From assembly GCF_022012305.1 (NCBI RefSeq), contig NZ_JAKLTM010000008.1, positions 62,001 through 126,000 of the forward strand: a stretch of 64,000 nucleotides of DNA, written 5' to 3'. The stretch is from Ramlibacter paludis. GTDB taxonomy: Bacteria > Pseudomonadota > Gammaproteobacteria > Burkholderiales > Burkholderiaceae_C. Position numbers and translations under genes: made by a program. This document shows positions 1 to 64,000 of the stretch, one piece after another. Within the stretch, counting starts at the first letter, position 1. Each line of letters begins with the position of its first letter. The notes under the pieces are model-generated. The model did no database searches. It saw only the letters and a list, made by a program, of their open reading frames with translations, and was not told where the DNA came from.

Positions 1-1160
1 AGGGCCTGGCTCGCTTCACCGCGCGCTAGCGCGGCCTCGCCGCCCAGCGGCAGCATCTGCGGCGGTGGCGGACCGTCGGCGATCCAGGCGGACAGCTCGG
101 TATAGGCGATGGCCAGCACGACCGGGCCCACGAACAGGCCGACCACGCCGAAGGCGATCAGCCCGCCGATCACGCCGGCAAAGATCAGGATCAGCGGGAG
201 GTCGGCGCCACGCTTGATCAGCAGGGGACGCAGGATGTTGTCCAGGACGGAGACGAGGATCGCCCAGGGCAGGAAGATGGTGGCCGTGAGCGTGTTGCCG
301 CTCCAGTACAGCCAGCCCACCGCGAGCACCATCACCGGCGTGGCGCCCACTTGCGCGACGCCCAGCATGAACATCAAGGCGGTGAGGAAACCGGCAAACG
401 GGACGCCCGCGACGACCAGCCCGATGCCGCCGAGCAGTGACTGCACGACGGCCGTGACGATCACGCCCAGCGCCACCGCGCGGATCGCCTGCCCGCCCAG
501 CGTCACCGATTGCTCCCCGCGCGCGCCTGCCAATCGGTAGGCGAACGCGCGCAAGCCGCCAGCGGCCGCTTCGCCGCTGGAATAGAGCAGCGTCGCGATG
601 ATGGCGGTGAGCAGCAGGTGGATGAGGAAGGCGGCCAGTCCGCCCGCGGTGTCCAGCAGCCAGGAGGCCGCGCGCTTGGCGTAGGGCGCGGCTTGCTCGA
701 CGAGCTGGTCGGCGGGCAGGTCCGCGACCGCCTGCCACTTGCCGGCGACGCGGGCGCCGACCACCGGCAGCTGCCCGACCCACGCCGGCGGCGGCGGCAG
801 TCCAGCCTGCGCCACCGACTTGGCGCGCGCGGCGACGTCGTCGCTGTGGCTGGTCAGCGTCACCACGGCAAAGCCCAGCGGCAGGATCACCACCAGCAGC
901 ATCACGGTGGTCATCACCGTGACGGCCAGGCTGCGCTTGCCGCCCAGGCGTTGCTGGAGCCGCAACATCAACGGCCAGGTCGACACCACGATCAGCGTCG
1001 CCCAGATCAGTGCCGACAGGAAGGGCCGCAGGATCCAGAGGCTGGTGGCCAGCAACAGGACGATGAAGAGGATGGCCAGCAGGAAGCGGGGCAACTCGCG
1101 GAATGCGGGGGCGGTCGCGGCGGCCGTGGCGGCGGGTGGGGTGGTCGTGGTGGGAGTCAT
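1..1160 (-). CDS. AI-2E family transporter (PerM/YdiK-like), 3' end outside window
   Basis: Polytopic inner-membrane permease of the AI-2E/PerM superfamily, whose members move autoinducer-2 or act as ion exporters; the substrate here is unknown. At least 386 codons are visible from ATG at 1160 and the frame is still open at the left edge. After a Thr/Pro/Ala-rich cytosolic start there are two hydrophobic helices, a long central soluble stretch and then five or so helices. The C-terminal part carries the family hallmark DNxLRPxLI followed by a Gly-rich helix (GVIGGLIAFGVVGLFVGP), as in E. coli YdiK. The start codon overlaps the stop of the upstream carbonic anhydrase (ATGA), so the two are probably translated from one mRNA. 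The exact stop lies beyond position 1, but the length is already close to family size. Confidence 0.9.
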   Translation of the reverse strand, partial: MTPTTTTPPAATAAATAPAFRELPRFLLAILFIVLLLATSLWILRPFLSALIWATLIVVSTWPLMLRLQQRLGGKRSLAVTVMTTVMLLVVILPLGFAVVTLTSHSDDVAARAKSVAQAGLPPPPAWVGQLPVVGARVAGKWQAVADLPADQLVEQAAPYAKRAASWLLDTAGGLAAFLIHLLLTAIIATLLYSSGEAAAGGLRAFAYRLAGARGEQSVTLGGQAIRAVALGVIVTAVVQSLLGGIGLVVAGVPFAGFLTALMFMLGVAQVGATPVMVLAVGWLYWSGNTLTATIFLPWAILVSVLDNILRPLLIKRGADLPLILIFAGVIGGLIAFGVVGLFVGPVVLAIAYTELSAWIADGPPPPQMLPLGGEAALARGEASQA

Positions 1161-1903
1161 CGCGTTGCCTCGATCGAGCGGCCGTTGAGGGGCTGCGTGG
1201 GCCGGGCGTTCATCGGATAGCGTTTGCCGAAGGCTGCGAGCTGCGCGGGCGCGATCTTCACCGGTGTCTTCAGCACGAACCAGCGCACCTCCTCGCTGCA
1301 CGGTGGCGTGGTGAGCGACCCCTGGAAGGTGTAGTAGCCCTTGTCGGCCGGCAGCAGGCTGCTGGCGTCGATGCTGGTGTCGACGGAGTTTTCCTGCTCC
1401 TTCTTCTTCGGCAGGTTTTTCCAGATGGTTGCGATCGCGGGATTGGTTGCCCCCTGGTCGAGCAGCACGGCCACCACCGCCAGCTTGCCGTCGGCGCCCT
1501 TGTGCACCAGGTGCGCCACCATGTCGTGGGCCTTGCCGGCGATCTTCTCTTCGCTCGGCTTGTGGAAGTGGAACTGCTGCAGCTCATAGCGCGTGTCGCC
1601 CACTTCGATGCTGCTGCCGGGGGCGTAGTTGACCTGGATCGTGTGGCCGTTGTCGACGACCTTCAGCGGCGCAGGCTTGTAGTCGAACCGGATGCCCGGC
1701 AGGTCGGCCGCCTGGGCGCCGGTGATGTCGATGGGCGCCTGCACCTTGCCGAGCTTGCAGGTGGCGTACTCCCGCGCCAGGTCCGCCCAGTGGCCGGGCG
1801 CGCCGTGGCCGACGTACGACCAGTGGCCGCCGGCCTGTGCGGCCGCAAGCCAGCAGGCGCCGGCTGGGATCAGCAGCGCACGAACCGTCGGGATGAATGG
1901 CAT
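1157..1903 (-). CDS. Alpha-class carbonic anhydrase, periplasmic
   Basis: Reversible hydration of CO2 to bicarbonate in the periplasm. The 248-residue product starts with a signal peptide (about residues 1-24, cleaved near AAQA-GG). Zinc ligands are visible as QFHFH (His112, His114) and, 17 residues on, HLVH (His131), the bacterial alpha-CA spacing. The substrate-pocket motif TTPPCSE is intact near the C-terminal third. ATG at 1903 is preceded on the coding strand by AGGAGGCC, a good ribosome site; upstream in-frame codons lack a signal peptide. The gene is followed with a 4-base overlap by the AI-2E-type permease. A 15-bp imperfect palindrome lies about 50 bp upstream (see 1950-1964). Confidence 0.93.
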   Translation of the reverse strand: MPFIPTVRALLIPAGACWLAAAQAGGHWSYVGHGAPGHWADLAREYATCKLGKVQAPIDITGAQAADLPGIRFDYKPAPLKVVDNGHTIQVNYAPGSSIEVGDTRYELQQFHFHKPSEEKIAGKAHDMVAHLVHKGADGKLAVVAVLLDQGATNPAIATIWKNLPKKKEQENSVDTSIDASSLLPADKGYYTFQGSLTTPPCSEEVRWFVLKTPVKIAPAQLAAFGKRYPMNARPTQPLNGRSIEATR

Positions 1904-1949
1904 GGAGGCCTCCTGTCCGCATTCGACAGCCCCTGCCAGGGGGCGCCAA

Positions 1950-1964
1950 TGGGACCTTGGTCCA
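1950..1964. promoter_or_regulatory. Palindrome copy A (candidate operator)
   Basis: TGGGACCTTGGTCCA sits in the divergent intergenic region between the carbonic anhydrase and the receiver protein. With its flanks it matches 41190-41207 at about 18 of 20 positions (ATGGGACNTTGGTCC then ATGCG). The regulator is unknown. Visible directly: the dyad and the near-identical second copy. Its role as an operator is inference. Confidence 0.4.
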
Positions 1965-2101
1965 TGCGAACCGGGCCACCGAACTGTAGGACGTGGCCTA
2001 CGCGCATCGCAGACGTATCTGACAGGTAAATCAGGCCGATTAACATTCAATGTGTGCTGGTGGCCGTTTCGCGGCCCTCGTGCCATGGAGACAGGTTGCC
2101 A

Positions 2102-2467
2102 GTGAGCGTTTTCGTCGTCGAGGATTCCAAGAACATGCAGTCGGCCCTGGTCGACCTGCTCGATGTGCTCGGAGGCTTTGAAGTGCTGGCGGCCGTCGGC
2201 ACGGAAACCGAAGCCACCGACTGGCTCTATCGCAATCGCGGCAAGTGGCAACTCGCCACGCTGGACCTCCTGATCGACGAGGGCACCGGCTTCAACCTCA
2301 TCCGGCGCTGCAAGGAGTCTCCCGACGCGGGCCGCGTGGTGGTGTTGAGCGACTACGTCACGCCGGTCGTGCGCAACAAGTGCCTCGAGATGGGTGCGGA
2401 CGCCGTCTTCACGAAATCGGAGATCAAGGAGTTCTCCGAGTACGTGCTGACGCTGAAGATGCAGTGA
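2102..2467 (+). CDS. Receiver-only response regulator (CheY-like)
   Basis: About 121 residues forming one receiver domain and no output domain. The acidic pocket (VVEDSKN), the putative phospho-acceptor region (LATLDLLIDEGTG), the Ser switch (VVVLSDY) and the conserved Lys (FTKSEI) follow the CheY order. The start is a GTG at 2102 behind GGAG at 2087-2090; a TTG at 2096 in the same frame is an alternative. No histidine kinase lies next to it, so partner and process are not evident. It is divergent from the carbonic anhydrase gene. Confidence 0.8.
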   Translation: MSVFVVEDSKNMQSALVDLLDVLGGFEVLAAVGTETEATDWLYRNRGKWQLATLDLLIDEGTGFNLIRRCKESPDAGRVVVLSDYVTPVVRNKCLEMGADAVFTKSEIKEFSEYVLTLKMQ

Positions 2468-2649
2468 AGCCGCATTGCGGCGCTGCAGCAAGCTCCGCGC
2501 CTTAAGCGGCTTCCCTAGGGGCCGCGCCGCTCATCTGGAGGGCGGCCCCGGCCATCCCTTCGCCTCACAGCGCATTGGCAAGTTCACCTACAACCGCGTC
2601 AACGGCGGTTGCCTAACTTATTGGTGAACACGTCGTTGGGAGAAAAAAA

Positions 2650-2835
2650 GTGAATCGGTGGTGGACCCATGAGGACGCCTTCATCGGATGCAACGAAGGG
2701 CGCACTTCGGAGTTGTCGCGCCGCGTGACGAGCATGCTGCTCTTCTCGCGCGAAGGCCGGCCCGGCATGTGGTTGATGCTGGTCGGCGCCTTGTGGGCCG
2801 TGGTTGCCGCCACGGCCTTCGGCACACCGGGCTGA
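2650..2835 (+). CDS. Small single-pass membrane protein, hypothetical
   Basis: 61 codons from GTG at 2650, with GGGAGA at 2638-2643 at a workable spacing. The N-terminal half is hydrophilic; residues about 39-57 form one hydrophobic helix (GMWLMLVGALWAVVAATAFG). Just after the stop there is a clear rho-independent terminator, which supports a real transcript. I do not recognise the family. Start is uncertain, since GTG is weak evidence. Confidence 0.45.
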   Translation: MNRWWTHEDAFIGCNEGRTSELSRRVTSMLLFSREGRPGMWLMLVGALWAVVAATAFGTPG

Positions 2836-2870
2836 CGGGACAGAGAATAAATCGGGGTTGAATGCAGGCT

Positions 2871-2898
2871 GCCGCACCGACTGGTGCGGCTTTTTTTT
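2871..2898 (+). terminator. Rho-independent terminator
   Basis: GCCGCACC-GACT-GGTGCGGC, an 8-bp perfect stem with a 4-base loop, followed by eight T on the plus strand. It closes the transcript of the small membrane protein. Confidence 0.9.
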
Positions 2899-2976
2899 GC
2901 CTACGCGCGCTGCCGCCGCGCACCGACACCCGCTCCCCGGCCACCGGTGGACCATGGTCGCAAAGGAGCCCAAACC

Positions 2977-3144
2977 ATGCCCGACGATCCCACCCCGCAC
3001 GGCCGCGAAGTCATGCACCAGCCGCCCGAGCGCGCGAAGATTCCCGAGCGCGAGCCCGAGCAGCCGCGCGCGGACGACAAGAAGCAGGAAGACCAGTCGC
3101 GCCAGGGCGGCGGCCACACCGATTTCGTGCAGACGCCGGACTGA
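2977..3144 (+). CDS. Small hydrophilic, probably disordered protein
   Basis: 55 residues, rich in Pro, Arg, Glu, Asp and Gln, with no hydrophobic core, ending GGGHTDFVQTPD. ATG at 2977 has a strong ribosome site (AAAGGAG at 2962-2968, 8 bases upstream), which is the main reason to believe it. No domain is recognised. It is followed after 12 bases by a second small protein of similar character, so both may form one operon. Confidence 0.55.
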   Translation: MPDDPTPHGREVMHQPPERAKIPEREPEQPRADDKKQEDQSRQGGGHTDFVQTPD

Positions 3145-3156
3145 AGGACGCAAGCC

Positions 3157-3354
3157 ATGGTGATGTTCAAGGCGAAATTCGAGCCGCAGGCCGGCGACAA
3201 GCCGAGGGCCAGCGACAAGCCGCGTGAAGGCGAAAAGCGGCGCGCGCAACAGCAACAGCAGCCCCAGCCCAAGGTGCCGCCCATCGAGGAAGAGCGCGGC
3301 CCGCAGAACCCGGTGAAGCTGCCGGGGCAGCCGCACGAGCCCGAACGGGCCTAG
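3157..3354 (+). CDS. Small Gln/Pro-rich disordered protein
   Basis: 65 residues of low complexity: alternating Lys/Pro/Arg, a run of five Gln, then a Pro-rich tail. ATG at 3157; a GAAGGAC-type ribosome site lies upstream. It overlaps the stop of the convergent gspE by 4 bases. Function unknown. The low complexity means the reading frame could be fortuitous, but position and ribosome site argue for it. Confidence 0.45.
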
Positions 3355-4754
3355 TCGCGCGTCACGCGCAACACCTCTTCGCGCGAAGTCACCCCTTCGC
3401 GCACCAGCCGCTCGCCGTCATCCCGCATCAGGCGCATGCCGCTCGCCAGGGCGGTGGAGCGGAGTTCAGCCTCCGAGGCGCGGTTGTGCACCAGCGCGCG
3501 CATCTTCTCGTCGACTTCCATCAGCTCGAAGATCCCGGTGCGCCCGTGGTAGCCGGTGTAGCCGCAGTGCGCGCAGCCGCGCGCCACGCCTTCGACTTCC
3601 ACGTTGCAGTACTCGCACAGCTTGCGCACCAGGCGCTGCGCCAGCACGCCGAGCAGCGAGGAACTGAGCAGGAAGGGCTCCACGCCCATGTCGATCAGCC
3701 GGTTGACCGCGCTCGCCGCGTCGTTGGTGTGCAGGGTCGCCAGCACCAGGTGGCCGGTGAGGGATGCCTGGATCGCGATCTGCGCCGTCTCGTAGTCGCG
3801 GATCTCGCCGATCATGATCACGTCGGGGTCCTGGCGCAGGATGGCGCGCAAGGCCTTGGCGAAATCGAGGTCGATCTTGGGGTTGACCTGCGTCTGCCCG
3901 ATGCCGGGCAGCTCGTACTCGATCGGGTCCTCCACCGTCATGATGTTGCTGGTGCTCGCGTCCAGGCGCGAGAGCGCCGCATACAGCGTCGTCGTCTTGC
4001 CCGAACCGGTGGGGCCGGTGACCAGGATGATGCCGTGCGGCTGGCCGATCAACCCCGCCAGGCGCTCCAGCGTGTCGCCGGTCATGCCGACCGACTCCAG
4101 GCTGATGCGGCTTTCGCTCTTGTCCAGCAGGCGCAGCACGGCGCGCTCGCCGTGCGCGCTCGGCAGCGTGGAGACGCGGACGTCCACCGCGCGGGTGCCG
4201 ATGCGCAGCGAAATGCGGCCGTCCTGCGGCAGGCGCTTCTCGGAGATGTCCAGCTCCGCCATGATCTTCAGGCGCGAGATCAGCGCGGCGTGCAGCGCGC
4301 GATTGGGCTGCACCACTTCGCGCAGCGTGCCGTCGACGCGGAAGCGCACGCTCGAATGCCGCTCGTAGGGTTCGATGTGGATGTCGCTGGCGCCATCGCG
4401 CGCGGCCTGCGTCAGCAGCGCGTTGAGCATGCGGATGATGGGCGCGTCGTCGCTGGCCTCCAGCAGGTCTTCCACCGCCGGCAGCTCCTGCATGATGCGC
4501 GAGAGGTCGGCGTCGTTCTGCACTTCGCTCACCACCGTGGCGGCGCTCGATTCGCCTTGCGCATAGGCCGCGCTGATGCGCTGCGCCAGCGCCGCCGCAT
4601 CGAGCTGCTGCAGGTTGCGCACCGAATACTTGCGCAGCACCTCGCTCCAGGCCGGCGCCGGCGAGCCGGCGTGCCACAGCACGAGTTGCTCGCCGTCGTC
4701 CTCCAGCAGCAGCTGCTGGCTGCGCGCGAAGCCGTAGGGCAGCGGGTAGCGCAT
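3351..4754 (-). CDS. gspE: Type II secretion ATPase GspE
   Basis: Cytoplasmic ATPase that powers pseudopilus assembly. 467 residues. An N-terminal domain (about 1-100) that normally docks to GspL is followed by the conserved [10 protein letters not shown] region (121-130), Walker [10 protein letters not shown] (247-255), the Asp box, Walker B ([15 protein letters not shown], 306-320) and the His box (TLHTNDA). A zinc-binding tetracysteine is present as CEYC (380-383) and CAHC (394-397), as in T2SS GspE rather than PilB-less forms. Start ATG at 4754, only 4 bases after the gspD stop. It is the last gene of the minus-strand gsp operon; no gspF follows it. Confidence 0.95.
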
Positions 4755-4758
4755 GGCG

Positions 4759-6915
4759 TCAGCGCACGCTCGGTGCGGTGGTGGCGGGCGCGGGCGGGTT
4801 GAACGGCGAGTTGACGTCCTTCACCGGCGGCCGCGGCGGGATCCCGGGCGCGACCGGGGCGCCATCCACGCCGTTCAGCACCGCGCTGGGCGCCGGCTGC
4901 AGGTTCTGCTGCTTGGTGCGCATCAGGTCGTACCGGTCCAGCGACAGCGTGTCGCCCTGCGCGGCATCGCGCAGCACCACCGGCCGCAGGAAGACCATCA
5001 GGTTGCTCTTGCTGCGCTGGCGGCTGTCGGAGCGGAACAGCGCTCCCACGCCGGGGACGTCGCCCAGGCCCGGCACCTTGTCCTGCTGCCCGGAGTAGGC
5101 GTCCTTCAGCAGGCCGCCGATCACGACGATCTGGCCGTCGTCCACCTGCACGTTGGTCTCGATGGTCTGCTTGGTCGTGGTCGGGCCGTTGGCCGCGTTC
5201 TGGGTGCTCGCCTTCACCGCCGAGTTTTCCTGGTAGATCGTCAGCCGCACCGTGCCGTTCTCGTTGATCTGCGGCTTGACGCGCAGCGTGAGGCCCACGT
5301 CCTTGCGTTCGATGGTCTGGAACGGGTTGACGGAGCCGCTCGAAGCGCCGGTGTTGGTGAACTGGCCGGTGAGGAAGGGCACGTTCTCGCCGATGACGAT
5401 CTTCGCTTCCTCGTTGTCCAGCGTGAGCAGGTTGGGCGTCGACAGCACGTTGCCGTCGCCGGTGCTTTCGAAGAAGTTGGCGATGGCGCTCAGGATGTAG
5501 CGGCCGCCGAAGTTGCGGACGGCGCCCACGTTGAAGCCGGTGTTCGGCGGGGAGATGTTGCCGCTGCCGATGCCGGTCTGGGTGGCGAGGCTGATGATGT
5601 TGGTGGCGGCGCCCAGCGTGCTGAAGTTGCTGCCCACGAAGCCGATCACGCTGCTGGTGGCGCTGCCGATCACGTTCTGCCACTGGATGCCGAATTCGGC
5701 AACCTTGTCGGAGTTGACCTCGACGATCAGGCCTTCGACCAGCACCTGGGCGCGGCGCCCATCGAGCTGGTCGATGACTGCGCGCAGCTGGCGGTATTGC
5801 GGCTCGGGCGCCGTGATGATCAGCGAGTTGGTGGCCGGATCGGCCTGGATCTGGCCGCCGGTCGAAGGCTGGGCCGACGGCGTGATCGGCGCATTGGCGG
5901 CGCTGGTGCCGGTGCCGCTGCCGGCGCCGCTCAGGCCACTGGTCACGACGGGCGCCGCGGACACGCCGCCGCCGCCGGCCGCGCCGGTGCCGGTGGGGCT
6001 CATGCTGGCGAGCGCCGCCCGCAGCACGACAGCGAGCTTGGTGGCGTCGGCGTTCTTCAGGTAGACGACGTAGATGTTGCCGGAGGCCGTGCCCGAGGCC
6101 GGCACGTCGAGGCGCGCGATGACGGAGCGCACCAGGTTCATCCGCGCCGGGTTGGCGGCGCGGATCACCAGCGAGTTGCTGCGTGTCTCGGCAATCACGG
6201 TGGTACGGAAGGCGGTGTCGGTCTGGCCTTGCCCCGCGGTAGGGGCGGCGCCGCCGACGCCGCCGCCGGTGGAGTCCACCAGCCGCTGCACCACCGGCGC
6301 GAGGTCCGAAGCCAGCGCATGCCGCAGCGGCACGATCTCGACGTCGGTCGCGTTCGAGACGTCGAGCGCCGCGATGATGCGCGCCAGCCGCTGCAGGTTG
6401 TCGGCGTAGTCGGTGATCACCAGCGAGTTGTTGCCGGGGTTCACGTTGATCGTGTTGTTCGGGCTGATCAGCGGCCGCAGGATGGGCACCAGGTTGCCGG
6501 CGGTTTCGTAGTTGAGCCGGAAGATCTGGGTGACGATCTGGCTGCCGCCCGGGCCGCCGCCGTCCACCGTGACCGCGCCGCCCTGCAGCTTGGCCTCGGC
6601 CTCGGGCACCACCTTGAGCAGGCCGCCCGACTCCACCACGGTGTAGCCCGAGAGGCGCAGCGTGGCGACGAACTGGTTGAAGGCCGCGGCCGGCGGCACG
6701 GGCCGGTCGGTGGCCAGCGTGATGGTGCCCTTCACGCGCGGGTCGACGACGATGTTGCGGCCCGTGATCGCGGCCAGCGCGCGCGCCACCGCCTCGATCT
6801 CGGCGTTGACGAAGTTGAGGGTGATGCCTTCGCTGGCGCGCTGCGCATGCAGCACGGGGGCCGCGCCCAGCAGGAAGACGGCGGCAAGCATGGCGGCGCA
6901 AAGACGGTACTTCAT
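4759..6915 (-). CDS. gspD: Type II secretion outer-membrane secretin GspD
   Basis: Forms the outer-membrane channel of the secretion system. 718 residues from ATG at 6915, with AAGGA just upstream; an earlier in-frame ATG at 6954 would place 13 charged residues before the signal peptide and overlap gspN, so 6915 is preferred. Signal peptide about 1-25 ([16 protein letters not shown] then ending LHAQ). N0-N3 domains follow (about 30-400, with a Gly/Ser/Thr-rich linker near 320-360), then the secretin domain, including VPFLTGQFT and the C-terminal [21 protein letters not shown] signature. The Pro-rich tail (about the last 40 residues) may be the pilotin-binding S domain. Confidence 0.95.
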
Positions 6916-6922
6916 GGAATCC

Positions 6923-7714
6923 TTAGCCGATCGAGATGATCGACCGCGCGCCACTGCGCCGGCCGATGATGTTCAGGAGGTTGGCCAGCGCGGCTTCGCG
7001 CTCCGGCGCGGCCGTCGCTTCGCCGCGGAAGCGCAGGCGGGAGCCGACCCACTGGCCGCTGCCGGTGAGTTGCAGGCTGCCGTCCAGGGTTTCCAGCCGC
7101 AGCGTGGCTTGCGGCCCCCCTTGCAAGGTGATGCGGTAGCTGCCCATGGGCCTCAGGGTGGACAGGCGCGACGCGATGCGCAGCGCCAACAACTCGGCCC
7201 GCCCGCTGACGACCGGGCGGCCTTCGACCCATTCTACTGAAAGGCCCTGCGTGGAAAGGCGCAGTTCGCCGTCGAATTGCAGGGTGTTCCAGGGGGTGCC
7301 GAGGCCGGCGGCCACGCTGGCGGGCCATTGCGAAACGCTGTCCGCGACGTCGACGTCCACGCCGCCCCAGCGCGCGCGGGCCCGCACGCCCAGCGGGCTG
7401 GCCATGCAGCAGTCGGCGCGCAGGCGCGCCAGCACGCCGTCCCAGCGCGGCGCCAGCGTCCAGTGCACGCGCCCGGGCAGGGCCGCCGAATCCGTGCTGC
7501 CGGCGCCGCCGGTGAGCACCAGCTGCGCGGAGCCGTCCCAGACGGTGCCGCGCGCGTCATCGAGCAGCACCTGGCCGGCGCTGGCGCGGGCCACGGCCCC
7601 GGCCAGCCAGCGGGCCGGCGCGAACAGGACGAAGGCCAGGACCAGGCCGCAGATGCCGCCGGCCAGCGCCCAGGTCCAGGGCACTTCGCGGGGAAGCCGG
7701 GGGGCGCGCGCCAA
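6923..7714 (-). CDS. gspN: Type II secretion protein GspN
   Basis: Accessory T2SS membrane protein. The frame is open far upstream into gspM, but only the part after gspM looks like protein: one transmembrane helix (WALAGGICGLVLAFVLFAP, about residues 15-33) followed by a beta-rich periplasmic domain ending LLNIIGRRSGARSIISIG. The first usable start after the gspM stop is TTG at 7714, giving 263 residues, close to family size. No ATG is available nearby, so the start is less sure than the identity. It ends 7 bases before gspD. Confidence 0.85.
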   Translation of the reverse strand: MARAPRLPREVPWTWALAGGICGLVLAFVLFAPARWLAGAVARASAGQVLLDDARGTVWDGSAQLVLTGGAGSTDSAALPGRVHWTLAPRWDGVLARLRADCCMASPLGVRARARWGGVDVDVADSVSQWPASVAAGLGTPWNTLQFDGELRLSTQGLSVEWVEGRPVVSGRAELLALRIASRLSTLRPMGSYRITLQGGPQATLRLETLDGSLQLTGSGQWVGSRLRFRGEATAAPEREAALANLLNIIGRRSGARSIISIG

Positions 7715-7719
7715 GGCGA

Positions 7720-8211
7720 CTAGCGCGGGGGCAGCGTCAGCACCAGGCTGCCGTCCCAGCCGCCGGACGCGTTGCGCGTGAGCCGCGCTTCGCCGGGCAG
7801 GGCGCGCGCATTGCTGCGCACCTGGGTGAGCCACTGGGCCAGCGCGGGCGCCGGGGTGTTGCTGAGGGTGACGGTGACGCGGTCGCCGGCGATGCTGTAG
7901 CGCGCGCTCGTGCCCAGCTGCTGCCGGATCGCGCCTTCCAGCTGGCGCATCGCCTCGTCGTAGCCCTGGCGCGGCTGGGCCTGCATGGCCTTGGCCTGCT
8001 GCTGCAGGCGCTGCATGTTCTGCAACTGCGTGTCGAGCGCGCGGTGCTGTTCGCCGGCCTGGCGCAGCGTGGCCAGCGCCGGCGCGAGCGCGATCCACCA
8101 GAGCAGCGCGACCAGCACCAGAGCCCCGGCGCCGGCCACCATGGCCTGCTCGCGCGGCGCCAGGGTGGCCCAGCGCGCCTTGAGTTGCTGCAACGCGGGC
8201 GCCTGGCTCAT
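7720..8211 (-). CDS. gspM: Type II secretion protein GspM
   Basis: Inner-membrane platform component that partners GspL. 163 residues: a cytoplasmic stretch, one transmembrane helix (about 24-45, MVAGAGALVLVALLWWIAL), a Gln-rich coiled coil (55-90, QLQNMQRLQQQAKAMQAQ) and a ferredoxin-like periplasmic domain. ATG at 8211 overlaps the gspL stop by 4 bases. Confidence 0.92.
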   Translation of the reverse strand: MSQAPALQQLKARWATLAPREQAMVAGAGALVLVALLWWIALAPALATLRQAGEQHRALDTQLQNMQRLQQQAKAMQAQPRQGYDEAMRQLEGAIRQQLGTSARYSIAGDRVTVTLSNTPAPALAQWLTQVRSNARALPGEARLTRNASGGWDGSLVLTLPPR

Positions 8212-9416
8212 CGCACGTCCTCCGTGACCACGGTCAGCTTCTGGCTGTCGCCAGTGGCCACGTAGCCCAGGGGCTTGAGCCGCGTGGCGACGTCGCGCAC
8301 TTCATCGCTGCCGAGGGCGAGGCCGGTGGCGCGCAGTTCGCCGGCGCTGTATTCCAGGCCGGACGGCGTGCGGCCGGCGGGCAGCGCCGCGGCCAGCGCG
8401 GCCAGCAGCGCATCGAGGTCGCGCGGCGAGGCGGTGCCGGTCTGCTGGCGCAAGGCCTGTACCTCGCGTTCCATCTGCAGGGGCGCGTCGACGACCACCT
8501 TCACCTGCGGAAAGGTGTCGGTCAGCGTGCGCTTCACGGCCGCGCGCTTGCCTTCCAGGCTGGCCCGCTCCTTCCACGCATAGGCATTGAGGCCGACCAG
8601 GTTGGCGGCCAGCAGCACCACGGCGGCCCAGCGGGCCGGCCGCCAGGAGGCGCCGCGCAGTACTTCGCCCCAGCCCGTGGCCAGCTTCTTGAGGGCGCGG
8701 GCCTGGGCGGAACTGGCGAAGTCGAACTGCGCCAGGTCCCAGCGGGTGCGCGCCGATTGCAGCCAGCGTTGCGGCGCCTGCTGCAGCGCCAGCTTGCGCG
8801 CCAGCATCTGTTCGGCCAGCGCCGCCACGGCCGGCTCGGCCAGGCGCGGTGCTTCTTCGGGCAAGGCGGGCAGCAAGGCCAGCGTGCCGTGGTCCAGGGG
8901 CAGGGCCAGCACGCCGGCTTCGCTGGTCGCCACCGCCAGCGGTTCCTCGGGCTCGCCGATCACGACCAGCGCCGCTTCGCCTTCCGGCGCGAATTCCGGA
9001 ACGATGCGGGTCACCGGACGGTTCGCCGCCTCGAGCAGCTGCAGCGTGCTGCGCAGCCAGTTGCGGTCGCAGGTCGCCACCCATGCCGGCTCGCCCGCGC
9101 GCGCGCCCGGCTGCAGCGCCAGGTGCAAGGCATCCGGCTCGTCCAGCAGTTGTTCTTCCAGCAGGCCCTCGAGCGCGGCGCGCAGGCGCGGCGAGCCCGG
9201 TGCGATGCCCTTGGGCAGGTCGACGCGGTGCCAGGCCAGCGCCTGCACCGGCACCACGGCCACCACTTCGGCGCCGGCACCGCGCGGCAGCGGCAGCAGC
9301 GCCGCCGGCGACTTGCCGTGGTCGCCCAGCGTGCGGCCGTCCGGCGTCAGCGCATACGACCATTCCGAGGCGCTGGACGCGGGCGTGAGGGGCAGGAAGA
9401 CGATCAGCGAGCTCAT
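8208..9416 (-). CDS. gspL: Type II secretion protein GspL
   Basis: Links the GspE ATPase to the membrane platform. 402 residues: an actin-like cytoplasmic domain (about 1-230), one transmembrane helix (about 260-278, WAAVVLLAANLVGLNAYAW) and a periplasmic ferredoxin-like domain (about 310-402). Start ATG at 9416; 32 bases separate it from the gspK stop. Confidence 0.93.
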   Translation of the reverse strand: MSSLIVFLPLTPASSASEWSYALTPDGRTLGDHGKSPAALLPLPRGAGAEVVAVVPVQALAWHRVDLPKGIAPGSPRLRAALEGLLEEQLLDEPDALHLALQPGARAGEPAWVATCDRNWLRSTLQLLEAANRPVTRIVPEFAPEGEAALVVIGEPEEPLAVATSEAGVLALPLDHGTLALLPALPEEAPRLAEPAVAALAEQMLARKLALQQAPQRWLQSARTRWDLAQFDFASSAQARALKKLATGWGEVLRGASWRPARWAAVVLLAANLVGLNAYAWKERASLEGKRAAVKRTLTDTFPQVKVVVDAPLQMEREVQALRQQTGTASPRDLDALLAALAAALPAGRTPSGLEYSAGELRATGLALGSDEVRDVATRLKPLGYVATGDSQKLTVVTEDVR

Positions 9417-9448
9417 GGGGTGCGGCGGATTGTAGGTGCGGCGTGTGT

Positions 9449-10420
9449 CTAGCGGCGCTGGGAGAGCTGCGCGAGCGCCGCCGGATCGAGCACGCCGCGT
9501 TCGCGCTGGATCGCCTTGACCTCGCCGCCCGGCGAGCGCTGCACGATGGAACGCTCTTCCACCAGCACCTCGTTCAGCCGGATCCGGCCGCGCACCTCGA
9601 AGAAGTTGGTGGCGTAGCCGACGTTCTCCTTACCCGTGGTGGAGGCGGGTAGCTGCTCCAGTGCGTCCTCCACCTTCCGGAAAGGCTGGCTGGCGCGCAC
9701 GGCCACCAGCCGCTGGGCATCGGCCAGGCTGATGCCGCGCAGCGCCGCGTAGATGACTTCGGGCGGCGCAGTGTTCAGGTTCACCGTGGTCGATGCGGGC
9801 AGCAGCGTCACGTAAGGCTTGAGCGCCGCGACGGTGGCCGGCGACAGGCCCAGCCACACCAGCTGCTCGACCCGCCCGGGCACCAGCGGCGCCTTGCTCG
9901 CATTGCGGTTGTCGACGCTGATGTCGGAGGCGAAGCGGAAGTTCTCGGCCAGCCGGCCCAGCTCGCTTTGCGGCAGGCCCAGCACCTCGAACAGGCGCTG
10001 GAAGCTTTGCAGGCCCTGCGGATCGATGCTGCTCGCCTTGAACAGGTTCTGCACGTTCAGCAGCGACTGCAGGTCGGTGATGTCGCCGGAGAGGAAGACC
10101 GCGTCGGCGCCTTCGGTGTCGGCGTTGTTGCTGGTGTCGGCCGCGAGGAAGGTGCTCAGGCGCGCCTCCTGCAAGGGCACTGCCCAGGGCTCGCCCAGGT
10201 GGTCGACGCCGCTGGAGCGCCGGTCCTCGCGCAGGATCAGCCGCGACCAGTCCAGCGCGCCGGTAAGGATCCAGGCCGATTGCACGCGGGTGCGCTCGGC
10301 GGCCTCGATCTCCACCGCGCGCCACTGCTGCCACAGTGCGGCGGCGGCGAAGGTGGCGACCAGCGACACGGTCAGCATCGCCGCCAGCAGCGCGGCGCCC
10401 CGGTGTGCGCGCCGCTTCAC
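9449..10420 (-). CDS. gspK: Type II secretion minor pseudopilin GspK
   Basis: Large minor pseudopilin at the pseudopilus tip with GspI and GspJ. 323 residues from GTG at 10420, which overlaps the gspJ stop (GTGA). A prepilin-type N-terminus is present (VKRRAHRGAALLAAMLTVSLVATF), with the usual GspK departure from the FTLIE consensus and no Glu at +5. Two helix-hairpin-helix-like stretches (LGLSPATVAALKPYV; LRGISLADAQRLVAVR) typical of the GspK insertion are present. Confidence 0.93.
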   Translation of the reverse strand: MKRRAHRGAALLAAMLTVSLVATFAAAALWQQWRAVEIEAAERTRVQSAWILTGALDWSRLILREDRRSSGVDHLGEPWAVPLQEARLSTFLAADTSNNADTEGADAVFLSGDITDLQSLLNVQNLFKASSIDPQGLQSFQRLFEVLGLPQSELGRLAENFRFASDISVDNRNASKAPLVPGRVEQLVWLGLSPATVAALKPYVTLLPASTTVNLNTAPPEVIYAALRGISLADAQRLVAVRASQPFRKVEDALEQLPASTTGKENVGYATNFFEVRGRIRLNEVLVEERSIVQRSPGGEVKAIQRERGVLDPAALAQLSQRR

Positions 10421-11076
10421 GACTTGCCCCCACCCAGCGTCGGCCGCACCCAGTCGCGCACCAGCTGGCCGCCGATGGCGCGGCCCGCCGGCAGCTGCAG
10501 CACGAGGCGCACGCCGTCGGGCAACGCATTGACGACCGCGGCGCCCGAGGCCGGCGTGGCGGACTGCGTGGCGGCGCTCGATTGCGGATTGGTCCAGGCG
10601 TCGCTGCGGTAGTAGAAGATCTGCCACTCCTCCAGCGGCACCACGGCCACTTCCTGGCGCCGCGAGGACTCGCTGGCGTTCTGCGACCACTGGTCGGCCA
10701 GCACCCAGGCGGTGTCGAGGTCGCCGCGGCTGGCCACCGGTGGGGATTGCCAGCGGCGCCATTCGCCGTCGCGGCGCGTCCAGGCGACCACCAGCGCGCC
10801 GTCGGTGCCGTTGCCGCTGGCCTGGCGCGTGAGGCGCAGCACGCGGCCGTTCCAGTCCAGCGCGGACGTGCCGGGGAATTCCTCGATCGCATCGAGGTCG
10901 GCCGCCCATTGCGCGAGCCCGGTCTGCAGGGACAGCACTTCGTCGGCACGGGCCTCGGTGATCGCACGTGCGCGCATCATCCCGTCAAGCCCGCGCCAGC
11001 TCAGCGCCGCCAGCAGTGCCAGCGCGAACAGCGCCACCAGCAGTTCGACCAGGGTGAAGCCGCGCGCTTGCCGCAT
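10417..11076 (-). CDS. gspJ: Type II secretion minor pseudopilin GspJ
   Basis: 219 residues. Prepilin leader and methylation site RQARGFTLVELLVALF at the extreme N-terminus, with Glu at +5 after the cleavage Gly. The remainder is a beta-rich globular domain. ATG at 11076 overlaps the gspI stop (TGATG), which fixes the start. Confidence 0.93.
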   Translation of the reverse strand: MRQARGFTLVELLVALFALALLAALSWRGLDGMMRARAITEARADEVLSLQTGLAQWAADLDAIEEFPGTSALDWNGRVLRLTRQASGNGTDGALVVAWTRRDGEWRRWQSPPVASRGDLDTAWVLADQWSQNASESSRRQEVAVVPLEEWQIFYYRSDAWTNPQSSAATQSATPASGAAVVNALPDGVRLVLQLPAGRAIGGQLVRDWVRPTLGGGKS

Positions 11077-11432
11077 CAGTAGCGTCCCAGCACGGTGGAG
11101 ATCTTCAGCACCGGCGACGCGCCTTCGAACACCTGGGCATCGATGCGGCGGAAGCTCGGATTCGGCGTGGGCGACACCTTCACGTGCACGTTGAAGGGCT
11201 GGCCGGCCTGGGTGCAGGCGTTGTCGCTCTCGCCCACGCCCGGGAACTGCTTGCCCAGGCGCAGCTTCACCAGTTCGTTTTCCGCGCACATCTGCGCCAG
11301 CAGCACGCTGGACTGGCGCTGCGCGTTGTTGGTCAGGGCGGCCGTCGCCTGCAGGCCGGCCACCAGGGCGATCGAGACGATGCCCAGCGCCACCAGCACC
11401 TCGATCAGCGTGAAGCCGCGCATGCGCTTCAT
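11076..11432 (-). CDS. gspI: Type II secretion minor pseudopilin GspI
   Basis: 118 residues. Prepilin signal KRMRGFTLIEVLVALGIVSI at the start, then a short globular domain with the family pattern of two cysteines (MCAENE and DNACTQAG). ATG at 11432 overlaps gspH by 4 bases. Confidence 0.93.
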   Translation of the reverse strand: MKRMRGFTLIEVLVALGIVSIALVAGLQATAALTNNAQRQSSVLLAQMCAENELVKLRLGKQFPGVGESDNACTQAGQPFNVHVKVSPTPNPSFRRIDAQVFEGASPVLKISTVLGRY

Positions 11433-11905
11433 GGCGTGTCGGGCGTCACGGCAAACGGGCGCAGGCCGTCGGTCGCGACGCGCAGGCTGCGCTCCGGATG
11501 CTCGGCGCTGGTCAGCACCACGCCCTGCGGGCCGATGATGGGTTCCGGGCCCAGCAGCAGCGGACCGCCGGCGCGCACGCGGGTGTCGGCGGCCAGCCAT
11601 TTTTCCGGGAGGCTGTCGGGCGGCAGGCCGTCGAAGCGATAGGCGTCGGGCGTCGGGACCCAGCGCACGGCCTGCCCCGTGAGGCGGGACTTGGCGCGGG
11701 CCGATTCCAGCAAGGCGGCCAGGCGCTGGGCGTCGCGCTCCAGCGGCGCGCCGGTGGCGTCGCGCAGGGCGAAGCTCACCCCCGCGGAGGCGACCGCCAC
11801 GATGGCGATCACGACCAGCAGCTCGATCAGCGTGAAACCCGCGGCCTGCAGCAGCGCGCGGGCGCCGCGCCTACTGCCAGGAGCCGACGTCGGCGTTCTT
11901 GCCAT
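11429..11905 (-). CDS. gspH: Type II secretion pseudopilin GspH
   Basis: 158 residues. The prepilin motif AAGFTLIELLVVIAIVAVAS is preceded by a 22-residue leader, longer than usual. No ATG, GTG or TTG lies between 11905 and the motif, so ATG at 11905 is taken; this makes gspH overlap the end of gspG by 35 bases. The GspH Pfam-like C-terminal half (DGLPPDSLPEKWLAADTRV) is visible. Confidence 0.9.
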   Translation of the reverse strand: MARTPTSAPGSRRGARALLQAAGFTLIELLVVIAIVAVASAGVSFALRDATGAPLERDAQRLAALLESARAKSRLTGQAVRWVPTPDAYRFDGLPPDSLPEKWLAADTRVRAGGPLLLGPEPIIGPQGVVLTSAEHPERSLRVATDGLRPFAVTPDTP

Positions 11906-12332
11906 CGCCGCCGGCCTGGCCGTCGGCGCCGAAGGACATCACGTCGATCTCGCCTTTGACGCCGGGGTTGAGGTACTGGTAGGGCCGGCCCCAGGGGTCG
12001 TTGGGCAGCTTCTCCAGGTAGGGCTTCCAGTTGGGCGGCACCGGTGAAGCGGTGGGCTTGGCGATCAGCGCCTGCAGGCCCTGCTCGCCGGTGGGGTAGC
12101 GCTGGTTGTCCAGCTTGTACAGCTTGAGCGCCTGCATCAGGTTGTTGACGTCGGTGCGCGCGGCCGTGACGCGCGCATCGTCGGCGCGGTCCAGGACGTT
12201 GGGCACGATCAGGGCGGCCAGCACCCCGATGATGACCAGCACCACCATCAGCTCGATCAGGGTGAAGCCGGACTGGGCCAGCTTGCGCGCGCGCTGGGCC
12301 AGGCGGCCCGGGGAGGTGGGTGTCGAATGCAT
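11871..12332 (-). CDS. gspG: Type II secretion major pseudopilin GspG
   Basis: Major subunit of the pseudopilus. 153 residues: leader, then SGFTLIELMVVLVIIGVLAALIVP, and the GspG signature PNDPWGRPYQYLNPG with the calcium-site region GADGQAGGDGKNADVGSW. It is the first gene of the minus-strand operon; its start is only 21 bp from the start of divergent gspC. Confidence 0.96.
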   Translation of the reverse strand: MHSTPTSPGRLAQRARKLAQSGFTLIELMVVLVIIGVLAALIVPNVLDRADDARVTAARTDVNNLMQALKLYKLDNQRYPTGEQGLQALIAKPTASPVPPNWKPYLEKLPNDPWGRPYQYLNPGVKGEIDVMSFGADGQAGGDGKNADVGSWQ

Positions 12333-12339
12333 CGCTTCA

Positions 12340-12347
12340 ATGATAAT
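12340..12347. promoter_or_regulatory. Overlapping divergent -10 elements, gspC/gspG
   Basis: The octamer ATGATAAT contains GATAAT read on the plus strand (12342-12347) and TATCAT read on the minus strand (12345-12340), each 5 of 6 to the -10 consensus. A start site 7 bases past each hexamer falls at 12354 for gspC, its ATG, and at 12333 for gspG, one base before its ATG. No Shine-Dalgarno sequence precedes gspC. Good -35 hexamers are not evident. Promoter function is inferred. Confidence 0.45.
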
Positions 12348-12353
12348 CCCCGC

Positions 12354-12812
12354 ATGTTGACCCGGAGCCCCGCCACTTGGACCGTGCGTGGCGCGACTTT
12401 CGCGCTATGGCTGCTGGCTGCCGCCAGTGCCGCCTTCTGGGCCTTGCAGCTCGGGTCGTCGCCGCGCCATGGCGCGCCGGTGGCTCAGCAGGCACGCGGG
12501 CCGGCGGCCGTCGATCCGGTCGCCATCACGCGCCTGCTCGGCGGCGGGGTTCCCGCGCCGGGCATGGCCGCCATGCCGCAGCCGACGCTGGCCAGCCGCT
12601 TCACCCTGGTGGGCGTCGCGGCGGAAGCCCGCTCGGGGGGCGGCGCCGCGCTGATTGCAGTGGACGGCAAGCCCGCGCGGCCCTTCCGCGTCGGCAACTA
12701 CGTCGACCAGGGCATCCTGCTGCAGTCGGTGCAAGGGCGGCGGGCCGTGCTGGCCGCCTTGCCCGACGGCCCTCCGCTGCTGGTCCTGGAGTTGCCCGCG
12801 CCGCCGAAGTGA
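12354..12812 (+). CDS. gspC: Type II secretion protein GspC (short form)
   Basis: Inner-membrane protein connecting the platform to the secretin. 152 residues: one transmembrane helix (about 9-29), a Pro/Ala linker and the homology region (LASRFTLVGVAAEARSGGGAALIAVDGKPARPFRVGNYV). There is no PDZ or coiled-coil domain, as in short beta-proteobacterial GspC. An upstream ATG at 12327 would overlap gspG; ATG at 12354 gives a normal N-terminus. It is divergent from the rest of the operon. Confidence 0.85.
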   Translation: MLTRSPATWTVRGATFALWLLAAASAAFWALQLGSSPRHGAPVAQQARGPAAVDPVAITRLLGGGVPAPGMAAMPQPTLASRFTLVGVAAEARSGGGAALIAVDGKPARPFRVGNYVDQGILLQSVQGRRAVLAALPDGPPLLVLELPAPPK

Positions 12813-12825
12813 GGCTGCTCCGAAA

Positions 12826-13569
12826 TTACCGCGGCAGCCCGAACGCGGCGCCGAGGTAGATCGCCACCTCGCAAACCTGCTGGGCGAAGCCGACGTCGTC
12901 GAGCTCGACGCCGCCGCGGCGCTGGAAGCGATGGCGCAACACGGCGAACGCGATGGTGCCCAGCACCAGCGGCAGCAGGAGGAACTTCGCCCCGCCGGCC
13001 AGCAGCATCAGCACCAGCGGCGGCACGCACCAGAGGCAGGCCGCCAGCAGCGCACCGCGGTCGGCGCGCCGCAGCAAAGGGTGATCGGCCTGCGGGCGGC
13101 GCGGCGGCAGGCTCCAGGCGACCAGCAAGGCAAAGAGGCGCGACAGGGCGGCGGCGCCCAATAGAGCGGTCAGCAGCCCGACGCCCGAATGCAGTCCCAG
13201 CAGCGCCAGCAAGGCGAGCTTGGCCGCCAGCACCAGCATCAGTCCCGCGGGTCCCGTGCAATGGGCCAGGCTTTCTTCCGCCCGCACGCCGGCGACGAGC
13301 GCCATCGCCATGCTGGCGGCGACGGCCGCCACCAGCGGGCTCAGCGGCCCCGGCGGCAAGGGGAGGGACACCAGTGCGAAGACGACGCAGCCGGCCATGC
13401 CGGCGAGCAGGCCCACGCCGGGCCAGTGCCGCGCGCTGTCGGCCGTGTCGGCCGGCAACAGCTGAGCCCAGGCCGCGAGGCTGCCGGGAATGCGGATGCG
13501 CGAGAACGCCTGCGTCGCCGCCAGGCAGCGGCGCAGGAACAGCAGCGAGGAACGGCGCAGCGCGGTCAC
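12826..13569 (-). CDS. CobS-like (adenosylcobinamide-GDP ribazoletransferase family) membrane protein, degenerate motifs
   Basis: 247 residues, five to six hydrophobic helices. The overall layout follows CobS, the last enzyme of cobalamin assembly: AFSRIRIPG near the N-terminus (CobS FxTRxPxP), SARHWPGVGLLAG (CobS SxxxFPLxGLxxG), and a C-terminal GGVELDDVGFAQQVCEVAIYL matching the CobS GGxTGDxLGAxxxxxE stretch. The acidic signature that CobS carries after the third helix (HxDGLADxxD) is absent; the equivalent stretch reads VRAEESLAHCTGPAGL. GTG at 13569 overlaps the ilvA stop (GTGA), so it is translationally coupled to threonine deaminase. No other cobalamin gene is in the window. It may be a repurposed or inactive homologue. 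Confidence 0.6.
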   Translation of the reverse strand: MTALRRSSLLFLRRCLAATQAFSRIRIPGSLAAWAQLLPADTADSARHWPGVGLLAGMAGCVVFALVSLPLPPGPLSPLVAAVAASMAMALVAGVRAEESLAHCTGPAGLMLVLAAKLALLALLGLHSGVGLLTALLGAAALSRLFALLVAWSLPPRRPQADHPLLRRADRGALLAACLWCVPPLVLMLLAGGAKFLLLPLVLGTIAFAVLRHRFQRRGGVELDDVGFAQQVCEVAIYLGAAFGLPR

Positions 13570-15113
13570 TGGCTGCGCAGGAAGAGGCGGTACACCGGGT
13601 TGGCGGTCTCTTCGACGTAGGGGTAGCCCAGTTCGTCCAGGAAGGCCTGGAAGGCGGCGCCATCTTCCGCCGGCACCTGCAGGCCCACCAGGATGCGGCC
13701 GTAGTCGGCGCCCTGGTTGCGGTAGTGGAACAGCGAGATGTTCCAGGTCGGGCGCATGTGCGACAGGAACTTCATCAGCGCCCCGGGCCGCTCGGGAAAC
13801 ACGAAGCGCAGCAGGCGCTCGTCGTGCGCCAGGGGCGAGTGGCCGCCGACCATGTGGCGCACGTGCTCCTTGGCCAGCTCGTCGTGCGTGAGGTCCAGCG
13901 TCTCGAAGTCGTGGCGCGCGAAGTTGGCCGCGATGCGCGTCGACTCGCCCTTGCCGTGCGTGGCGAGGCCGACGAAGACGTGAGCCTGGCTCGAATCGCT
14001 GATGCGGTAGTTGAACTCGGTGACGTTGCGCGGCCCGCCCGGCAGCGCGCCGATCACCTCGCAGAAGCGGCGGAAGCTGCCGCGTTCCTCGGGGATGGTG
14101 ACGGCGAACAGCGCCTCGCGTTCCTCGCCGACTTCGGCGCGCTCGGCGACGAAGCGCAGGCGGTCGAAGTTCATGTTGGCGCCGCAGAGGATGGCGACGT
14201 AGGTCTCGCCGCGGGTCTTCTTCTCGGCGACGTACTGCTTGATCGCGGCCACCGCCAGCGCGCCGGCGGGCTCGACGATGCTGCGGGTGTCGACGAAAAC
14301 GTCCTTGATGCCGGCGCACACCGAGTCGGTGTCGACCAGCATGTACTCGTCGACCAGCTCCCGGGTCAGGCGGAAGGTCTCCTCGCCCACCAGCTTGACC
14401 GCGGTGCCGTCGGAGAACAGGCCGACGTCGGCGAGCGTTACGCGCTCCTTCGCCGCCACCGAGCGCGCCATGGCGTCGGAGTCGTTCATCTGCACGCCGA
14501 TCACCTTGATGCCCGGGCGCACCGCCTTGATGTAGCTCGCCACGCCCGAGATCAGGCCGCCGCCGCCGATGGCGACGAAGACGGCGTCGATCGGGCCCTG
14601 GTGCTGGCGCAGGATCTCCATCGCGATGGTGCCCTGGCCGGCGATGACTTCCGGGTCGTCGAAGGGATGCACGAAGGTCAGGCCCTGCTGCTCGCGCAGC
14701 TGCACGGCGTGGCCGTAGGCGTCGGAATAGCTGTCGCCGTGCAGCACCACCTCGCCGCCGAGTGCCTTCACCGCGTCGATCTTCACCTGCGGCGTGGTGA
14801 CCGGCATCACGATCAGGGCGCGGGCGCCGAGCTTGTGCGCCGCCATCGCCACGCCCTGGGCGTGGTTGCCGGCGGAGGCGCAGATCACGCCGCGCTGCAG
14901 TTCCTCCGGCGTGAGGTGCGCCATCTTGTTGTAGGCGCCGCGCAGCTTGAAGCTGAAGACGGCCTGCTGGTCCTCGCGCTTGAGCAGCACCTTGTTGTGC
15001 AGCCGGCGGCTGAGGTTGCGGGCGGGCTCCAGGGCGCTTTCGACGGCAACGTCGTAGACGCGGGCGGTGAGGATCTTCTTGAGGTAGTCCTCTGGCTGCA
15101 GCGGTTGGGTCAT
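13566..15113 (-). CDS. ilvA: Threonine ammonia-lyase (biosynthetic threonine deaminase)
   Basis: PLP enzyme converting threonine to 2-oxobutanoate, the first step to isoleucine. 515 residues, the long biosynthetic form. The PLP lysine is Lys56 in SFKLRGAYNKM; the Gly-rich phosphate loop is GGGGLISG and the Asn/Gly loop SAGNHAQGVA. Two ACT-like regulatory domains occupy about 325-515 (LFAVTIPEERGSFRRF and LLRFVFPERPGALMKFL), the site of isoleucine/valine control. Start ATG at 15113. A strong intrinsic terminator ends about 20 bases upstream (15131-15163). Confidence 0.96.
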   Translation of the reverse strand: MTQPLQPEDYLKKILTARVYDVAVESALEPARNLSRRLHNKVLLKREDQQAVFSFKLRGAYNKMAHLTPEELQRGVICASAGNHAQGVAMAAHKLGARALIVMPVTTPQVKIDAVKALGGEVVLHGDSYSDAYGHAVQLREQQGLTFVHPFDDPEVIAGQGTIAMEILRQHQGPIDAVFVAIGGGGLISGVASYIKAVRPGIKVIGVQMNDSDAMARSVAAKERVTLADVGLFSDGTAVKLVGEETFRLTRELVDEYMLVDTDSVCAGIKDVFVDTRSIVEPAGALAVAAIKQYVAEKKTRGETYVAILCGANMNFDRLRFVAERAEVGEEREALFAVTIPEERGSFRRFCEVIGALPGGPRNVTEFNYRISDSSQAHVFVGLATHGKGESTRIAANFARHDFETLDLTHDELAKEHVRHMVGGHSPLAHDERLLRFVFPERPGALMKFLSHMRPTWNISLFHYRNQGADYGRILVGLQVPAEDGAAFQAFLDELGYPYVEETANPVYRLFLRSQ

Positions 15114-15130
15114 GTGGTGCAGGATGATAG

Positions 15131-15163
15131 AAAAAAGCCCCTGGATCTTGCGATCCAGGGGCT
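15131..15163 (-). terminator. Rho-independent terminator of the candidate sRNA / ilvA leader
   Basis: A 12-bp perfect stem (AGCCCCTGGATC with GATCCAGGGGCT) and a 4-base loop, followed on the minus strand by six T at 15131-15136. There is no matching T-tract on the plus strand, so it acts on minus-strand transcription. Confidence 0.9.
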
Positions 15164-15221
15164 AAATCCACCAAAGGAGGAGGTGGAGGAGACAACCGGT
15201 GCGTAGCGAATCGCTATGCTT
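15131..15221 (-). ncRNA. Candidate small RNA with anti-Shine-Dalgarno loop
   Basis: On the minus strand a -10 element TATACT (15228-15233) precedes about 90 nt that fold as three stem-loops. The first is an imperfect hairpin around TAGCGATTCGCTA. The second has stem CCACC/GGTGG presenting the loop TCCTCCTTT, with a further CTCCTCC just 5' of it. The last is the terminator AGCCCCTGGATC/GATCCAGGGGCT followed by six T. The loop is the exact complement of AAAGGAGGA, a full Shine-Dalgarno sequence. C/U-rich anti-SD loops are a hallmark of regulatory sRNAs such as the alphaproteobacterial CuckooRNAs; I cannot name a betaproteobacterial family. Alternative: a terminated 5' leader of ilvA. Confidence 0.6.
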
Positions 15222-15227
15222 GCGCCC

Positions 15228-15258
15228 AGTATAAACCCGTATTTGTTGCATTGCACAA
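15228..15258 (-). promoter_or_regulatory. Promoter candidate for the sRNA
   Basis: Minus strand: -35 TTGTGC (15253-15258) and -10 TATACT (15228-15233), spacer 19. The -10 is 5 of 6 to consensus; the spacer is long, so the -35 assignment is tentative. Confidence 0.45.
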
Positions 15259-15330
15259 GCCCCTGTGGCGGCGCGGCATCGCAATTCGCGGAAATTATTG
15301 GCGGAAAGCCTCAGCAACGAAGGAACGACG

Positions 15331-15780
15331 ATGGAATGCACAGTGACATGGACCGGCGCCACGGGCGCGCGCTCGGGCATGGGCTTCCTGGCGGAGACCG
15401 GCACCGGCCACACCTTGATGATGGATGGCGCGCCCGACGAGGCGCGGCCGGAGAACGGCGGCCGCAACCTGGCGCCGCGGCCGATGGAGACGGTGCTGGC
15501 CGGCACCGGCGGCTGCACCGCCTACGACGTGGTGCTGATCCTCAAGCGCGGCCGCCACGACGTGCGCGGCTGCTCGGTCAAGCTCAGCGCGGAGCGCGCG
15601 CCGACCGACCCGAAAGTGTTCACGAAGATCCACATGCACTTCACGGTGCAGGGCCGCGGCCTGCAGGCGCAGGCCGTGGAACGCGCCATCGCCATGAGCC
15701 ACGAGAAGTACTGCTCCGCGAGCGCGATGCTGGCGAAGACGGCGGAGATGACGACCAGCTTCGAGCTGGTTGAAGACTAG
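15331..15780 (+). CDS. OsmC family protein (peroxiredoxin-like)
   Basis: 149 residues from ATG at 15331 behind GAAGGA. The two conserved cysteines of the OsmC/Ohr fold are in [10 protein letters not shown] and EKYCSAS; the pattern fits the YhfA/OsmC branch rather than Ohr. Such proteins reduce organic hydroperoxides or bind sulfur compounds; the substrate is not evident. The stop overlaps the stop of convergent coq7 by 3 bases. Confidence 0.88.
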
Positions 15781-16394
15781 ATGTAGTGCGCGGTGGTGGT
15801 CATCACCTTGGCCGCCGCGCGCATCGCAGCCCGCACCGGCGGCGGCAGTTCGATGCCGCCCGCGCGCTGCGCCGCCTCGGCGTGGGCGCGCTCGTCGTCC
15901 TTCATCTGCGCCACGATGGCGCGTGATGCATGGTCGCCGGCGGGCAGCCGTTCCAGGTGGCTTTCCAGGTGCGCTTCCACTTGGCGCTCGGTCTCGACCA
16001 CGAAACCCTGGCTGACCGGATCGCCGAAGCGGCCGGCGACCAGGCCGAGGCCGAAGGCGCCGGCGTACCAGAGGGGATTGAGCAGCGAAGGGCGCGCCCC
16101 CAGTTCTTCGAGCCGCGACCGGGTCCAGGCGAGGTGGTCGGTCTCCTCGCGGGCCGCCTGCTCCAGGCGGGCACGGGTGACGGGGTCGGAAGCGGTCATC
16201 GCCTGCGCCGTGTAAAGCGCCTGGGCGCAGACCTCGCCGACGTGGTTCACGCGCATGAGGGCGCCCGCATGGGCCCTTTCCTGGGCGCCGAGGTGGGTGT
16301 CATCGGCCGGAACCACCGGGCAGGGGCGGGTGGCGCGGGGGGTGGCGAACAGCGTCCGCAGGGCGCCGTCGAGCGCGCCTATCAAGCGATCCAT
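15777..16394 (-). CDS. coq7: Demethoxyubiquinone hydroxylase Coq7
   Basis: Di-iron monooxygenase of ubiquinone synthesis. 205 residues from ATG at 16394. Iron-ligand motifs of the ferritin-like fold are visible: [36 protein letters not shown] and [27 protein letters not shown] is the Coq7 membrane-facing hydrophobic segment. A longer frame upstream to 16706 lacks similarity and is ignored. Confidence 0.93.
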
Positions 16395-16689
16395 GGACAA
16401 AGTGTAATTCGCGCCATCCTGGGGCGATTTGTAGGACGGATGCCCGTCGTTTTGCGATACGAAATGGGTGTTGCGTGAGGTCCACTCAGCGGTTATGCGC
16501 TTGTTGTCGGTGTGCAACGAATGGACTCGGTTCCGGCTAAATCCTTTGCGAACGCGGGGGCCGTCTGGTGCAATAGCAACAACTTCCCAAAAGGAGGTTG
16601 GCCCGGGGATCCGGTGGGAGCACGAACGTGCCTGCATTCCGATCTCCCAATCGCACCGGAGCCCTATGTTTAACCTTGGAGAAACTTGC
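16395..16689 (+). other. 295-bp intergenic leader of the porin gene
   Basis: Between divergent coq7 and the porin. It holds AAAAGGAGG at 16589-16597, about 95 bases before the porin ATG and with no start codon at proper distance, plus a second true ribosome site (TTGGAG, 16676-16681). No convincing -35/-10 pair was found. An in-frame ATG at 16666 would add eight residues before the signal peptide. The long untranslated leader is typical of sRNA-regulated porins (inference). Confidence 0.4.
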
Positions 16690-17853
16690 ATGAAAAAGTC
16701 CCTCATTGCGCTGGCCGTGCTGGCTGCCGCTGGTGCGGCTTCCGCTCAGTCGTCGGTGACCCTGTTCGGTATCGTCGACGCCACGCTGGCCTGGGGTCGT
16801 GGTAACGGCGCCGGCTCTGTCGATCGCTTCCAACTGACCAACTCGGGCTACAACAGCTCGCGTCTGGGCTTCCGTGGTACGGAAGACCTGGGCGGCGGCA
16901 TGTCCGCCTCCTTCTGGCTGGAAGCCGGTCTGAACAACGACGACGGCCGCGGCGCTGCCACCAACACCAACAACACGATCGCCGGCGGCGCTGCTGCTGG
17001 CCAAGCCGGCAGCCAAGGTCTGACGTTCAACCGTCGTTCCACGGTCAGCCTGGCTGGCAACTGGGGCGAACTGCGCCTGGGCCGTGACTACACCCCGTCC
17101 TTCTGGAACCTGACGGTCTTCGATCCGTTCGGCACCAACGGCGTGGGCACGAACCAGATGCTGAACGGCGTCGCCAGCGGCGTGAACCCCTTCACCGGCA
17201 CCGCCGCCGCGTCGGCCAACCCGGGCGGCTTCTACCCGACCCAAGTTCGTGCTTCGAACTCCATCGGCTACTTCCTGCCCCGTAACCTGGGCGGCTTCTA
17301 CGGCCAGGCCATGTACTACAGCGGCGAGAACCAGGCCACTGGCGCTCGTGACGGCAAGGGCTACAGCGGCCGCGTCGGCTACGCTGCTGGTCCGTTCAAC
17401 GTCGCGCTGGGCTACAACCGCCAGCGCATGGTTGGCACCGCGACCACGGTCGCCGGCGTCCAGGGCGACATCCGCACCTGGAACATCGGTGGTCAGTGGG
17501 ACTTCGGCGTCGCCAAGCTGATGGGCCAGTACGGCCGTGACGACGTCCAGCTGGGCGCTCCGGAAATCAACGGCCGCGGCTGGCTGATCGGTACCCTGGT
17601 GCCGGTCGGCGCTGGCGAAATTCGCGCTTCCTACAGCGAATACCGCGTCAGCTCCAACATCATCGCCAACGACCCGAAGAGCCAGAAGTTCGCGCTGGGC
17701 TACGTGCACAACCTGTCCAAGCGGACCGCCCTGTACACGACCTACGCCTACCTGAAGAACCGCGACGGCGCCAACAGCGCTGTCAACGGTGCCTCCACCG
17801 CCGTGAACGAGAACTCGTCCGGCCTGGACCTGGGCATCCGCCACAGCTTCTGA
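16690..17853 (+). CDS. Outer-membrane general porin (Porin_4/OmpC-like)
   Basis: Trimeric beta-barrel porin. 387 residues: signal peptide 1-20 ([20 protein letters not shown]), then [18 protein letters not shown], the classic first strand of beta-proteobacterial porins, the L3-like region and a terminal Phe (GIRHSF) needed for BAM recognition. Codon use is more T-rich at third positions than the neighbours, as in very highly expressed genes. ATG at 16690 has GGAG 8 bases upstream. Followed by an intrinsic terminator. Confidence 0.95.
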
Positions 17854-17897
17854 TTTTCGAAGCGGCCGCAAGGCCGCTGCAGAAAACAAGAAACTTG

Positions 17898-17923
17898 AAA
17901 GCCGCCTTCGGGCGGCTTTTTTT
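17898..17923 (+). terminator. Rho-independent terminator of the porin gene
   Basis: GCCGCC-TTCG-GGCGGC with a UUCG tetraloop followed by seven T. A second GC stem (AGCGGCC-GCAA-GGCCGCT) lies just after the porin stop, at about 17859-17877. Confidence 0.93.
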
Positions 17924-17933
17924 ATTGAACGCC

Positions 17934-18641
17934 ATGAAGTCCCTCGCCCGCGCCGCCTCGGCCATCCTCCTGCTGCTGCTTGCCGCCTGCAGCTCCGTGC
18001 CGCCCGCGCCGCTGGCCGACCTGGCCGGGTCTTCCTGGCAGCCCTGGTCGCACCAATCGCTTCCGGGCAAGACGCCCACCCTGTTCAAGAACGTGCGCAT
18101 GGACGGCCGCGACGCGATCGCCGTCGACGCCAAGTCCTCCGCGAGCATGCTGCGGCACAACCTGCGCGTCGAGCCTTCGGAGCTCGGGCGCCTGCGCTTC
18201 TCGTGGAAGGTGCCGGCGCTGATGGAAGACGCCGACCTCGCGACGCGCGAAAAGGACGATGCGCCGGTGCGGCTGGTGCTCGTGTTCGAAGGCGACCGCA
18301 GCCGTTTCTCCGCGCGCGACGCCGCGCTGTCGGAGCTGGCGCGCCTGCTGACCGGCGAGGAGCTGCCGTATGCGACGCTCATGTACGTGTGGTGCAACCG
18401 GCGCGAGGCCGGCACCGTGATCACCAGCCCGCGCACCGACCGCATCCGCAAGTTCGTGGTGGAGTCGGGTGCTGCGCACCTGAACGAATGGCGCGACTAC
18501 GAGCGCGACATCCGCGCCGACTACCAGCGCGTGTTCGGCGAGGCGCCCGGCGCCCTGGTCGGCATGGCCATCATGACCGACAGCGACAACACCCATTCGC
18601 GCGCCCGCGCCTGGTACGGCCCGGTGAGCGTCGCCCATTGA
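17934..18641 (+). CDS. DUF3047 domain lipoprotein
   Basis: 235 residues from ATG at 17934. A signal peptide with lipobox LLAAC (lipidated Cys near residue 18) predicts an outer- or inner-membrane lipoprotein. The DUF3047 body is recognised by RLRFSWKVP, VRLVLVFEGD, LMYVWCN and the C-terminal GMAIMTDSDNTHSRARAWYG. No biochemical role is known to me. The start lies only 10 bases past the porin terminator and there is no clear ribosome site, so its promoter is unclear. Confidence 0.85.
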   Translation: MKSLARAASAILLLLLAACSSVPPAPLADLAGSSWQPWSHQSLPGKTPTLFKNVRMDGRDAIAVDAKSSASMLRHNLRVEPSELGRLRFSWKVPALMEDADLATREKDDAPVRLVLVFEGDRSRFSARDAALSELARLLTGEELPYATLMYVWCNRREAGTVITSPRTDRIRKFVVESGAAHLNEWRDYERDIRADYQRVFGEAPGALVGMAIMTDSDNTHSRARAWYGPVSVAH

Positions 18642-18684
18642 TAAGCCGGCGGAAATTCGTTTAGGCCTCAAGGAAAGCCCGGTG

Positions 18685-18701
18685 TCGGCACGCGGATTGC
18701 T
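18685..18701 (+). promoter_or_regulatory. Sigma-54 (RpoN) promoter candidate
   Basis: TCGGCACGCGGATTGCT: -24 GG at 18687-18688 and -12 GC at 18699-18700, exactly 10 bases apart, with GGCACG-N4-TTGCT matching the RpoN consensus TGGCACG-N4-TTGCW except for the first T. It lies 35 bp before dppB, giving a start near 18712. Pattern is seen; function is inferred. Confidence 0.6.
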
Positions 18702-18735
18702 CTGCTAGCATCGAAGTCCCCTCGCGCCCCATCGA

Positions 18736-19716
18736 ATGCTCGCCTTCATCCTGCGCCGCGTGTTCCAGGCCCTCATCGTGATGGTGGTCGTGGCCTACAT
18801 CGCTTTCCTGCTGTTCCAATATGTCGGCGATCCGGTGGTGTTCCTCCTGGGGCAGGACGCATCGCCGCAGCAGATCCGCCAGCTGCGCTCCGACCTCGGG
18901 CTCGACCAGCCCTTCTTCGTGCAGTTCTGGCACTTCCTGGTGAATGCGGCGCAGGGCGAATTCGGCCTGAGCCTCCGCCAGGGCGCCAAGGTCTCGCGCC
19001 TCATCGCCGAGCGCTTTCCCGCCACGCTGGAACTGGCGCTGGTGGCTGCCGGACTCGCCCTGATCCTCGGCATCCCGATGGGCGTCTATGCGGCCCTGCG
19101 CCGCGGCACCTTCCTGAGCCAGGCCTTCATGATGGTCTCGCTGCTGGGTGTGTCGCTGCCGACGTTCCTGATCGGCATCCTGCTGATCCTCGTCTTCGCT
19201 GTCATGCTCGGCTGGTTCCCCAGCTTCGGCCGCGGCGAGACGGTGCAGGTCGGCTGGTGGTCCAGCGGCCTGCTCACCCGCGACGGCTGGCACCACGTGG
19301 TGCTGCCCGCGATCACGCTGGCCGTGTTCCAGCTCACGCTGATCATGCGGCTCGTGCGCGCGGAAATGCTGGAAGTGCTGCGCACCGACTACATCAAGTT
19401 CGCGCGTGCCCGCGGCCTGTCGAACCGCACCATCCACTTCGGCCATGCGCTGAAGAACACCCTGGTGCCGGTGCTCACCATCACCGGCCTGCAGCTGGGT
19501 GGCCTGATCGCCTTCGCCATCATCACCGAGACCGTTTTCCAGTGGCCCGGCATGGGCCTGCTGTTCATCCAGGCCGTGACCTTCGCCGACATCCCGGTGA
19601 TGGCGGCCTACCTGTGCCTGATCGCGCTGATCTTCGTCCTCATCAACCTGGTGGTGGACCTGCTGTACTTCGCCGTCGACCCGCGCCTGCGCGTCGGCAG
19701 CGCCGGAGGCCATTGA
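18736..19716 (+). CDS. Peptide ABC transporter permease (DppB/OppB-like)
   Basis: 326-residue inner-membrane permease, six transmembrane helices, first of the pair that forms the channel. N-terminal MLAFILRRVFQALIVMVVV and the EAA loop (VRAEMLEVLRTDYIKFARARGLS) identify the OppBC family. First gene of an operon behind the sigma-54 promoter candidate. No good ribosome site precedes ATG at 18736. Its stop overlaps the next ATG (TGATG). Confidence 0.93.
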   Translation: MLAFILRRVFQALIVMVVVAYIAFLLFQYVGDPVVFLLGQDASPQQIRQLRSDLGLDQPFFVQFWHFLVNAAQGEFGLSLRQGAKVSRLIAERFPATLELALVAAGLALILGIPMGVYAALRRGTFLSQAFMMVSLLGVSLPTFLIGILLILVFAVMLGWFPSFGRGETVQVGWWSSGLLTRDGWHHVVLPAITLAVFQLTLIMRLVRAEMLEVLRTDYIKFARARGLSNRTIHFGHALKNTLVPVLTITGLQLGGLIAFAIITETVFQWPGMGLLFIQAVTFADIPVMAAYLCLIALIFVLINLVVDLLYFAVDPRLRVGSAGGH

Positions 19717-20945
19717 TGCTCGCTCCCGTCGCCGCGCACGCGCGCGCCCTGGCCCATGGCCGGCCCTTCGCCCACATCTCGCAGTTCCATCCGGAGCTCA
19801 CGGCATTCCGGCGCGACCTGCACGCCCATCCCGAGCTCGGCTTCGAGGAGGTCTACACCTCGGCGCGGGTGCAGGAGTCGCTGCGCCTTTGCCAGGTCGA
19901 CGAGGTGCATGCCGGCATCGGCAAGACCGGCGTGGTCGGCATCATCCGCGGCAAGACCAACACCAGCGGCCGCATGATCGGCCTGCGCGCCGACATGGAC
20001 GCGCTCACCATGACCGAGGCCAACGACTTCCCCTGGAAGTCGGGCAAGAGCGGGATGATGCACGGCTGCGGGCACGACGGCCACGTCGCCATGCTGGTCG
20101 GCGCCGCGCGCTACCTGGCCGAGACGCGCAACTTCGACGGCACCGCGGTGCTGGTCTTCCAGCCCGGCGAAGAAGGCTTCGCGGGCGCCAAGGCCATGAT
20201 CGAGGACGGCCTGTTCCAGCGCTGGCCGGTGGAAGCGATCTACGCCATGCACAACTGGCCCGGCCTCAAGCCCGGCTGCTTCGGCATCCGCAACGAAGCG
20301 ATGATGGCCGCCGCCGACCGCGTGACGATCGAGATCACCGGCAAGGGCGGCCACGGCGCGCATCCTTACCTCGCGGTCGACCCGGTGCTGGTCGCGGCGC
20401 ACATCATCACCGCGGTGCAGAGCATCGTCTCGCGCAACGTGAAGGCGGTCGACGGCGCGGTGATCAGCCTGTGCGCGATGAACGCCGGCGACCTGCACGC
20501 GATGAGCGTGATTCCCGGCAAGGCCACGCTGGTCGGCACCGTGCGCACCTTCCGTCCCGAGGTACAGGCGATGGTGGAGCGGCGCCTGAACGAACTTTGC
20601 AGCGCCGTGGCGCTCGGCTTCGGCGCAACCGCCACGGTGCACTACGAGCGCATCTATCCGGCCACCATCAACACCGCGCGCGAAACCGAATTCGCCGGCA
20701 ACGTCGCCGAGTCGCTGGTCGGCCCGGAGAACGTGGTGCGCGACATGGAGCCCAGCATGGGCGCGGAAGACTTCTCCTTCATGCTGCAGGTGAAGCCCGG
20801 CGCCTACCTGCGCATCGGCCAGGGCGGCGAGGGCAGCTGCATGCTGCACATGACGCGCTACGACTTCAACGACGAGATCCTGCCCCTGGGCGCGGCGCTG
20901 CATGCCGCCCTGGTGGAACAGGCCATGCCGGCGGCCGCGCCCTGA
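19716..20945 (+). CDS. M20 family amidohydrolase (hippurate hydrolase-like)
   Basis: Di-metal hydrolase of N-acyl amino acids or related amides, cytoplasmic. 409 residues from ATG at 19716, which overlaps the permease stop. Metal-site motifs: DLHAHPELGFEE, MHGCGHDGH (Cys/His), GEEGFAGAK and MHNWPG; the dimerisation domain carries GKGGHGAHPY and the C-terminal MGAEDFSFM. The position between the permease and binding-protein genes suggests it processes an imported acylated peptide or amino acid (inference). The exact substrate is unknown. Confidence 0.92.
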   Translation: MLAPVAAHARALAHGRPFAHISQFHPELTAFRRDLHAHPELGFEEVYTSARVQESLRLCQVDEVHAGIGKTGVVGIIRGKTNTSGRMIGLRADMDALTMTEANDFPWKSGKSGMMHGCGHDGHVAMLVGAARYLAETRNFDGTAVLVFQPGEEGFAGAKAMIEDGLFQRWPVEAIYAMHNWPGLKPGCFGIRNEAMMAAADRVTIEITGKGGHGAHPYLAVDPVLVAAHIITAVQSIVSRNVKAVDGAVISLCAMNAGDLHAMSVIPGKATLVGTVRTFRPEVQAMVERRLNELCSAVALGFGATATVHYERIYPATINTARETEFAGNVAESLVGPENVVRDMEPSMGAEDFSFMLQVKPGAYLRIGQGGEGSCMLHMTRYDFNDEILPLGAALHAALVEQAMPAAAP

Positions 20946-21000
20946 GCGCGGCGGCCCGACGATTTTCCCAGGCATCACTTCCAACAAAGGAGCCACGAGC

Positions 21001-22575
21001 ATGCAACTGAAAAAACGAACCATCGCCGCCGCAGCCATCCTGGCGCTGGCCGCCGCCGCGCAGGCGCAGACGGTGCGCGTCGCCAACCAGGGCGACTCGC
21101 TGTCGATGGACCCGCACTCGCTCAACGAGTCGCTGCAGCTGTCCGTGACCGGCAACGTGTACGAGCCGCTGGTCGGCCGTGCCAAGGACCTGAGCCTGGC
21201 GCCCGCGCTGGCCACCTCGTGGAAGCAGACCTCGCCCACCGTGTGGCGCTTCGAGCTGCGCAAGGGCGTCCTGTTCCATGACGGCACGCCGTTCACCGCC
21301 GACGACGTGGTGTTCTCGTTCCAGCGCGCCGCCGGCGAAGGCTCGGACCTCAAGAGCAACATCAACGACGTGAAGGAAGTGCGCAAGGTCAACGACCACA
21401 CGGTCGACATCGAGACCAAGACGCCGTTCCCGATCCTGCCGAACCAGCTGACCACGCTCTACATGCTGAGCAAGAAGTGGTGCGAGCAGAACCAAGCCAC
21501 GCGCCCGGTGGACCGCCGCAAGGGCATCGAGAACGCGGCTTCCTTCCGCGCCAACGGCACGGGCCCGTACCGCCTGCGCGAGCGCCAGCCGAACGTGCGC
21601 ACCACCTTCATCCGCAACGGCAACTACTGGGGCACCATCGACGGCAACGCCCAGGAAGTCATCTTCACCCCGATCGGCAACGACGCCACCCGCGTCGCCG
21701 CGCTGCTGTCGGGCGAGATCGACGTGATGGAGCCGGTGCCGGTGCAGGACATCGACCGCATCAACGCCTCCGCCGGCGCCAAGGTGCTGGCCGGCCCCGA
21801 GCTGCGCACCATCTTCCTGGGCATGGACCAGAAGCGCGACGAACTGCTGTACTCCAGCGTGAAGGGCAAGAACCCCTTCAAGGACAAGCGCGTGCGCCAG
21901 GCCTTCTACCAGGCCATCGACATCGACGGCATCCAGAAGACCGTGATGCGCGGCGCCTCCAAGCCCACCGGCCTGATGATCGGCCCCGGCGTGCACGGCT
22001 TCAGCGAGGCGGCCAACAAGCGCCTGCCCTACGACCCGGAAGCTTCCAAGAAGCTGCTGGCCGAAGCCGGCTATCCGAGCGGCTTCGAGGTGACCATGAA
22101 CTGCCCGAACGACCGCTACGTCAACGACGCGCGCATCTGCCAGGCCGTGGCCGCCAACCTGTCGCGCGTGGGCGTGAAGATCAACCTGGCCGCCGAGACC
22201 AAGGGCACCTACTTCCCGAAGATCCTGCGCCGCGACACCAGCTTCTATCTCCTGGGCTGGACGCCGTCGACCTACGACGCGCACGACGCGCTGAATGCGC
22301 TGATGGCCTGCCCCGACGACGCCGGCGCCGGCCAGTTCAACCTGGGCGCCTACTGCAACCCGGCGCAGACCAAGCTGATCAAGCAGATCCAGGCCGAGAC
22401 CGACAAGGGCAAGCGCGACGCCATGATCGCCGAGGCGATGAAGCTGCACTCCGACGACATCGGCCACCTGCCGCTGCACCAGCAGGCGCTGGCCTGGGGC
22501 ACGAGCAAGAAGGTCGACATCGTGCAGCGGGCCGACAACTACATGCCCTTCAAGTGGATCAGCATCAAGAAGTGA
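21001..22575 (+). CDS. Peptide ABC transporter substrate-binding protein (SBP_bac_5)
   Basis: Periplasmic binding protein of the DppA/OppA class, 524 residues. Signal peptide 1-22 (ending AAAAQAQ). Family markers: DSLSMDPHS, VYEPLVGR, WRFELRKGVLFHDGTPFTADDVVFSF and NPFKDKRVRQAFYQAIDID. Strong ribosome site AAAGGAG (20987-20993). Two cysteine-bearing loops (NCPNDRY, ACPDD) suggest a disulfide. The ligand is probably a peptide or acyl-amino acid. Confidence 0.94.
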   Translation: MQLKKRTIAAAAILALAAAAQAQTVRVANQGDSLSMDPHSLNESLQLSVTGNVYEPLVGRAKDLSLAPALATSWKQTSPTVWRFELRKGVLFHDGTPFTADDVVFSFQRAAGEGSDLKSNINDVKEVRKVNDHTVDIETKTPFPILPNQLTTLYMLSKKWCEQNQATRPVDRRKGIENAASFRANGTGPYRLRERQPNVRTTFIRNGNYWGTIDGNAQEVIFTPIGNDATRVAALLSGEIDVMEPVPVQDIDRINASAGAKVLAGPELRTIFLGMDQKRDELLYSSVKGKNPFKDKRVRQAFYQAIDIDGIQKTVMRGASKPTGLMIGPGVHGFSEAANKRLPYDPEASKKLLAEAGYPSGFEVTMNCPNDRYVNDARICQAVAANLSRVGVKINLAAETKGTYFPKILRRDTSFYLLGWTPSTYDAHDALNALMACPDDAGAGQFNLGAYCNPAQTKLIKQIQAETDKGKRDAMIAEAMKLHSDDIGHLPLHQQALAWGTSKKVDIVQRADNYMPFKWISIKK

Positions 22576-22580
22576 AGTAG

Positions 22581-23492
22581 TTGAAAGCAGCCCTTGCGCG
22601 TTGGTTCGACAGCGACGTCGGCCACAGTTTCCGCACGTCGCCCGTGGCCATGGCCGCGGCGGCGGTCGCGTTCCTGTGCGTGTTCTGTGCGGTGTTCGCC
22701 CCCTGGGTGGCGCCGCACAATCCGTTCGACATCTCCACGCTGGTGCTCGGTGACGCGCAGCTGCCGCCGGCCTGGATAGAGCGGGGCAGCGCCAAGTACC
22801 TGCTGGGCACCGACGACCAGGGCCGGGACATCCTCTCGGTGCTGATGTTCGGCGCCCGCATCTCGCTGGTGGTGGGCATCGTCTCGGTGCTGCTGTCGAT
22901 GCTGATCGGGGTCGCGCTCGGCCTGCTGGCGGGCTTCATGGGCGGCTGGGTCGACACTTTCCTGATGCGCCTGTGCGACGTGATGCTCAGCTTCCCCGCC
23001 ATCCTGGTGGCGCTGATGATCGCCGGCGTCGGGCGGGCGCTCTTTCCCAATGCGGCCAACACCGTGGCCTTCGGCGTGCTGATCCTCGCCATCACGCTCA
23101 CCGGCTGGGTGCAGTACGCGCGCACGGTGCGCGGCTCCACGCTGGTGGAGCGCAACAAGGAATACGTGCAGGCCGCGCGCGTCACCGGCGTCTCCAAGCG
23201 CCGCATCATGAGCGGCCACGTGCTGCCCAACGTGATGGGCCCGGTGCTGGTGCTGGCCACCATCCAGGTCGCCACCGCCATCATCACGGAAGCCACGCTG
23301 TCCTACCTGGGCGTCGGCGTGCCGATCACGCAGCCCTCGCTGGGCACGCTGATCCGCAACGGCAACGACTTCCTGATGTCGGGCGAATGGTGGATCGCGC
23401 TGTTCCCCGGCCTGATGCTGGTGCTGATCGCTCTGTCGGTGAACCTGCTGGGCGACTGGCTGCGCGACGCCATCAACCCGCGCTTGCGCTGA
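22581..23492 (+). CDS. Peptide ABC transporter permease (DppC/OppC-like)
   Basis: 303 residues from TTG at 22581, 6 bases after the binding-protein stop. N-terminal DppC extension, DDQGRDILS motif, EAA loop (ERNKEYVQAARVTGVSKRRIM) and C-terminal GLMLVLIALSVNLLGDWLRDAINPRLR are typical. Pairs with the permease at 18736. Confidence 0.93.
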   Translation: MKAALARWFDSDVGHSFRTSPVAMAAAAVAFLCVFCAVFAPWVAPHNPFDISTLVLGDAQLPPAWIERGSAKYLLGTDDQGRDILSVLMFGARISLVVGIVSVLLSMLIGVALGLLAGFMGGWVDTFLMRLCDVMLSFPAILVALMIAGVGRALFPNAANTVAFGVLILAITLTGWVQYARTVRGSTLVERNKEYVQAARVTGVSKRRIMSGHVLPNVMGPVLVLATIQVATAIITEATLSYLGVGVPITQPSLGTLIRNGNDFLMSGEWWIALFPGLMLVLIALSVNLLGDWLRDAINPRLR

Positions 23493-23499
23493 ACCACGA

Positions 23500-24473
23500 A
23501 TGTCGCTGCTGCAAGTCCAGAACCTGGTCGTCGAATTCCCCACGCGGCGCGGCACGCTGCGCGCGCTCGACGACATCTCCTTCGAGATCGCGCCGGGGGA
23601 AATCCTCGGCGTGGTCGGCGAGTCCGGCGCCGGCAAGTCGCTGACCGGCGCCGCCATCATCGGGCTGCTCGAGCCGCCGGGGCGCGTCGCCTCCGGGCAG
23701 ATCCTGCTGGAAGGCGAGCGCATCGACAACCTGCCTTTCGAGCGCATGCGCCACATCCGCGGCCGCAAGATCGGCGCGATCTTCCAGGATCCGCTCACCT
23801 CGCTGAACCCGCTCTACACGATAGGGCGGCAGCTGGTGGAGACGATCCAGGCGCACCTGCCGGTGACGGCGCAGGAAGCGCGCCGGCGCGCCATCGGCCT
23901 GCTGGAAGACACCGGCATCCCCGCCGCGGCCGAACGCATCGACCACTTCCCGCACCAGTTCTCCGGCGGCATGCGCCAGCGCGTGGTGATCGCGCTGGCC
24001 CTGGCCGCCGAACCCAAGCTGATCGTCGCCGACGAGCCGACCACCGCGCTCGACGTCTCGATCCAGGCGCAGATCATCCAGTTGCTGAAGAAGGTCTGCC
24101 AGGAACGTGGCGCCGCCGTCATGCTGATCACGCACGACATGGGCGTGATTGCCGAGACCTGCGACCGCGTGGCGGTGATGTACGCCGGCCGCGTCGCCGA
24201 GATCGGCCCGGTGCACGAAGTGATCAATACGCCCGCCCACCCTTACACGCTGGGCCTGATGGCCGCCATACCGGACATCACCGTGGACCGCGAACGCCTG
24301 AACCAGATCGACGGCGCCATGCCGCGCCTGAACGCCATCCCCACCGGCTGCGCCTACAACCCGCGCTGCCCGCGTGCTTTCGACCGCTGCATGCGCGAGC
24401 GCCCGGACCTGCTGAATGCGGGCGCGACCCGCGCGGCCTGCTGGCTGCACGACGCCAACGCGGAGGCCGTGGG

Positions 24474-24477
<4 letters not shown>
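23500..24477 (+). CDS. Peptide ABC transporter ATPase (DppD-like)
   Basis: 325 residues. Walker A GESGAGKS, Q-loop FQDPLTSLNP, signature FSGGMRQRV, Walker B LIVADEPTTALDVS, and the C-terminal Cys cluster CAYNPRCPRAFDRC of the oligopeptide ATPase extension (an iron-sulfur or metal site in relatives). ATG at 23500. Confidence 0.95.
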
Positions 24478-25468
<991 letters not shown>

Positions 25469-25472
<4 letters not shown>

Positions 25473-26698
25473 CGCGCGAGCGCCGGATACAGCCGCAGCA
25501 GTTTCTCGCTCACGCAGTCCACGTAGTTTTCGGGGATGCGCCACACCAGCGTGCCGGGCTGGTTCTCCAGGCAGCGCTGCGCCGGCGGGATCGGGTAGCG
25601 CAGCGAGAGCAGCACGTCGGTGGAGATCACCTCGTTGGCGTACCAGTAGCCGTGGCCCTTCATGCCGCCCATCTCGTGGGCGCCGCGCACGCTGGTGACG
25701 TCGATCGCCTGCAGCCGCGGGTCGGACGCCAGCCGGCGGATTTCTTCCACGCTCAGGTCCGTGATGTCGGGCCGGCCCAGGCGCGAGGCGCCGGCGATCA
25801 GCGACGAGAAACCCAGCGCGCGGTCGATGCGCGAGTAGTACACGAGCACCTGGCGCGCCAGGTCCAGCGAAGGCTGCACGTGCTCGCTGGCGAAGGTCTT
25901 GAGGTCCACATCGGAGGCCACGTACATGACGTTGCCGATGCGCCAGGACTTCTGCAGTTCGTCCCGGCTCGCGGCCGGCGTGCGCGCGCGCAGCCGGTCC
26001 AGCGCCGCGGCCAGCAGGGGCGAGCCGCAGCTATAGGCCATCACGCTGATCTGCTCCGCCTTCGTGCGCGCGAGCAGCGCCAGCATGCGCTCGATGGCCG
26101 GGATGTACTGCTCGGCACGCGGGCAGTCGGTGAGGTAGTTCCAGAACATGCTGCCCGTCGGCCACTGGAAGGTGACCACCGCGCCCTGGCCGAGATAGTG
26201 CGAGAACGATCCCATCTGCACCGCGACCTCGTTGAAGGCCACGCGGTAGCCATGCACGTAGAACACGAGCGTGGGATTCTTCGTGCGCGCCAGCTGCGCG
26301 TCGATGGCCTGCACGAAAGCGTCGTCGGCCTGAGGAACGGTGCCGAACGCCTGCACGGATTCCACCGCGCCGTTGCGCGGCTTGGCCACGGTGCTTGCCT
26401 GGTCGGAGGCCATCAGCGCCGCCCAGTCCCAGCCGGGCTCGCCCAGCCGCACCTGCGCGACGCCGAGCTCGACGCCATCGGCACTGGAGTTGCTGTAGTT
26501 CTCGGGGCTTTCGGTGCGCGCGCGCGTGGTCGCGTAGAACACCGGCAGGCGGGTGGTGCGCAGCGCCTCCGGCATGGCACGCTCGAAGTCCAGCCGTGGT
26601 TCCTTCAAGACCGCCGGCGTGGGTGCGAGGTGCCAGTTGGTGGTGGAGCAGCCGGTCAGCCACAGCAGCGCGAGCAGCGCGAGGAGCAGTCGTTTCAT
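25469..26698 (-). CDS. Alpha/beta hydrolase, DUF900 family, lipoprotein
   Basis: 409 residues. Signal peptide with lipobox LWLTGC (Cys about 17). DUF900 hydrolase features: VFYATTRAR, FYVHGYRVAFNEV (oxyanion His), the nucleophile elbow AYSCGS (Ser with a Cys-Gly rather than the usual x-Gly) and a late HEMGGMKGHGYW providing the catalytic His. Cell-envelope esterase or lipase is likely; the substrate is unknown. ATG at 26698 is followed directly by the lipoprotein signal. Confidence 0.85.
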
Positions 26699-26759
26699 CC
26701 GGGCTATCGGACCGCAGCGGCGGGCCGCTGTCCATTGACCCTTGGTCTTACCCGCGCGT

Positions 26760-28412
26760 TCAGCCCACGGTGGCCAGTTCGCCCGCCAGGCGGCCCAGCG
26801 CCGACGCCCAGTCGCTCGGCGCCGGCTGCCGCAGCAGCGTGTGCCGCGGATACCAGGGCGTGTCGGTCCTGCCGGAGAGCCAGCGCCAGTCGGCCGAATG
26901 GGCCAGCAGCACGAAGGTGCGCGCGCCCAGTGCGCCCGCGAGGTGGCCGATCGAGGTGTCCACGCACACGACGGCATCCAGCGACGCGATCTGCGCGGCC
27001 GTGTGTTCGAACGTGTTCTCGCTGAAGCGCTGGATGCGGCGATCCGCTTCGATCAGGCGCAGGTCCTCCGGCGCGACCTCCTTCTGCAGGCTCCAGTAGC
27101 TGGCGTCGCGCGGCAAGCCGGCCAGCAGGTTCGCGAGCGGGATCGAGCGCCGGTGGTCGTTCGGGTTCGCGGCGTTGCCGCTCCAGGCGAGGCCGATGCG
27201 CGGCCGGCGCGCCGGCCCCAGCTCCTGGCTCCAGCGCTGTGCCAGCGCGGGATCGGGGCGGACGTAAGGCACCGGCGCCGGCACGTTGTCCAGGGTGGTG
27301 CCGCAGGCGAAGGGCAAGGACATGAGCGGGCAGTGGAAATCGCAGGCGCCGGGGTCCGTGCCCTTGGCGATGACGTCGCCCAGTCCCGGCTGGCCGCGCA
27401 GCAGCGCCACCAGCGGCCGCTGCACTTCGAGCTTCACGTTCGCACCCTGCGCCTGCAGCACGGCGGCATAGCGGCAGAACTGCAGCGTGTCGCCCAGCCC
27501 CTGCTCCGCGTGCAGCAGGATCGTGCGGCCGGACAGCGGAACCTCGCCCCGCCAGGGCGGCGCGGCGAACGTGCGTTGCACGTCGGCCATCGCCGGCATG
27601 CGCAGGCGCCACTCGTATTCGCGCCAGCCACGCGCGAGGTCGCCCATCGTCAGCAGCGCGATCGCCTGGTTCCAGTGCACGTCGGCGTTCTGCGGATCGA
27701 GCGCGAGCGCGCGTGCGTAGCTCGCCAGGGCTTCTTCCTGGCAGTGCATGTCGCGCAGCACGTTGCCCAGGTTCATCTGCAGGTCCGCGTCGCGCGGGCG
27801 CGCTTGCGCGACCTTGCGGTACAGCTCCAGGGCCTCCTGGTGCAAGCCCAGTTCCAGCAGTGCGTTGGCGAGGTTCGCCTGGACGTCGGGGCTGCCCGGC
27901 CGCAGGGCGAGTGCCCGCTCGTGCCGCGCGCGCGCTTCCTCGAAGCGGTTCAGCTCGTAGAGCGCCACGCCCAGGTTCATCTCGGTCTCGGCGGCGTTCG
28001 CCTCGAGCGCCAGCGAACGTTCGTAATGCGCGATCGCCTCGTCGTGGCGCCCCAGCTTGTGCAGCGCCATGCCGGCGTTGTTCAGGACATCGGCGGCCTC
28101 GGGGCGCAGGGCCAGCGCACGACCGTAGGCGGCCAGCGCGTCTTCGAACCGGCCCAGCTGGTGCAACGCGACGCCGCGCCGCAGGTGCAGTTGCGGGTTG
28201 TCGGCCACCTGGGCCAGGGCCTGGTCGAAGCTGGCCAGCGCCTCGTCCAGGCGTCCCGATTGCTGCTGCAGGATGCCGAGGTGGAAGAGGGTCTGCGCGT
28301 GCGTGGGAGCGAGCCGCAGCACGTCGCGATAGAGGATCTCGGCCAGCGGCAGCTGGCCCTGGCGATGCAGCGCCAGCGCCTCGTCGAAGCGCTGCTGGGC
28401 GCGGGCGCTCAC
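26760..28412 (-). CDS. TPR-repeat protein with glycosyltransferase-like C-terminal domain
   Basis: 550 residues from GTG at 28412, which overlaps the DUF6165 stop. About eight tetratricopeptide repeats (residues 5-290, period 34; for example RFEDALAAYGRALALRPEA), then a domain with HAEQGLGDTLQFCRYA, IGLAWSGNAANPNDHRRSI and VCVDTSIGHLAGALG. The last motif is the GT9/GT41-like nucleotide-sugar fold seen in many TPR proteins. Role unknown; envelope glycosylation is a guess from relatives and from the DUF6165 neighbour. Confidence 0.8.
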   Translation of the reverse strand: MSARAQQRFDEALALHRQGQLPLAEILYRDVLRLAPTHAQTLFHLGILQQQSGRLDEALASFDQALAQVADNPQLHLRRGVALHQLGRFEDALAAYGRALALRPEAADVLNNAGMALHKLGRHDEAIAHYERSLALEANAAETEMNLGVALYELNRFEEARARHERALALRPGSPDVQANLANALLELGLHQEALELYRKVAQARPRDADLQMNLGNVLRDMHCQEEALASYARALALDPQNADVHWNQAIALLTMGDLARGWREYEWRLRMPAMADVQRTFAAPPWRGEVPLSGRTILLHAEQGLGDTLQFCRYAAVLQAQGANVKLEVQRPLVALLRGQPGLGDVIAKGTDPGACDFHCPLMSLPFACGTTLDNVPAPVPYVRPDPALAQRWSQELGPARRPRIGLAWSGNAANPNDHRRSIPLANLLAGLPRDASYWSLQKEVAPEDLRLIEADRRIQRFSENTFEHTAAQIASLDAVVCVDTSIGHLAGALGARTFVLLAHSADWRWLSGRTDTPWYPRHTLLRQPAPSDWASALGRLAGELATVG

Positions 28413-28804
28413 GTGTGGCTCTTCTCTTCGATCAGGGCGGAGCCGAGGAGCAGGTTGATCTGGCGCTTGACGGCGGCGCGGCGGTCGTTGCCGGCGTAGA
28501 TGCTGCGCGCGCTCGCCACGAAGGACTCGTCGAAGCGGCCATTGCGTTCGCAGGCGCGGACCACGTTCTCCAGGTCCCACAGCTGCTCGTTGATGCCGCG
28601 CAGCTGCGCTTCCAGGTCCTGCAGTTCGGCCCGGCGCTCCGTGCCCGCGGCAATGCGGTCGGCGATCTCCGCCAGCAGCGCCAGCTCGCGCTCCACGTTG
28701 GCGCGCTGTTCCGGCGACGCGATGCGCTCCCGCTTGATCTGCAGGATGGTCTTCTTGTCGAAGAGTTCGCCGGCTGCGACGGGAACCAGGATGGCGGCGC
28801 TCAT
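28409..28804 (-). CDS. DUF6165 family protein
   Basis: 131 residues, no signal peptide. Recognised by SAAILVPVAAGELFDKKTILQIKRERI, LWDLENVVRACE and the C-terminal NDRRAAVKRQINLLLGSALIEEKSH. Long central helices suggest a coiled coil. In other genomes such genes sit beside glycosyltransferase or LPS genes, which fits the TPR neighbour. No activity is known to me. It lies 9 bases after the hexR stop. Confidence 0.75.
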   Translation of the reverse strand: MSAAILVPVAAGELFDKKTILQIKRERIASPEQRANVERELALLAEIADRIAAGTERRAELQDLEAQLRGINEQLWDLENVVRACERNGRFDESFVASARSIYAGNDRRAAVKRQINLLLGSALIEEKSHT

Positions 28805-28813
28805 GCGGAAATT

Positions 28814-29662
28814 CTACGCATAGCGCTTGGTGCGCAGGTTGTTCTTCATCTCGCGCAGCAGCGGCTGCAGCCGTCCTCCGCCGATGCGCAGCGCCACCGT
28901 CGTCGCGAGCACGTCGATGATCATCAGGTGCAGCAAGCGCGACACCATGGGGCTGTAGCGGTCGTAGCCTTCGGGATGGTCGGCCGCCAGGTGGATGTGG
29001 CCCGAGCTCGCGAGCGGCGAACCGGTGGCGGTGATGCAGATGGTCGTCGCGCCGTTGCGGCGGGCGATGTCGCAGGCATCCATCAGGTCGCGCGTGCGGC
29101 CCGAATTGGACACCACCACCAGGCAGTCGCCGGGCCCGAGCAGCGTCGCGCTCATCACCTGCATGTGGCCGTCGCTGTAGGCGATGGTGTTCACGCCCAG
29201 GCGGAAGAACTTGTGCTGCGCGTCCTGCGCCACGATGCCCGAGTTGCCGGCGCCGTAGAACTCGATGCGGCGGCCGGTCTTGTAGGTGGCCGCCAGCGCC
29301 TCCGCCGCCTTCTCGATGGCGAAGGTCGAGGCGTCGTTGCGGTACTTGAGGAAGGCCGCCACCGCGTTGTCGATCACCTTGACCAGGACGTCGTTGGTCT
29401 TGTCGTCCGGGTCGACGCTGCGGTGGATGAAGGGCACGCCCTCGCTCACGCTGCCGGCCAGCTTCAGCTTGAAGTCCGACAGGCCGTCGTAGCCCATGCT
29501 GCGGCAGAAGCGCACCACGGTCGGCTTGCTCACGTGCGCGCGGTCGGCCAGTTCGCTCACCGGCAGGTTGGCGAAGGCGCGCGGATCGCCCAGCACCAGG
29601 CGCGCCACCCGCTGCTCCGCCGGGGCCAGCGAAGGCATGGAGGCCTTGATGCGGTCTAGCAT
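28814..29662 (-). CDS. hexR: RpiR-family transcriptional regulator HexR
   Basis: 283 residues. N-terminal RpiR helix-turn-helix (about 1-77; VSELADRAHVSKPTVVRFCRSMGYDG) and a SIS sugar-phosphate domain (about 120-260; GAGNSGIVAQDAQHKFFRLG, VVVSNSGRTRDL). HexR proteins repress glycolytic and Entner-Doudoroff genes and are released by KDPG. The gene lies downstream of zwf, and HexR-like operators lie upstream of zwf (31205-31219, 31280-31294). ATG at 29662 has GAGG 6 bases upstream. An alternative upstream ATG would run through the repeat. Confidence 0.88.
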   Translation of the reverse strand: MLDRIKASMPSLAPAEQRVARLVLGDPRAFANLPVSELADRAHVSKPTVVRFCRSMGYDGLSDFKLKLAGSVSEGVPFIHRSVDPDDKTNDVLVKVIDNAVAAFLKYRNDASTFAIEKAAEALAATYKTGRRIEFYGAGNSGIVAQDAQHKFFRLGVNTIAYSDGHMQVMSATLLGPGDCLVVVSNSGRTRDLMDACDIARRNGATTICITATGSPLASSGHIHLAADHPEGYDRYSPMVSRLLHLMIIDVLATTVALRIGGGRLQPLLREMKNNLRTKRYA

Positions 29663-29671
29663 GTGAGCCTC

Positions 29672-29741
29672 GCCGGGCCGCCCCAAGAGGCGAAGGCCCC
29701 CTCGGGGGGCAGCGCAGTGCACGAAGTGCCAAGCGTGGGGG
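29672..29741. repeat. GC-rich palindromic intergenic repeat (REP-like)
   Basis: A 70-bp element filling the hexR-zwf gap: GGGCCGCCCC, then GGCCCCCTCGGGGGGC, CAGTGCACGAAGTGCC and GCGTGGGGGC. It ends on the zwf stop codon. I recall very similar elements between genes in many Comamonadaceae genomes; only one copy is seen in this window. It could work as an attenuator or mRNA stabiliser. Confidence 0.55.
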
Positions 29742-31196
29742 CTAACATTCTTCAGGCCAGCAGAAGCCGTCGCGCGCGATCATCGCGCTGGCGGCGGGTG
29801 GCCCCCACGTCCCGGCCGCATAGGAGCGCGGGTCGCGCGCGTCGTTGCGCCAGTGCTCGAGGATCGGCTCCACCCAGCGCCACGCTTCCTCCTGTTCGTC
29901 GCTGCGCACGAAGAGGTTCAGCCGCCCGGCAATCACGTCCAGCAGCAGGCGCTCGTAGGCGCCCACGCGCTCGGAGCCGAAGCGCTTGTCGAAGTCCAGG
30001 TCCAGGTGCACGGGCGCCAGCGTGTGGCCGTTGCGCCGGTTCTCCTGGCCCAGCGCCAGCATGTGCAGCTCGACGCCGTCGCGCGGCTGCAGGTTGATCA
30101 CCAGGCGGTTGGTGGCGCCCGCGGGTGCATTGAAGATGGCATGGGGCGCCTCGCGGAAATTCACCTCGATGTGCGCTTCGCGCTCGGCCAGCCGCTTGCC
30201 GGTGCGAATGTAGAAGGGCACGCCGGCCCAGCGCCAGTTGGCGATCTCGGTGCGCAGCGCCACGAAGGTCTCGGTGCTGCTTTGCGGATCGACGCCCGGC
30301 TCCTCGCGGTAGCCCGGCACCGCCTTGCCGTCGACCGTGCCGGCCGTGTACTGGCCGCGCACCACGTGCTGGTCCAGCGCTTCCGGGGTCCAGCGCTTGA
30401 GCGAGCGCAGCACCTTGAGCTTCTCGTCGCGGATGGCGTCGGCATGGGCGTTGATCGGCGGCTCCATGGCCAGCGCGCACAGCAGCTGCAAGGCGTGGTT
30501 CTGCACCATGTCGCGCAGGGCGCCGGTCTGGTCGTAGAAGGCGCCGCGCTTCTCCACCCCGAGTTCTTCGGCAATGGTGATCTGTATGTTGGAGATGTGC
30601 TCGCGCCGCCAGACCGGCTCGAACAGGGCGTTGCCGAAGCGCATGGCAAACAGGTTCTGCACCGCCGGCTTGCCCAGGTAGTGGTCGATGCGGAAGATCT
30701 GCTTTTCGCTCAGCACCTTGCGCACGGCCTCGTTGATCTCGCGGTTCGACGCCAGGTCGTGGCCCAGGGGCTTTTCCAGGACCAGCCGGACGTTCGCTCC
30801 GTTCAGCCCGGCGGCCGCCAGCTGCTCGCACACCGTGGTGAACAAGGTGGGCGCCGTCGCCAGGTACATCACCACCGTGTCGGCCTGGCGCTCTTCCAGC
30901 AGCTTCTTCAGCCGCTCGTAGTCCGCGGGCTTCGACAGGTCCAGGCGCAGGAAGTGCAGCAGCTGCGCGAAGCGCTCGAACTCCTCGGGCGTGGGCCGCT
31001 TGTTCAGGTCGACCTCGTCGAAGCGGGAGCGGATCAGGTCGCGGTACTGCGCGTCGCTGAGGTCGTCGCGGGCCACGCCGATGATGCGGCCGCCGGCGGG
31101 CAAGGTGCCGTGGCGGAAGGCCTGGAACAGGGCCGGCATGAGCTTGCGCCAGGCGAGATCGCCCGTGCCGCCGAAGAGAACGAGATCGAAACTCAT
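29742..31196 (-). CDS. zwf: Glucose-6-phosphate 1-dehydrogenase
   Basis: First oxidative step of the Entner-Doudoroff and pentose phosphate routes. 484 residues from ATG at 31196. NADP fold FGGTGDLAWRKLMPALF, substrate site RIDHYLGK and catalytic region are intact, as is EKPLGHD. An upstream ATG at 31220 would cover the HexR-like box and add eight residues before the nucleotide-binding strand, so 31196 is preferred. There is no strong ribosome site. Confidence 0.96.
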   Translation of the reverse strand: MSFDLVLFGGTGDLAWRKLMPALFQAFRHGTLPAGGRIIGVARDDLSDAQYRDLIRSRFDEVDLNKRPTPEEFERFAQLLHFLRLDLSKPADYERLKKLLEERQADTVVMYLATAPTLFTTVCEQLAAAGLNGANVRLVLEKPLGHDLASNREINEAVRKVLSEKQIFRIDHYLGKPAVQNLFAMRFGNALFEPVWRREHISNIQITIAEELGVEKRGAFYDQTGALRDMVQNHALQLLCALAMEPPINAHADAIRDEKLKVLRSLKRWTPEALDQHVVRGQYTAGTVDGKAVPGYREEPGVDPQSSTETFVALRTEIANWRWAGVPFYIRTGKRLAEREAHIEVNFREAPHAIFNAPAGATNRLVINLQPRDGVELHMLALGQENRRNGHTLAPVHLDLDFDKRFGSERVGAYERLLLDVIAGRLNLFVRSDEQEEAWRWVEPILEHWRNDARDPRSYAAGTWGPPAASAMIARDGFCWPEEC

Positions 31197-31204
31197 GCCG
31201 TCAC

Positions 31205-31219
31205 TGTAACTTAGTTTCA
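31205..31219. promoter_or_regulatory. HexR-like operator 1 (zwf side)
   Basis: TGTAACTTAGTTTCA matches the HexR consensus TGTAATTAAATTACA at 11 of 15 positions and ends 9 bp before the zwf ATG. Consensus is established for gammaproteobacterial HexR; use here is inferred from hexR being adjacent. Confidence 0.55.
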
Positions 31220-31279
31220 TAACGGCGAATGGTAGTTTCCCGGTGCCGCCAGAGCGGTCCCGCAGCTAAGCTCCACCGG

Positions 31280-31294
31280 TGTAATTCCGTTACT
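31280..31294. promoter_or_regulatory. HexR-like operator 2 (transporter side)
   Basis: TGTAATTCCGTTACT, 11 of 15 to the same consensus with both half-sites (TGTAATT, TTAC) intact. It lies just upstream of the ribosome site of the ABC binding-protein gene and downstream of a weak -10-like TAAGCT (31266-31271), a position suited to repression. Confidence 0.55.
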
Positions 31295-31306
31295 TTGGAG
31301 CATCAA

Positions 31307-32320
31307 ATGCAAAAGGCAGTCGCAGGACTTGCATTCGTTCTCGCCTGCGGTTCGGCGGCGGCGCAGGGCCAGGTCAACGTCATCTGCTCGGTGCAGGCCG
31401 AGTGGTGCAACATGCTGTCCACGGTCTACGCCCGCACCACCGGCACGAAGATCAACGTCGTGATGAAGGGCTCCGGCGAAGCGCTGGCGCAACTGATCGC
31501 CGAGAAGGACAACCCCAAGACCGACGTCTGGTTCGGCGGCACCGGCGACCCGCACCTGCAGGCCGCGGAGCAGGGCCTCACGGTCGAATACAAGTCGCCC
31601 TCGCTGCCGCAGCTGCACGAGTGGGCGCAGCAGCAGGCCAAGCAATCGGGTTACAAGACCGTGGGCATCTATTCGGGCCCGCTCGGCTTCGGCTACAACC
31701 CCGAGCTGCTGGCCAAGAAGAAGCTGGCCGTGCCCAAGACCTGGGCCGACCTGACCAAGGCCGACTACAAGGGCGAGATCCAGGTCGCGAACCCCGCGTC
31801 CAGCGGCACCGCGTACACGATGATCGCCACGCTGGTGCAGCTGATGGGCGAGGACAAGGCCTTCGACTATCTCAAGAGCCTGCACAAGAACGTGGGCAAC
31901 TATCCGCGCTCGGGCACCGGCCCGATCAAGGCGGTGGCGCGCGGCGAGACCGCGGTGTCCATCAGCTTCGTGCACGATGGCCCGGGCGAAAAGATGCAGG
32001 GCTTCCCGGTCGAGACGATCACGCCCGCCGACGGCACCGGCGCCGAGATCGGCTCCATGAGCATCGTCAAGGGCGCGCGCAACATGGACGCGGCCAAGAA
32101 GTTCTACGAGTGGGCGCTGACGCCCGCGGCGCAGGAGATGGCGGCGGCGGCCAAGCAGTTCCAGCTTCCGAGCAACAAGGCCGCGAAGGTCGACGCGCGG
32201 GTGCCGGACTTCAAGAAGATCAAGTTCATCAACTACGACTACGCCAAGTACGGCGCCAGCGCCGAGCGCCGGCGCCTGATCGCGCGCTGGGAAAAGGAAG
32301 TGAACGCGCTGCCTCGCTGA
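31307..32320 (+). CDS. ABC transporter substrate-binding protein, AfuA/FbpA-like; hexose-phosphate ligand suspected
   Basis: Periplasmic binding protein, 337 residues, signal peptide 1-20. The family is usually labelled ferric iron, but the tandem tyrosines that chelate iron in FbpA are missing (no YY in the protein). Instead there are an anion-loop-like NPASSGTAY (162-170) and FVHDGPGEK (HDG at 223-225), resembling AfuA, which was shown to bind glucose-6-phosphate and related sugar phosphates. Neighbours are zwf, tal and pgi. ATG at 31307 with GGAG upstream. The ligand is inferred. Confidence 0.75.
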   Translation: MQKAVAGLAFVLACGSAAAQGQVNVICSVQAEWCNMLSTVYARTTGTKINVVMKGSGEALAQLIAEKDNPKTDVWFGGTGDPHLQAAEQGLTVEYKSPSLPQLHEWAQQQAKQSGYKTVGIYSGPLGFGYNPELLAKKKLAVPKTWADLTKADYKGEIQVANPASSGTAYTMIATLVQLMGEDKAFDYLKSLHKNVGNYPRSGTGPIKAVARGETAVSISFVHDGPGEKMQGFPVETITPADGTGAEIGSMSIVKGARNMDAAKKFYEWALTPAAQEMAAAAKQFQLPSNKAAKVDARVPDFKKIKFINYDYAKYGASAERRRLIARWEKEVNALPR

Positions 32321-32330
32321 TCGAAGCCGC

Positions 32331-34592
32331 GTGACTTCTCCCGCCCTGCTTCCCGAGGAGGCCGCCGCCCTGCGCGTGCCCGGGCTGCCCACGAGCCTGC
32401 GCGACGCCAATGCGCCGTTGTGGGCCTGGGTGGCGCTCGGGCTGGTCGCCTACCTGCTGTTCCCCTGGTACGCCCTGCAGGACGGCAACGGCCTGCTCGC
32501 CATCGGCCAGGCCTGGAGCGGCGCGGAGACCGGCAACGGCTTGCTGCAGGCCCTGTCCTTCGGCCGGCCCTGGCTCTGGATCGGTTTCGCCGGGCTGCTC
32601 GCCTGCGCCGCCGCGGCAGCGATGAAGCCGGGCCGCGCGCAAGGCAGCCTGCTGCTGCTCGGTGGCGGCGCGGGCGCACTGGGCCTGCTGGCCGGGGGCT
32701 TCCTCATCGGCGCCAAGGGCTGGAGCTTCGCCTTCTTCAACACCACCTTCGGCGAACTGTCGCTGCAGCAGTTCGGCATGGGCTGGGGCGCATTCCTCGC
32801 GTTGGCCGCTCTCGTCGTGCTTGGTGCGTTCGGCCTCGCGCGGCGGGGCCTGTTCCGCGGCGACCTGTTCGTGGCGGCCGCCGTGGTCGGCAGCGCGAGC
32901 CTGCTGGCGCTCTTCATCGTGTTCCCGGTGCTGAAGTCGCTGGCCGGCGCCTTCTTCGGCGAAGACGGCCGCTTCGGCCTGGCATCCTTCGCCGAGCGCA
33001 TCTTCAACGAACGCAACTTCGGCCTGGGCTGCCTCGCCGGGGGCGTGCGCTGCGGCGTGGCGTGGAACACGCTGCTGCTCGGCACCGCGGTGGCGGCCAG
33101 CACCACGCTGCTGGGCACGCTGATGGCGCTGATGGCCGAACGCGGGCCGCGCCGCTATGCGAAGCCGCTGAACATCCTGGCGATGCTGCCCATCATCACG
33201 CCGCCCTTCGTTGTGGGGCTCGGCTTGATCCTGCTATTCGGCCGCGCCGGCATCGCCAACCAGCTGCTCGAGTGGGCCTTCGGCATCCCGCCTTCGCGCT
33301 GGTTCTACGGCGCCTTCGGCGTCTGGCTCGCGCAGACCTTCGCGTTCACGCCCATCGCCTTCATGATCATGCGCGGCGTGGTGCAAGGCATCGCGCCCAG
33401 CCTGGAGGAAGCGGCGCAGACGCTGCGCGCCGACAGCGAACGCACCTTCGCGACTATCACGCTGCCGCTGCTGCGGCCCGGCCTCGCCAACGCCTTCCTG
33501 GTCGGCTTCATCGAGAGCATGGCCGACTTCGGCAACCCGGTGGTGGTGGGCGGGCAGTTCTCGGTGCTGTCCACCGAGATCTTCTTCGCCATCGTCGGCG
33601 CGCAGTACGACCAGGGCCGCGCGGCTTCGCTGGCGTGGCTGCTCACCCTGTTCGCGTTGGCGGTGTTCGCCCTGCAGCGCTGGGTGGTCGGACGCCGCAG
33701 CTACACCACGGTGACGGGCAAGGGCGACGCCGGCGTTCCGATGGCGCTGCCGCGGCGCGCGCGCCTGGCCGTGCAGTCGATCGCGCTGCCCTGGATCGCC
33801 TTCACGCTGGTGGTCTACCTGTTCGCCTTTGCCGGCGGCTTCGTGCAGACCTGGGGCCGCGACTACACCTTGACCCTCGCGCACTTCAAGACCGCCTTCG
33901 CCTTCGAGTGGGGCCAGTTCGGCGCGGTCTGGGCCGGCACCGCGTGGAACTCCTTCTTCACCACCATCAAGCTGGCGGCGATCTCGGCGCCGCTCACCGC
34001 GGGACTCGGCCTGCTGATCGCTTGGCTGCTGGCGCGCACGCAGTTCCGCGGCCAGGGCTTCTTCGAGTTCGCCGCGCTGCTCGCCTTTGCCATCCCCGGA
34101 ACGGTGCTTGGAGTGAGCTACATCCTGGCCTTCAACGTGCCGCCCTTCGAGCTGACGGGCACCGGCCTGATCATCGTGCTGTGCTTCCTGTTCCGCAACC
34201 TGCCGGTCGGCGTGCGCGCGGGAACGGCGGCCTTCCAGCAACTGGACAAGTCGCTCGACGAGGCTTCGCTGATGCTGCGCGCGTCCACTGCGCGCACGCT
34301 GCGCCACGTGGTGCTGCCGCTGTTGAAGCCGGCGCTGGTGGCGGCGCTGGTCTACAGCTTCGTGCGCGCCATCACCACGGTGTCGGCGGTGATCTTCCTG
34401 GTGACGGCGGAAAACGAACTGGCCACCACCTACATCATCGGCCGCGTGGGCAACGGCGACTACGGCGTCGCGCTGGCCTACTGCACGGTGCTGATCGTCA
34501 TGATGAGCGCCGCGACCGCGGCCATCCAGTGGATCGTCGGCGAGCGGCGGCTGGGTCGGCGCGCCGCGGCCATTACAACTCCGGGGACCTGA
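32331..34592 (+). CDS. ABC transporter permease, fused double permease (AfuB/FbpB-like)
   Basis: 753 residues from GTG at 32331. Two permease modules in one chain, each with an EAA-type loop (SLEEAAQTLRADSERTFATITLPLLRPG near residue 360; SLDEASLMLRASTARTLRHVVLPLLKPA near 645) and about six helices per half, plus extra N-terminal helices. Fused permeases are the norm in this family. 10 bases after the binding-protein gene and 1 base before the ATPase gene. Confidence 0.92.
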   Translation: MTSPALLPEEAAALRVPGLPTSLRDANAPLWAWVALGLVAYLLFPWYALQDGNGLLAIGQAWSGAETGNGLLQALSFGRPWLWIGFAGLLACAAAAAMKPGRAQGSLLLLGGGAGALGLLAGGFLIGAKGWSFAFFNTTFGELSLQQFGMGWGAFLALAALVVLGAFGLARRGLFRGDLFVAAAVVGSASLLALFIVFPVLKSLAGAFFGEDGRFGLASFAERIFNERNFGLGCLAGGVRCGVAWNTLLLGTAVAASTTLLGTLMALMAERGPRRYAKPLNILAMLPIITPPFVVGLGLILLFGRAGIANQLLEWAFGIPPSRWFYGAFGVWLAQTFAFTPIAFMIMRGVVQGIAPSLEEAAQTLRADSERTFATITLPLLRPGLANAFLVGFIESMADFGNPVVVGGQFSVLSTEIFFAIVGAQYDQGRAASLAWLLTLFALAVFALQRWVVGRRSYTTVTGKGDAGVPMALPRRARLAVQSIALPWIAFTLVVYLFAFAGGFVQTWGRDYTLTLAHFKTAFAFEWGQFGAVWAGTAWNSFFTTIKLAAISAPLTAGLGLLIAWLLARTQFRGQGFFEFAALLAFAIPGTVLGVSYILAFNVPPFELTGTGLIIVLCFLFRNLPVGVRAGTAAFQQLDKSLDEASLMLRASTARTLRHVVLPLLKPALVAALVYSFVRAITTVSAVIFLVTAENELATTYIIGRVGNGDYGVALAYCTVLIVMMSAATAAIQWIVGERRLGRRAAAITTPGT

Positions 34593-34593
34593 A

Positions 34594-35634
34594 GTGAGCA
34601 TCGAGTTCCACAACGTCACGAAACGCTATGGCACCGATCCGGCCGCGCCGCTGGCCGTCCAGGGCATCAGCTTCACGGTGCCGCGCGGCAGCCTGACGAC
34701 CATCCTCGGCCCCTCGGGCTGCGGCAAGACGACGACCTTGCGCATGATCGCGGGCCTGGAAGCGCCCACCAGCGGCCGCATCGTGATCGCGGGCCAGGAC
34801 GTCACCACGCTCGGCCCGGCGCAGCGCAACGTCAGCATGATGTTCCAGAGCTATGCCTTGTTCCCGCACATGGACGTGCTGGAGAACGTGAGCTACGGCC
34901 TGCGCATGTCGGGGCTGGCGCGCGCGGTGGCGCGCGAAAAGGCGGCCGAGGCGCTGCGCAGCGTGGGCCTGGTCGGCTTCGACGCCCGCCTGCCCAGCGA
35001 GCTGTCCGGCGGACAGCAGCAACGCGTGGCGCTGGCGCGCGCGCTGGTGCTGGAGCCGGCGGTGCTGCTGTTCGACGAGCCGCTGTCCAACCTGGACGCG
35101 CGGCTGCGGCGCGAAATGCGCGACGAGATCCGCTCGCTGCAGCAGCGCCTGCAGCTCACGGTGGCCTACGTCACGCACGACCAGAGCGAGGCGCTCGCCG
35201 TCAGCGACCAGATCATCGTCATGGACCACGGCGTCATCGCGCAAAGCGGAACGCCGCAGCAGCTGTACGAAACGCCGGCCAGCGAGTTCGTCGCCGGCTT
35301 CATGGGCGAGGCGATGCTGTTCCCCGCGCGCGCCGACGCCTCGGGAACGGTGGCGCTGGGGCCGCTGCGCATCACCCCGCGCACGACCGTGGCGCCGGGC
35401 GCGGTGAAGGTCGCCGTGCGTCCGGAGGCCTGGCACGTCGGCCCGCCGGGCCACGGCCTGAACGGCCGCCTGGCCAAGCTGGCTTACCTGGGCAGCAACT
35501 ACGAATACACCTTCGAGACGGAGCTCGGACCGATCTTCGTGGTCTCGCCCGAACTCGATCGCGTGCTCAGCCTTGGGAGCGACGTGGGCCTGCGGCTCGC
35601 GGACCATGGCGTGTCGGTGGTGCAGGTTTCGTAA
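34594..35634 (+). CDS. ABC transporter ATPase (AfuC/FbpC-like)
   Basis: 346 residues from GTG at 34594. Walker [12 protein letters not shown]-loop [12 protein letters not shown], signature [15 protein letters not shown], Walker [15 protein letters not shown] and the H-loop [10 protein letters not shown]. The C-terminal TOBE domain (about 280-346) is typical of the CUT1/FbpC group of ATPases. Third gene of the binding protein-permease-ATPase operon. Confidence 0.95.
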
Positions 35635-35678
35635 CCGGGCCGTACCGCGCGCGGGGTGCGCCGCACCATAATTGCCGC

Positions 35679-36626
35679 ATGAATCAACTGGATGCATTGA
35701 AGCAGTTCACCACGGTGGTGGCCGACACCGGCGACTTCCGCCAGCTGGCGCAGTACCAGCCGCAGGACGCCACGACCAACCCCTCGCTGATCCTCAAGGC
35801 CGTGCAGAAGGCCGAGTACGCGCCGCTGCTGCAGGACACCCTGCAGCGCCACCGCAAGGAGCCGCTGGACGAGCAGATGGACCGGCTGGTGGTCCGCTTC
35901 GGCTGCGAGATCCTACAGATCATCCCCGGCCGCGTTTCCACGGAGGTCGATGCGCGCCTGAGCTTCGACACCGCCGCCACCGTCGCGCGCGGCGAACGCC
36001 TGGTGGCGCTGTACAAGGCCGAAGGCGTGGGCACCGAGCGGCTACTGATCAAGGTGGCCTCGACTTGGGAAGGCATCCAGGCCGCCGCCCAGTTGCAGCA
36101 GCGCGGCATCAAGACCAACCTCACGCTGCTGTTCTCCTTCTGCCAGGCCGTCGCCTGCGGCCAAGCCAAGGTGCAATTGATCTCGCCTTTCGTGGGCCGC
36201 ATCTACGACTGGTACAAGAAGAGCGCCGGCGCGAAGTGGGACGAGGCGGCGAGCGCGGGCGCCAACGACCCCGGCGTGAAGTCGGTGCGCGAGATCTACC
36301 AGTACTACAAGCACTTCGGCATCGCGACCGAGGTGATGGGCGCCAGCTTCCGCAACACCGGGCAGATCCTGGCGCTGGCGGGCTGCGACCTGCTCACGAT
36401 CAGCCCCGAGCTGCTGGCTCAACTGGCGGAAAGCGATGCGCCCGTGCAGCGCGCGCTCGACCCGGCGCAGGCGAAATCGCTGGACCTGCGGCAGGTTCGC
36501 TACGACGAAGCCGGCTTCCGCTGGGCGCTCAACGAGGACGCCATGGCCACCGAGAAGCTGGCCGAAGGCATCCGCGCCTTCGCGGTCGACGCGGTGAAGC
36601 TCGAACAGCTGCTGAAGGCGAACTGA
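35679..36626 (+). CDS. tal: Transaldolase
   Basis: Pentose phosphate enzyme exchanging a three-carbon unit between sedoheptulose-7-P and glyceraldehyde-3-P. 315 residues, TalB type. Schiff-base Lys125 in [21 protein letters not shown] and [10 protein letters not shown] complete the family pattern. Its stop overlaps the pgi start (TGATG). No HexR-like box was found directly upstream, so it may be read from the transporter promoter. Confidence 0.96.
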
Positions 36627-38170
36627 TGGCGACGCCGCGCGTCCGCTGCGACCAGGCGGCCGCCTGGTCCTTGCTGCGGCAGCACTTCGACAAGGGCGGC
36701 CGCGGCTTCGACCTCCGGCAGGCGTTCGCGCAGGACGCGGGCCGCTTCGCCGCATTCAGCCAGGAAGCGCCGCACGTCTTTGCCGATCTCTCCAAGAACC
36801 GGGTCGACGCCGAAGCGCAGGCGCTGCTGGTCCGGCTGGCGCGGGAGTGCGGCCTGGAAGCGCACCGCGACGCGATGTTCGCCGGCGAGCGCATCAACAC
36901 CACGGAAAACCGCGCGGTCAAGCACTGGCTGCTGCGCGCGCCGCGCATCGCCGGCGACGGCGACTCGCAGGCGGTGCACGAAACGCTGGACGCGATGCTG
37001 GCCTACGCCGAGCGCATCCGCGCCGACGCCGGCATCACCGACGTGGTCAACATCGGCATCGGCGGCTCCGACCTGGGACCGCAGATGGCGGTGGCCGCCC
37101 TCGACAGCTTCGTGACGCCGGGCAAACGCTTCCACTTCGTCTCCAACGTCGACGGCCACGAACTGGCCGCGGTGCTGAAGCAGTTGGATGCGCAGTCCAC
37201 GCTGTTCCTCATCGCCTCGAAGACCTTCACCACGCTGGAGACGATGACCAACGCGCGCTCGGCCAAGGCCTGGTTCGAGGCGCAGGGCGGCACCGACACG
37301 GCACGCCACTTCGCCGCGCTCACGACCAACGTCGGGGCCGCGCGCGCCTTCGGCATCACCACCACCTTCGGCTTCTGGGACTGGGTGGGCGGCCGCTATT
37401 CGCTGTGGTCGGCCATCGGCCTGCCGATCGCCATCGCGGTCGGCGCCGACGGCTTCCGCCAGCTGCTGGCGGGCGCGCATGCGATGGACCAGCACTTCCG
37501 CACCGCGCCGCTGGAATCGAACCTGCCGGTTCGGCTGGGCCTGCTGGACGTCTGGTACCGCAACTTCCACGGCTTCACCAGCCGCAGCATCGCGCCCTAC
37601 CACTCCGCGCTGCGGCGCCTGCCGGCCTACCTGCAGCAGCTCGAGATGGAAAGCAACGGCAAGAGCGTGGACACCGAGGGGCGCGCGCTGGCCTACGGCA
37701 CCTCGCCCGTGCTCTGGGGCGAGCCCGGCACCAACGGCCAGCACGCCTACTTCCAGATGCTGCACCAGGGCACGGACACGGTGCCGGTCGAATTCTTCGC
37801 GGTGCGCAGGCCCGCCCACGGCCTGCCGGTCCACCACGACCTGCTGCTGGCCAACGCGCTGGCCCAGGCCCAGGCCCTGATGCAGGGGAAGGCGGATGCC
37901 GGCGGGCACAAGAACTTCAGCGGCAACCGCCCGAGCAGCTTCTTCCTGCTGGACGCGCTGACGCCGGCCAGCCTGGGCGCGCTGCTGGCGATGTACGAGC
38001 ACCGCGTCTTCACCAGCGGCAGCCTCTGGGGCATCGACAGCTTCGACCAGTGGGGCGTGGAGCTGGGCAAGGTGCTGGCGCAGGACATCGCGCCCCGGCT
38101 GGCAACAGGCGACGCCGGTGGGCTCGATCCTTCGACGGCCGGATTGCTGCAACGCATTCGCGGCGCCTGA
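36626..38170 (+). CDS. pgi: Glucose-6-phosphate isomerase
   Basis: Interconverts glucose-6-P and fructose-6-P. 514 residues from ATG at 36626. Family signatures are visible: VVNIGIGGSDLGPQM, SKTFTTLETM, FGFWDWVGGRYSLWSAIG, GEPGTNGQHAYFQMLHQGT (catalytic Glu/His) and DQWGVELGK (catalytic Lys). Translationally coupled to tal. Confidence 0.97.
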   Translation: MATPRVRCDQAAAWSLLRQHFDKGGRGFDLRQAFAQDAGRFAAFSQEAPHVFADLSKNRVDAEAQALLVRLARECGLEAHRDAMFAGERINTTENRAVKHWLLRAPRIAGDGDSQAVHETLDAMLAYAERIRADAGITDVVNIGIGGSDLGPQMAVAALDSFVTPGKRFHFVSNVDGHELAAVLKQLDAQSTLFLIASKTFTTLETMTNARSAKAWFEAQGGTDTARHFAALTTNVGAARAFGITTTFGFWDWVGGRYSLWSAIGLPIAIAVGADGFRQLLAGAHAMDQHFRTAPLESNLPVRLGLLDVWYRNFHGFTSRSIAPYHSALRRLPAYLQQLEMESNGKSVDTEGRALAYGTSPVLWGEPGTNGQHAYFQMLHQGTDTVPVEFFAVRRPAHGLPVHHDLLLANALAQAQALMQGKADAGGHKNFSGNRPSSFFLLDALTPASLGALLAMYEHRVFTSGSLWGIDSFDQWGVELGKVLAQDIAPRLATGDAGGLDPSTAGLLQRIRGA

Positions 38171-38178
38171 TCGCCGCC

Positions 38179-38207
38179 GGGGCTGGCCCAACAAGCGCGC
38201 CAGCCCC
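38179..38207 (+). terminator. Stem-loop after pgi, possible terminator without T-tract
   Basis: GGGGCTGGC and GCCAGCCCC form a 9-bp stem with an 11-base loop 9 bases after the pgi stop; what follows is TATCATC rather than a T run. May be a weak terminator or stabiliser. Confidence 0.45.
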
Positions 38208-38248
38208 TATCATCTCCCCCGGGGACGGACCCCGGAGGAGTGCCAGCC

Positions 38249-38635
38249 GTGAATTTCAGCGAGGCCATCAAGGCCTGCTTCAGGAAATATGCCGACTTTT
38301 CGGGCCGCGCCGGCCGGCCGGAGTTCTGGTGGTTCGCGCTGTTCCAGGTGCTGGTGCTGCTGGTGGCCGGCATGCTGGGCAAGTTCGTCCATGTGATCGT
38401 GGTGGCGGCGCTGTTCGTGCCGGCCATCGCCGTCGGCGCCCGCCGGCTGCACGACATCGGCAAGAGCGGCTGGTTCCAGCTGCTCTACCTGATTCCGCTG
38501 GTCGGCATCCTGCTGCTGATCTACTGGTTCGTGCAACCGGGCGAGGAAGGCGGCAACCAGTTCGGCAGCCCGGAAGTCACGCCTTACTCGCCGACGGTGA
38601 TGCCTGGCCCGGGCCCCGGCCCCGGCCAGCAGTAA
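38249..38635 (+). CDS. DUF805 family inner-membrane protein
   Basis: 128 residues. The DUF805 pattern FSGRAGRPEFWWFALF, then two or three helices, ARRLHDIGKSGWFQLL, and a Gly/Pro tail ending GPGPGPGQQ. Two in-frame GTG codons exist (38240, 38249); the second is 8 bases after GGAGGAG and is chosen. Function of the family is unknown. Confidence 0.82.
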   Translation: MNFSEAIKACFRKYADFSGRAGRPEFWWFALFQVLVLLVAGMLGKFVHVIVVAALFVPAIAVGARRLHDIGKSGWFQLLYLIPLVGILLLIYWFVQPGEEGGNQFGSPEVTPYSPTVMPGPGPGPGQQ

Positions 38636-38636
38636 C

Positions 38637-40040
38637 TTGATCGACGTCCTGGTGATCGGCGGCGGCAATGCCGCCCTGTGCGCCGCGCTGATGGCGCGCG
38701 AAGCCGGCGCCAGCGTGCTGCTGCTGGAGGCGTCCCCGCGCGACTGGCGCGGCGGCAATTCGCAGCACACGCGCAACCTGCGCTGCATGCACGATGAACC
38801 CCAGGACGTGCTGCTCGAGAGCTATCCCGAAGAGGAGTTCTGGCAGGACCTGCTGAAGGTCACCGGCGGCAAGACCGACGAGAAGCTGGCGCGGCTCGTG
38901 ATCCGCGCCTCCTCCACCTGCCGGCCCTGGATGCAGAAACACGGCGTGCGCTTCCAGCCCTCGCTGGCGGGCACGCTGCACCTGTCGCGCACCAACGCCT
39001 TCTTCATGGGCGGGGGCAAGGCGCTGGTCAACGCCTATTACCGCAGCGCCGAAAAGCTCGGCGTGCAGGTGCGCTACGACGCGCCGGTGGACCGCCTCGA
39101 CCTGGAAGGCGGGCGCTTCGTGGCGGCGCGCGTGCGCGGCCAACGCATCGCCGCCAAGGCCTGCGTGCTGGCCGCGGGCGGTTTCGAATCCAACCGCGCC
39201 TGGCTGCGCGAGGCCTGGGGCCAGAACGAGCGCGGCGAGTGGCCGGCCGACAACTTCCTGATCCGCGGCACCCGCTTCAACCAGGGCGTGCTGCTCAAGC
39301 ACATGATGGAGCAGGGCGCTGACACCATCGGCGACCCGTCGCAGTCGCACTGCGTGGCCATCGACGCGCGCGCGCCGCTGTACGACGGCGGCATCGTCAC
39401 GCGCGTGGACTGCGTGTCGCTCGGCGTCATGCTCAATCGCGACGGCCTGCGCTTCTACGACGAGGGCGAGGACTTCTGGCCCAAGCGCTATGCGATCTGG
39501 GGCCGGCTGGTCGCGTTGCAGGCCGGCCAGATCGGCTTCTGCATCATCGACAGCCAGGCGGTGGGGCGCTTCATGCCGCCGGTGTTCCCGGGCGTGCAGG
39601 CCGACAGCCTGCCGCAGCTCGCGCAGCGGCTGGGCCTGGACGTGGGCCGCTTCATGCACACCCTGAGCGACTACAACGCCGCCTGCCGCCCCGGCACCTT
39701 CGACCACACGGTGCTGGACGACTGCGCAACCGTCGGCCTGGTGCCGCCCAAGAGCCACTGGGCCCGCCCGATCGAGAAGCCGCCCTTCTTCGGCTATGCG
39801 CTGCGTCCCGGCATCACCTTCACCTACCTGGGGCTCAAGACCGACGAGACCGCGGCGGTGCGCTTCGGCGGCGTGGCGAGCGACAACCTGTTCGTGGCCG
39901 GCGAGATGATGGCCGGCAACGTGCTGGGGCAGGGCTACACCGCCGGCGTCGGCATGAGCATAGGCACGGCCTTCGGCCGCATCGCCGGCGAGCAGGCGGC
40001 CCGCGCCGCGCTGAAGGAGGCTACGCTTGCACAAGCTTGA
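38637..40040 (+). CDS. tcuA: FAD-dependent tricarballylate dehydrogenase TcuA
   Basis: Oxidises tricarballylate to cis-aconitate. 467 residues from TTG at 38637. The FAD-binding [17 protein letters not shown] at the N-terminus and the flavoprotein C-terminal [30 protein letters not shown] fit the fumarate reductase/TcuA group. Immediately followed, with 14 bases of overlap, by TcuB. No ATG is available near the start. Confidence 0.88.
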
Positions 40041-41172
40041 GGCCTTGGCCCGCGAGGCCGTGGCGCTGGCGCAGGGCTCGCCCGAGGCCGAGGTCGCGCG
40101 CCAGATGCAGATCTGCAATGCCTGCCGCTACTGCGAGGGCTTCTGCGCCGTGTTCCCCGCAATGACGCGGCGGCTCGCCTTCAACCACCAGGACGTGCAC
40201 TACCTGGCCAACCTGTGCCACAACTGCGGGGCCTGCCTGCATGCCTGCCAGTACGCGCCGCCGCACGACTTCATGGTGAACGTGCCGCGCGCAATGGCGC
40301 AGGTGCGCATGCGCACCTACCAGGACTACGCCTGGCCGCCCGCGCTGGGCGCCCTCTACGCTCGCAACGGCCTGGTGCTGGCGCTCGCCACGGCGGGCGG
40401 ACTGGCGCTTTTCCTGGTGTTGATGCTTGTGGTGCGCGGCAGCCTCTGGCACGACCCGCTGGAAGGCAACTTCTATGCGGTGTTCCCGCACCGGCTGCTG
40501 GTCGCCGTGTTCGGCGCGGCCTTCCTGTACGCGGTGCTGGCGCTGGCGATGGGCGCGGCGCGCTTCTGGCGCGCGCAAGCGCCGGGCGCCATCGGCGGTG
40601 GCGCCGCCGCCGAAGCAACGGGGGACGCACTGTCCCTGAAGTACCTGGACGGCGGCCACGGGGACGGCTGCAACGACGCCAGCGACCGCTTTACGCACTG
40701 GCGGCGGCTGTTCCACCACCTCACCTTCTACGGCTTCCTGCTTTGCTTCGCCGCGACCTGCGTGGGGACGCTCTACCACTACGCCTTCCATTGGCATGCG
40801 CCGTATCACCTGCTCAGCGTGCCGGTGCTGCTCGGCACCGTCGGCGGCATCGGCCTGTTGCTGGGACCGGCCGGACTGCTCTGGCTGAACACGCACCGGC
40901 CGCGCTTGCACGGCGACCCGGCACAGCGGCCCATGGACAGAGGTTTCATCGCGCTGCTGTTCGCGTCCAGCCTGACCGGGCTGGCGCTGCTGGCGGGGCG
41001 CGGCACCGGCGCGATGGCGCTGCTGCTGGCGGTCCACCTCGGCGTCGTGCTGGCGCTCTTCCTCACGCTGCCCTACGGCAAGTTCGCGCATGCGGTGTAT
41101 CGCGTGGCGGCGCTGCTGAAATACGCCATCGAACGGCGGCAGCCGAACCAGCTGAAGCTGGGCGCCGACTAG
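40027..41172 (+). CDS. tcuB: Tricarballylate utilisation protein TcuB (Fe-S / membrane electron carrier)
   Basis: Reoxidises the TcuA flavin. 381 residues from TTG at 40027, 6 bases after AAGGAGG. Two ferredoxin-like Cys clusters ([11 protein letters not shown] and [11 protein letters not shown]) precede a cytochrome-b-like membrane region of about six helices containing several His ([22 protein letters not shown]). No tricarballylate transporter (tcuC) is adjacent, unlike in Salmonella. Confidence 0.88.
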
Positions 41173-41189
41173 GACCGACAGCGACCGGT

Positions 41190-41207
41190 ATGGGACATTG
41201 GTCCCAT
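41190..41207. promoter_or_regulatory. Palindrome copy B (candidate operator)
   Basis: ATGGGACATTGGTCCCAT, a perfect 7-bp inverted repeat around ATTG, 26 bp before the MscS-type start. Near-identical to copy A (1950-1964) including the following ATGCG. Function inferred. Confidence 0.45.
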
Positions 41208-41233
41208 GCGGGGCGGGAGACGCCGGTGCCATC

Positions 41234-42811
41234 ATGGCCGCGATGGTGATGCGCGCTGCCTGCGTCCGGGCCTGGCTGGCCGGCTTGCTGCTGGCCGCCG
41301 GACTGCAGTCCGTGCCGGCCCAGTCCATCCTGCCCGCCGCGGTTTCCGGCTCGCCGGCCGCTTCGGCTCCGCGCGCCTCCGATCCCTTGCGGCGCGACAC
41401 GCCGCGCAAGGCCATCGTCGGGTTCTCCCGCGCGATGCAAGGCGGCGACCTTGCGCTGGCCGAACGCTACGCCCAGCTCACGCGCCGCCAGCGGCCCGAG
41501 GCCGAGGAGCTCCTGGTCGGCCTGAACGAGCTGATGGACCGCTACCTGCTGCAGCCGGTGGCCGAGATCAGCGACCTGCCCGAGGGCGCGCTGGGCGACG
41601 GCCTGCCGCCCGATCGCGAGCGGGTCGGCCCGCTGCGCGTGGGCGAGCTGTCCTTCCCGATCGAGCTGGTGCGCGTCGACGACGGCGGGCTGCGGGTCTG
41701 GCTGGTGACTTCCGGCACGCTGGCGGCGGTGCCCGAGGTGCTGGCGCAGGCCAGCCCGCAATGGCTGGAGCGCACGCTGCCGACGATGCTCTCGCGCGAG
41801 CGGCTGTTCGGCTTCTCGATGGCGCACGTGGTGATCTGGTTCGCCTCGCTCCTGCTGCCGCTGCTGGCGCTGCACGCCTTGCTGCGCCTGGCGCGCCGGA
41901 CGCTGGGAAGGCACGGCGCCGCGACCTGGCTGGACAAGGTGCACTGGCCCTTGGTGATCGTGGCGGCGCTGTCCGTGCACCTGCTGGCCGTGGCCTTCTT
42001 CGGCAGCACGCTGTCGTTTCGCATCGCCTACCGGCGGGTGGTGGTCCTGCTGCTGGTCGCGGCGCTGGCCTGGGCGCTGAACCGCCTGCTCGGATTGCTG
42101 TTCGCCCAGGCCCGCGCGCGGCTGCAGGGCGACCAGCGCACCGGCGCGCGCTCCTTGCTCTTGCTGGGCGAGCGGCTGCTCAAGCTGCTGCTCGGCCTGG
42201 CCGCGGGCCTGGGCATGCTGGCGCTGGTGGGGCTGGACATCCGGACCACGCTCGCGGGACTGGGCCTGGTCGGTTTCGCGGTGGCGCTGGGCGCGCGCAA
42301 GACCATCGAGAACATCCTGGGCGGCGTCATGCTGCTGGGCGACCGGGTGCTGGCTGTCGGCGACGAGTGCAAGGTGTCCGGGCGGCAGGGCAAGGTGGAA
42401 GACATCACGCTTCGTTCGGTTCGCATCCGCACGCGCGAGCAGAGCCTGCTGTCCATCCCGGCCGGCGAACTGGCCAGCGCGGACATCGAGAACTACCGCA
42501 CGCGGGGCAAGTTCCTCGCCAGCAGCATCCTGCGCCTGTCGCACCGCACGCGCGCGGAGCAGATCCGCCAGGTGCGCGACGGCATCGAAGCCTTGTTGCG
42601 CAACAACGCGATGGTGGAGCAGGGCTCGGCCAGCATCCGCCTGGTGGGGCTGGGCGGGCCGGCGGTGGAGCTGGAACTGTTCGCCTATTTCCTGACGGCG
42701 GATGCGGGCCGCTTCGGCGCGGAGCGCGAGCAGCTATTGCTGCAGGTCGCCGCCGTGGTGGAGCAGGCCGGCGCGAGCTTCGCCGGCCCGGACCTTCCGG
42801 TGCGGGCCTAG
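41234..42811 (+). CDS. MscS-family mechanosensitive ion channel
   Basis: About 525 residues. A signal peptide (ending VPAQS), an approximately 170-residue periplasmic domain, then five or so helices and the MscS pore helix (TLAGLGLVGFAVALGARKTIENILGG) followed by the beta domain (LGDRVLAVGDECKVSGRQGKVEDITLRSVRIRTREQSLLSIP). Start choice between ATG at 41234, 41243 and 41249 is open; 41234 is given. Convergent with the stress protein at 42808 (stop codons overlap). Confidence 0.85.
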   Translation: MAAMVMRAACVRAWLAGLLLAAGLQSVPAQSILPAAVSGSPAASAPRASDPLRRDTPRKAIVGFSRAMQGGDLALAERYAQLTRRQRPEAEELLVGLNELMDRYLLQPVAEISDLPEGALGDGLPPDRERVGPLRVGELSFPIELVRVDDGGLRVWLVTSGTLAAVPEVLAQASPQWLERTLPTMLSRERLFGFSMAHVVIWFASLLLPLLALHALLRLARRTLGRHGAATWLDKVHWPLVIVAALSVHLLAVAFFGSTLSFRIAYRRVVVLLLVAALAWALNRLLGLLFAQARARLQGDQRTGARSLLLLGERLLKLLLGLAAGLGMLALVGLDIRTTLAGLGLVGFAVALGARKTIENILGGVMLLGDRVLAVGDECKVSGRQGKVEDITLRSVRIRTREQSLLSIPAGELASADIENYRTRGKFLASSILRLSHRTRAEQIRQVRDGIEALLRNNAMVEQGSASIRLVGLGGPAVELELFAYFLTADAGRFGAEREQLLLQVAAVVEQAGASFAGPDLPVRA

Positions 42812-43251
42812 CGCAGCACCAGCACCGGGATGTTGCCGTGCGTCAGCACGTGCTGGGTCTCGCTTCCGAGCAGCAGGCGCTTGATGCCCTTGCGGCCATG
42901 CGAGGCCATCACGACCAGGTCGCACTTGTGCTTGCGCGCCGCGGCCAGGATCGCCTCGGCCACGAGGTCGGAGCGCACCGTGACGCCCTTGGCCTTGACG
43001 CCTGCGCGTTCCGCCGACTGCGCAACGGCATCCGCCACCGCCTGGCCGTTCTCGGCCCACTGCTTCTCGATGCGGCCCACTTCGCGCGGCGGCAGCGAGA
43101 CGCCGCCTTCGAAATAGGACACCGGGTAGCGCGACACCACGTTCAGCGCCACGACTTCGGCGCCCATGGCCGAAGCCAGTTCGACGGCGCTCTTGACGGC
43201 TTTCTTCGACAGCGGGGAGCCGTCGGTGGGGACCAGGATGCGTTGGTACAT
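42808..43251 (-). CDS. Universal stress protein (UspA family)
   Basis: 147 residues. Typical fold with PTDGSPLSKKAV at the N-terminus and the ATP-loop pattern ASHGRKGIKRLLLGSETQHVL near the C-terminus (G-x2-G-x9-G-S). ATG at 43251 has GGAG upstream. An FNR-type box (43306-43319) is shared with divergent ccoI and lies about 41 bp before the expected start site. Confidence 0.93.
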   Translation of the reverse strand: MYQRILVPTDGSPLSKKAVKSAVELASAMGAEVVALNVVSRYPVSYFEGGVSLPPREVGRIEKQWAENGQAVADAVAQSAERAGVKAKGVTVRSDLVAEAILAAARKHKCDLVVMASHGRKGIKRLLLGSETQHVLTHGNIPVLVLR

Positions 43252-43305
43252 GGAGGGCTCCTTCTTTGTCTGCGGCAAGCATGCGCGGCGCGGCGCCGGC
43301 CGGGC

Positions 43306-43319
43306 TTGATCCACGTCAA
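43306..43319. promoter_or_regulatory. FNR box shared by usp and ccoI
   Basis: TTGATCCACGTCAA, 9 of 10 to TTGAT-N4-ATCAA. Its centre is 41.5 bp before the ccoI ATG (43354) and 61 bp before the usp ATG. A -10-like TAGCCT is at 43342-43347. An fnr gene with intact cysteines lies at 54858. Confidence 0.7.
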
Positions 43320-43353
43320 GCATCCGGCCATCGCGCGCCCTTAGCCTTGCGGC

Positions 43354-45531
43354 ATGCAAGCCGCGCTGGACGCAAGAACGGAATGGGAGAGCTTCAGCCG
43401 GCCCCTGGCGGACGGCCGGCGCGAGGCATTCCTCGCGATCCAGGGCATGTACTGCGCGGCCTGCACGCTGGCGATCGAGCAGGCGCTGAAGCCGCTGCCC
43501 GGCGTTCACGAAGTCGCGGTCAACGGCGCCACGGAAATCGCGCGCGTCGTCTGGTCTCCGCAGCAAGGCCAGCCTTCGCAATGGCTGGCGGCCTTGCACG
43601 AGGCCGGCTACGGCGGGCTGCCCGCGGGCGACCAGCTGGCGGCGCTGCCTCGCCTGCAGGCACAGCGGCGCCTGCTGTGGCGCTGGCTGGTGGCGGGCTT
43701 CTGCATGATGCAGGTGATGATGTACGCGGTGCCCGCGTACGTGGCGCAGCCCGGCGAGATGACGCCCGACGCCGCCGCCCTGCTGCGCTGGGCTTCCTGG
43801 CTGCTGACGCTGCCGGTGCTGCTGTTCTCCTGCAGCCCCTTCTTCTCCTGCGCCTGGCGCGACCTAACCGCGCGCCGCATCGGCATGGACGTGCCGGTGG
43901 CGCTGGGCATCCTGATCGCCTTCGGCGCCAGCACGGCCGCCACCTTCGATCCGCAAGGGCCGCTCGCCGGCGAGGTCTGGTACGACTCGCTGACGATGTT
44001 CGTGTTCTTCCTGCTGTCGGGACGGCTGCTGGAGCAGCGGCTGCGCGATCGCACCGCGGGCTCGCTGGAGGCGCTGCTGCGGCGCCTGCCGGAATCGGTG
44101 GAGCGCCTGCGCGAGGACGGCAGCGGCGAACGCGTTCCCGCGCGCAGCCTGGTGGTGGGCGATCGCATCCGCGTGCGCGCCGGCGAAGCCTTTCCCGCCG
44201 ACGGCTGTGTGCTGGAGGGCGCGAGCCAGGTCGACGAAGCGCTGCTCACGGGCGAGGCCCGGCCGCTGCGGCGCACCGTCGGCGACGCCGTGGTCGCAGG
44301 CAGCCACAACCTGTCCGGGACCCTGGTGCTGCGGGTCGAACGCACCGGCGCCGACACGCGCTTTGCCCAGATCGTCGCGCTGATGGAGCGCGCTTCCACC
44401 GCCAAGCCGCGGCTGGCGCAGCTGGCGGACCGCATCGCTTCGCCCTTCCTCTGCGCGGTGCTGCTGGCGGCCGGCGCGGCGGCCTGGTGGTGGTGGCCGC
44501 AAGGTCCCGGCCACGCGCTGGGCATCGCGGTGGCCGTGCTGATCGTCACCTGTCCCTGCGCGCTGGCGCTGGCCACGCCCGCCGCCACGCTGGCCGCCGC
44601 GGGCGCCCTGGCGCGGCGGGGCATCCTGGTGCGCCGGCTGGAGGCGCTGGAAGCCGCGGCAGCGCTCGACACGGTGCTGTTCGACAAGACCGGCACGCTG
44701 ACGGCGGATCGCCTGAGCGTCGTGGCGGTGCGGACGCGGCCGGGGGTGAGCGAGGCCCAGGCCCTGGAATGGGCAGGCGCGCTGGCGAAGCATTCGCTGC
44801 ACCCGGTGTCGCGGGCCGTCGCGGGCGGCGAGCTCGCAGCGAGCGAGGTCGTCGAACACCCGGGCCGGGGCGTCGAAGGCGTGGTGCAGGGGATCGGCAG
44901 GATGTGGTGGGGTCGCTTCGCGAACCCGCCCTGCGAAGGGAGTGCGTCGCTCGCGGACGACCAGGGCTGGATCGCCAGCTTCTTTCTCGACGAGACGCTG
45001 CGGCCGGGTGCGGCGGAGGCGGTGGCCGGCTTGCAGGGACAAGGCCTGCGCACCGAAATCCTTTCCGGCGACTCCGCCGCGGCGGTGCAGCTTCTGGCCG
45101 ACCGCGTCGGCATCCGCCTGGCGCACGGCGGGCAATCGCCGCAGGACAAGCTCGATCGGCTGGCCGCGCTGCAGGATGCCGGCCGGCGCGTCGCCATGGT
45201 CGGCGACGGCCTCAACGACGGCCCGGTGCTGGCCCGGGCCGACGTCGCCATCGCAGTCGGCGATGCCGTGCCGCTGGCGCAGGCGCGCTGCGATTTCATC
45301 GTGCCGGGCGGGCAGCCCGCGGCACTTCCGCTGCTGCTGCGGCAGGCGCGCCGCACGCGCAGCGTGGTGCGGCAGAACCTGGCCTGGGCCGCCGCCTACA
45401 ACGCGGTCTGCGTGCCGCTGGCCCTGGCCGGCCAGATGCCGCCGTGGCTGGCGGGCCTGGGCATGGCCGCCAGCTCGCTCTTCGTGGTGCTCAATGCGGC
45501 GCGCCTCGCGCGCCTGCCGAAAGAAGGCTGA
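43354..45531 (+). CDS. ccoI: Copper-translocating P1B-type ATPase CcoI/FixI
   Basis: Exports copper to the periplasm for cbb3 oxidase assembly. 725 residues: N-terminal heavy-metal domain with CAAC (Cys34, Cys37), eight helices, TGEARPL phosphatase loop, the transmembrane CPC metal site (TCPCALAL), the phosphorylation motif DKTGTLT, the HP motif (LHPVSRAV) and hinge [11 protein letters not shown]. The last reads GDGxNDGP, as in CcoI, rather than GDGINDAP of CopA. No ribosome site precedes ATG at 43354; see the FNR box. Confidence 0.93.
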
Positions 45532-45668
45532 TGGACATCCTGTTCCTCCTGGTCCCCCTGTCCGTGACCCTGGCGCTGGCGATCCTGTGCGCGCTGGGCT
45601 GGGCCGTCTGGCGCGGCCAGTTCGAAGGCGTCGACGCCGAGGCCGAACGGATTCTCCAGTCGGATTGA
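45531..45668 (+). CDS. ccoS: cbb3 oxidase maturation protein CcoS
   Basis: 45 residues, one N-terminal helix ([29 protein letters not shown]) and the CcoS tail [12 protein letters not shown]. The ATG overlaps the ccoI stop (TGATG). Needed for cofactor insertion into CcoN in other species. Confidence 0.9.
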
Positions 45669-45678
45669 CGTGCGTCAA
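45665..45678 (+). promoter_or_regulatory. FNR box upstream of ccoN
   Basis: TTGACGTGCGTCAA, a perfect 5-bp dyad of FNR type. It begins inside the ccoS stop codon and is centred 41.5 bp before the ccoN ATG. A -10-like GAGACT lies at 45701-45706; it overlaps a possible ribosome site (GGGAG). Confidence 0.75.
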
Positions 45679-45712
45679 ACGGCGCGTCCGCCGCCGACGG
45701 GAGACTCGCTGC

Positions 45713-47140
45713 ATGGACAATCCTCACAACTACGAAGACGGCGTCATCCGGCAGTTCTCGCTGATGGCCGTGGCCTGGGGCGTGGTCGGCATGCTGGTCG
45801 GCCTGTTCATCGCCGCGCAGCTCGCCTGGCCCGAACTCAATTTCGGCATCCCCTGGCTTTCCTACGGCCGCCTGCGGCCGCTGCACACCAACGCGGTGAT
45901 CTTCGCCTTCGGCGGCTGCGGCCTGTTCGCCACCAGCTACTACGTGGTGCAGCGCACCTGCCAGGTCAAGCTGTTCATGCCGAAGCTCGCGGCCTTCACC
46001 TTCTGGGGCTGGCAGGCCGTGATCGTCGCGGCCGCCATCAGCCTGCCCCTGGGCTACACCTCGGGCAAGGAATACGCGGAGCTCGAATGGCCGATCGACA
46101 TCCTGATCGCCGCGGTCTGGGTCTCGTATGCAATCGTGTTCTTCGGCACCGTCGGCACGCGCAAGATCAAGCACATCTACGTGGCCAACTGGTTCTTCGG
46201 CGCCTTCATCCTCGCCGTCGCCCTGCTGCACCTGGTGAACAGCGCCGCAATCCCGGCCGGCTTCATGAAGTCGTACTCGGTCTATGCCGGCGTCCAGGAT
46301 GCGATGGTGCAGTGGTGGTACGGCCACAACGCCGTCGGCTTCTACCTCACCACCGGCTTCCTCGGGATGATGTACTACTTCATCCCCAAGCAGGCCGGCC
46401 GCCCGGTGTACAGCTATCGCCTGTCCATCGTGCACTTCTGGGCACTGATCTTCACCTACATGTGGGCGGGTCCGCACCACCTGCACTACACCGCGCTGCC
46501 GGACTGGACGCAGTCCATCGGCATGCTGTTCTCGCTGATCCTGCTGGCGCCCAGCTGGGGCGGCATGATCAACGGCGTGATGACCCTGTCGGGCGCCTGG
46601 CACAAGCTGCGCGACGACCCGGTGCTGCGCTTCATGATCGTGGCGCTGTCCTTCTACGGCATGGCGACGCTGGAAGGCCCGCTGATGTCGATCAAGACCG
46701 TCAACGCGCTCTCGCACTACACCGACTGGACGGTCGGCCACGTGCACGCCGGCGCGCTGGGCTGGGTGGGCCTGATCACCATGGGTTCGCTCTACTACCT
46801 GATCCCGCGCCTGTTCGGCCGCACGCAGATGCATTCGGTGCCGGCGATCGAGCTGCACTTCTGGATCGCCACCGTCGGCATCGTGCTGTACATCGCCGCC
46901 ATGTGGATCGCCGGCGTGATGCAGGGCCTGATGTGGCGCGCGCTGAACGCCGACGGCACGCTCACCTACACCTTCGTCGAAAGCGTGAAGGCCACCTATC
47001 CCTTCTACGTGGTGCGCGCCCTCGGCGGCCTGCTGTACCTGGCCGGCATGTGCGTGATGGCCTGGAACACCTGGATGACCGTCGCCGGCGGCCACTCGGT
47101 CCGCGTGCCGGTCGCCGCCGCGGCCGCCCAGCCCGCCTGA
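45713..47140 (+). CDS. ccoN: cbb3-type cytochrome c oxidase subunit I CcoN
   Basis: Catalytic heme-copper subunit reducing O2 at low oxygen. 475 residues, twelve helices. Ligand His: [10 protein letters not shown] (low-spin heme b), [13 protein letters not shown] (CuB and cross-linked Tyr), [10 protein letters not shown] (CuB pair) and [10 protein letters not shown] (heme b3/b). GGGAG at 45699-45703 may be a ribosome site 9 bases before ATG, so the transcript need not be leaderless. Confidence 0.97.
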
Positions 47141-47156
47141 GACGAAAGCCTTTCCC

Positions 47157-47786
47157 ATGAGTACCAACGACACCCCCGTTGCCACCTTCTCGCACGAGAA
47201 GGTCGAGACCAGCAACTTCCTGATGATCGTGCTGATCCTGCTGGTGGTCGCCATCGGCGGCCTGGTGGAGATCGTGCCGCTGTTCTTCCAGAAGTCGACC
47301 ACCGAGCCGGTGCTGGGCCTGAAGCCCTACACCGCGCTGCAGGTCGCCGGCCGCGACATCTACCTGCGCGAAGGTTGCTACAACTGCCACTCGCAGATGA
47401 TCCGGCCCTTCCGCGCCGAGACGCTGCGCTACGGCCACTACTCGGTGGCCGGCGAATTCGTCTACGACCACCCCTTCCAGTGGGGCAGCAAGCGCACCGG
47501 CCCCGACCTGCAGCGCGTGGGCGGCCGCTACAGCGACGAGTGGCACAAGATCCACCTGAACAACCCGCGCGACCTGGTGCCCGAGTCGAACATGCCGGCC
47601 TATCCCTGGCTGGAGAAGACGCCGGCCGACGCCGACAGCATCGCGAACCACATGAAGGCGCTGCGCGTCGCCGGCGTTCCTTACACCGACGCCGAAATCG
47701 CCAAGGCGCCGGCCGACCTCAAGGGCCGGACCGAAGCCGATGCGCTGGTGGCCTACCTGCAATCCCTGGGCCGTTCCCTCAAATAA
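47157..47786 (+). CDS. ccoO: cbb3-type oxidase subunit II CcoO (monoheme)
   Basis: 209 residues. One N-terminal helix ([21 protein letters not shown]) anchors a periplasmic c-type domain with CYNCH and a distal Met ligand ([10 protein letters not shown]). 16 bases after ccoN. Confidence 0.96.
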
Positions 47787-47795
47787 GGAAAAGCG

Positions 47796-47933
47796 ATGGA
47801 CGTCACCACCCTGCGCATCGCCGCCACGCTAGGCGCGTTCGCCATGTTCCTGGCCATCGCCGGCTGGGCCTACTGGCGCGGCAACCGCGCCCGCTTCGAC
47901 GAGGCGGCGCACATCCCTTTCCAACAGGACTGA
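47796..47933 (+). CDS. ccoQ: cbb3-type oxidase subunit CcoQ
   Basis: 45 residues, one helix (LGAFAMFLAIAGWAYWRG) followed by NRARFDEAAHIPFQQD, the standard CcoQ layout. ATG at 47796 with AAGGAAAAG upstream. Stabilises the ccoNOP complex in relatives. Confidence 0.9.
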   Translation: MDVTTLRIAATLGAFAMFLAIAGWAYWRGNRARFDEAAHIPFQQD

Positions 47934-47937
47934 AACC

Positions 47938-48849
47938 ATGAGCGATTTCGTCGACGGCTTCTGGTCGGTCTACGTCGCGGGCGCCACGCTGGTGGGCATC
48001 GCCGCCTGCCTGCTGCTGCTGTGGCTGACCGCCCGCAAGAAGGTGGCCGCGCGCGCCGACAACACCACCGGCCACGTCTGGGACGGCGACCTCACCGAGA
48101 TGAACAACCCGCTGCCGCTGTGGTGGGTGGGCCTGTTCATCGGCACGGTGGTGTTCTCGCTGCTGTACCTGGTCGCCTACCCCGGCCTCGGCACCTACGA
48201 GGGCGAGCTGAAGTGGACCACGCGCGGCGAATACGAAGCCGAGATGCAGGACGCCCGCAAGCAGCTCGAGCCACTGTATGCCCGCTTCACCGCGCGCAAG
48301 CCCGAGGAACTGGCCGGCGACTCCGCGGCGATGGCCGTCGGCGAGCGCCTGTTCATGAACAACTGCGCGCAGTGCCACGGCTCGGACGCGCGCGGCAGCA
48401 AGGGCTTTCCCAACCTGGCCGACGCCGACTGGCTGCATGGCGGCGCGCCGGAGAAGATCGTCGAGACCATCACCAAGGGCCGCGTCGGCAGCATGCCTCC
48501 CATGGCCGCGGCGGTGGGCACGCCCGAGGACGTGAAGAACGTCGCGCACTACGTGCTGAGCCTGTCGAACAGCCCGCACGACTCGCTGCGCGCGCAGCTG
48601 GGGCGCAGCAAGTTCACCGCCTGCGCGGCCTGCCACGGCCCCGGCGGCAAGGGCAACCCCATGCTCGGCGCGCCCAACCTCACGGACGACATCTGGCTGC
48701 ATGGCTGGGGCGAGCAGGCCATCGTCAACATGATCAACAACGGCAAGACCAACGAGATGCCGGCGCAGGAAGGCAAGCTTACCGACGCCCAGATCCATGT
48801 GCTCGCCTCGTATGTCTGGGGACTGTCGAACAAGCCGCCGCGGCCTTGA
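47938..48849 (+). CDS. ccoP: cbb3-type oxidase subunit III CcoP (diheme)
   Basis: 303 residues. Two N-terminal helices and two c-type domains with CAQCH and CAACH; each has a following Met ligand (GSMPPMA; NEMPAQEG). Passes electrons to CcoO. ATG at 47938, 4 bases after the ccoQ stop. Confidence 0.96.
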   Translation: MSDFVDGFWSVYVAGATLVGIAACLLLLWLTARKKVAARADNTTGHVWDGDLTEMNNPLPLWWVGLFIGTVVFSLLYLVAYPGLGTYEGELKWTTRGEYEAEMQDARKQLEPLYARFTARKPEELAGDSAAMAVGERLFMNNCAQCHGSDARGSKGFPNLADADWLHGGAPEKIVETITKGRVGSMPPMAAAVGTPEDVKNVAHYVLSLSNSPHDSLRAQLGRSKFTACAACHGPGGKGNPMLGAPNLTDDIWLHGWGEQAIVNMINNGKTNEMPAQEGKLTDAQIHVLASYVWGLSNKPPRP

Positions 48850-48862
48850 GTTGCGCCAGGGC

Positions 48863-48876
48863 CTGACCCAGGTCAA
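48863..48876 (+). promoter_or_regulatory. FNR-like box upstream of ccoG
   Basis: CTGACCCAGGTCAA; one half-site perfect (GTCAA), the other CTGAC. Centred 42.5 bp before the ccoG ATG, with CATCAT at 48899-48904 as a -10 candidate. Weaker than the other boxes. Confidence 0.5.
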
Positions 48877-48911
48877 CTGCGGGCCGGCCCACCCCGCGCA
48901 TCATCGATGCC

Positions 48912-50330
48912 ATGAAAGTCATCCCCATCCTCCCCGCAGTCCAGGAAGAAGGGCAGGGCCTCTATGTCTCGGAGCGCAAGGTCTATCCGCGCTCGGTGCA
49001 AGGTGTCTTCGCGCGCTGGCGCTGGATCTTCGTCGGGCTCACGCAGCTCGTCTTCTACGGGCTGCCCTGGCTGCAGTGGAACGACCGCCAGGCGGTGCTG
49101 TTCGACCTGGGCGCGCGCCGCTTCTACCTGTTCGGCGCCGTCCTCTACCCGCAGGACTTCATCTACCTCACCGCGCTGCTGGTGATCAGCGCGCTCTCGC
49201 TGTTCCTGTTCACCGCGGTGGCCGGCCGCCTGTGGTGCGGCTTCGCCTGCCCGCAGACGGTCTACACCGAGATGTTCCTGTGGATAGAACACAAGGTGGA
49301 AGGCGACCGCCAGGCCCGCATGAAGCTCGATGCCGGCGGCTTCTCGCTGGAGAAGCTGGTCAAGAAGTGGTTCAAGCACATCCTCTGGCTGGGCCTGGCG
49401 ATCTGGACCGGCTTCACCTTCGTCGGCTACTTCACCCCCATCACCGAGCTGGGCCTGGAATTCCTGCAGACCCGCATGGGCTCCTGGGAAGTGTTCTGGG
49501 TGTTCTTCTACGGCTTCGCCACTTACGGCAACGCCGGCTTCATGCGCGAGCAGGTCTGCAAGTACATGTGCCCGTACGCGCGCTTCCAGAGCGCGATGTT
49601 CGACAAGGACACGCTGATCGTCAGCTACGACACCGCCCGCGGCGAGCCGCGCGGCTCCCGCAGCCGCAAGGTGGACCACGAGGCGGAGGGCCTGGGCTCC
49701 TGCGTCGACTGCAGCCTGTGCGTGCAGGTCTGCCCCACCGGCATCGACATCCGCAAGGGCCTGCAGTACGAGTGCATAGGCTGCGCCGCCTGCGTGGACG
49801 TGTGCGACGGCGTAATGGACAAGATGAACTACCCGCGCGGGCTGATCCGCTTCACCACGCAGAACGCGCTGGCGAACGCGCCGGCGGCCTCCGCGCGCGA
49901 GTACATCGTCCGCCGCGTGCTGCGCCCGCGCGTGCTGGTCTACGCCACGGTGCTGCTGGTGCTGGTGGCGGGCTTGATGACCAGCCTGGCGCTGCGCACG
50001 CCGCTGAAGGTGGATGTGGTCCGCGACCGCGCCGCCCTGGCCCGCATCGTCGCCGGCGGCCGGCTGGAGAACGTGTACCGCCTGCAGGTGATGAACGCCA
50101 CCGAGCAGCCGCAGCGCTATCGCATCAGCGCCGAGGGCCTGGAAGGACTGGCGCTCGCCTCGGATGCCGAGATCGAAGTCGGTCCCGCCGAGTCCCGCTG
50201 GGTCGCGGTGCGCCTGCAGATTCCCTACGGGTCCGCCGCGGCCGGCCCGCATCCCATCCATTTCGGCATCCAGGCCGTGGGCGGCGACGCCCACGTGCGG
50301 GAAAAGTCGATGTTCCTGGTCCCTCGTTAA
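48912..50330 (+). CDS. ccoG: cbb3 assembly protein CcoG/RdxA
   Basis: Membrane cupric reductase/ferredoxin-like protein of cbb3 assembly. 472 residues: about five helices, polyferredoxin part with WCGFACPQTVYTE, CKYMCPYARFQ and CVDCSLCVQVCPTGIDIR plus CIGCAACVDVC, and a C-terminal immunoglobulin-like domain. No Shine-Dalgarno sequence precedes ATG at 48912. Confidence 0.94.
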   Translation: MKVIPILPAVQEEGQGLYVSERKVYPRSVQGVFARWRWIFVGLTQLVFYGLPWLQWNDRQAVLFDLGARRFYLFGAVLYPQDFIYLTALLVISALSLFLFTAVAGRLWCGFACPQTVYTEMFLWIEHKVEGDRQARMKLDAGGFSLEKLVKKWFKHILWLGLAIWTGFTFVGYFTPITELGLEFLQTRMGSWEVFWVFFYGFATYGNAGFMREQVCKYMCPYARFQSAMFDKDTLIVSYDTARGEPRGSRSRKVDHEAEGLGSCVDCSLCVQVCPTGIDIRKGLQYECIGCAACVDVCDGVMDKMNYPRGLIRFTTQNALANAPAASAREYIVRRVLRPRVLVYATVLLVLVAGLMTSLALRTPLKVDVVRDRAALARIVAGGRLENVYRLQVMNATEQPQRYRISAEGLEGLALASDAEIEVGPAESRWVAVRLQIPYGSAAAGPHPIHFGIQAVGGDAHVREKSMFLVPR

Positions 50331-50346
50331 CTGCGGGAATGACGAA

Positions 50347-50607
50347 ATGAAGCATGACGAAATGACGGTCGAACCCGCGCCCTGGTGGAAACATGGGCTG
50401 GTGTGGCTCGTGATCGCGGGGCCGGCCTGCGTCGCCGTCGCGGGCGCCTACACGACCTGGCTGGCCGTGAGCCATCCGGACCCGGTGCTCGCGGCCGACT
50501 ACTACCGGCGCGGCATCGAGATCAACAAGACCTTGCGCGAACGCGACAAGGCCAACGTGCCGGCCCTGCAGGGCCGCAACCACGCGCTCACGCCCGTCGA
50601 ACCCTGA
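50347..50607 (+). CDS. ccoH: FixH/CcoH-like cbb3 assembly protein
   Basis: 86 residues from ATG at 50347 (ATG at 50362 is an alternative). One N-terminal helix and the short ADYYRRGIEINKTLRER motif characteristic of the small betaproteobacterial CcoH. Lies between ccoG and a small membrane protein. Confidence 0.8.
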   Translation: MKHDEMTVEPAPWWKHGLVWLVIAGPACVAVAGAYTTWLAVSHPDPVLAADYYRRGIEINKTLRERDKANVPALQGRNHALTPVEP

Positions 50608-50617
50608 GGACGACGCC

Positions 50618-50866
50618 ATGGCCCAACGCCTGATGTGGATCGTGTGGCCGGCTTTCCTGGCCGCCTGCATGCTGGAACTGGTGGTGTTCGCGCTGGTGGA
50701 CCCGCTGGAACTGCACTGGTCCGGCCAGGTGCTCGGCTGGTCCCGCCAGGGCGTCTACACCGCCGCCTTCTTCACCTTCTGGCTCGCCACCATGGGCGCC
50801 TGCGCGCTCACCACGCTGCTGCGCATCGCCCCCGTCGACGCGCCCCGCCTCCCGGATCCATCATGA
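50618..50866 (+). CDS. Small two-helix membrane protein of the cco cluster
   Basis: 82 residues, two hydrophobic helices (about 5-27 and 45-68), no known catalytic motif. GAGGA precedes ATG at 50618, and its end overlaps hemN (ATGA). Similar proteins occur between ccoH and hemN in related genomes (recollection), so a role in oxidase assembly is plausible. Confidence 0.7.
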   Translation: MAQRLMWIVWPAFLAACMLELVVFALVDPLELHWSGQVLGWSRQGVYTAAFFTFWLATMGACALTTLLRIAPVDAPRLPDPS

Positions 50867-52239
50867 CCCCTTCCATCACCCCCGAGCTGCTGCGCAGGTT
50901 CGACGTTCCCGGACCGCGCTACACGTCCTATCCCACGGCCGACCGCTTCGTCGAGGCCTTCGGCGCGGGCGACTACGAGCGCGCCCTGGCGCAGCGCGCG
51001 GGCGAAGCCGCGCGGCCGCTGTCGCTGTACGTGCACATCCCGTTCTGCGAGTCGCTGTGCTACTACTGCGCCTGCAACAAGATCATCACGAAGCACCACG
51101 AGCGCGCCGCGCCCTATCTCGCCTACCTGGCGAAGGAGGTCGCGCTGCATGCGGCCATCCTGGGCACCGGCCAGCCGGTGAGCCAGCTGCACCTGGGCGG
51201 CGGCTCGCCGACCTTCCTCTCGGACGACGAACTGCGCGAGCTGATGGCGCTGCTGCGGCGCAACTTCGCGATCGCGCCGGGCGCCGAATGTTCGATCGAG
51301 ATCGACCCGCGCACCGTCGACGGCGAGCGCCTGCGCGCGCTGGCCAGGCTCGGGTTCAACCGCCTGAGCTTCGGCGTGCAGGACTTCGACCCCGCCGTGC
51401 AGAAGGCCGTGCACCGCGTGCAGCCCTTCGAACAGGTCGAGGCGCTCATGCGCGAGGCGCGCGCCATCGGCTTCGAATCGATCAACGTCGACCTGATCTA
51501 CGGCCTGCCGAAGCAGACGGCGCAGTCCTTCGCGCGCACGCTGGCGCAGGTGACGCAGCTGCGCCCGGACCGCATCGCGCTCTACGGCTACGCGCACCTG
51601 CCGGAGCGCTTCAAGCCGCAGCGGCGCATCGTCGCCGTCGAGCTGCCCGGCGCGGCGGCCAAGATCGACCTGCTGTCGCAGGCGCTGGCCGCCTTCCTGG
51701 GCGCGGGCTATGCCTACATCGGCATGGACCACTTCGCGCTGCCGAACGACTCCCTGGCCGTGGCGCGGCGCCAGGGCCGGCTGCACCGCAACTTCCAGGG
51801 CTACAGCACGCAGGCCGATTGCGACCTGGTGGGCCTGGGCATCTCGGCGATCGGCAAGGTGGGCGCGACCTACAGCCAGAACGCCAAGACGATGGAGGAA
51901 TACTGCGACGCGCTCGACCAGGACCGGCTGCCGGTGGTGCGCGGCCTCGCCCTCTCGCGCGACGACCTCGCGCGGCGCGCGGTGGTCATGGCGCTGATGT
52001 GCCAGGGCCGGGTGGACTTCGAGACGATCGAGACGGCGTGGCTGCTGGACTTCCAGGGCTACTTCACCGCGGAACTCGAGGAGCTGCAGGCGCTGCAGGA
52101 GCAAGGGCTCGTCACCGTGGACGCCACCGGCATCCAGGTGACGCCCCAGGGCTGGTTCTTCGTGCGCGCCGTGGCCATGGTGTTCGACCGTTACCTGCAG
52201 GCGGACCGCAACCGCTCCCGCTTCTCTCGCATCCTTTAG
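50863..52239 (+). CDS. hemN: Oxygen-independent coproporphyrinogen III oxidase
   Basis: Radical-SAM enzyme making protoporphyrinogen IX without oxygen. 458 residues. The cluster motif is CESLCYYCAC (CxxxCxYC plus the extra HemN Cys). PGPRYTSYPTADRF at the N-terminus is the HemN signature. GGGSPTFLS and NVDLIYGLPKQT follow. Placed with cbb3 genes, as expected for heme supply at low oxygen. Confidence 0.95.
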   Translation: MTPSITPELLRRFDVPGPRYTSYPTADRFVEAFGAGDYERALAQRAGEAARPLSLYVHIPFCESLCYYCACNKIITKHHERAAPYLAYLAKEVALHAAILGTGQPVSQLHLGGGSPTFLSDDELRELMALLRRNFAIAPGAECSIEIDPRTVDGERLRALARLGFNRLSFGVQDFDPAVQKAVHRVQPFEQVEALMREARAIGFESINVDLIYGLPKQTAQSFARTLAQVTQLRPDRIALYGYAHLPERFKPQRRIVAVELPGAAAKIDLLSQALAAFLGAGYAYIGMDHFALPNDSLAVARRQGRLHRNFQGYSTQADCDLVGLGISAIGKVGATYSQNAKTMEEYCDALDQDRLPVVRGLALSRDDLARRAVVMALMCQGRVDFETIETAWLLDFQGYFTAELEELQALQEQGLVTVDATGIQVTPQGWFFVRAVAMVFDRYLQADRNRSRFSRIL

Positions 52240-52241
52240 GC

Positions 52242-52259
52242 TTTGGGGTAAATTTCCCC
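52242..52259. promoter_or_regulatory. Palindrome upstream of the sensor kinase
   Basis: TTTGGGGTAAATTTCCCC, a GGGG/CCCC dyad around an AT-rich core. It is 17 bp before the kinase start and immediately after the hemN stop. Possible autoregulatory site. Confidence 0.35.
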
Positions 52260-52276
52260 TCCAGGAAACAAGCCCC

Positions 52277-53719
52277 TTGATCGAACCCCTCACCGAGCCC
52301 AACGCCGCGGCGCGCCTCGCCGCACTGCTGGACTCCGCCATGGACGCCATCATCACGATCGATGAGGCGCAGCGCATCGTGTTCTACAACCGCGCGGCGG
52401 AGCGTATCTTCGGCTGGACCGCGGCGCAGGCGGCGGGCATGGCGCTGGAGCAGCTGCTGCCGGAGCGCTTCCGCGCTTCCCATGCCCGGCACGTGGCGCA
52501 ATTCGGCGCCACCGGCGTCAGCTCGCGGCCCATGGCCGGCAGCAGGGTCGTGTACGGCCGCCGCGCGAATGGCGAGGAGTTCCCGGTCGACGCCTCGATC
52601 TCGCAGCTGGACACGCCGCAGGGCAAGCTGTTCACCGTGATCATGCGCGACGTCACCGAGCGGGTGGAGGCCGAAAGCGCGCAGCGCCGCCTCGCCGCGC
52701 GCCTGACGGGCCTGCTGGACTCGGCGATGGACGGCATCATCACCATCGACGCCGCCCAGCGCATCGTGCTGTTCAACCGCGCCGCCGAAAGGATCTTCGG
52801 CTGGGAGGCCGCCGAAGTGATGGGCCAGCCGCTCGAAATGCTGCTGCCCCCGCGCTACCGCGGCAGCCACGCCGCCCACGTGCGGCAGTTCGGCGCGACC
52901 GGCGTCACTTCGCGCCGCATGGGCGACGGCACCGTGCTGAGCGGCCTGCGGCGCGGCGGCGAGGAGTTCCCGATGGACGCCTCGATCTCGCAGCTGGAAA
53001 CGCCGGAAGGCCACCTGTACACGGTGATCCTGCGCGACGTGACCGAGCGCGTGCGCGCGCAGCACGAACTGGCCGCGATGGCGGCCCAGGCGAGCACCGT
53101 GCGCGAGGAGGAGAAGAGCCGCGTCGCGCGCGAGCTGCACGACGAGCTGGCGCAGTCGCTCACGGCGCTGAAGATGGATGCCATGTGGCTCAAGGACAAC
53201 CTGCGGCGCGATCCCGGCGCGGCCGCGGGCAAGCTCGATGCCATGCTGCGCATGCTCGATGAAAGCGTGGCGTCCACCCGCCGCATCGCCGCCGACCTGC
53301 GGCCGCTGGTGCTGGACGACCTGGGCCTGGTGGCCGCGGTCGACTGGCTGGTGCAGGGCTTCATGCAGCGCACCAGCGTCGCCTGCGAGCTCGAAGCCGA
53401 CGAGGACATGGAGCTGGGCGAGCCCTACGCCACCGCCGTGTTCCGCATCGTGCAGGAGTCGCTGGCCAACGTCGCCAAGCACGCGCACGCCACGCAGGTG
53501 AAGGTGGCGCTGGAGCGCACCGCCGATGCGGTCATCCTGGACGTGCGTGACGACGGCGTCGGCTTCGACCCGGCGGCGCCGCGCCATCCCGGCTCGCTGG
53601 GCCTGGCGGGCTTGCGCGAGCGCGCCAGCCTGGCGCTCGGGCGGGTGGACATCACGAGCCGGCCCGGCGGCGGCACGCGGGTGCATGCGCGGATCCCGGT
53701 GCCGGAGGGCGCAGCATGA
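52277..53719 (+). CDS. Sensor histidine kinase, tandem PAS, NarL-type (HisKA_3)
   Basis: 480 residues from TTG at 52277, no transmembrane segment, so cytosolic. Two PAS domains (about 17-130 and 147-260) are a tandem duplication with a 130-residue period (LLDSAMDAIITID and LLDSAMDGIITID). Then come the phospho-acceptor His288 (RVARELHDELAQS) and a HATPase domain (FRIVQESLANVAKHA, DDGVGFD, GLAGLRERA). PAS1 keeps a His69/Arg90 pair at positions that align with the heme His and switch Arg of FixL (my manual alignment); PAS2 keeps only the His. It overlaps its response regulator by 4 bases. Sensor ligand is inferred. Confidence 0.85.
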   Translation: MIEPLTEPNAAARLAALLDSAMDAIITIDEAQRIVFYNRAAERIFGWTAAQAAGMALEQLLPERFRASHARHVAQFGATGVSSRPMAGSRVVYGRRANGEEFPVDASISQLDTPQGKLFTVIMRDVTERVEAESAQRRLAARLTGLLDSAMDGIITIDAAQRIVLFNRAAERIFGWEAAEVMGQPLEMLLPPRYRGSHAAHVRQFGATGVTSRRMGDGTVLSGLRRGGEEFPMDASISQLETPEGHLYTVILRDVTERVRAQHELAAMAAQASTVREEEKSRVARELHDELAQSLTALKMDAMWLKDNLRRDPGAAAGKLDAMLRMLDESVASTRRIAADLRPLVLDDLGLVAAVDWLVQGFMQRTSVACELEADEDMELGEPYATAVFRIVQESLANVAKHAHATQVKVALERTADAVILDVRDDGVGFDPAAPRHPGSLGLAGLRERASLALGRVDITSRPGGGTRVHARIPVPEGAA

Positions 53720-54360
53720 TCACGCTCGTCATCGCCGACGACCACGCCATCGTGCGCGAGGGCCTCAAGCGCATCGTGGCCGATGCCGGCGACCTGCAGG
53801 TGGTGGCCGAGGCCGCCGACGGCACGCAGGTGATGCAGGTGGTGCGCGAGCGCGAGTTCCAGGTGCTGGTGCTGGACCTCTCCATGCCGGGGCGCAGCGG
53901 CATGGAACTGATCCGGCTGGTGAAGGCCGAGCGGCCCCGGCTGCGCATCCTGGTCCTGAGCATGCACGCGGAGCAGCAGTACGCGGTGCGCGCCATCAAG
54001 TCGGGGGCCAGCGGCTACCTCACCAAGGAAAGCGCGCCGGCGCTGCTGGTGGAGGCGATCCGCAAGATCGCCGGCGGCGGCGCCTTCATCAGCGCCCAGG
54101 TCGCCGAGCAGCTGGCGCTGGGGGCCATGCCGGGCAGCGCGCAGGCGGCGCCGCACGAGGTGCTGACCGAGCGCGAGTTCGAGGTGTTCCGGCAGCTGGT
54201 GTCCGGCCTGTCGGTGACCGACCTGGCGGCGCGCCTGAACCTGTCGGTGAAGACGGTGAGCACGCACAAGTCCAACCTGATGCAGAAGCTGGGCGTGAAG
54301 AACCAGAGCGAGCTGGTGCGCTATGCGATGAAGCACGGGATAGGCGGCGACGAGGTTTGA
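53716..54360 (+). CDS. NarL/FixJ-family response regulator
   Basis: 214 residues. Receiver domain with Asp54 (VLVLDLSMPG) and a LuxR-type helix-turn-helix (about 148-205; LTEREFEVFRQLVSGLSVTDLAARLNLS then VKTVSTHKSN). Partner of the kinase it overlaps (ATGA). Target genes unknown; nearby cco genes are candidates. Confidence 0.93.
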   Translation: MITLVIADDHAIVREGLKRIVADAGDLQVVAEAADGTQVMQVVREREFQVLVLDLSMPGRSGMELIRLVKAERPRLRILVLSMHAEQQYAVRAIKSGASGYLTKESAPALLVEAIRKIAGGGAFISAQVAEQLALGAMPGSAQAAPHEVLTEREFEVFRQLVSGLSVTDLAARLNLSVKTVSTHKSNLMQKLGVKNQSELVRYAMKHGIGGDEV

Positions 54361-54372
54361 CGGCCTAGGAAT

Positions 54373-54409
54373 ATTCCGAGGCCCCGAACCAGATCATTCC
54401 GAGCCCCCG
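54373..54409. repeat. Pair of 14-bp direct repeats
   Basis: ATTCCGAGGCCCCG (54373-54386) and ATTCCGAGCCCCCG (54396-54409), 13 of 14 identical, start-to-start 23 bp, about two helical turns. In the gap before a single-domain response regulator. Operator pair or chance. Confidence 0.35.
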
Positions 54410-54460
54410 CTTCAGCGCCCGCCGATGGCCTGGAAGCGCCGCGGCGAGCAAAGTTGCGGC

Positions 54461-54844
54461 ATGTCCAGCAACGTTCGCACCACCCGGGTCTTCCTGGCCG
54501 ACGACTCGGCCGCCATCCGCCGCCGCGTCGCCGGCCTGCTCGGCGCCGGCGCCCTGCAGGTCGTCGGCGAGGCCGAGACCCCGCAGGACTGCATCGCCGG
54601 CATCCTCGCCACCCATCCCGACGTCGTCGTCCTCGACGTGCAGCTCGATGGCGGCCAGGGCCTGGAAGTGCTGCGCGCCGTGCGCGGCACCGAGCCCGGC
54701 ATCGCCTTCGTCGTCTTCAGCAACAACGCCGGCCCGGCCTACCGCAAGCGCTATCTCGGCGCGGGCGCGGCGCGCTTCCTCGACAAGACTCACGAGATCG
54801 AACAGCTGGCCGACGCCGTCCGCGCCGCCTGCACGACCCATTAA
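54461..54844 (+). CDS. Stand-alone receiver protein
   Basis: 127 residues from ATG at 54461. Receiver only, Asp59 (VVVLDVQLDGG), DDS acidic pocket and LDKTHE Lys switch. Similar in type to that at 2102. It may take phosphate from the adjacent kinase (inference). 13 bases before fnr. Confidence 0.82.
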   Translation: MSSNVRTTRVFLADDSAAIRRRVAGLLGAGALQVVGEAETPQDCIAGILATHPDVVVLDVQLDGGQGLEVLRAVRGTEPGIAFVVFSNNAGPAYRKRYLGAGAARFLDKTHEIEQLADAVRAACTTH

Positions 54845-54857
54845 CGAGAACAACGCC

Positions 54858-55640
54858 ATGACCCTTGCCACCGTCGCCACCAACGTCCTGACCTTCGTGC
54901 CGGCCGCCGCCGCCCGCACGCGCATGCCCGTGGCGCCGCTGAAGACCAGCTGCTCCACCTGCCACCTGCGCGACCTGTGCCTGCCCTGCGGCCTGAATGG
55001 CAGCGAGCGGGAAAGCCTGGACCGGCTGATGTTCGGGCGGCGCAAGGTTGCCGCCGGCCAGGCGCTGTACCGGGCCGGCGACAAGTTCCGCTTCATCTAC
55101 GCGGTGCGCAGCGGCACCTTCAAGTCCAGCCTGGCGCTGCCCGGCGACCGCGAGCAGGTGAGCGGCTTCCACATGGCCGGCGAGCTGATGGGGCTGGACG
55201 CGATCGCCAACGGCGCGCATGCCAGCACGGCGATCGCGCTGGAGGACACCGAGGTCTGCACGATCCAGTACTCGCACCTGAACGAGGCCATCGCCGAAAG
55301 CGGCAACATCCAGCTGGCGATGGCGCAGCTGATGTCGCGCGAGATCGTGCGCGAGCACAGCCTGATGATGCTGCTGGGAAGCATGAACGCCGAAGAGCGG
55401 CTGGCCGCCTTCCTGCTGAACCTGTCGCAGCGCATGAAGGCGCGCGGCTACTCCGCCACCGAATTCCACCTGCGCATGTCGCGCGCGGAAATCGGCAGCT
55501 ACCTGGGCATGAAGCTCGAGACCGTCAGCCGGACCTTCTCGGCCTTCCAGCAGCAGGAGCTGCTGGAGGTGGACAAGAAACACGTGCGCATCCTGGACCT
55601 CGAGCGGCTCGGCCGCGTGGTCGCAACCCGCATGCACTGA
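54858..55640 (+). CDS. fnr: Oxygen-sensing transcription regulator FNR
   Basis: 260 residues. 4Fe-4S ligands Cys32, Cys35, Cys41 (CSTCHLRDLC) and central Cys134 (TEVCTIQY), with exactly the E. coli FNR spacing (2, 5 and 93). The CRP-type HTH reads RAEIGSYLGMKLETVSRTF with E-x2-S-R for TTGAT recognition. FNR boxes are seen at 43306, 45665, 48863, 58776 and 58822. ATG at 54858. Confidence 0.95.
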   Translation: MTLATVATNVLTFVPAAAARTRMPVAPLKTSCSTCHLRDLCLPCGLNGSERESLDRLMFGRRKVAAGQALYRAGDKFRFIYAVRSGTFKSSLALPGDREQVSGFHMAGELMGLDAIANGAHASTAIALEDTEVCTIQYSHLNEAIAESGNIQLAMAQLMSREIVREHSLMMLLGSMNAEERLAAFLLNLSQRMKARGYSATEFHLRMSRAEIGSYLGMKLETVSRTFSAFQQQELLEVDKKHVRILDLERLGRVVATRMH

Positions 55641-55652
55641 GGAGACACTTCC

Positions 55653-56258
55653 ATGAAGCAGCCCACTTCCGCCGCGCAGGTGATCCGCGACGAGCACCGC
55701 GCGCTGGCCGCGGTGCTCCGTTCCCTCGAACCGCTGGTGCGCATGGGCCCGGGCGACCAGCCCGAGCGCTTCTTCGACATCGTGCGCGCGATGCTGTTCT
55801 ACATCGACGAATTCCCGGAGCACCGGCACCATCCCAAGGAGTCGGACCTGCTGTTCCCGCGGCTGGCCCGCAGCGCACCCGAGCTGCTGCCGGTGATCCG
55901 CCGCCTGGAGGCTGACCACATGCAGGGCGAGGGCCGCGTGCGGACGCTGCAGCACCTGCTGCTGGCGTGGGAGCTGGTCGGCGAGTCGCGCCGCCCCGCC
56001 TTCACCGAAGCCCTGGAGGAATACGTCCGCTTCTACCTGGAGCACATGCGCGTCGAGGAGACGCAGCTGCTGCCGGCGGCGGAACGCGTGTTCACCCCCG
56101 AGGACTGGCAGGCGATCAACCACGCCTTCGAGGCCGACCGCGACCCGCTGGCGGGTGGCGAACGCGATCCCAACTACGACCGCCTGTTCACGCGCATCGT
56201 GCTGGCGGCGCCGGCGCCGATCGGCGTGGGCGCGGCACTCACCGGGACGCCCGCGTGA
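55653..56258 (+). CDS. Hemerythrin-domain protein
   Basis: 201 residues, no signal peptide. Iron-ligand pattern of bacterial hemerythrin: IRDEHRAL, HRHHPKESDLLFP, EADHMQGEG and YLEHMRVEETQLLP. Probably an O2 or NO binder or iron store. Directly follows fnr, 12 bases downstream with GAGGAG. Confidence 0.88.
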   Translation: MKQPTSAAQVIRDEHRALAAVLRSLEPLVRMGPGDQPERFFDIVRAMLFYIDEFPEHRHHPKESDLLFPRLARSAPELLPVIRRLEADHMQGEGRVRTLQHLLLAWELVGESRRPAFTEALEEYVRFYLEHMRVEETQLLPAAERVFTPEDWQAINHAFEADRDPLAGGERDPNYDRLFTRIVLAAPAPIGVGAALTGTPA

Positions 56259-56923
56259 TCCTGCCCCTGGCCGCCGCGGCGCTCCTCATAGGGCTGGCGG
56301 CCGGGCCGCACTGCGCCGCCATGTGCGGGCCCGCCTGCGGCGGCGTGATCCGCATCGTGCGCGAGGGGCAGCCGGGCGACCACGGCCTGCAGTGGTCCTT
56401 CCATGCCGGCCGCTTGCTGGGCTACGCCTTGGCCGGTGCCGCGGTGGCGCAGGCCGTGCAAGGCCTGGCCTGGGCCGCCACGCATGCGGCGGCGCTGCGG
56501 CCGCTGTGGACCGTGTTCCACGTCGCGGTGCTGGGCTGGGGCCTGGCGCTGCTCGCTTCCGGACGGCAGCCCGCGTTGGCGACGGCCACCGGCCGCAAGG
56601 TCTGGCAGCGCCTGCGGCCGCTGGCCACGCCGCCGCAGGCCTTGTTCGCCACCGGCGTGCTGTGGGCGCTGATGCCGTGCGGCCTGCTCTATTCGGCGCT
56701 GCTGGTGGCATCGCTCAGCGGCGGACCGCTGGCAGGCGCTTTCACCATGGCCTTGTTCGCACTGGGCAGCGCGGTCTCGCTGCTGCTGGCGCCGCGCATG
56801 CTGCGGCTGGCGGGCGAACGCGGTGGCGCGCGCCTCGCGGGCGCCTTGATCGCCGCGGCCGCGGCGTGGGCGCTGTGGATGGACCTGAGCCACCGCATCG
56901 CAGAATGGTGCGGATTGGCCTGA
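56255..56923 (+). CDS. TauE/SafE-type sulfite exporter-family protein (cco-associated)
   Basis: 222 residues, six helices, from GTG at 56255 (overlaps the hemerythrin stop). Opens with GPHCAAMCGPACGG, a conserved HCxxMCGxxC element that in this subfamily is linked to cbb3 oxidase or metal handling; also LMPCGLLYSALLVA. Actual cargo unknown. Confidence 0.78.
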   Translation: MILPLAAAALLIGLAAGPHCAAMCGPACGGVIRIVREGQPGDHGLQWSFHAGRLLGYALAGAAVAQAVQGLAWAATHAAALRPLWTVFHVAVLGWGLALLASGRQPALATATGRKVWQRLRPLATPPQALFATGVLWALMPCGLLYSALLVASLSGGPLAGAFTMALFALGSAVSLLLAPRMLRLAGERGGARLAGALIAAAAAWALWMDLSHRIAEWCGLA

Positions 56924-56942
56924 CTCCGCCACGGAGGTTTCC

Positions 56943-58310
56943 ATGCAGCTGCAGTTCCTGGGTGCCACTGGCACCGTCACCGGATCCAAGTACCTGGTGC
57001 GCCACGAAGGCGCGCAGCTGCTGGTCGACTGCGGCCTGTTCCAGGGCTACAAGCAGCTGCGGCTGCGCAACTGGGCGCCGCTGCCGCTGCCCGCCGCCGA
57101 GATCGATGCGGTGATCCTCACCCATGCGCACATCGACCACAGCGGCTACCTGCCGCTGATGGTGCGCCAAGGGTTTCGCGGCCCGGTCTTCTGCAGCGCC
57201 CCTACGCGCGACCTGTGCCGCATCCTGCTGCCGGACAGCGGCGGCCTGCAGGAGGAAGAGGCCGACTATGCGAACCGGCACGGCCTGGGCAAGCACCACC
57301 CGGCACTGCCGCTCTACACCCGCGCGGATGCGGTGGCTGCGCTGGAGCAGCTGCACGCCGTGGCCTGGCACGAGGAATGGGAGCCCATCCCCGGCCTGCG
57401 GGCTTCGCTCGCGCACGCCGGCCACATGCTGGGCGGCTCGCTGTTGCGGCTGGCCAGCGCGCGCTGCTCGCTGCTGTTCTCGGGCGACCTGGGCCGCCCC
57501 GCCGATGCCTTGCTGCCGGCGCCGGAGGCGCCGCCTGCCGCGGACTACCTGGTGGTGGAATCGACCTACGGCGACCGCCAGCATCCGACCGGCGATGCCA
57601 TGGAGGAACTGGGGGAGGTGATCCGCCGCACGGCCGCTCGTGCCGGCACGCTGGTGATCCCGGCCTTCGCGGTCGGCCGCGCCCAGGCGCTGCTGCATGG
57701 CATCCAGCAACTGAAGGCGCGCAAGAGCATCCCGCAGGTGCCCGTCTACCTGGACAGCCCGATGGCCGCGAGCGCGCTGCACGTCTACGGCCGGCACCGG
57801 GACGAACTGCGGCTGTCGGAAGCCGAATGCAGGGCGATGGAAAAGGCCGCGCACGTCGTCGCCACGCCGGACGAGTCGCGCGCGCTCAGCGCCAGGCGCG
57901 GGCCGATGGTGATCATCGCCGGCAGCGGCATGGCCACCGGCGGGCGCGTGGTGCACCACCTCAAGGCCTTCGCGCCGGACCACCGCAACACGATCCTGCT
58001 GGCGGGCTTCCAGGCCGGCGGCACGCGCGGCGCCAGCCTGCAGGCCGGCGCGCCCACCCTGCGCATCCACGGCGAAGACGTGCCGGTGCGCGCCGAAGTC
58101 GCGCAGATCGCCGCACTGTCGGCGCATGCGGATGGAGCGGAGATCGAAAGCTGGCTGCGCGGGATGCCGCGGGCGCCGGTGCGCACCTTCATCACGCATG
58201 GCGAGCCGGCGGCGGCGGATGCGCTGCGCCAGCGCATCGAGCGCCACCTGGGCTGGACCGTCACCGTGCCGGAGCACGGCGAGACGTTCCAGCTCGGCGC
58301 GCCTACTTGA
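56943..58310 (+). CDS. MBL-fold, beta-CASP RNA metallo-hydrolase
   Basis: 455 residues. Metal motif THAHIDHSGYLP, further His in AHAGHMLGGS, Asp in FSGDLG and beta-CASP motifs (PAFAVGRAQALL, GSGMATGGRVVHHL, SAHADGAEIESWL). Close to the YSH1/CPSF-like and RNase J-related group. GGAGG precedes ATG at 56943. It overlaps the end of the convergent stress gene by 8 bases. Confidence 0.92.
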   Translation: MQLQFLGATGTVTGSKYLVRHEGAQLLVDCGLFQGYKQLRLRNWAPLPLPAAEIDAVILTHAHIDHSGYLPLMVRQGFRGPVFCSAPTRDLCRILLPDSGGLQEEEADYANRHGLGKHHPALPLYTRADAVAALEQLHAVAWHEEWEPIPGLRASLAHAGHMLGGSLLRLASARCSLLFSGDLGRPADALLPAPEAPPAADYLVVESTYGDRQHPTGDAMEELGEVIRRTAARAGTLVIPAFAVGRAQALLHGIQQLKARKSIPQVPVYLDSPMAASALHVYGRHRDELRLSEAECRAMEKAAHVVATPDESRALSARRGPMVIIAGSGMATGGRVVHHLKAFAPDHRNTILLAGFQAGGTRGASLQAGAPTLRIHGEDVPVRAEVAQIAALSAHADGAEIESWLRGMPRAPVRTFITHGEPAAADALRQRIERHLGWTVTVPEHGETFQLGAPT

Positions 58311-58722
58311 CCAGCAGCACGGGCACTTCGGAATCGACCAGCACGCGCTGGGCGATGCTGCCCATCACGGTGCGCCCCAGCAGGCCGTAGCCGTGCGTGC
58401 CCATCACGATCATCTGCGCGCCCTCGCGCTTGCTGGCTTCCACGATCTCGTGGCCGGCCTGCCCGATCACCCAGGTGGTGCGGAACTTCAGCTCGTGGCG
58501 GCGCAGGAAATCCTCGATCGGCGCCAGCACCTTGGCGGCCTCGTCGCTGTGGTAGTCGGCGACCACCGAAGCGCCGACGAAGCCCTTCACCTGCGGCGGC
58601 AGCGGCGGCTGCACGTTCAGCACGACCAGCTCGCCGCCGGCCAGCAGCGATTCGTGGGTGACGAGGAAGGCCAGGGCCTTCTTGGTGAAATTGCTGCCGT
58701 CGGCAGCGAACAGGATCTTCAT
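58303..58722 (-). CDS. Universal stress protein (UspA family), FNR-linked
   Basis: 139 residues, FAADGSNFTKKALAFL at the N-terminus and GTHGYGLLGRTVMGSIAQRVL as the ATP loop. Divergent from a second usp; each has an FNR box of its own in the 171-bp gap. The box at 58776-58789 is centred about 60 bp from this start. Confidence 0.92.
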   Translation of the reverse strand: MKILFAADGSNFTKKALAFLVTHESLLAGGELVVLNVQPPLPPQVKGFVGASVVADYHSDEAAKVLAPIEDFLRRHELKFRTTWVIGQAGHEIVEASKREGAQMIVMGTHGYGLLGRTVMGSIAQRVLVDSEVPVLLVK

Positions 58723-58775
58723 GGGGGGCCTCCAGTGTGGATGCGACCAGCTTAGAGGGTCGGCTCCGCAGCGGT

Positions 58776-58789
58776 TTGAGGCAGGTCAA
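58776..58789 (-). promoter_or_regulatory. FNR box for the minus-strand usp
   Basis: TTGAGGCAGGTCAA. With the FNR class II distance the start site would be near 58741, 19 nt before the ATG; TAAGCT (minus strand, 58754-58749) is a -10 candidate. Confidence 0.6.
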
Positions 58790-58821
58790 GCCGTCGCGCC
58801 GACCGGCCGACCGCTGCGCGC

Positions 58822-58835
58822 TTGACTTCCATCAA
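58822..58835 (+). promoter_or_regulatory. FNR box for the plus-strand usp
   Basis: TTGACTTCCATCAA, 9 of 10 to consensus. With a -10-like CATGAT at 58857-58862 the start site would be near 58869, leaving a 25-nt leader. Confidence 0.65.
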
Positions 58836-58893
58836 TACGCTTGCGCGCGGATTGCCCATGATGGATTCACTTTCTTCACCCTGGAGTTCCGCC

Positions 58894-59337
58894 ATGTTCA
58901 AGCGCATCCTGGTGCCGGTCGACGGCAGTGAAACTTCCACCAAGGCGCTGGTCGCCGCATTGCAGCTCGCCCGCGAGCGCGATGCGTCGGTGCGCGTCAT
59001 CCACGTGCTCGACGAGCTGGCCTACCTGACCGGCTACGAGTACAGCGCGACGGCGCTCGAGGAAGCCCGCAAGTACGCGCAGAAGACCCTGGACGACGCG
59101 GTCGCCATCGCGCAGTCCTCCGGCGTGCCGGCCGACGGCAAGCTGCTGGAGACGCCGGGACGCCGGCTGGGCGATGTCGTGGCCGACGAGGTGCGCGCGC
59201 TGAACGCGGACCTGGTCGTGGTCGGCACGCACGGCCGCCGCGGCATGAGCCGGGTGCTGCTTGGCAGCGGCGCCGAGCAGGTGATCCGGGTCTGCCCGGT
59301 GCCCGTGCTGACGATCCGCGCCGCCGAACCGGCTTAG
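58894..59337 (+). CDS. Universal stress protein (UspA family)
   Basis: 147 residues. PVDGSETSTKAL at the N-terminus and GTHGRRGMSRVLLGSGAEQVI as the ATP loop. ATG at 58894 with GGAG upstream. FNR box at 58822-58835. A perfect 16-bp palindrome (GGCGGCTGCAGCCGCC, 59343-59358) just after the stop may end the transcript, though without T-tract. Confidence 0.93.
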   Translation: MFKRILVPVDGSETSTKALVAALQLARERDASVRVIHVLDELAYLTGYEYSATALEEARKYAQKTLDDAVAIAQSSGVPADGKLLETPGRRLGDVVADEVRALNADLVVVGTHGRRGMSRVLLGSGAEQVIRVCPVPVLTIRAAEPA

Positions 59338-59370
59338 TGCCCGGCGGCTGCAGCCGCCCCAAATTGCTAT

Positions 59371-59383
59371 TGGACCAAGGTAC
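59371..59383. promoter_or_regulatory. Palindrome copy C (partial match)
   Basis: Read on the minus strand it contains ACCTTGGTCCA, shared with copy A (1950-1964). The rest of the dyad is weaker. 61 bp before the diheme cytochrome gene. Significance uncertain. Confidence 0.3.
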
Positions 59384-59443
59384 ACTGGCGCCCCCGCCGG
59401 GCGTGGTCGACGCTGCGGCTTTCCATAGGGATGTCGCTGCCCC

Positions 59444-60178
59444 ATGAGAATGAAAAGACAAGCGAGCGCGGCCCTGCGACGGCTGGCCATCGTGCTGGCC
59501 GTGGCCACCGGTCCGTGTCTCGCGCAGGGTGACCCCGCTGCCGTGCCGGCCTACAAGGAACTCGATTCCATGGCCGCGCGGGTGCAGGGCTGCGTCACCT
59601 GCCACGGCCAGCAGGGGCAGGGCACCAGCAACGACTACTTTCCGCGCATCGCCGGCAAGCCCGCGGGCTACCTGCACAACCAGCTGCGCGCCTTCCACGA
59701 CGGCTCGCGCCGCTATGCGGCGATGAACTACCTGGTGGCCTATCTCTCGGACGACTACCTCAAGGAGATCGCCGAGTACTTCTCGTCGCTGCGCCCGCCC
59801 TTCGCGCCGCCCACCGCCCCCACCTTGCCGGCCGACGTGCTGGAGCGCGGCAAGGCGCTGGTGCACGACGGCGACGGCTCGCGCCAGATCCCCGCCTGCA
59901 TGGCCTGCCACGGCGCGCGCCTGACCGGCATGGAGCCGGGCATTCCGGGGCTGGTCGGCCTGCGCCCCAACTACATCGCCGCGCAGCTCACGCGCTGGCG
60001 CTCCGGCGAGCGCAAGGCCGCGGCGCCCGACTGCATGCACCGCATCGCGTCGCGCCTGACCGAGCCGGAGATCGCCGGCGTGGCGGCCTGGCTGGGCGCG
60101 CAGGCCGCGCCTTCGAACCACGCGCCCGACAAGCGCGACACCGTGCGCATGCCCACCGCCTGCGGGAGCCAGCGGTGA
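59444..60178 (+). CDS. Diheme cytochrome c (c4-like)
   Basis: 244 residues. Signal peptide ending CLAQ (about residue 28), then two c-type domains with CVTCH and CMACH. Likely electron donor to the oxidase encoded downstream. Start ATG at 59444 (59450 also possible); there is little ribosome-site signal. Confidence 0.9.
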   Translation: MRMKRQASAALRRLAIVLAVATGPCLAQGDPAAVPAYKELDSMAARVQGCVTCHGQQGQGTSNDYFPRIAGKPAGYLHNQLRAFHDGSRRYAAMNYLVAYLSDDYLKEIAEYFSSLRPPFAPPTAPTLPADVLERGKALVHDGDGSRQIPACMACHGARLTGMEPGIPGLVGLRPNYIAAQLTRWRSGERKAAAPDCMHRIASRLTEPEIAGVAAWLGAQAAPSNHAPDKRDTVRMPTACGSQR

Positions 60179-61461
60179 GGCGCGGCACGAAGATCTTCGC
60201 GGGGCTGGGGCTGCTGGGCGTGGCGGTGCTGGCCGCCGTGCTGCTGGCGGATTACCAGCCGTGGAAGACGCTGCAGCCGGCCGTGGTTGCGCAAGCGCCC
60301 AGGAACGACGTGATCTCGCGCGGCGAGTACCTGGCGCGCGTGGGCGACTGCATCGCCTGCCACACGGCGCCCGGCGGGCGCGAGTTCGCCGGCCTGCGCG
60401 CCATGCCCACGCCCTTCGGCAACATCTTCGTCCCCAACATCACGCCGGACGACGAGACCGGCATCGGCACCTGGAGCGCCGACGACTTCTACAAGATGAT
60501 GCACACGGGGCGCAGCAAGAACGGCGAAGTGCTGTACCCGGCGATGCCTTATGCGAACTACACGAAGGTCACGCGCGCGGACTCCGACGCCATCTACGCC
60601 TACCTGATGTCGGTGCCGCCGGTGAAGCAGGCGAACCGGCCGCACGAGCTGCGCTTTCCCTTCAACAACCGCGAGCTGCTGGTCGGCTGGCGCACGCTCT
60701 ATTTCAGCCAGGGCGAGTACCAGCCGGACGCGAGCAAGGACAAGGAATGGAACCGCGGCGCCTACCTGGTGCAAGGCCTGGGCCACTGCTCGATGTGCCA
60801 CACCGCGGTGTCGGCGCTGGGCGGCTCGCGCGACCAGCAGGCCTTCAGCGGCGGCATGATCCCCAACCAGAACTGGTACGCGCCTTCGCTCACCTCGAAC
60901 CGCGAGGCCGGGCTGGGCGACTGGGAGATCCACGAGATCACCGACCTGCTGCAGGCGGGCGCCTCGAAGCGCGCCACCACCTACGGCCCGATGGCCGAGG
61001 TCACCTTCCACAGCCTGCAATACCTGAACGACGAGGACGCGCGGGCCATGGCGGTCTACCTCAAGTCGCTGCCGCCGAAGGACGAGGCGCGCGCGCCGCC
61101 GCAGGCGCAGCTGGTCGCGCCCGCCACCATGGAACTGGGCCGGCAGGTCTACACGGCGCAATGCGCGATGTGCCACGGCAACGAGGGCAAGGGCTTCCCG
61201 CCGGCCTTCCCGCCGCTGGCCAACAACCAGTCGATCGAGATGGCCTCGCCGGTCAACGCGGTGCGCATGATCCTCAACGGCGGCTATGCGCCGGCCACGC
61301 GCAGGAACCCGCGGCCCTACGGCATGCCGCCTTTCGCGCACATCCTCAACGACGAACAGGTGGCGGCCGTCGCCACCTACGTGCGCGTCGCCTGGGGCAA
61401 CGGCGGCACGCCGGTCAGCACGGCCCAGGCCAACGCGCTGCGCGTGGTGCCGCAGGAATAG
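60175..61461 (+). CDS. Triheme cytochrome c, membrane-anchored
   Basis: 428 residues from GTG at 60175, overlapping the upstream stop (GTGA). One N-terminal helix (FAGLGLLGVAVLAAVLLA) and three heme sites CIACH, CSMCH and CAMCH, arranged like the cytochrome subunit of alcohol/gluconate dehydrogenases. In this operon it may link a dehydrogenase or the quinone pool to the ba3-like oxidase. Confidence 0.88.
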   Translation: MRRGTKIFAGLGLLGVAVLAAVLLADYQPWKTLQPAVVAQAPRNDVISRGEYLARVGDCIACHTAPGGREFAGLRAMPTPFGNIFVPNITPDDETGIGTWSADDFYKMMHTGRSKNGEVLYPAMPYANYTKVTRADSDAIYAYLMSVPPVKQANRPHELRFPFNNRELLVGWRTLYFSQGEYQPDASKDKEWNRGAYLVQGLGHCSMCHTAVSALGGSRDQQAFSGGMIPNQNWYAPSLTSNREAGLGDWEIHEITDLLQAGASKRATTYGPMAEVTFHSLQYLNDEDARAMAVYLKSLPPKDEARAPPQAQLVAPATMELGRQVYTAQCAMCHGNEGKGFPPAFPPLANNQSIEMASPVNAVRMILNGGYAPATRRNPRPYGMPPFAHILNDEQVAAVATYVRVAWGNGGTPVSTAQANALRVVPQE

Positions 61462-61463
61462 CC

Positions 61464-61628
61464 ATGCAGCCCGACTCCCAGCGCCAGGACGACGAGGCCG
61501 TGGACCGCATCGTGCGGGAAGGCCCGGCCGGCACCTGGGCCGTCGCGGGCCTGGCGACCTTCATCGTGGTGCTGATCTGGTTCCTCTTCTATTTCCTGGT
61601 CTACCTGCCGCGGGGGATCCTCGAATGA
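61464..61628 (+). CDS. Small membrane subunit of the second oxidase
   Basis: 54 residues, one helix (TWAVAGLATFIVVLIWFLFYFLVYLP). The position just before subunit II fits the small subunit IIa seen in ba3-type oxidases. Too short for firm assignment. ATG at 61464. Confidence 0.7.
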   Translation: MQPDSQRQDDEAVDRIVREGPAGTWAVAGLATFIVVLIWFLFYFLVYLPRGILE

Positions 61629-62185
61629 GCGCCGTGCACGCACCGGGCGCCGACGCGGCGGAACTGGCGGAGCGGCGCTGGGCGTGGATCGTCGCGGGAA
61701 TCATCGCGCTGCTGGTGGTGATGATGGTCTTCACCGGACTGCACTGGGCCTCCATGCCGCCTTCGCGCGTGGAGGTGGTCGATCCGCGCACGCTGCACAT
61801 CCGCGGCGAATTCGTCGAGGACAACCTCGGCACCAGCGTCGACGCGCAGGGCAAGGTGACGGTGCGGCTGGTCGCGCAGCAGTACTCCTTCACGCCGCAG
61901 TGCATCGTGGTGCCGGCCGACACGCCGGTCACCTTCCGCGGCACCGCCAGCGACGCCATCCACGGCTTCGTGGTCGGCCGCACCAATGCCAACGTGATGC
62001 TGATCCCCGGCTTCGTGGCCACCTTCACCACCCGTTTTCCGCGCGCCGGGGAACTGCTGATGCCCTGCCACGAATACTGCGGCACCGGCCACCAGGGGAT
62101 GTGGGCGCGCGTGCAGGTGCTGGAGCCCGCGGAGTTCCTGCGCCAGGCGCAGCCCGGAAAGGCGGTGAGCTGTGTTCCACGCTAG
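61625..62185 (+). CDS. coxB: Cytochrome c oxidase subunit II (CuA), ba3-like
   Basis: 186 residues. One N-terminal helix (IVAGIIALLVVMMVFTGLHWA), then a cupredoxin domain with the CuA site CHEYCGTGHQGM and the distant His (DAIHGFVVG). Only one helix, as in ba3 oxidases. ATGA overlap with the preceding gene. Confidence 0.93.
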   Translation: MSAVHAPGADAAELAERRWAWIVAGIIALLVVMMVFTGLHWASMPPSRVEVVDPRTLHIRGEFVEDNLGTSVDAQGKVTVRLVAQQYSFTPQCIVVPADTPVTFRGTASDAIHGFVVGRTNANVMLIPGFVATFTTRFPRAGELLMPCHEYCGTGHQGMWARVQVLEPAEFLRQAQPGKAVSCVPR

Positions 62186-63791
62186 GCGCCTCGTGCTGTT
62201 CCACTTCTGGGTGGCGTTCATCGCGTTCGCGGCCGCGCTGGTGCTGGGCGAATGGCAGATGGCCGTGCGCAGCCCGCTGCTGCCGCGGGTCTCCAATCCG
62301 GAGCTGTACTACCGCTCGGTGACCGCGCACGGCACGGTCATGGGCTACGTGCTGCCGACGCTGGTGGCGATGGGCTTCGGCTACGCGCTGACCGAGCTCG
62401 CCCTGAAGCGACCGCTGCTCGGCCTGCGCTGGGCCTGGGCCAGCTTCTGGCTGGTGGTGGTGGGCACCGTGGTTGCCGCCACGCCCATCGCGCTGGGCCG
62501 CGCGTCGGTGCTCTTCACCTTCTACCCGCCGCTGCTGGCGAGCGTCTTCTACTACCTCGGCGTCGTGCTGGTGGTGGTGGGGTCCTGGGTCTGGGTGGGC
62601 CTGACCTCCTGGAACATCCACCGCTGGCGCCGCGACAACCCCGGCGCGGTGCTGCCGCTGGCGATGTTCGGCAACGCCACGGGCGCCTATCTCTGGGCCT
62701 GGACCTCGCTCGGCGCCGCCTCCGAGATCCTGCTGCTGATCCTGCCCGCCGCCTTCGGCTGGAAGGACACCATCGATGCCGGCCTGGCGCGCGTGCTGTT
62801 CTCGTGGACGCTGCACGCGATCGTCTACTTCTGGCTGATGCCGGCCTACATCGCCTTCTACACGATCATTCCCCGCGCCATCGGCGGGCGCCTGTACAGC
62901 GACACCATGGGCCGCGTGGCCTTCGTGCTGTTCCTGGTGTTCTCCATGCCGATCGGCATCCACCACCTGTTCGCCGATCCGCAGGTGGGGTCGGGCTTCA
63001 AGTTCGTGCACGCCGTGTTCACGGCGATGGTGTCGGTGCCGACGCTGCTGACGGTGTTCACCATCTGCGCTTCGGTGGAAATCGCGGCGCGGCTGCGCGG
63101 CGGCAAGGGCGCATTCGGCTGGGTGAAGGCGCTGCCCTGGGACAACCCGTACATGCTGGCCGTGGCCTTCAGCTTCGTCATGCTGGGCCTCGGCGGCGCC
63201 GGCGGCATCATCAACATGAGCTACCAGATGAACGAGACGATCCACAACACGCAGTGGGTCACGGGCCACTTCCACCTGATCTTCGCCGGCGCCATCGTCA
63301 TCATGTACTTCGTGATCGCCTACGACCTGTGGCCGCAGCTGCTCGATTGCGCTCCGCTGAACGCGCGCCTGATGCGCTGGCAGCTGTGGCTGTGGTTCGT
63401 CGGCATGATGGTGACCACGCTGCCCTGGCACCTGGTCGGCCTGCTCGGTGCGCCGCGGCGCATGGCTTACTTCGACTACAGCCATCCGGCCCTGCATCCG
63501 CAGGCGCTGACGGTGGTGATCTCCTCCATCGGCGGGCTGCTGCTGGTGGTGTCGGGCTTCCTGTTCCTCTGGATCCTGGCGACGGCACGCCGCGGCAGCG
63601 TGCGGGCGGCGCCTTACACCTTCAGCACGCCCGTGCACGCCGGCGCCGTGCCCAAGGCGCTCGACAGCTTCGCGCTGTGGGTCGGCCTGATGGTGGCGCT
63701 CACGGTCGTCAACTACGCCGTGCCCATCGTGCAGCTGTCGCTGATCCCGGAAACCTCGGTGCCGGTGGTGCCGGTCGGAGCGCAGCGATGA
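62172..63791 (+). CDS. coxA: Cytochrome c oxidase subunit I, ba3-like
   Basis: 539 residues from GTG at 62172, overlapping coxB by 14 bases. Heme and copper ligands: TAHGTVMGY, WTLHAIVYFWLMP (His-Tyr cross-link region), GIHHLFAD and TGHFHLIFAG. The K-channel-like pattern and short loops fit the B-type (ba3) branch. Confidence 0.93.
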   Translation: MFHARRLVLFHFWVAFIAFAAALVLGEWQMAVRSPLLPRVSNPELYYRSVTAHGTVMGYVLPTLVAMGFGYALTELALKRPLLGLRWAWASFWLVVVGTVVAATPIALGRASVLFTFYPPLLASVFYYLGVVLVVVGSWVWVGLTSWNIHRWRRDNPGAVLPLAMFGNATGAYLWAWTSLGAASEILLLILPAAFGWKDTIDAGLARVLFSWTLHAIVYFWLMPAYIAFYTIIPRAIGGRLYSDTMGRVAFVLFLVFSMPIGIHHLFADPQVGSGFKFVHAVFTAMVSVPTLLTVFTICASVEIAARLRGGKGAFGWVKALPWDNPYMLAVAFSFVMLGLGGAGGIINMSYQMNETIHNTQWVTGHFHLIFAGAIVIMYFVIAYDLWPQLLDCAPLNARLMRWQLWLWFVGMMVTTLPWHLVGLLGAPRRMAYFDYSHPALHPQALTVVISSIGGLLLVVSGFLFLWILATARRGSVRAAPYTFSTPVHAGAVPKALDSFALWVGLMVALTVVNYAVPIVQLSLIPETSVPVVPVGAQR

Positions 63792-64000
63792 GCCGCAACG
63801 CCACGCTGGCGGTGGTGGCGACGGGCGTGCTGCTGGCGCTGTCGCTGCTGGTGGGCTTCGTCTGGCTGCCGATGGTGAAACCCGACTTCGCGCAAGGCGG
63901 GCTGTGGGACGCCATCTGCCGGGCGGCCGGCGTGCCCAGCGCCTGGAGCGCGCCATCGAACCGGGAAGACGCCCTGGCCAGCCGCGTTTCCATGGTGCCG
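63788..64000 (+). CDS. Last gene of the ba3-like oxidase cluster, cut by the window
   Basis: At least 71 codons from ATG at 63788 (ATGA overlap). One N-terminal helix (TLAVVATGVLLALSLLVGFVWLP) then the start of a soluble domain with LWDAICRAAG. Oxidase clusters of this kind often continue with a cytochrome c; no heme motif is visible before the edge, so the function is left open. Confidence 0.7.
   Translation, partial: MSRNATLAVVATGVLLALSLLVGFVWLPMVKPDFAQGGLWDAICRAAGVPSAWSAPSNREDALASRVSMVP

Follow-up and report, generated by a model that had tools for sequence, protein, structure and literature searches.

By covariance score, a feature on the minus strand of Ramlibacter paludis, located between ilvA and a divergent gene of the OsmC family, is real and is an added member of an already known family of small RNAs (sRNAs), RF02278. 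The window referred to in this study is the whole stretch of DNA analysed, 64,000 nucleotides of contig NZ_JAKLTM010000008.1 (positions 62,001 to 126,000 of the forward strand). Four things were computed: the family of the RNA, its conserved structure, an operator match with its position at the promoter, and an enrichment of complementary sites. The explanation that fits them best, and which we consider likely, is that this RNA acts in trans, is repressed by PhaR, and slows carbon uptake and PHB synthesis when the stores are full.

An Rfam covariance search matched RF02278, listed as "Betaproteobacteria toxic sRNA", at positions 15129–15194 of the window (minus strand) with 61.3 bits over the complete model (1–64 of 64), the curated cut-off being 50 bits. 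This was the single match at the gathering threshold in the whole 64-kb window, and the layout of two hairpins, CU-rich unpaired stretches and an intrinsic terminator is that of the family. In a permissive Rfam scan, NmsRb (RF02877; 29.8 bits, cut-off 52), anti-hemB (26.8 bits, cut-off 49.5), suhB/MmgR (RF00519; 18 bits, cut-off 41) and further families stayed below threshold. The matched interval is probably a processed form of about 66 nt; the corresponding S17S of B. pertussis has 67 nt (PMC11722255). Described relatives are ncS03, ncS05, ncS27 and ncS62 of B. cenocepacia and S17 of B. pertussis. The family is named for toxicity, as growth inhibition in E. coli has been reported for it, while S17S is not similarly toxic. 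A prior sequence-only reading had interpreted the feature as a trans-acting RNA that masks Shine-Dalgarno (SD) sequences. This interpretation is well supported by the RF02278 membership; for two described members, ncS27 and S17, action on ribosome-binding sites has been reported. Two other parts of the same reading, namely the assignment to the cuckoo RNAs and the emphasis on a perfect loop, did not stand (see below).

The genome of the window (4.99 Mb, 21 contigs) holds one RF02278 copy over the cut-off. The next-best match scores 22.5 bits, and we dropped such weak matches as noise rather than paralogues, since 13 of 14 control genomes also give matches at E ≤ 10. Matches were found in most sampled genomes of the same bacterial family (170/200 at E ≤ 0.001, 141/200 over the cut-off). 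In the sample of the class, 103 of 369 genomes matched at E ≤ 0.001 and 3 exceeded the cut-off; all three belong to the window's own family, and more distant relatives are therefore weaker. The family and class searches gave no match in the 14 control genomes. An exact 37-nt core of the RNA is present in 12 stretches of named Ramlibacter, Xylophilus and Curvibacter genomes, and a search of plasmid records for the window's sRNA gave no match.

The elements noticed on the minus strand by the sequence-only reading are in place. A -10 element TATACT lies at 15233–15228, upstream of about 90 nt with three stem-loops, and is supported by its spacing to an operator in relatives. The arms CCACC and GGTGG present UCCUCCUUU, with CUCCUCC directly upstream, and a 12-bp terminator stem followed by a T-run was found at 15130–15163 in a scan of 15050–15400. 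A consensus scan of the same interval detected no sigma-70 consensus promoter, and the window's own -35 element is weak. The 102-nt stretch 15230–15129 folds into three stem-loops with a minimum free energy (MFE) of -47.6 kcal/mol (z = -6.2; 0 of 200 shuffles were as stable), and a 92-nt form gives z = -6.4. From 5' to 3', a leader hairpin of the predicted primary transcript (15201–15219, with the start site assumed from the -10 element) is followed by a conserved 5' end TGTCTCCTCC at 15194–15185, the equivalent of Site 1 of S17, and by hairpin 1 at 15187–15167. Hairpin 1 is composed of TCCACC (15187–15182), the loop TCCTCCTTT (15181–15173; the equivalent of Site 2) and GGTGGA (15172–15167). 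Nucleotides 1–7 of the 5' end are unpaired in the MFE structure of the short form; in the 92-nt form there is a weak 2-bp pairing at nucleotides 6–7.

Conservation was evaluated in 149 loci among the matches listed, comprising the window locus, 31 loci delivered by the searches and 117 others; one locus at a contig edge (genome G102) was left out. These loci were picked by a covariance-model score that itself rewards a conserved 5' end, and they are kin by descent, hence counts over them are not independent events. In 148 of these 149 loci the RNA starts with the same ten nucleotides, TGTCTCCTCC, of which nucleotides 1–8 are the complement of AGGAGACA. Exactly complementary arms of hairpin 1, 4–7 nt long, occur in all 149, with paired changes from CCACC/GGTGG to CCATC/GATGG or CCACT/AGTGG (arm pairs TCCACC/GGTGGA in 113 loci, TCCATC/GATGGA in 17, TCCACT/AGTGGA in 3, and others). 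The loop itself varies: among the matches listed, TCCTCCTTT is found within nucleotides 9–30 in 13 of 149 loci. Since the loop varies while the 5' end stays conserved, the emphasis on UCCUCCUUU as a perfect anti-SD loop was off target; the conserved part is TGTCTCCTCC, which precedes it. The leaders vary in sequence yet fold, with a mean z of -2.21 for 97 leaders of 20–80 nt, start sites in relatives being assumed from the -10 element, versus -0.14 for 107 control segments.

A 17-bp palindrome, CTTGTGCAATGCAACAA, at 15243–15259 (minus strand) overlaps the -35 region of the sRNA promoter. It matches YTKNTGCRNYGCANMAR, the consensus deduced for PhaR of Ralstonia eutropha (PMC12849132), at 17 of 17 positions. 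Counting this one, the genome of the window has 11 perfect sites of this type, several of them inside predicted genes, versus one for the reversed pattern. In 140 of the 149 loci among the matches listed, one or more of ilvA, osmC (the OsmC-family gene) and coq7 was matched nearby, and these loci are termed syntenic here. The best upstream site has 0, 1, 2, 3, 4, 5 and 6 mismatches in 30, 42, 34, 26, 5, 2 and 1 of the 140 syntenic loci, so that 106 carry an operator with 0–2 mismatches and, counting against it, 34 have only sites with three or more. The nine non-syntenic loci have best sites with 1, 3, 4 and 5 mismatches in 1, 3, 3 and 2 cases, and here it counts against the operator that eight of nine lack any site with at most two mismatches. 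Dinucleotide shuffles reach at most two mismatches in about 4.7%, and control windows elsewhere in the loci contain such sites in 0–3 of about 145; the exception, which also counts against, is a control window just downstream of the sRNA (24/146). Shuffle and window controls were computed on 146 of the 149 loci, the operator counts on all 149. The region of that downstream window holds a second PhaR-like palindrome in some loci; in 36 of 149 (for example L165, L167 and L179) one with at most two mismatches lies between +66 and +260 relative to the conserved 5' end, often directly after a TATCAT hexamer, and ilvA might be PhaR-regulated in some relatives.

On the strand of the sRNA, 90 of the 106 loci have their best -10 element 8–10 nt past the operator, whereas its positions on the osmC strand are dispersed. 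The OsmC gene is disfavoured as the gene served by the operator, because a fixed -10 spacing occurs only on the strand of the sRNA. The 25 columns preceding the operator carry 0–0.2 bits, the operator columns having been selected by the consensus, which inflates their own information content. PhaR (PF07879) is encoded in 195 of 200 genomes of the bacterial family, the window's own included. A phasin gene of the own genome (PF09361, 2.3e-28) is preceded by a perfect PhaR palindrome, and 24 of 30 phasin loci, this one included, carry a site with 0–1 mismatch within 250 nt upstream, versus 2 of 54 controls; these 30 loci come from a search of 31 genomes, 26 of which gave a match. Traits expected of a PhaR regulon are found together here: the palindrome at the promoter, and a genome that encodes PhaR and carries this operator upstream of a phasin gene. 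Operator match, spacing, phasin operators and the presence of PhaR make control of the sRNA promoter by PhaR the best reading, with binding being predicted. In R. eutropha, PhaR is sequestered to the granules during PHA synthesis and repression of phaP1 is relieved; the sites beside the -35 element and around the start of phaP1 are described as typical of a repressor (PMC12849132).

Through UGUCUCCU, its conserved 5' end, the RNA is complementary to AGGAGACA, a sequence frequent at predicted ribosome-binding sites. The pattern AGGAGACA-N(0-9)-ATG has 86 matches at 85 distinct places in the genome of the window, whereas the reversed control has 2; for AGGAG-N(3-12)-ATG the numbers are 1414 and 458. 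Of the 85 sites, 41 lie 121–196 nt before a match to PF03401 (Bug/TctC), where about 1.9 would be expected if 4700 genes are assumed. Among the first 100 AGGAG sites, 13 have ACA, and 7 of these precede a Bug gene; of the 87 that lack ACA, none does. According to Pfam, the other 44 sites belong to nine ABC-type solute-binding proteins, five DctP, one DctQ, one TctB, two MFS proteins, four tannase/feruloyl esterases, one PhaC and AMP-binding enzymes, the rest including one protein of the amino-acid-kinase family, one cytidylyltransferase-like protein, TerC, a response regulator and a hemerythrin; the genes at three of these sites have no Pfam match. NCBIfam assigns gentisate dioxygenase, 4-hydroxybenzoate monooxygenase and a benzoate-CoA ligase family protein over the cut-off. 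The best matches to class I PHA synthase, AceE, PrpE and an acyl-CoA synthetase remain below the whole-protein cut-offs, because the translated stretches ended at 367 amino acids. A AGGAGACA site is carried by phaC (once among the 85), aceE and prpE as well.

Inside the window, AGGAGACA before an ATG is listed once, at 55640. Four sites of the window had been named as matching the loop; at 2962 and 20987 an ATG does follow 8 nt after AAAGGAG, at 40014 it is a TTG that follows 6 nt after AGGAGG, and at 16589 the stretch examined holds no start codon. An extended target, GGAGGAGACA, was considered and rejected: longer pairing by Site 1 is not general, because GGAGGAGACA occurs before an ATG only once. 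In replicons of Variovorax, Cupriavidus and Polaromonas, GGAGACA is present in 12 of 22 Bug genes and the full AGGAGACA in 6, versus 0 of 5 Bug genes with GGAGACA in four alphaproteobacterial stretches, a small control; in both groups, the picking of Bug-gene starts favours starts with the motif. Among all AGGAG sites, AGGAGACA before an ATG amounts to 6/46 in betaproteobacterial versus 1/43 in alphaproteobacterial stretches. A profile-based scan of Bug ribosome-binding sites in the own genome gave 12/33.

These data may suggest a mechanism in which we infer transcription, cleavage, PhaR binding, target repression and a physiological role as follows. Transcription would begin near 15221 and end at the terminator near 15130, so that the primary RNA would measure about 92 nt. 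A cut in the linker ahead of UGUCUCC would take off the 5' hairpin. The stable remainder of about 66 nt would have UGUCUCCU as its free 5' end and would pair through it with AGGAGACA ribosome-binding sites, while the hairpin loop UCCUCCUUU may be able to pair with other SD sequences. Such pairing is predicted to block ribosomes mainly on genes of solute-binding receptors (Bug/TctC, ABC and TRAP), and also on acyl-CoA ligase and aromatic-degradation genes, phaC and aceE. As the promoter is apparently built into the PhaR operator, PhaR would repress the sRNA when storage polymer is absent. Once PHB accumulates, PhaR would move to the granules and be titrated, the sRNA would be derepressed, and carbon uptake and PHB synthesis would be slowed while the stores are full. 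We further hypothesize that across the Burkholderiaceae the RF02278 sRNA of the osmC-coq7-ilvA locus is repressed by PhaR and senses PHB, and that its conserved 5' end UGUCUCCU reads a AGGAGACA code shared by dozens of genes for receptors of the Bug, ABC and TRAP types, by catabolic genes and by phaC; for this wider statement we see about even chances. If it is true, a full carbon store switches off uptake and further polymer synthesis post-transcriptionally, and the RNA would be a betaproteobacterial counterpart, from a different Rfam family, of the rhizobial PhaR-MmgR pair.

Three alternative explanations need to be weighed, one of which concerns the locus. The gene ilvA (13566–15113, minus strand; TIGR01124, 807 bits; PF00291 and PF00585) encodes a biosynthetic threonine ammonia-lyase; the sRNA sits between it and the OsmC-family gene (15322–15780, plus strand; PF02566), which is followed by coq7 (15777–16706, minus strand; PF03232). 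The short RNA could be a mere by-product of a terminated ilvA leader, with transcripts that start upstream of the sRNA and either stop or read through into ilvA in response to isoleucine or another signal. In line with this, 129 of the 149 loci among the matches listed have ilvA downstream in the same orientation as the sRNA; only 15 nt separate the Rfam match from the ilvA ATG in the window, and by eye no SD is visible before this ATG. However, a TAT[CG]AT hexamer occurs within 100 nt past the sRNA terminator in 103 of the 129 loci with ilvA downstream, versus 1.4 expected by shuffling. Because of this, ilvA probably has a promoter of its own after the terminator, and the window's TATCAT (15129–15124, minus strand), which is kept in relatives as TAT[CG]AT, is its probable -10 element. 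It ends 10 nt before the ilvA ATG (15113); since it places the transcript start near the ATG and an SD is absent by eye, the ilvA mRNA of the window is likely leaderless. The link to ilvA is also not a fixed one. In 127 loci, ilvA begins anywhere between about 82 and 861 nt away from the RNA's conserved 5' end. Among the 140 syntenic loci, 111 keep all three neighbours as in the window, 16 keep ilvA and osmC, 2 ilvA only and 2 ilvA on the other strand, whereas 9 keep osmC and the sRNA (8 with coq7, 1 without) with ilvA unmatched in the stretch examined. A further 9 of the 149 listed loci match none of the three neighbours, and among 27 class-level loci ilvA is matched in 1 and coq7 in 7. S17 is flanked by a glycosyltransferase gene and coq7 in the description of its locus (PMC11722255), and an isoleucine-rich leader peptide was not seen by eye in the window. 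A probable separate ilvA promoter and an sRNA that occurs without ilvA nearby are not what an attenuator would present, and a leader of ilvA, which had been raised as an equal alternative by the sequence-only reading, is unlikely.

The sRNA might also be real and trans-acting while the palindrome is not a PhaR site and another regulator is in charge. The link of S17 to the Bvg state reported for B. pertussis (PMC11722255) and the 34 of 140 syntenic loci without a site of at most two mismatches speak for this explanation. It is opposed by the 17/17 match to the PhaR consensus, by the same palindrome upstream of phasin genes and by the presence of PhaR in 195 of 200 family genomes, and we consider it unlikely. 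As to the target sites, AGGAGACA may be the favoured SD context of this lineage, or may have been copied along with an expanding Bug family, without any specific control by the sRNA. The 106 PF03401 matches in one genome of 5 Mb indicate a large paralogous family, and the betaproteobacterial comparison took in no genome lacking the sRNA. On the other hand, no trinucleotide follows AGGAG more often than ACA in the 100 sites listed (13, versus 7 for the next), although ACA is not complementary to the 16S tail. Moreover, AGGAGACA is carried by unrelated families, including nine ABC-type receptors, five DctP, four tannases, CoA ligases and phaC, and the GGAGACA counts in Bug genes (12/22 versus 0/5, the latter a small control) point in the same direction. 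As a complete explanation this appears rather doubtful; inheritance of Bug genes with the ribosome-binding sites in front of them, or a favoured SD context, may partly account for AGGAGACA at Bug genes. Repression by PhaR of a trans-acting RNA that reads AGGAGACA hence continues to be our preferred explanation.

As S17 of B. pertussis lies between a glycosyltransferase gene and coq7 (BP3152), the sRNA of the window is probably its positional counterpart. The layout of 5' end, hairpin and terminator is the same and coq7 is a neighbour of both, while the other neighbour differs, the window's sRNA being flanked by ilvA and the OsmC gene. The S17 report (PMC11722255) describes a primary form of 190 nt with a putative ORF of 32 residues, as opposed to the predicted 92 nt or so in the window. 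RNase E trims S17 to 67 nt, and Hfq has an enhancing effect on it. According to the same source, BP2158 is repressed via the 5' end (Site 1) as shown with compensatory mutations, and many transport genes are among the identified genes (32 transporter-related genes or operons); counting against such a role, two of five candidate targets gave no reporter response. Its authors postulate an unidentified repressor of the S17 promoter (PMC11722255).

The B. cenocepacia RNAs ncS03, ncS05, ncS27 and ncS62 are termed double-hairpin RNAs and have two hairpins with CU-rich unpaired stretches like the sRNA of the window; four copies are described there, versus one over the cut-off here. ncS27 is 92 nt long, and processing can convert it into a short form (PMC5688073), as is predicted for the window. 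In the same paper, ncS03, ncS05 and ncS27 rise 8.0-, 6.9- and 4.3-fold in glucose medium, what regulates their accumulation is called unknown, and a common upstream motif of three homologues is mentioned. This motif may be the PhaR palindrome seen at the window's sRNA promoter.

Other RNAs that mask SD sequences or are tied to PHB differ in family and genomic setting. NmsRA and NmsRB of Neisseria (RF02877; NgncR_162/163) share the three stem-loops and an anti-SD stretch between SL1 and SL2 with the window's sRNA (PMC5362039), but are a tandem pair with reported interactions with prpB, prpC, gltA and sucC, and with 29.8 bits the window's sRNA stays under their cut-off of 52. The nearest precedent for an sRNA controlled by PhaR is, by analogy, MmgR of S. 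meliloti (RF00519, alpha-r8), a PHB-tied sRNA that is described as negatively controlled by AniA/PhaR (PMC8401924). MmgR differs in being alphaproteobacterial and in affecting phasin levels, and the window's sRNA scores just 18 bits against its cut-off of 41. Like the window's sRNA, the cuckoo RNAs have C/U-rich loops that could cover SD sequences. They are alphaproteobacterial (CcsR1-4 of Rhodobacter) and arrayed behind a DUF1127/CcaF1 gene. Membership in this group was rejected, as the window's sRNA matches a separate, betaproteobacterial Rfam family, is present in a single copy over the RF02278 cut-off, and has ilvA and the OsmC gene, then coq7, as neighbours.

The RNA family, the masking of SD sequences and transporter targets are already known for S17 and ncS27. 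PhaR does not occur in the main texts of PMC5688073 and PMC11722255, and a literature search, judged largely from titles and abstracts and with little coverage of subscription journals, found no link of PhaR to the RF02278 family. As far as these searches reach, gating by PhaR and a AGGAGACA code are new hypotheses with strong comparative support. The PhaR operator offers a testable answer to the question of what switches on these RNAs, which are widespread in the family, and of the environmental signal involved, namely carbon storage. A AGGAGACA code would account for the control of tens of the numerous Bug receptors by a single RNA, and a possible handle on PHB yield would be gained.

Several minor observations were made along the way. 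The TctC/Bug receptor family of the own genome is very large. Perfect PhaR palindromes of this genome were also seen between the phasin gene and a divergent gene of the histone-deacetylase family (C12:179922–179938), 175 nt before a gene for an NMT1-like transport receptor (C16:208559–208575), and 105 nt before a gene for a K+ transporter (PF02705; C21:103133–103149), the latter two being possible members of the regulon. Outside the window's own family, the class also contains weaker relatives of RF02278 (L050, L055) with palindromes of the TTGCGC-GCAACA type upstream, which by eye are possibly two PhaR-like boxes.
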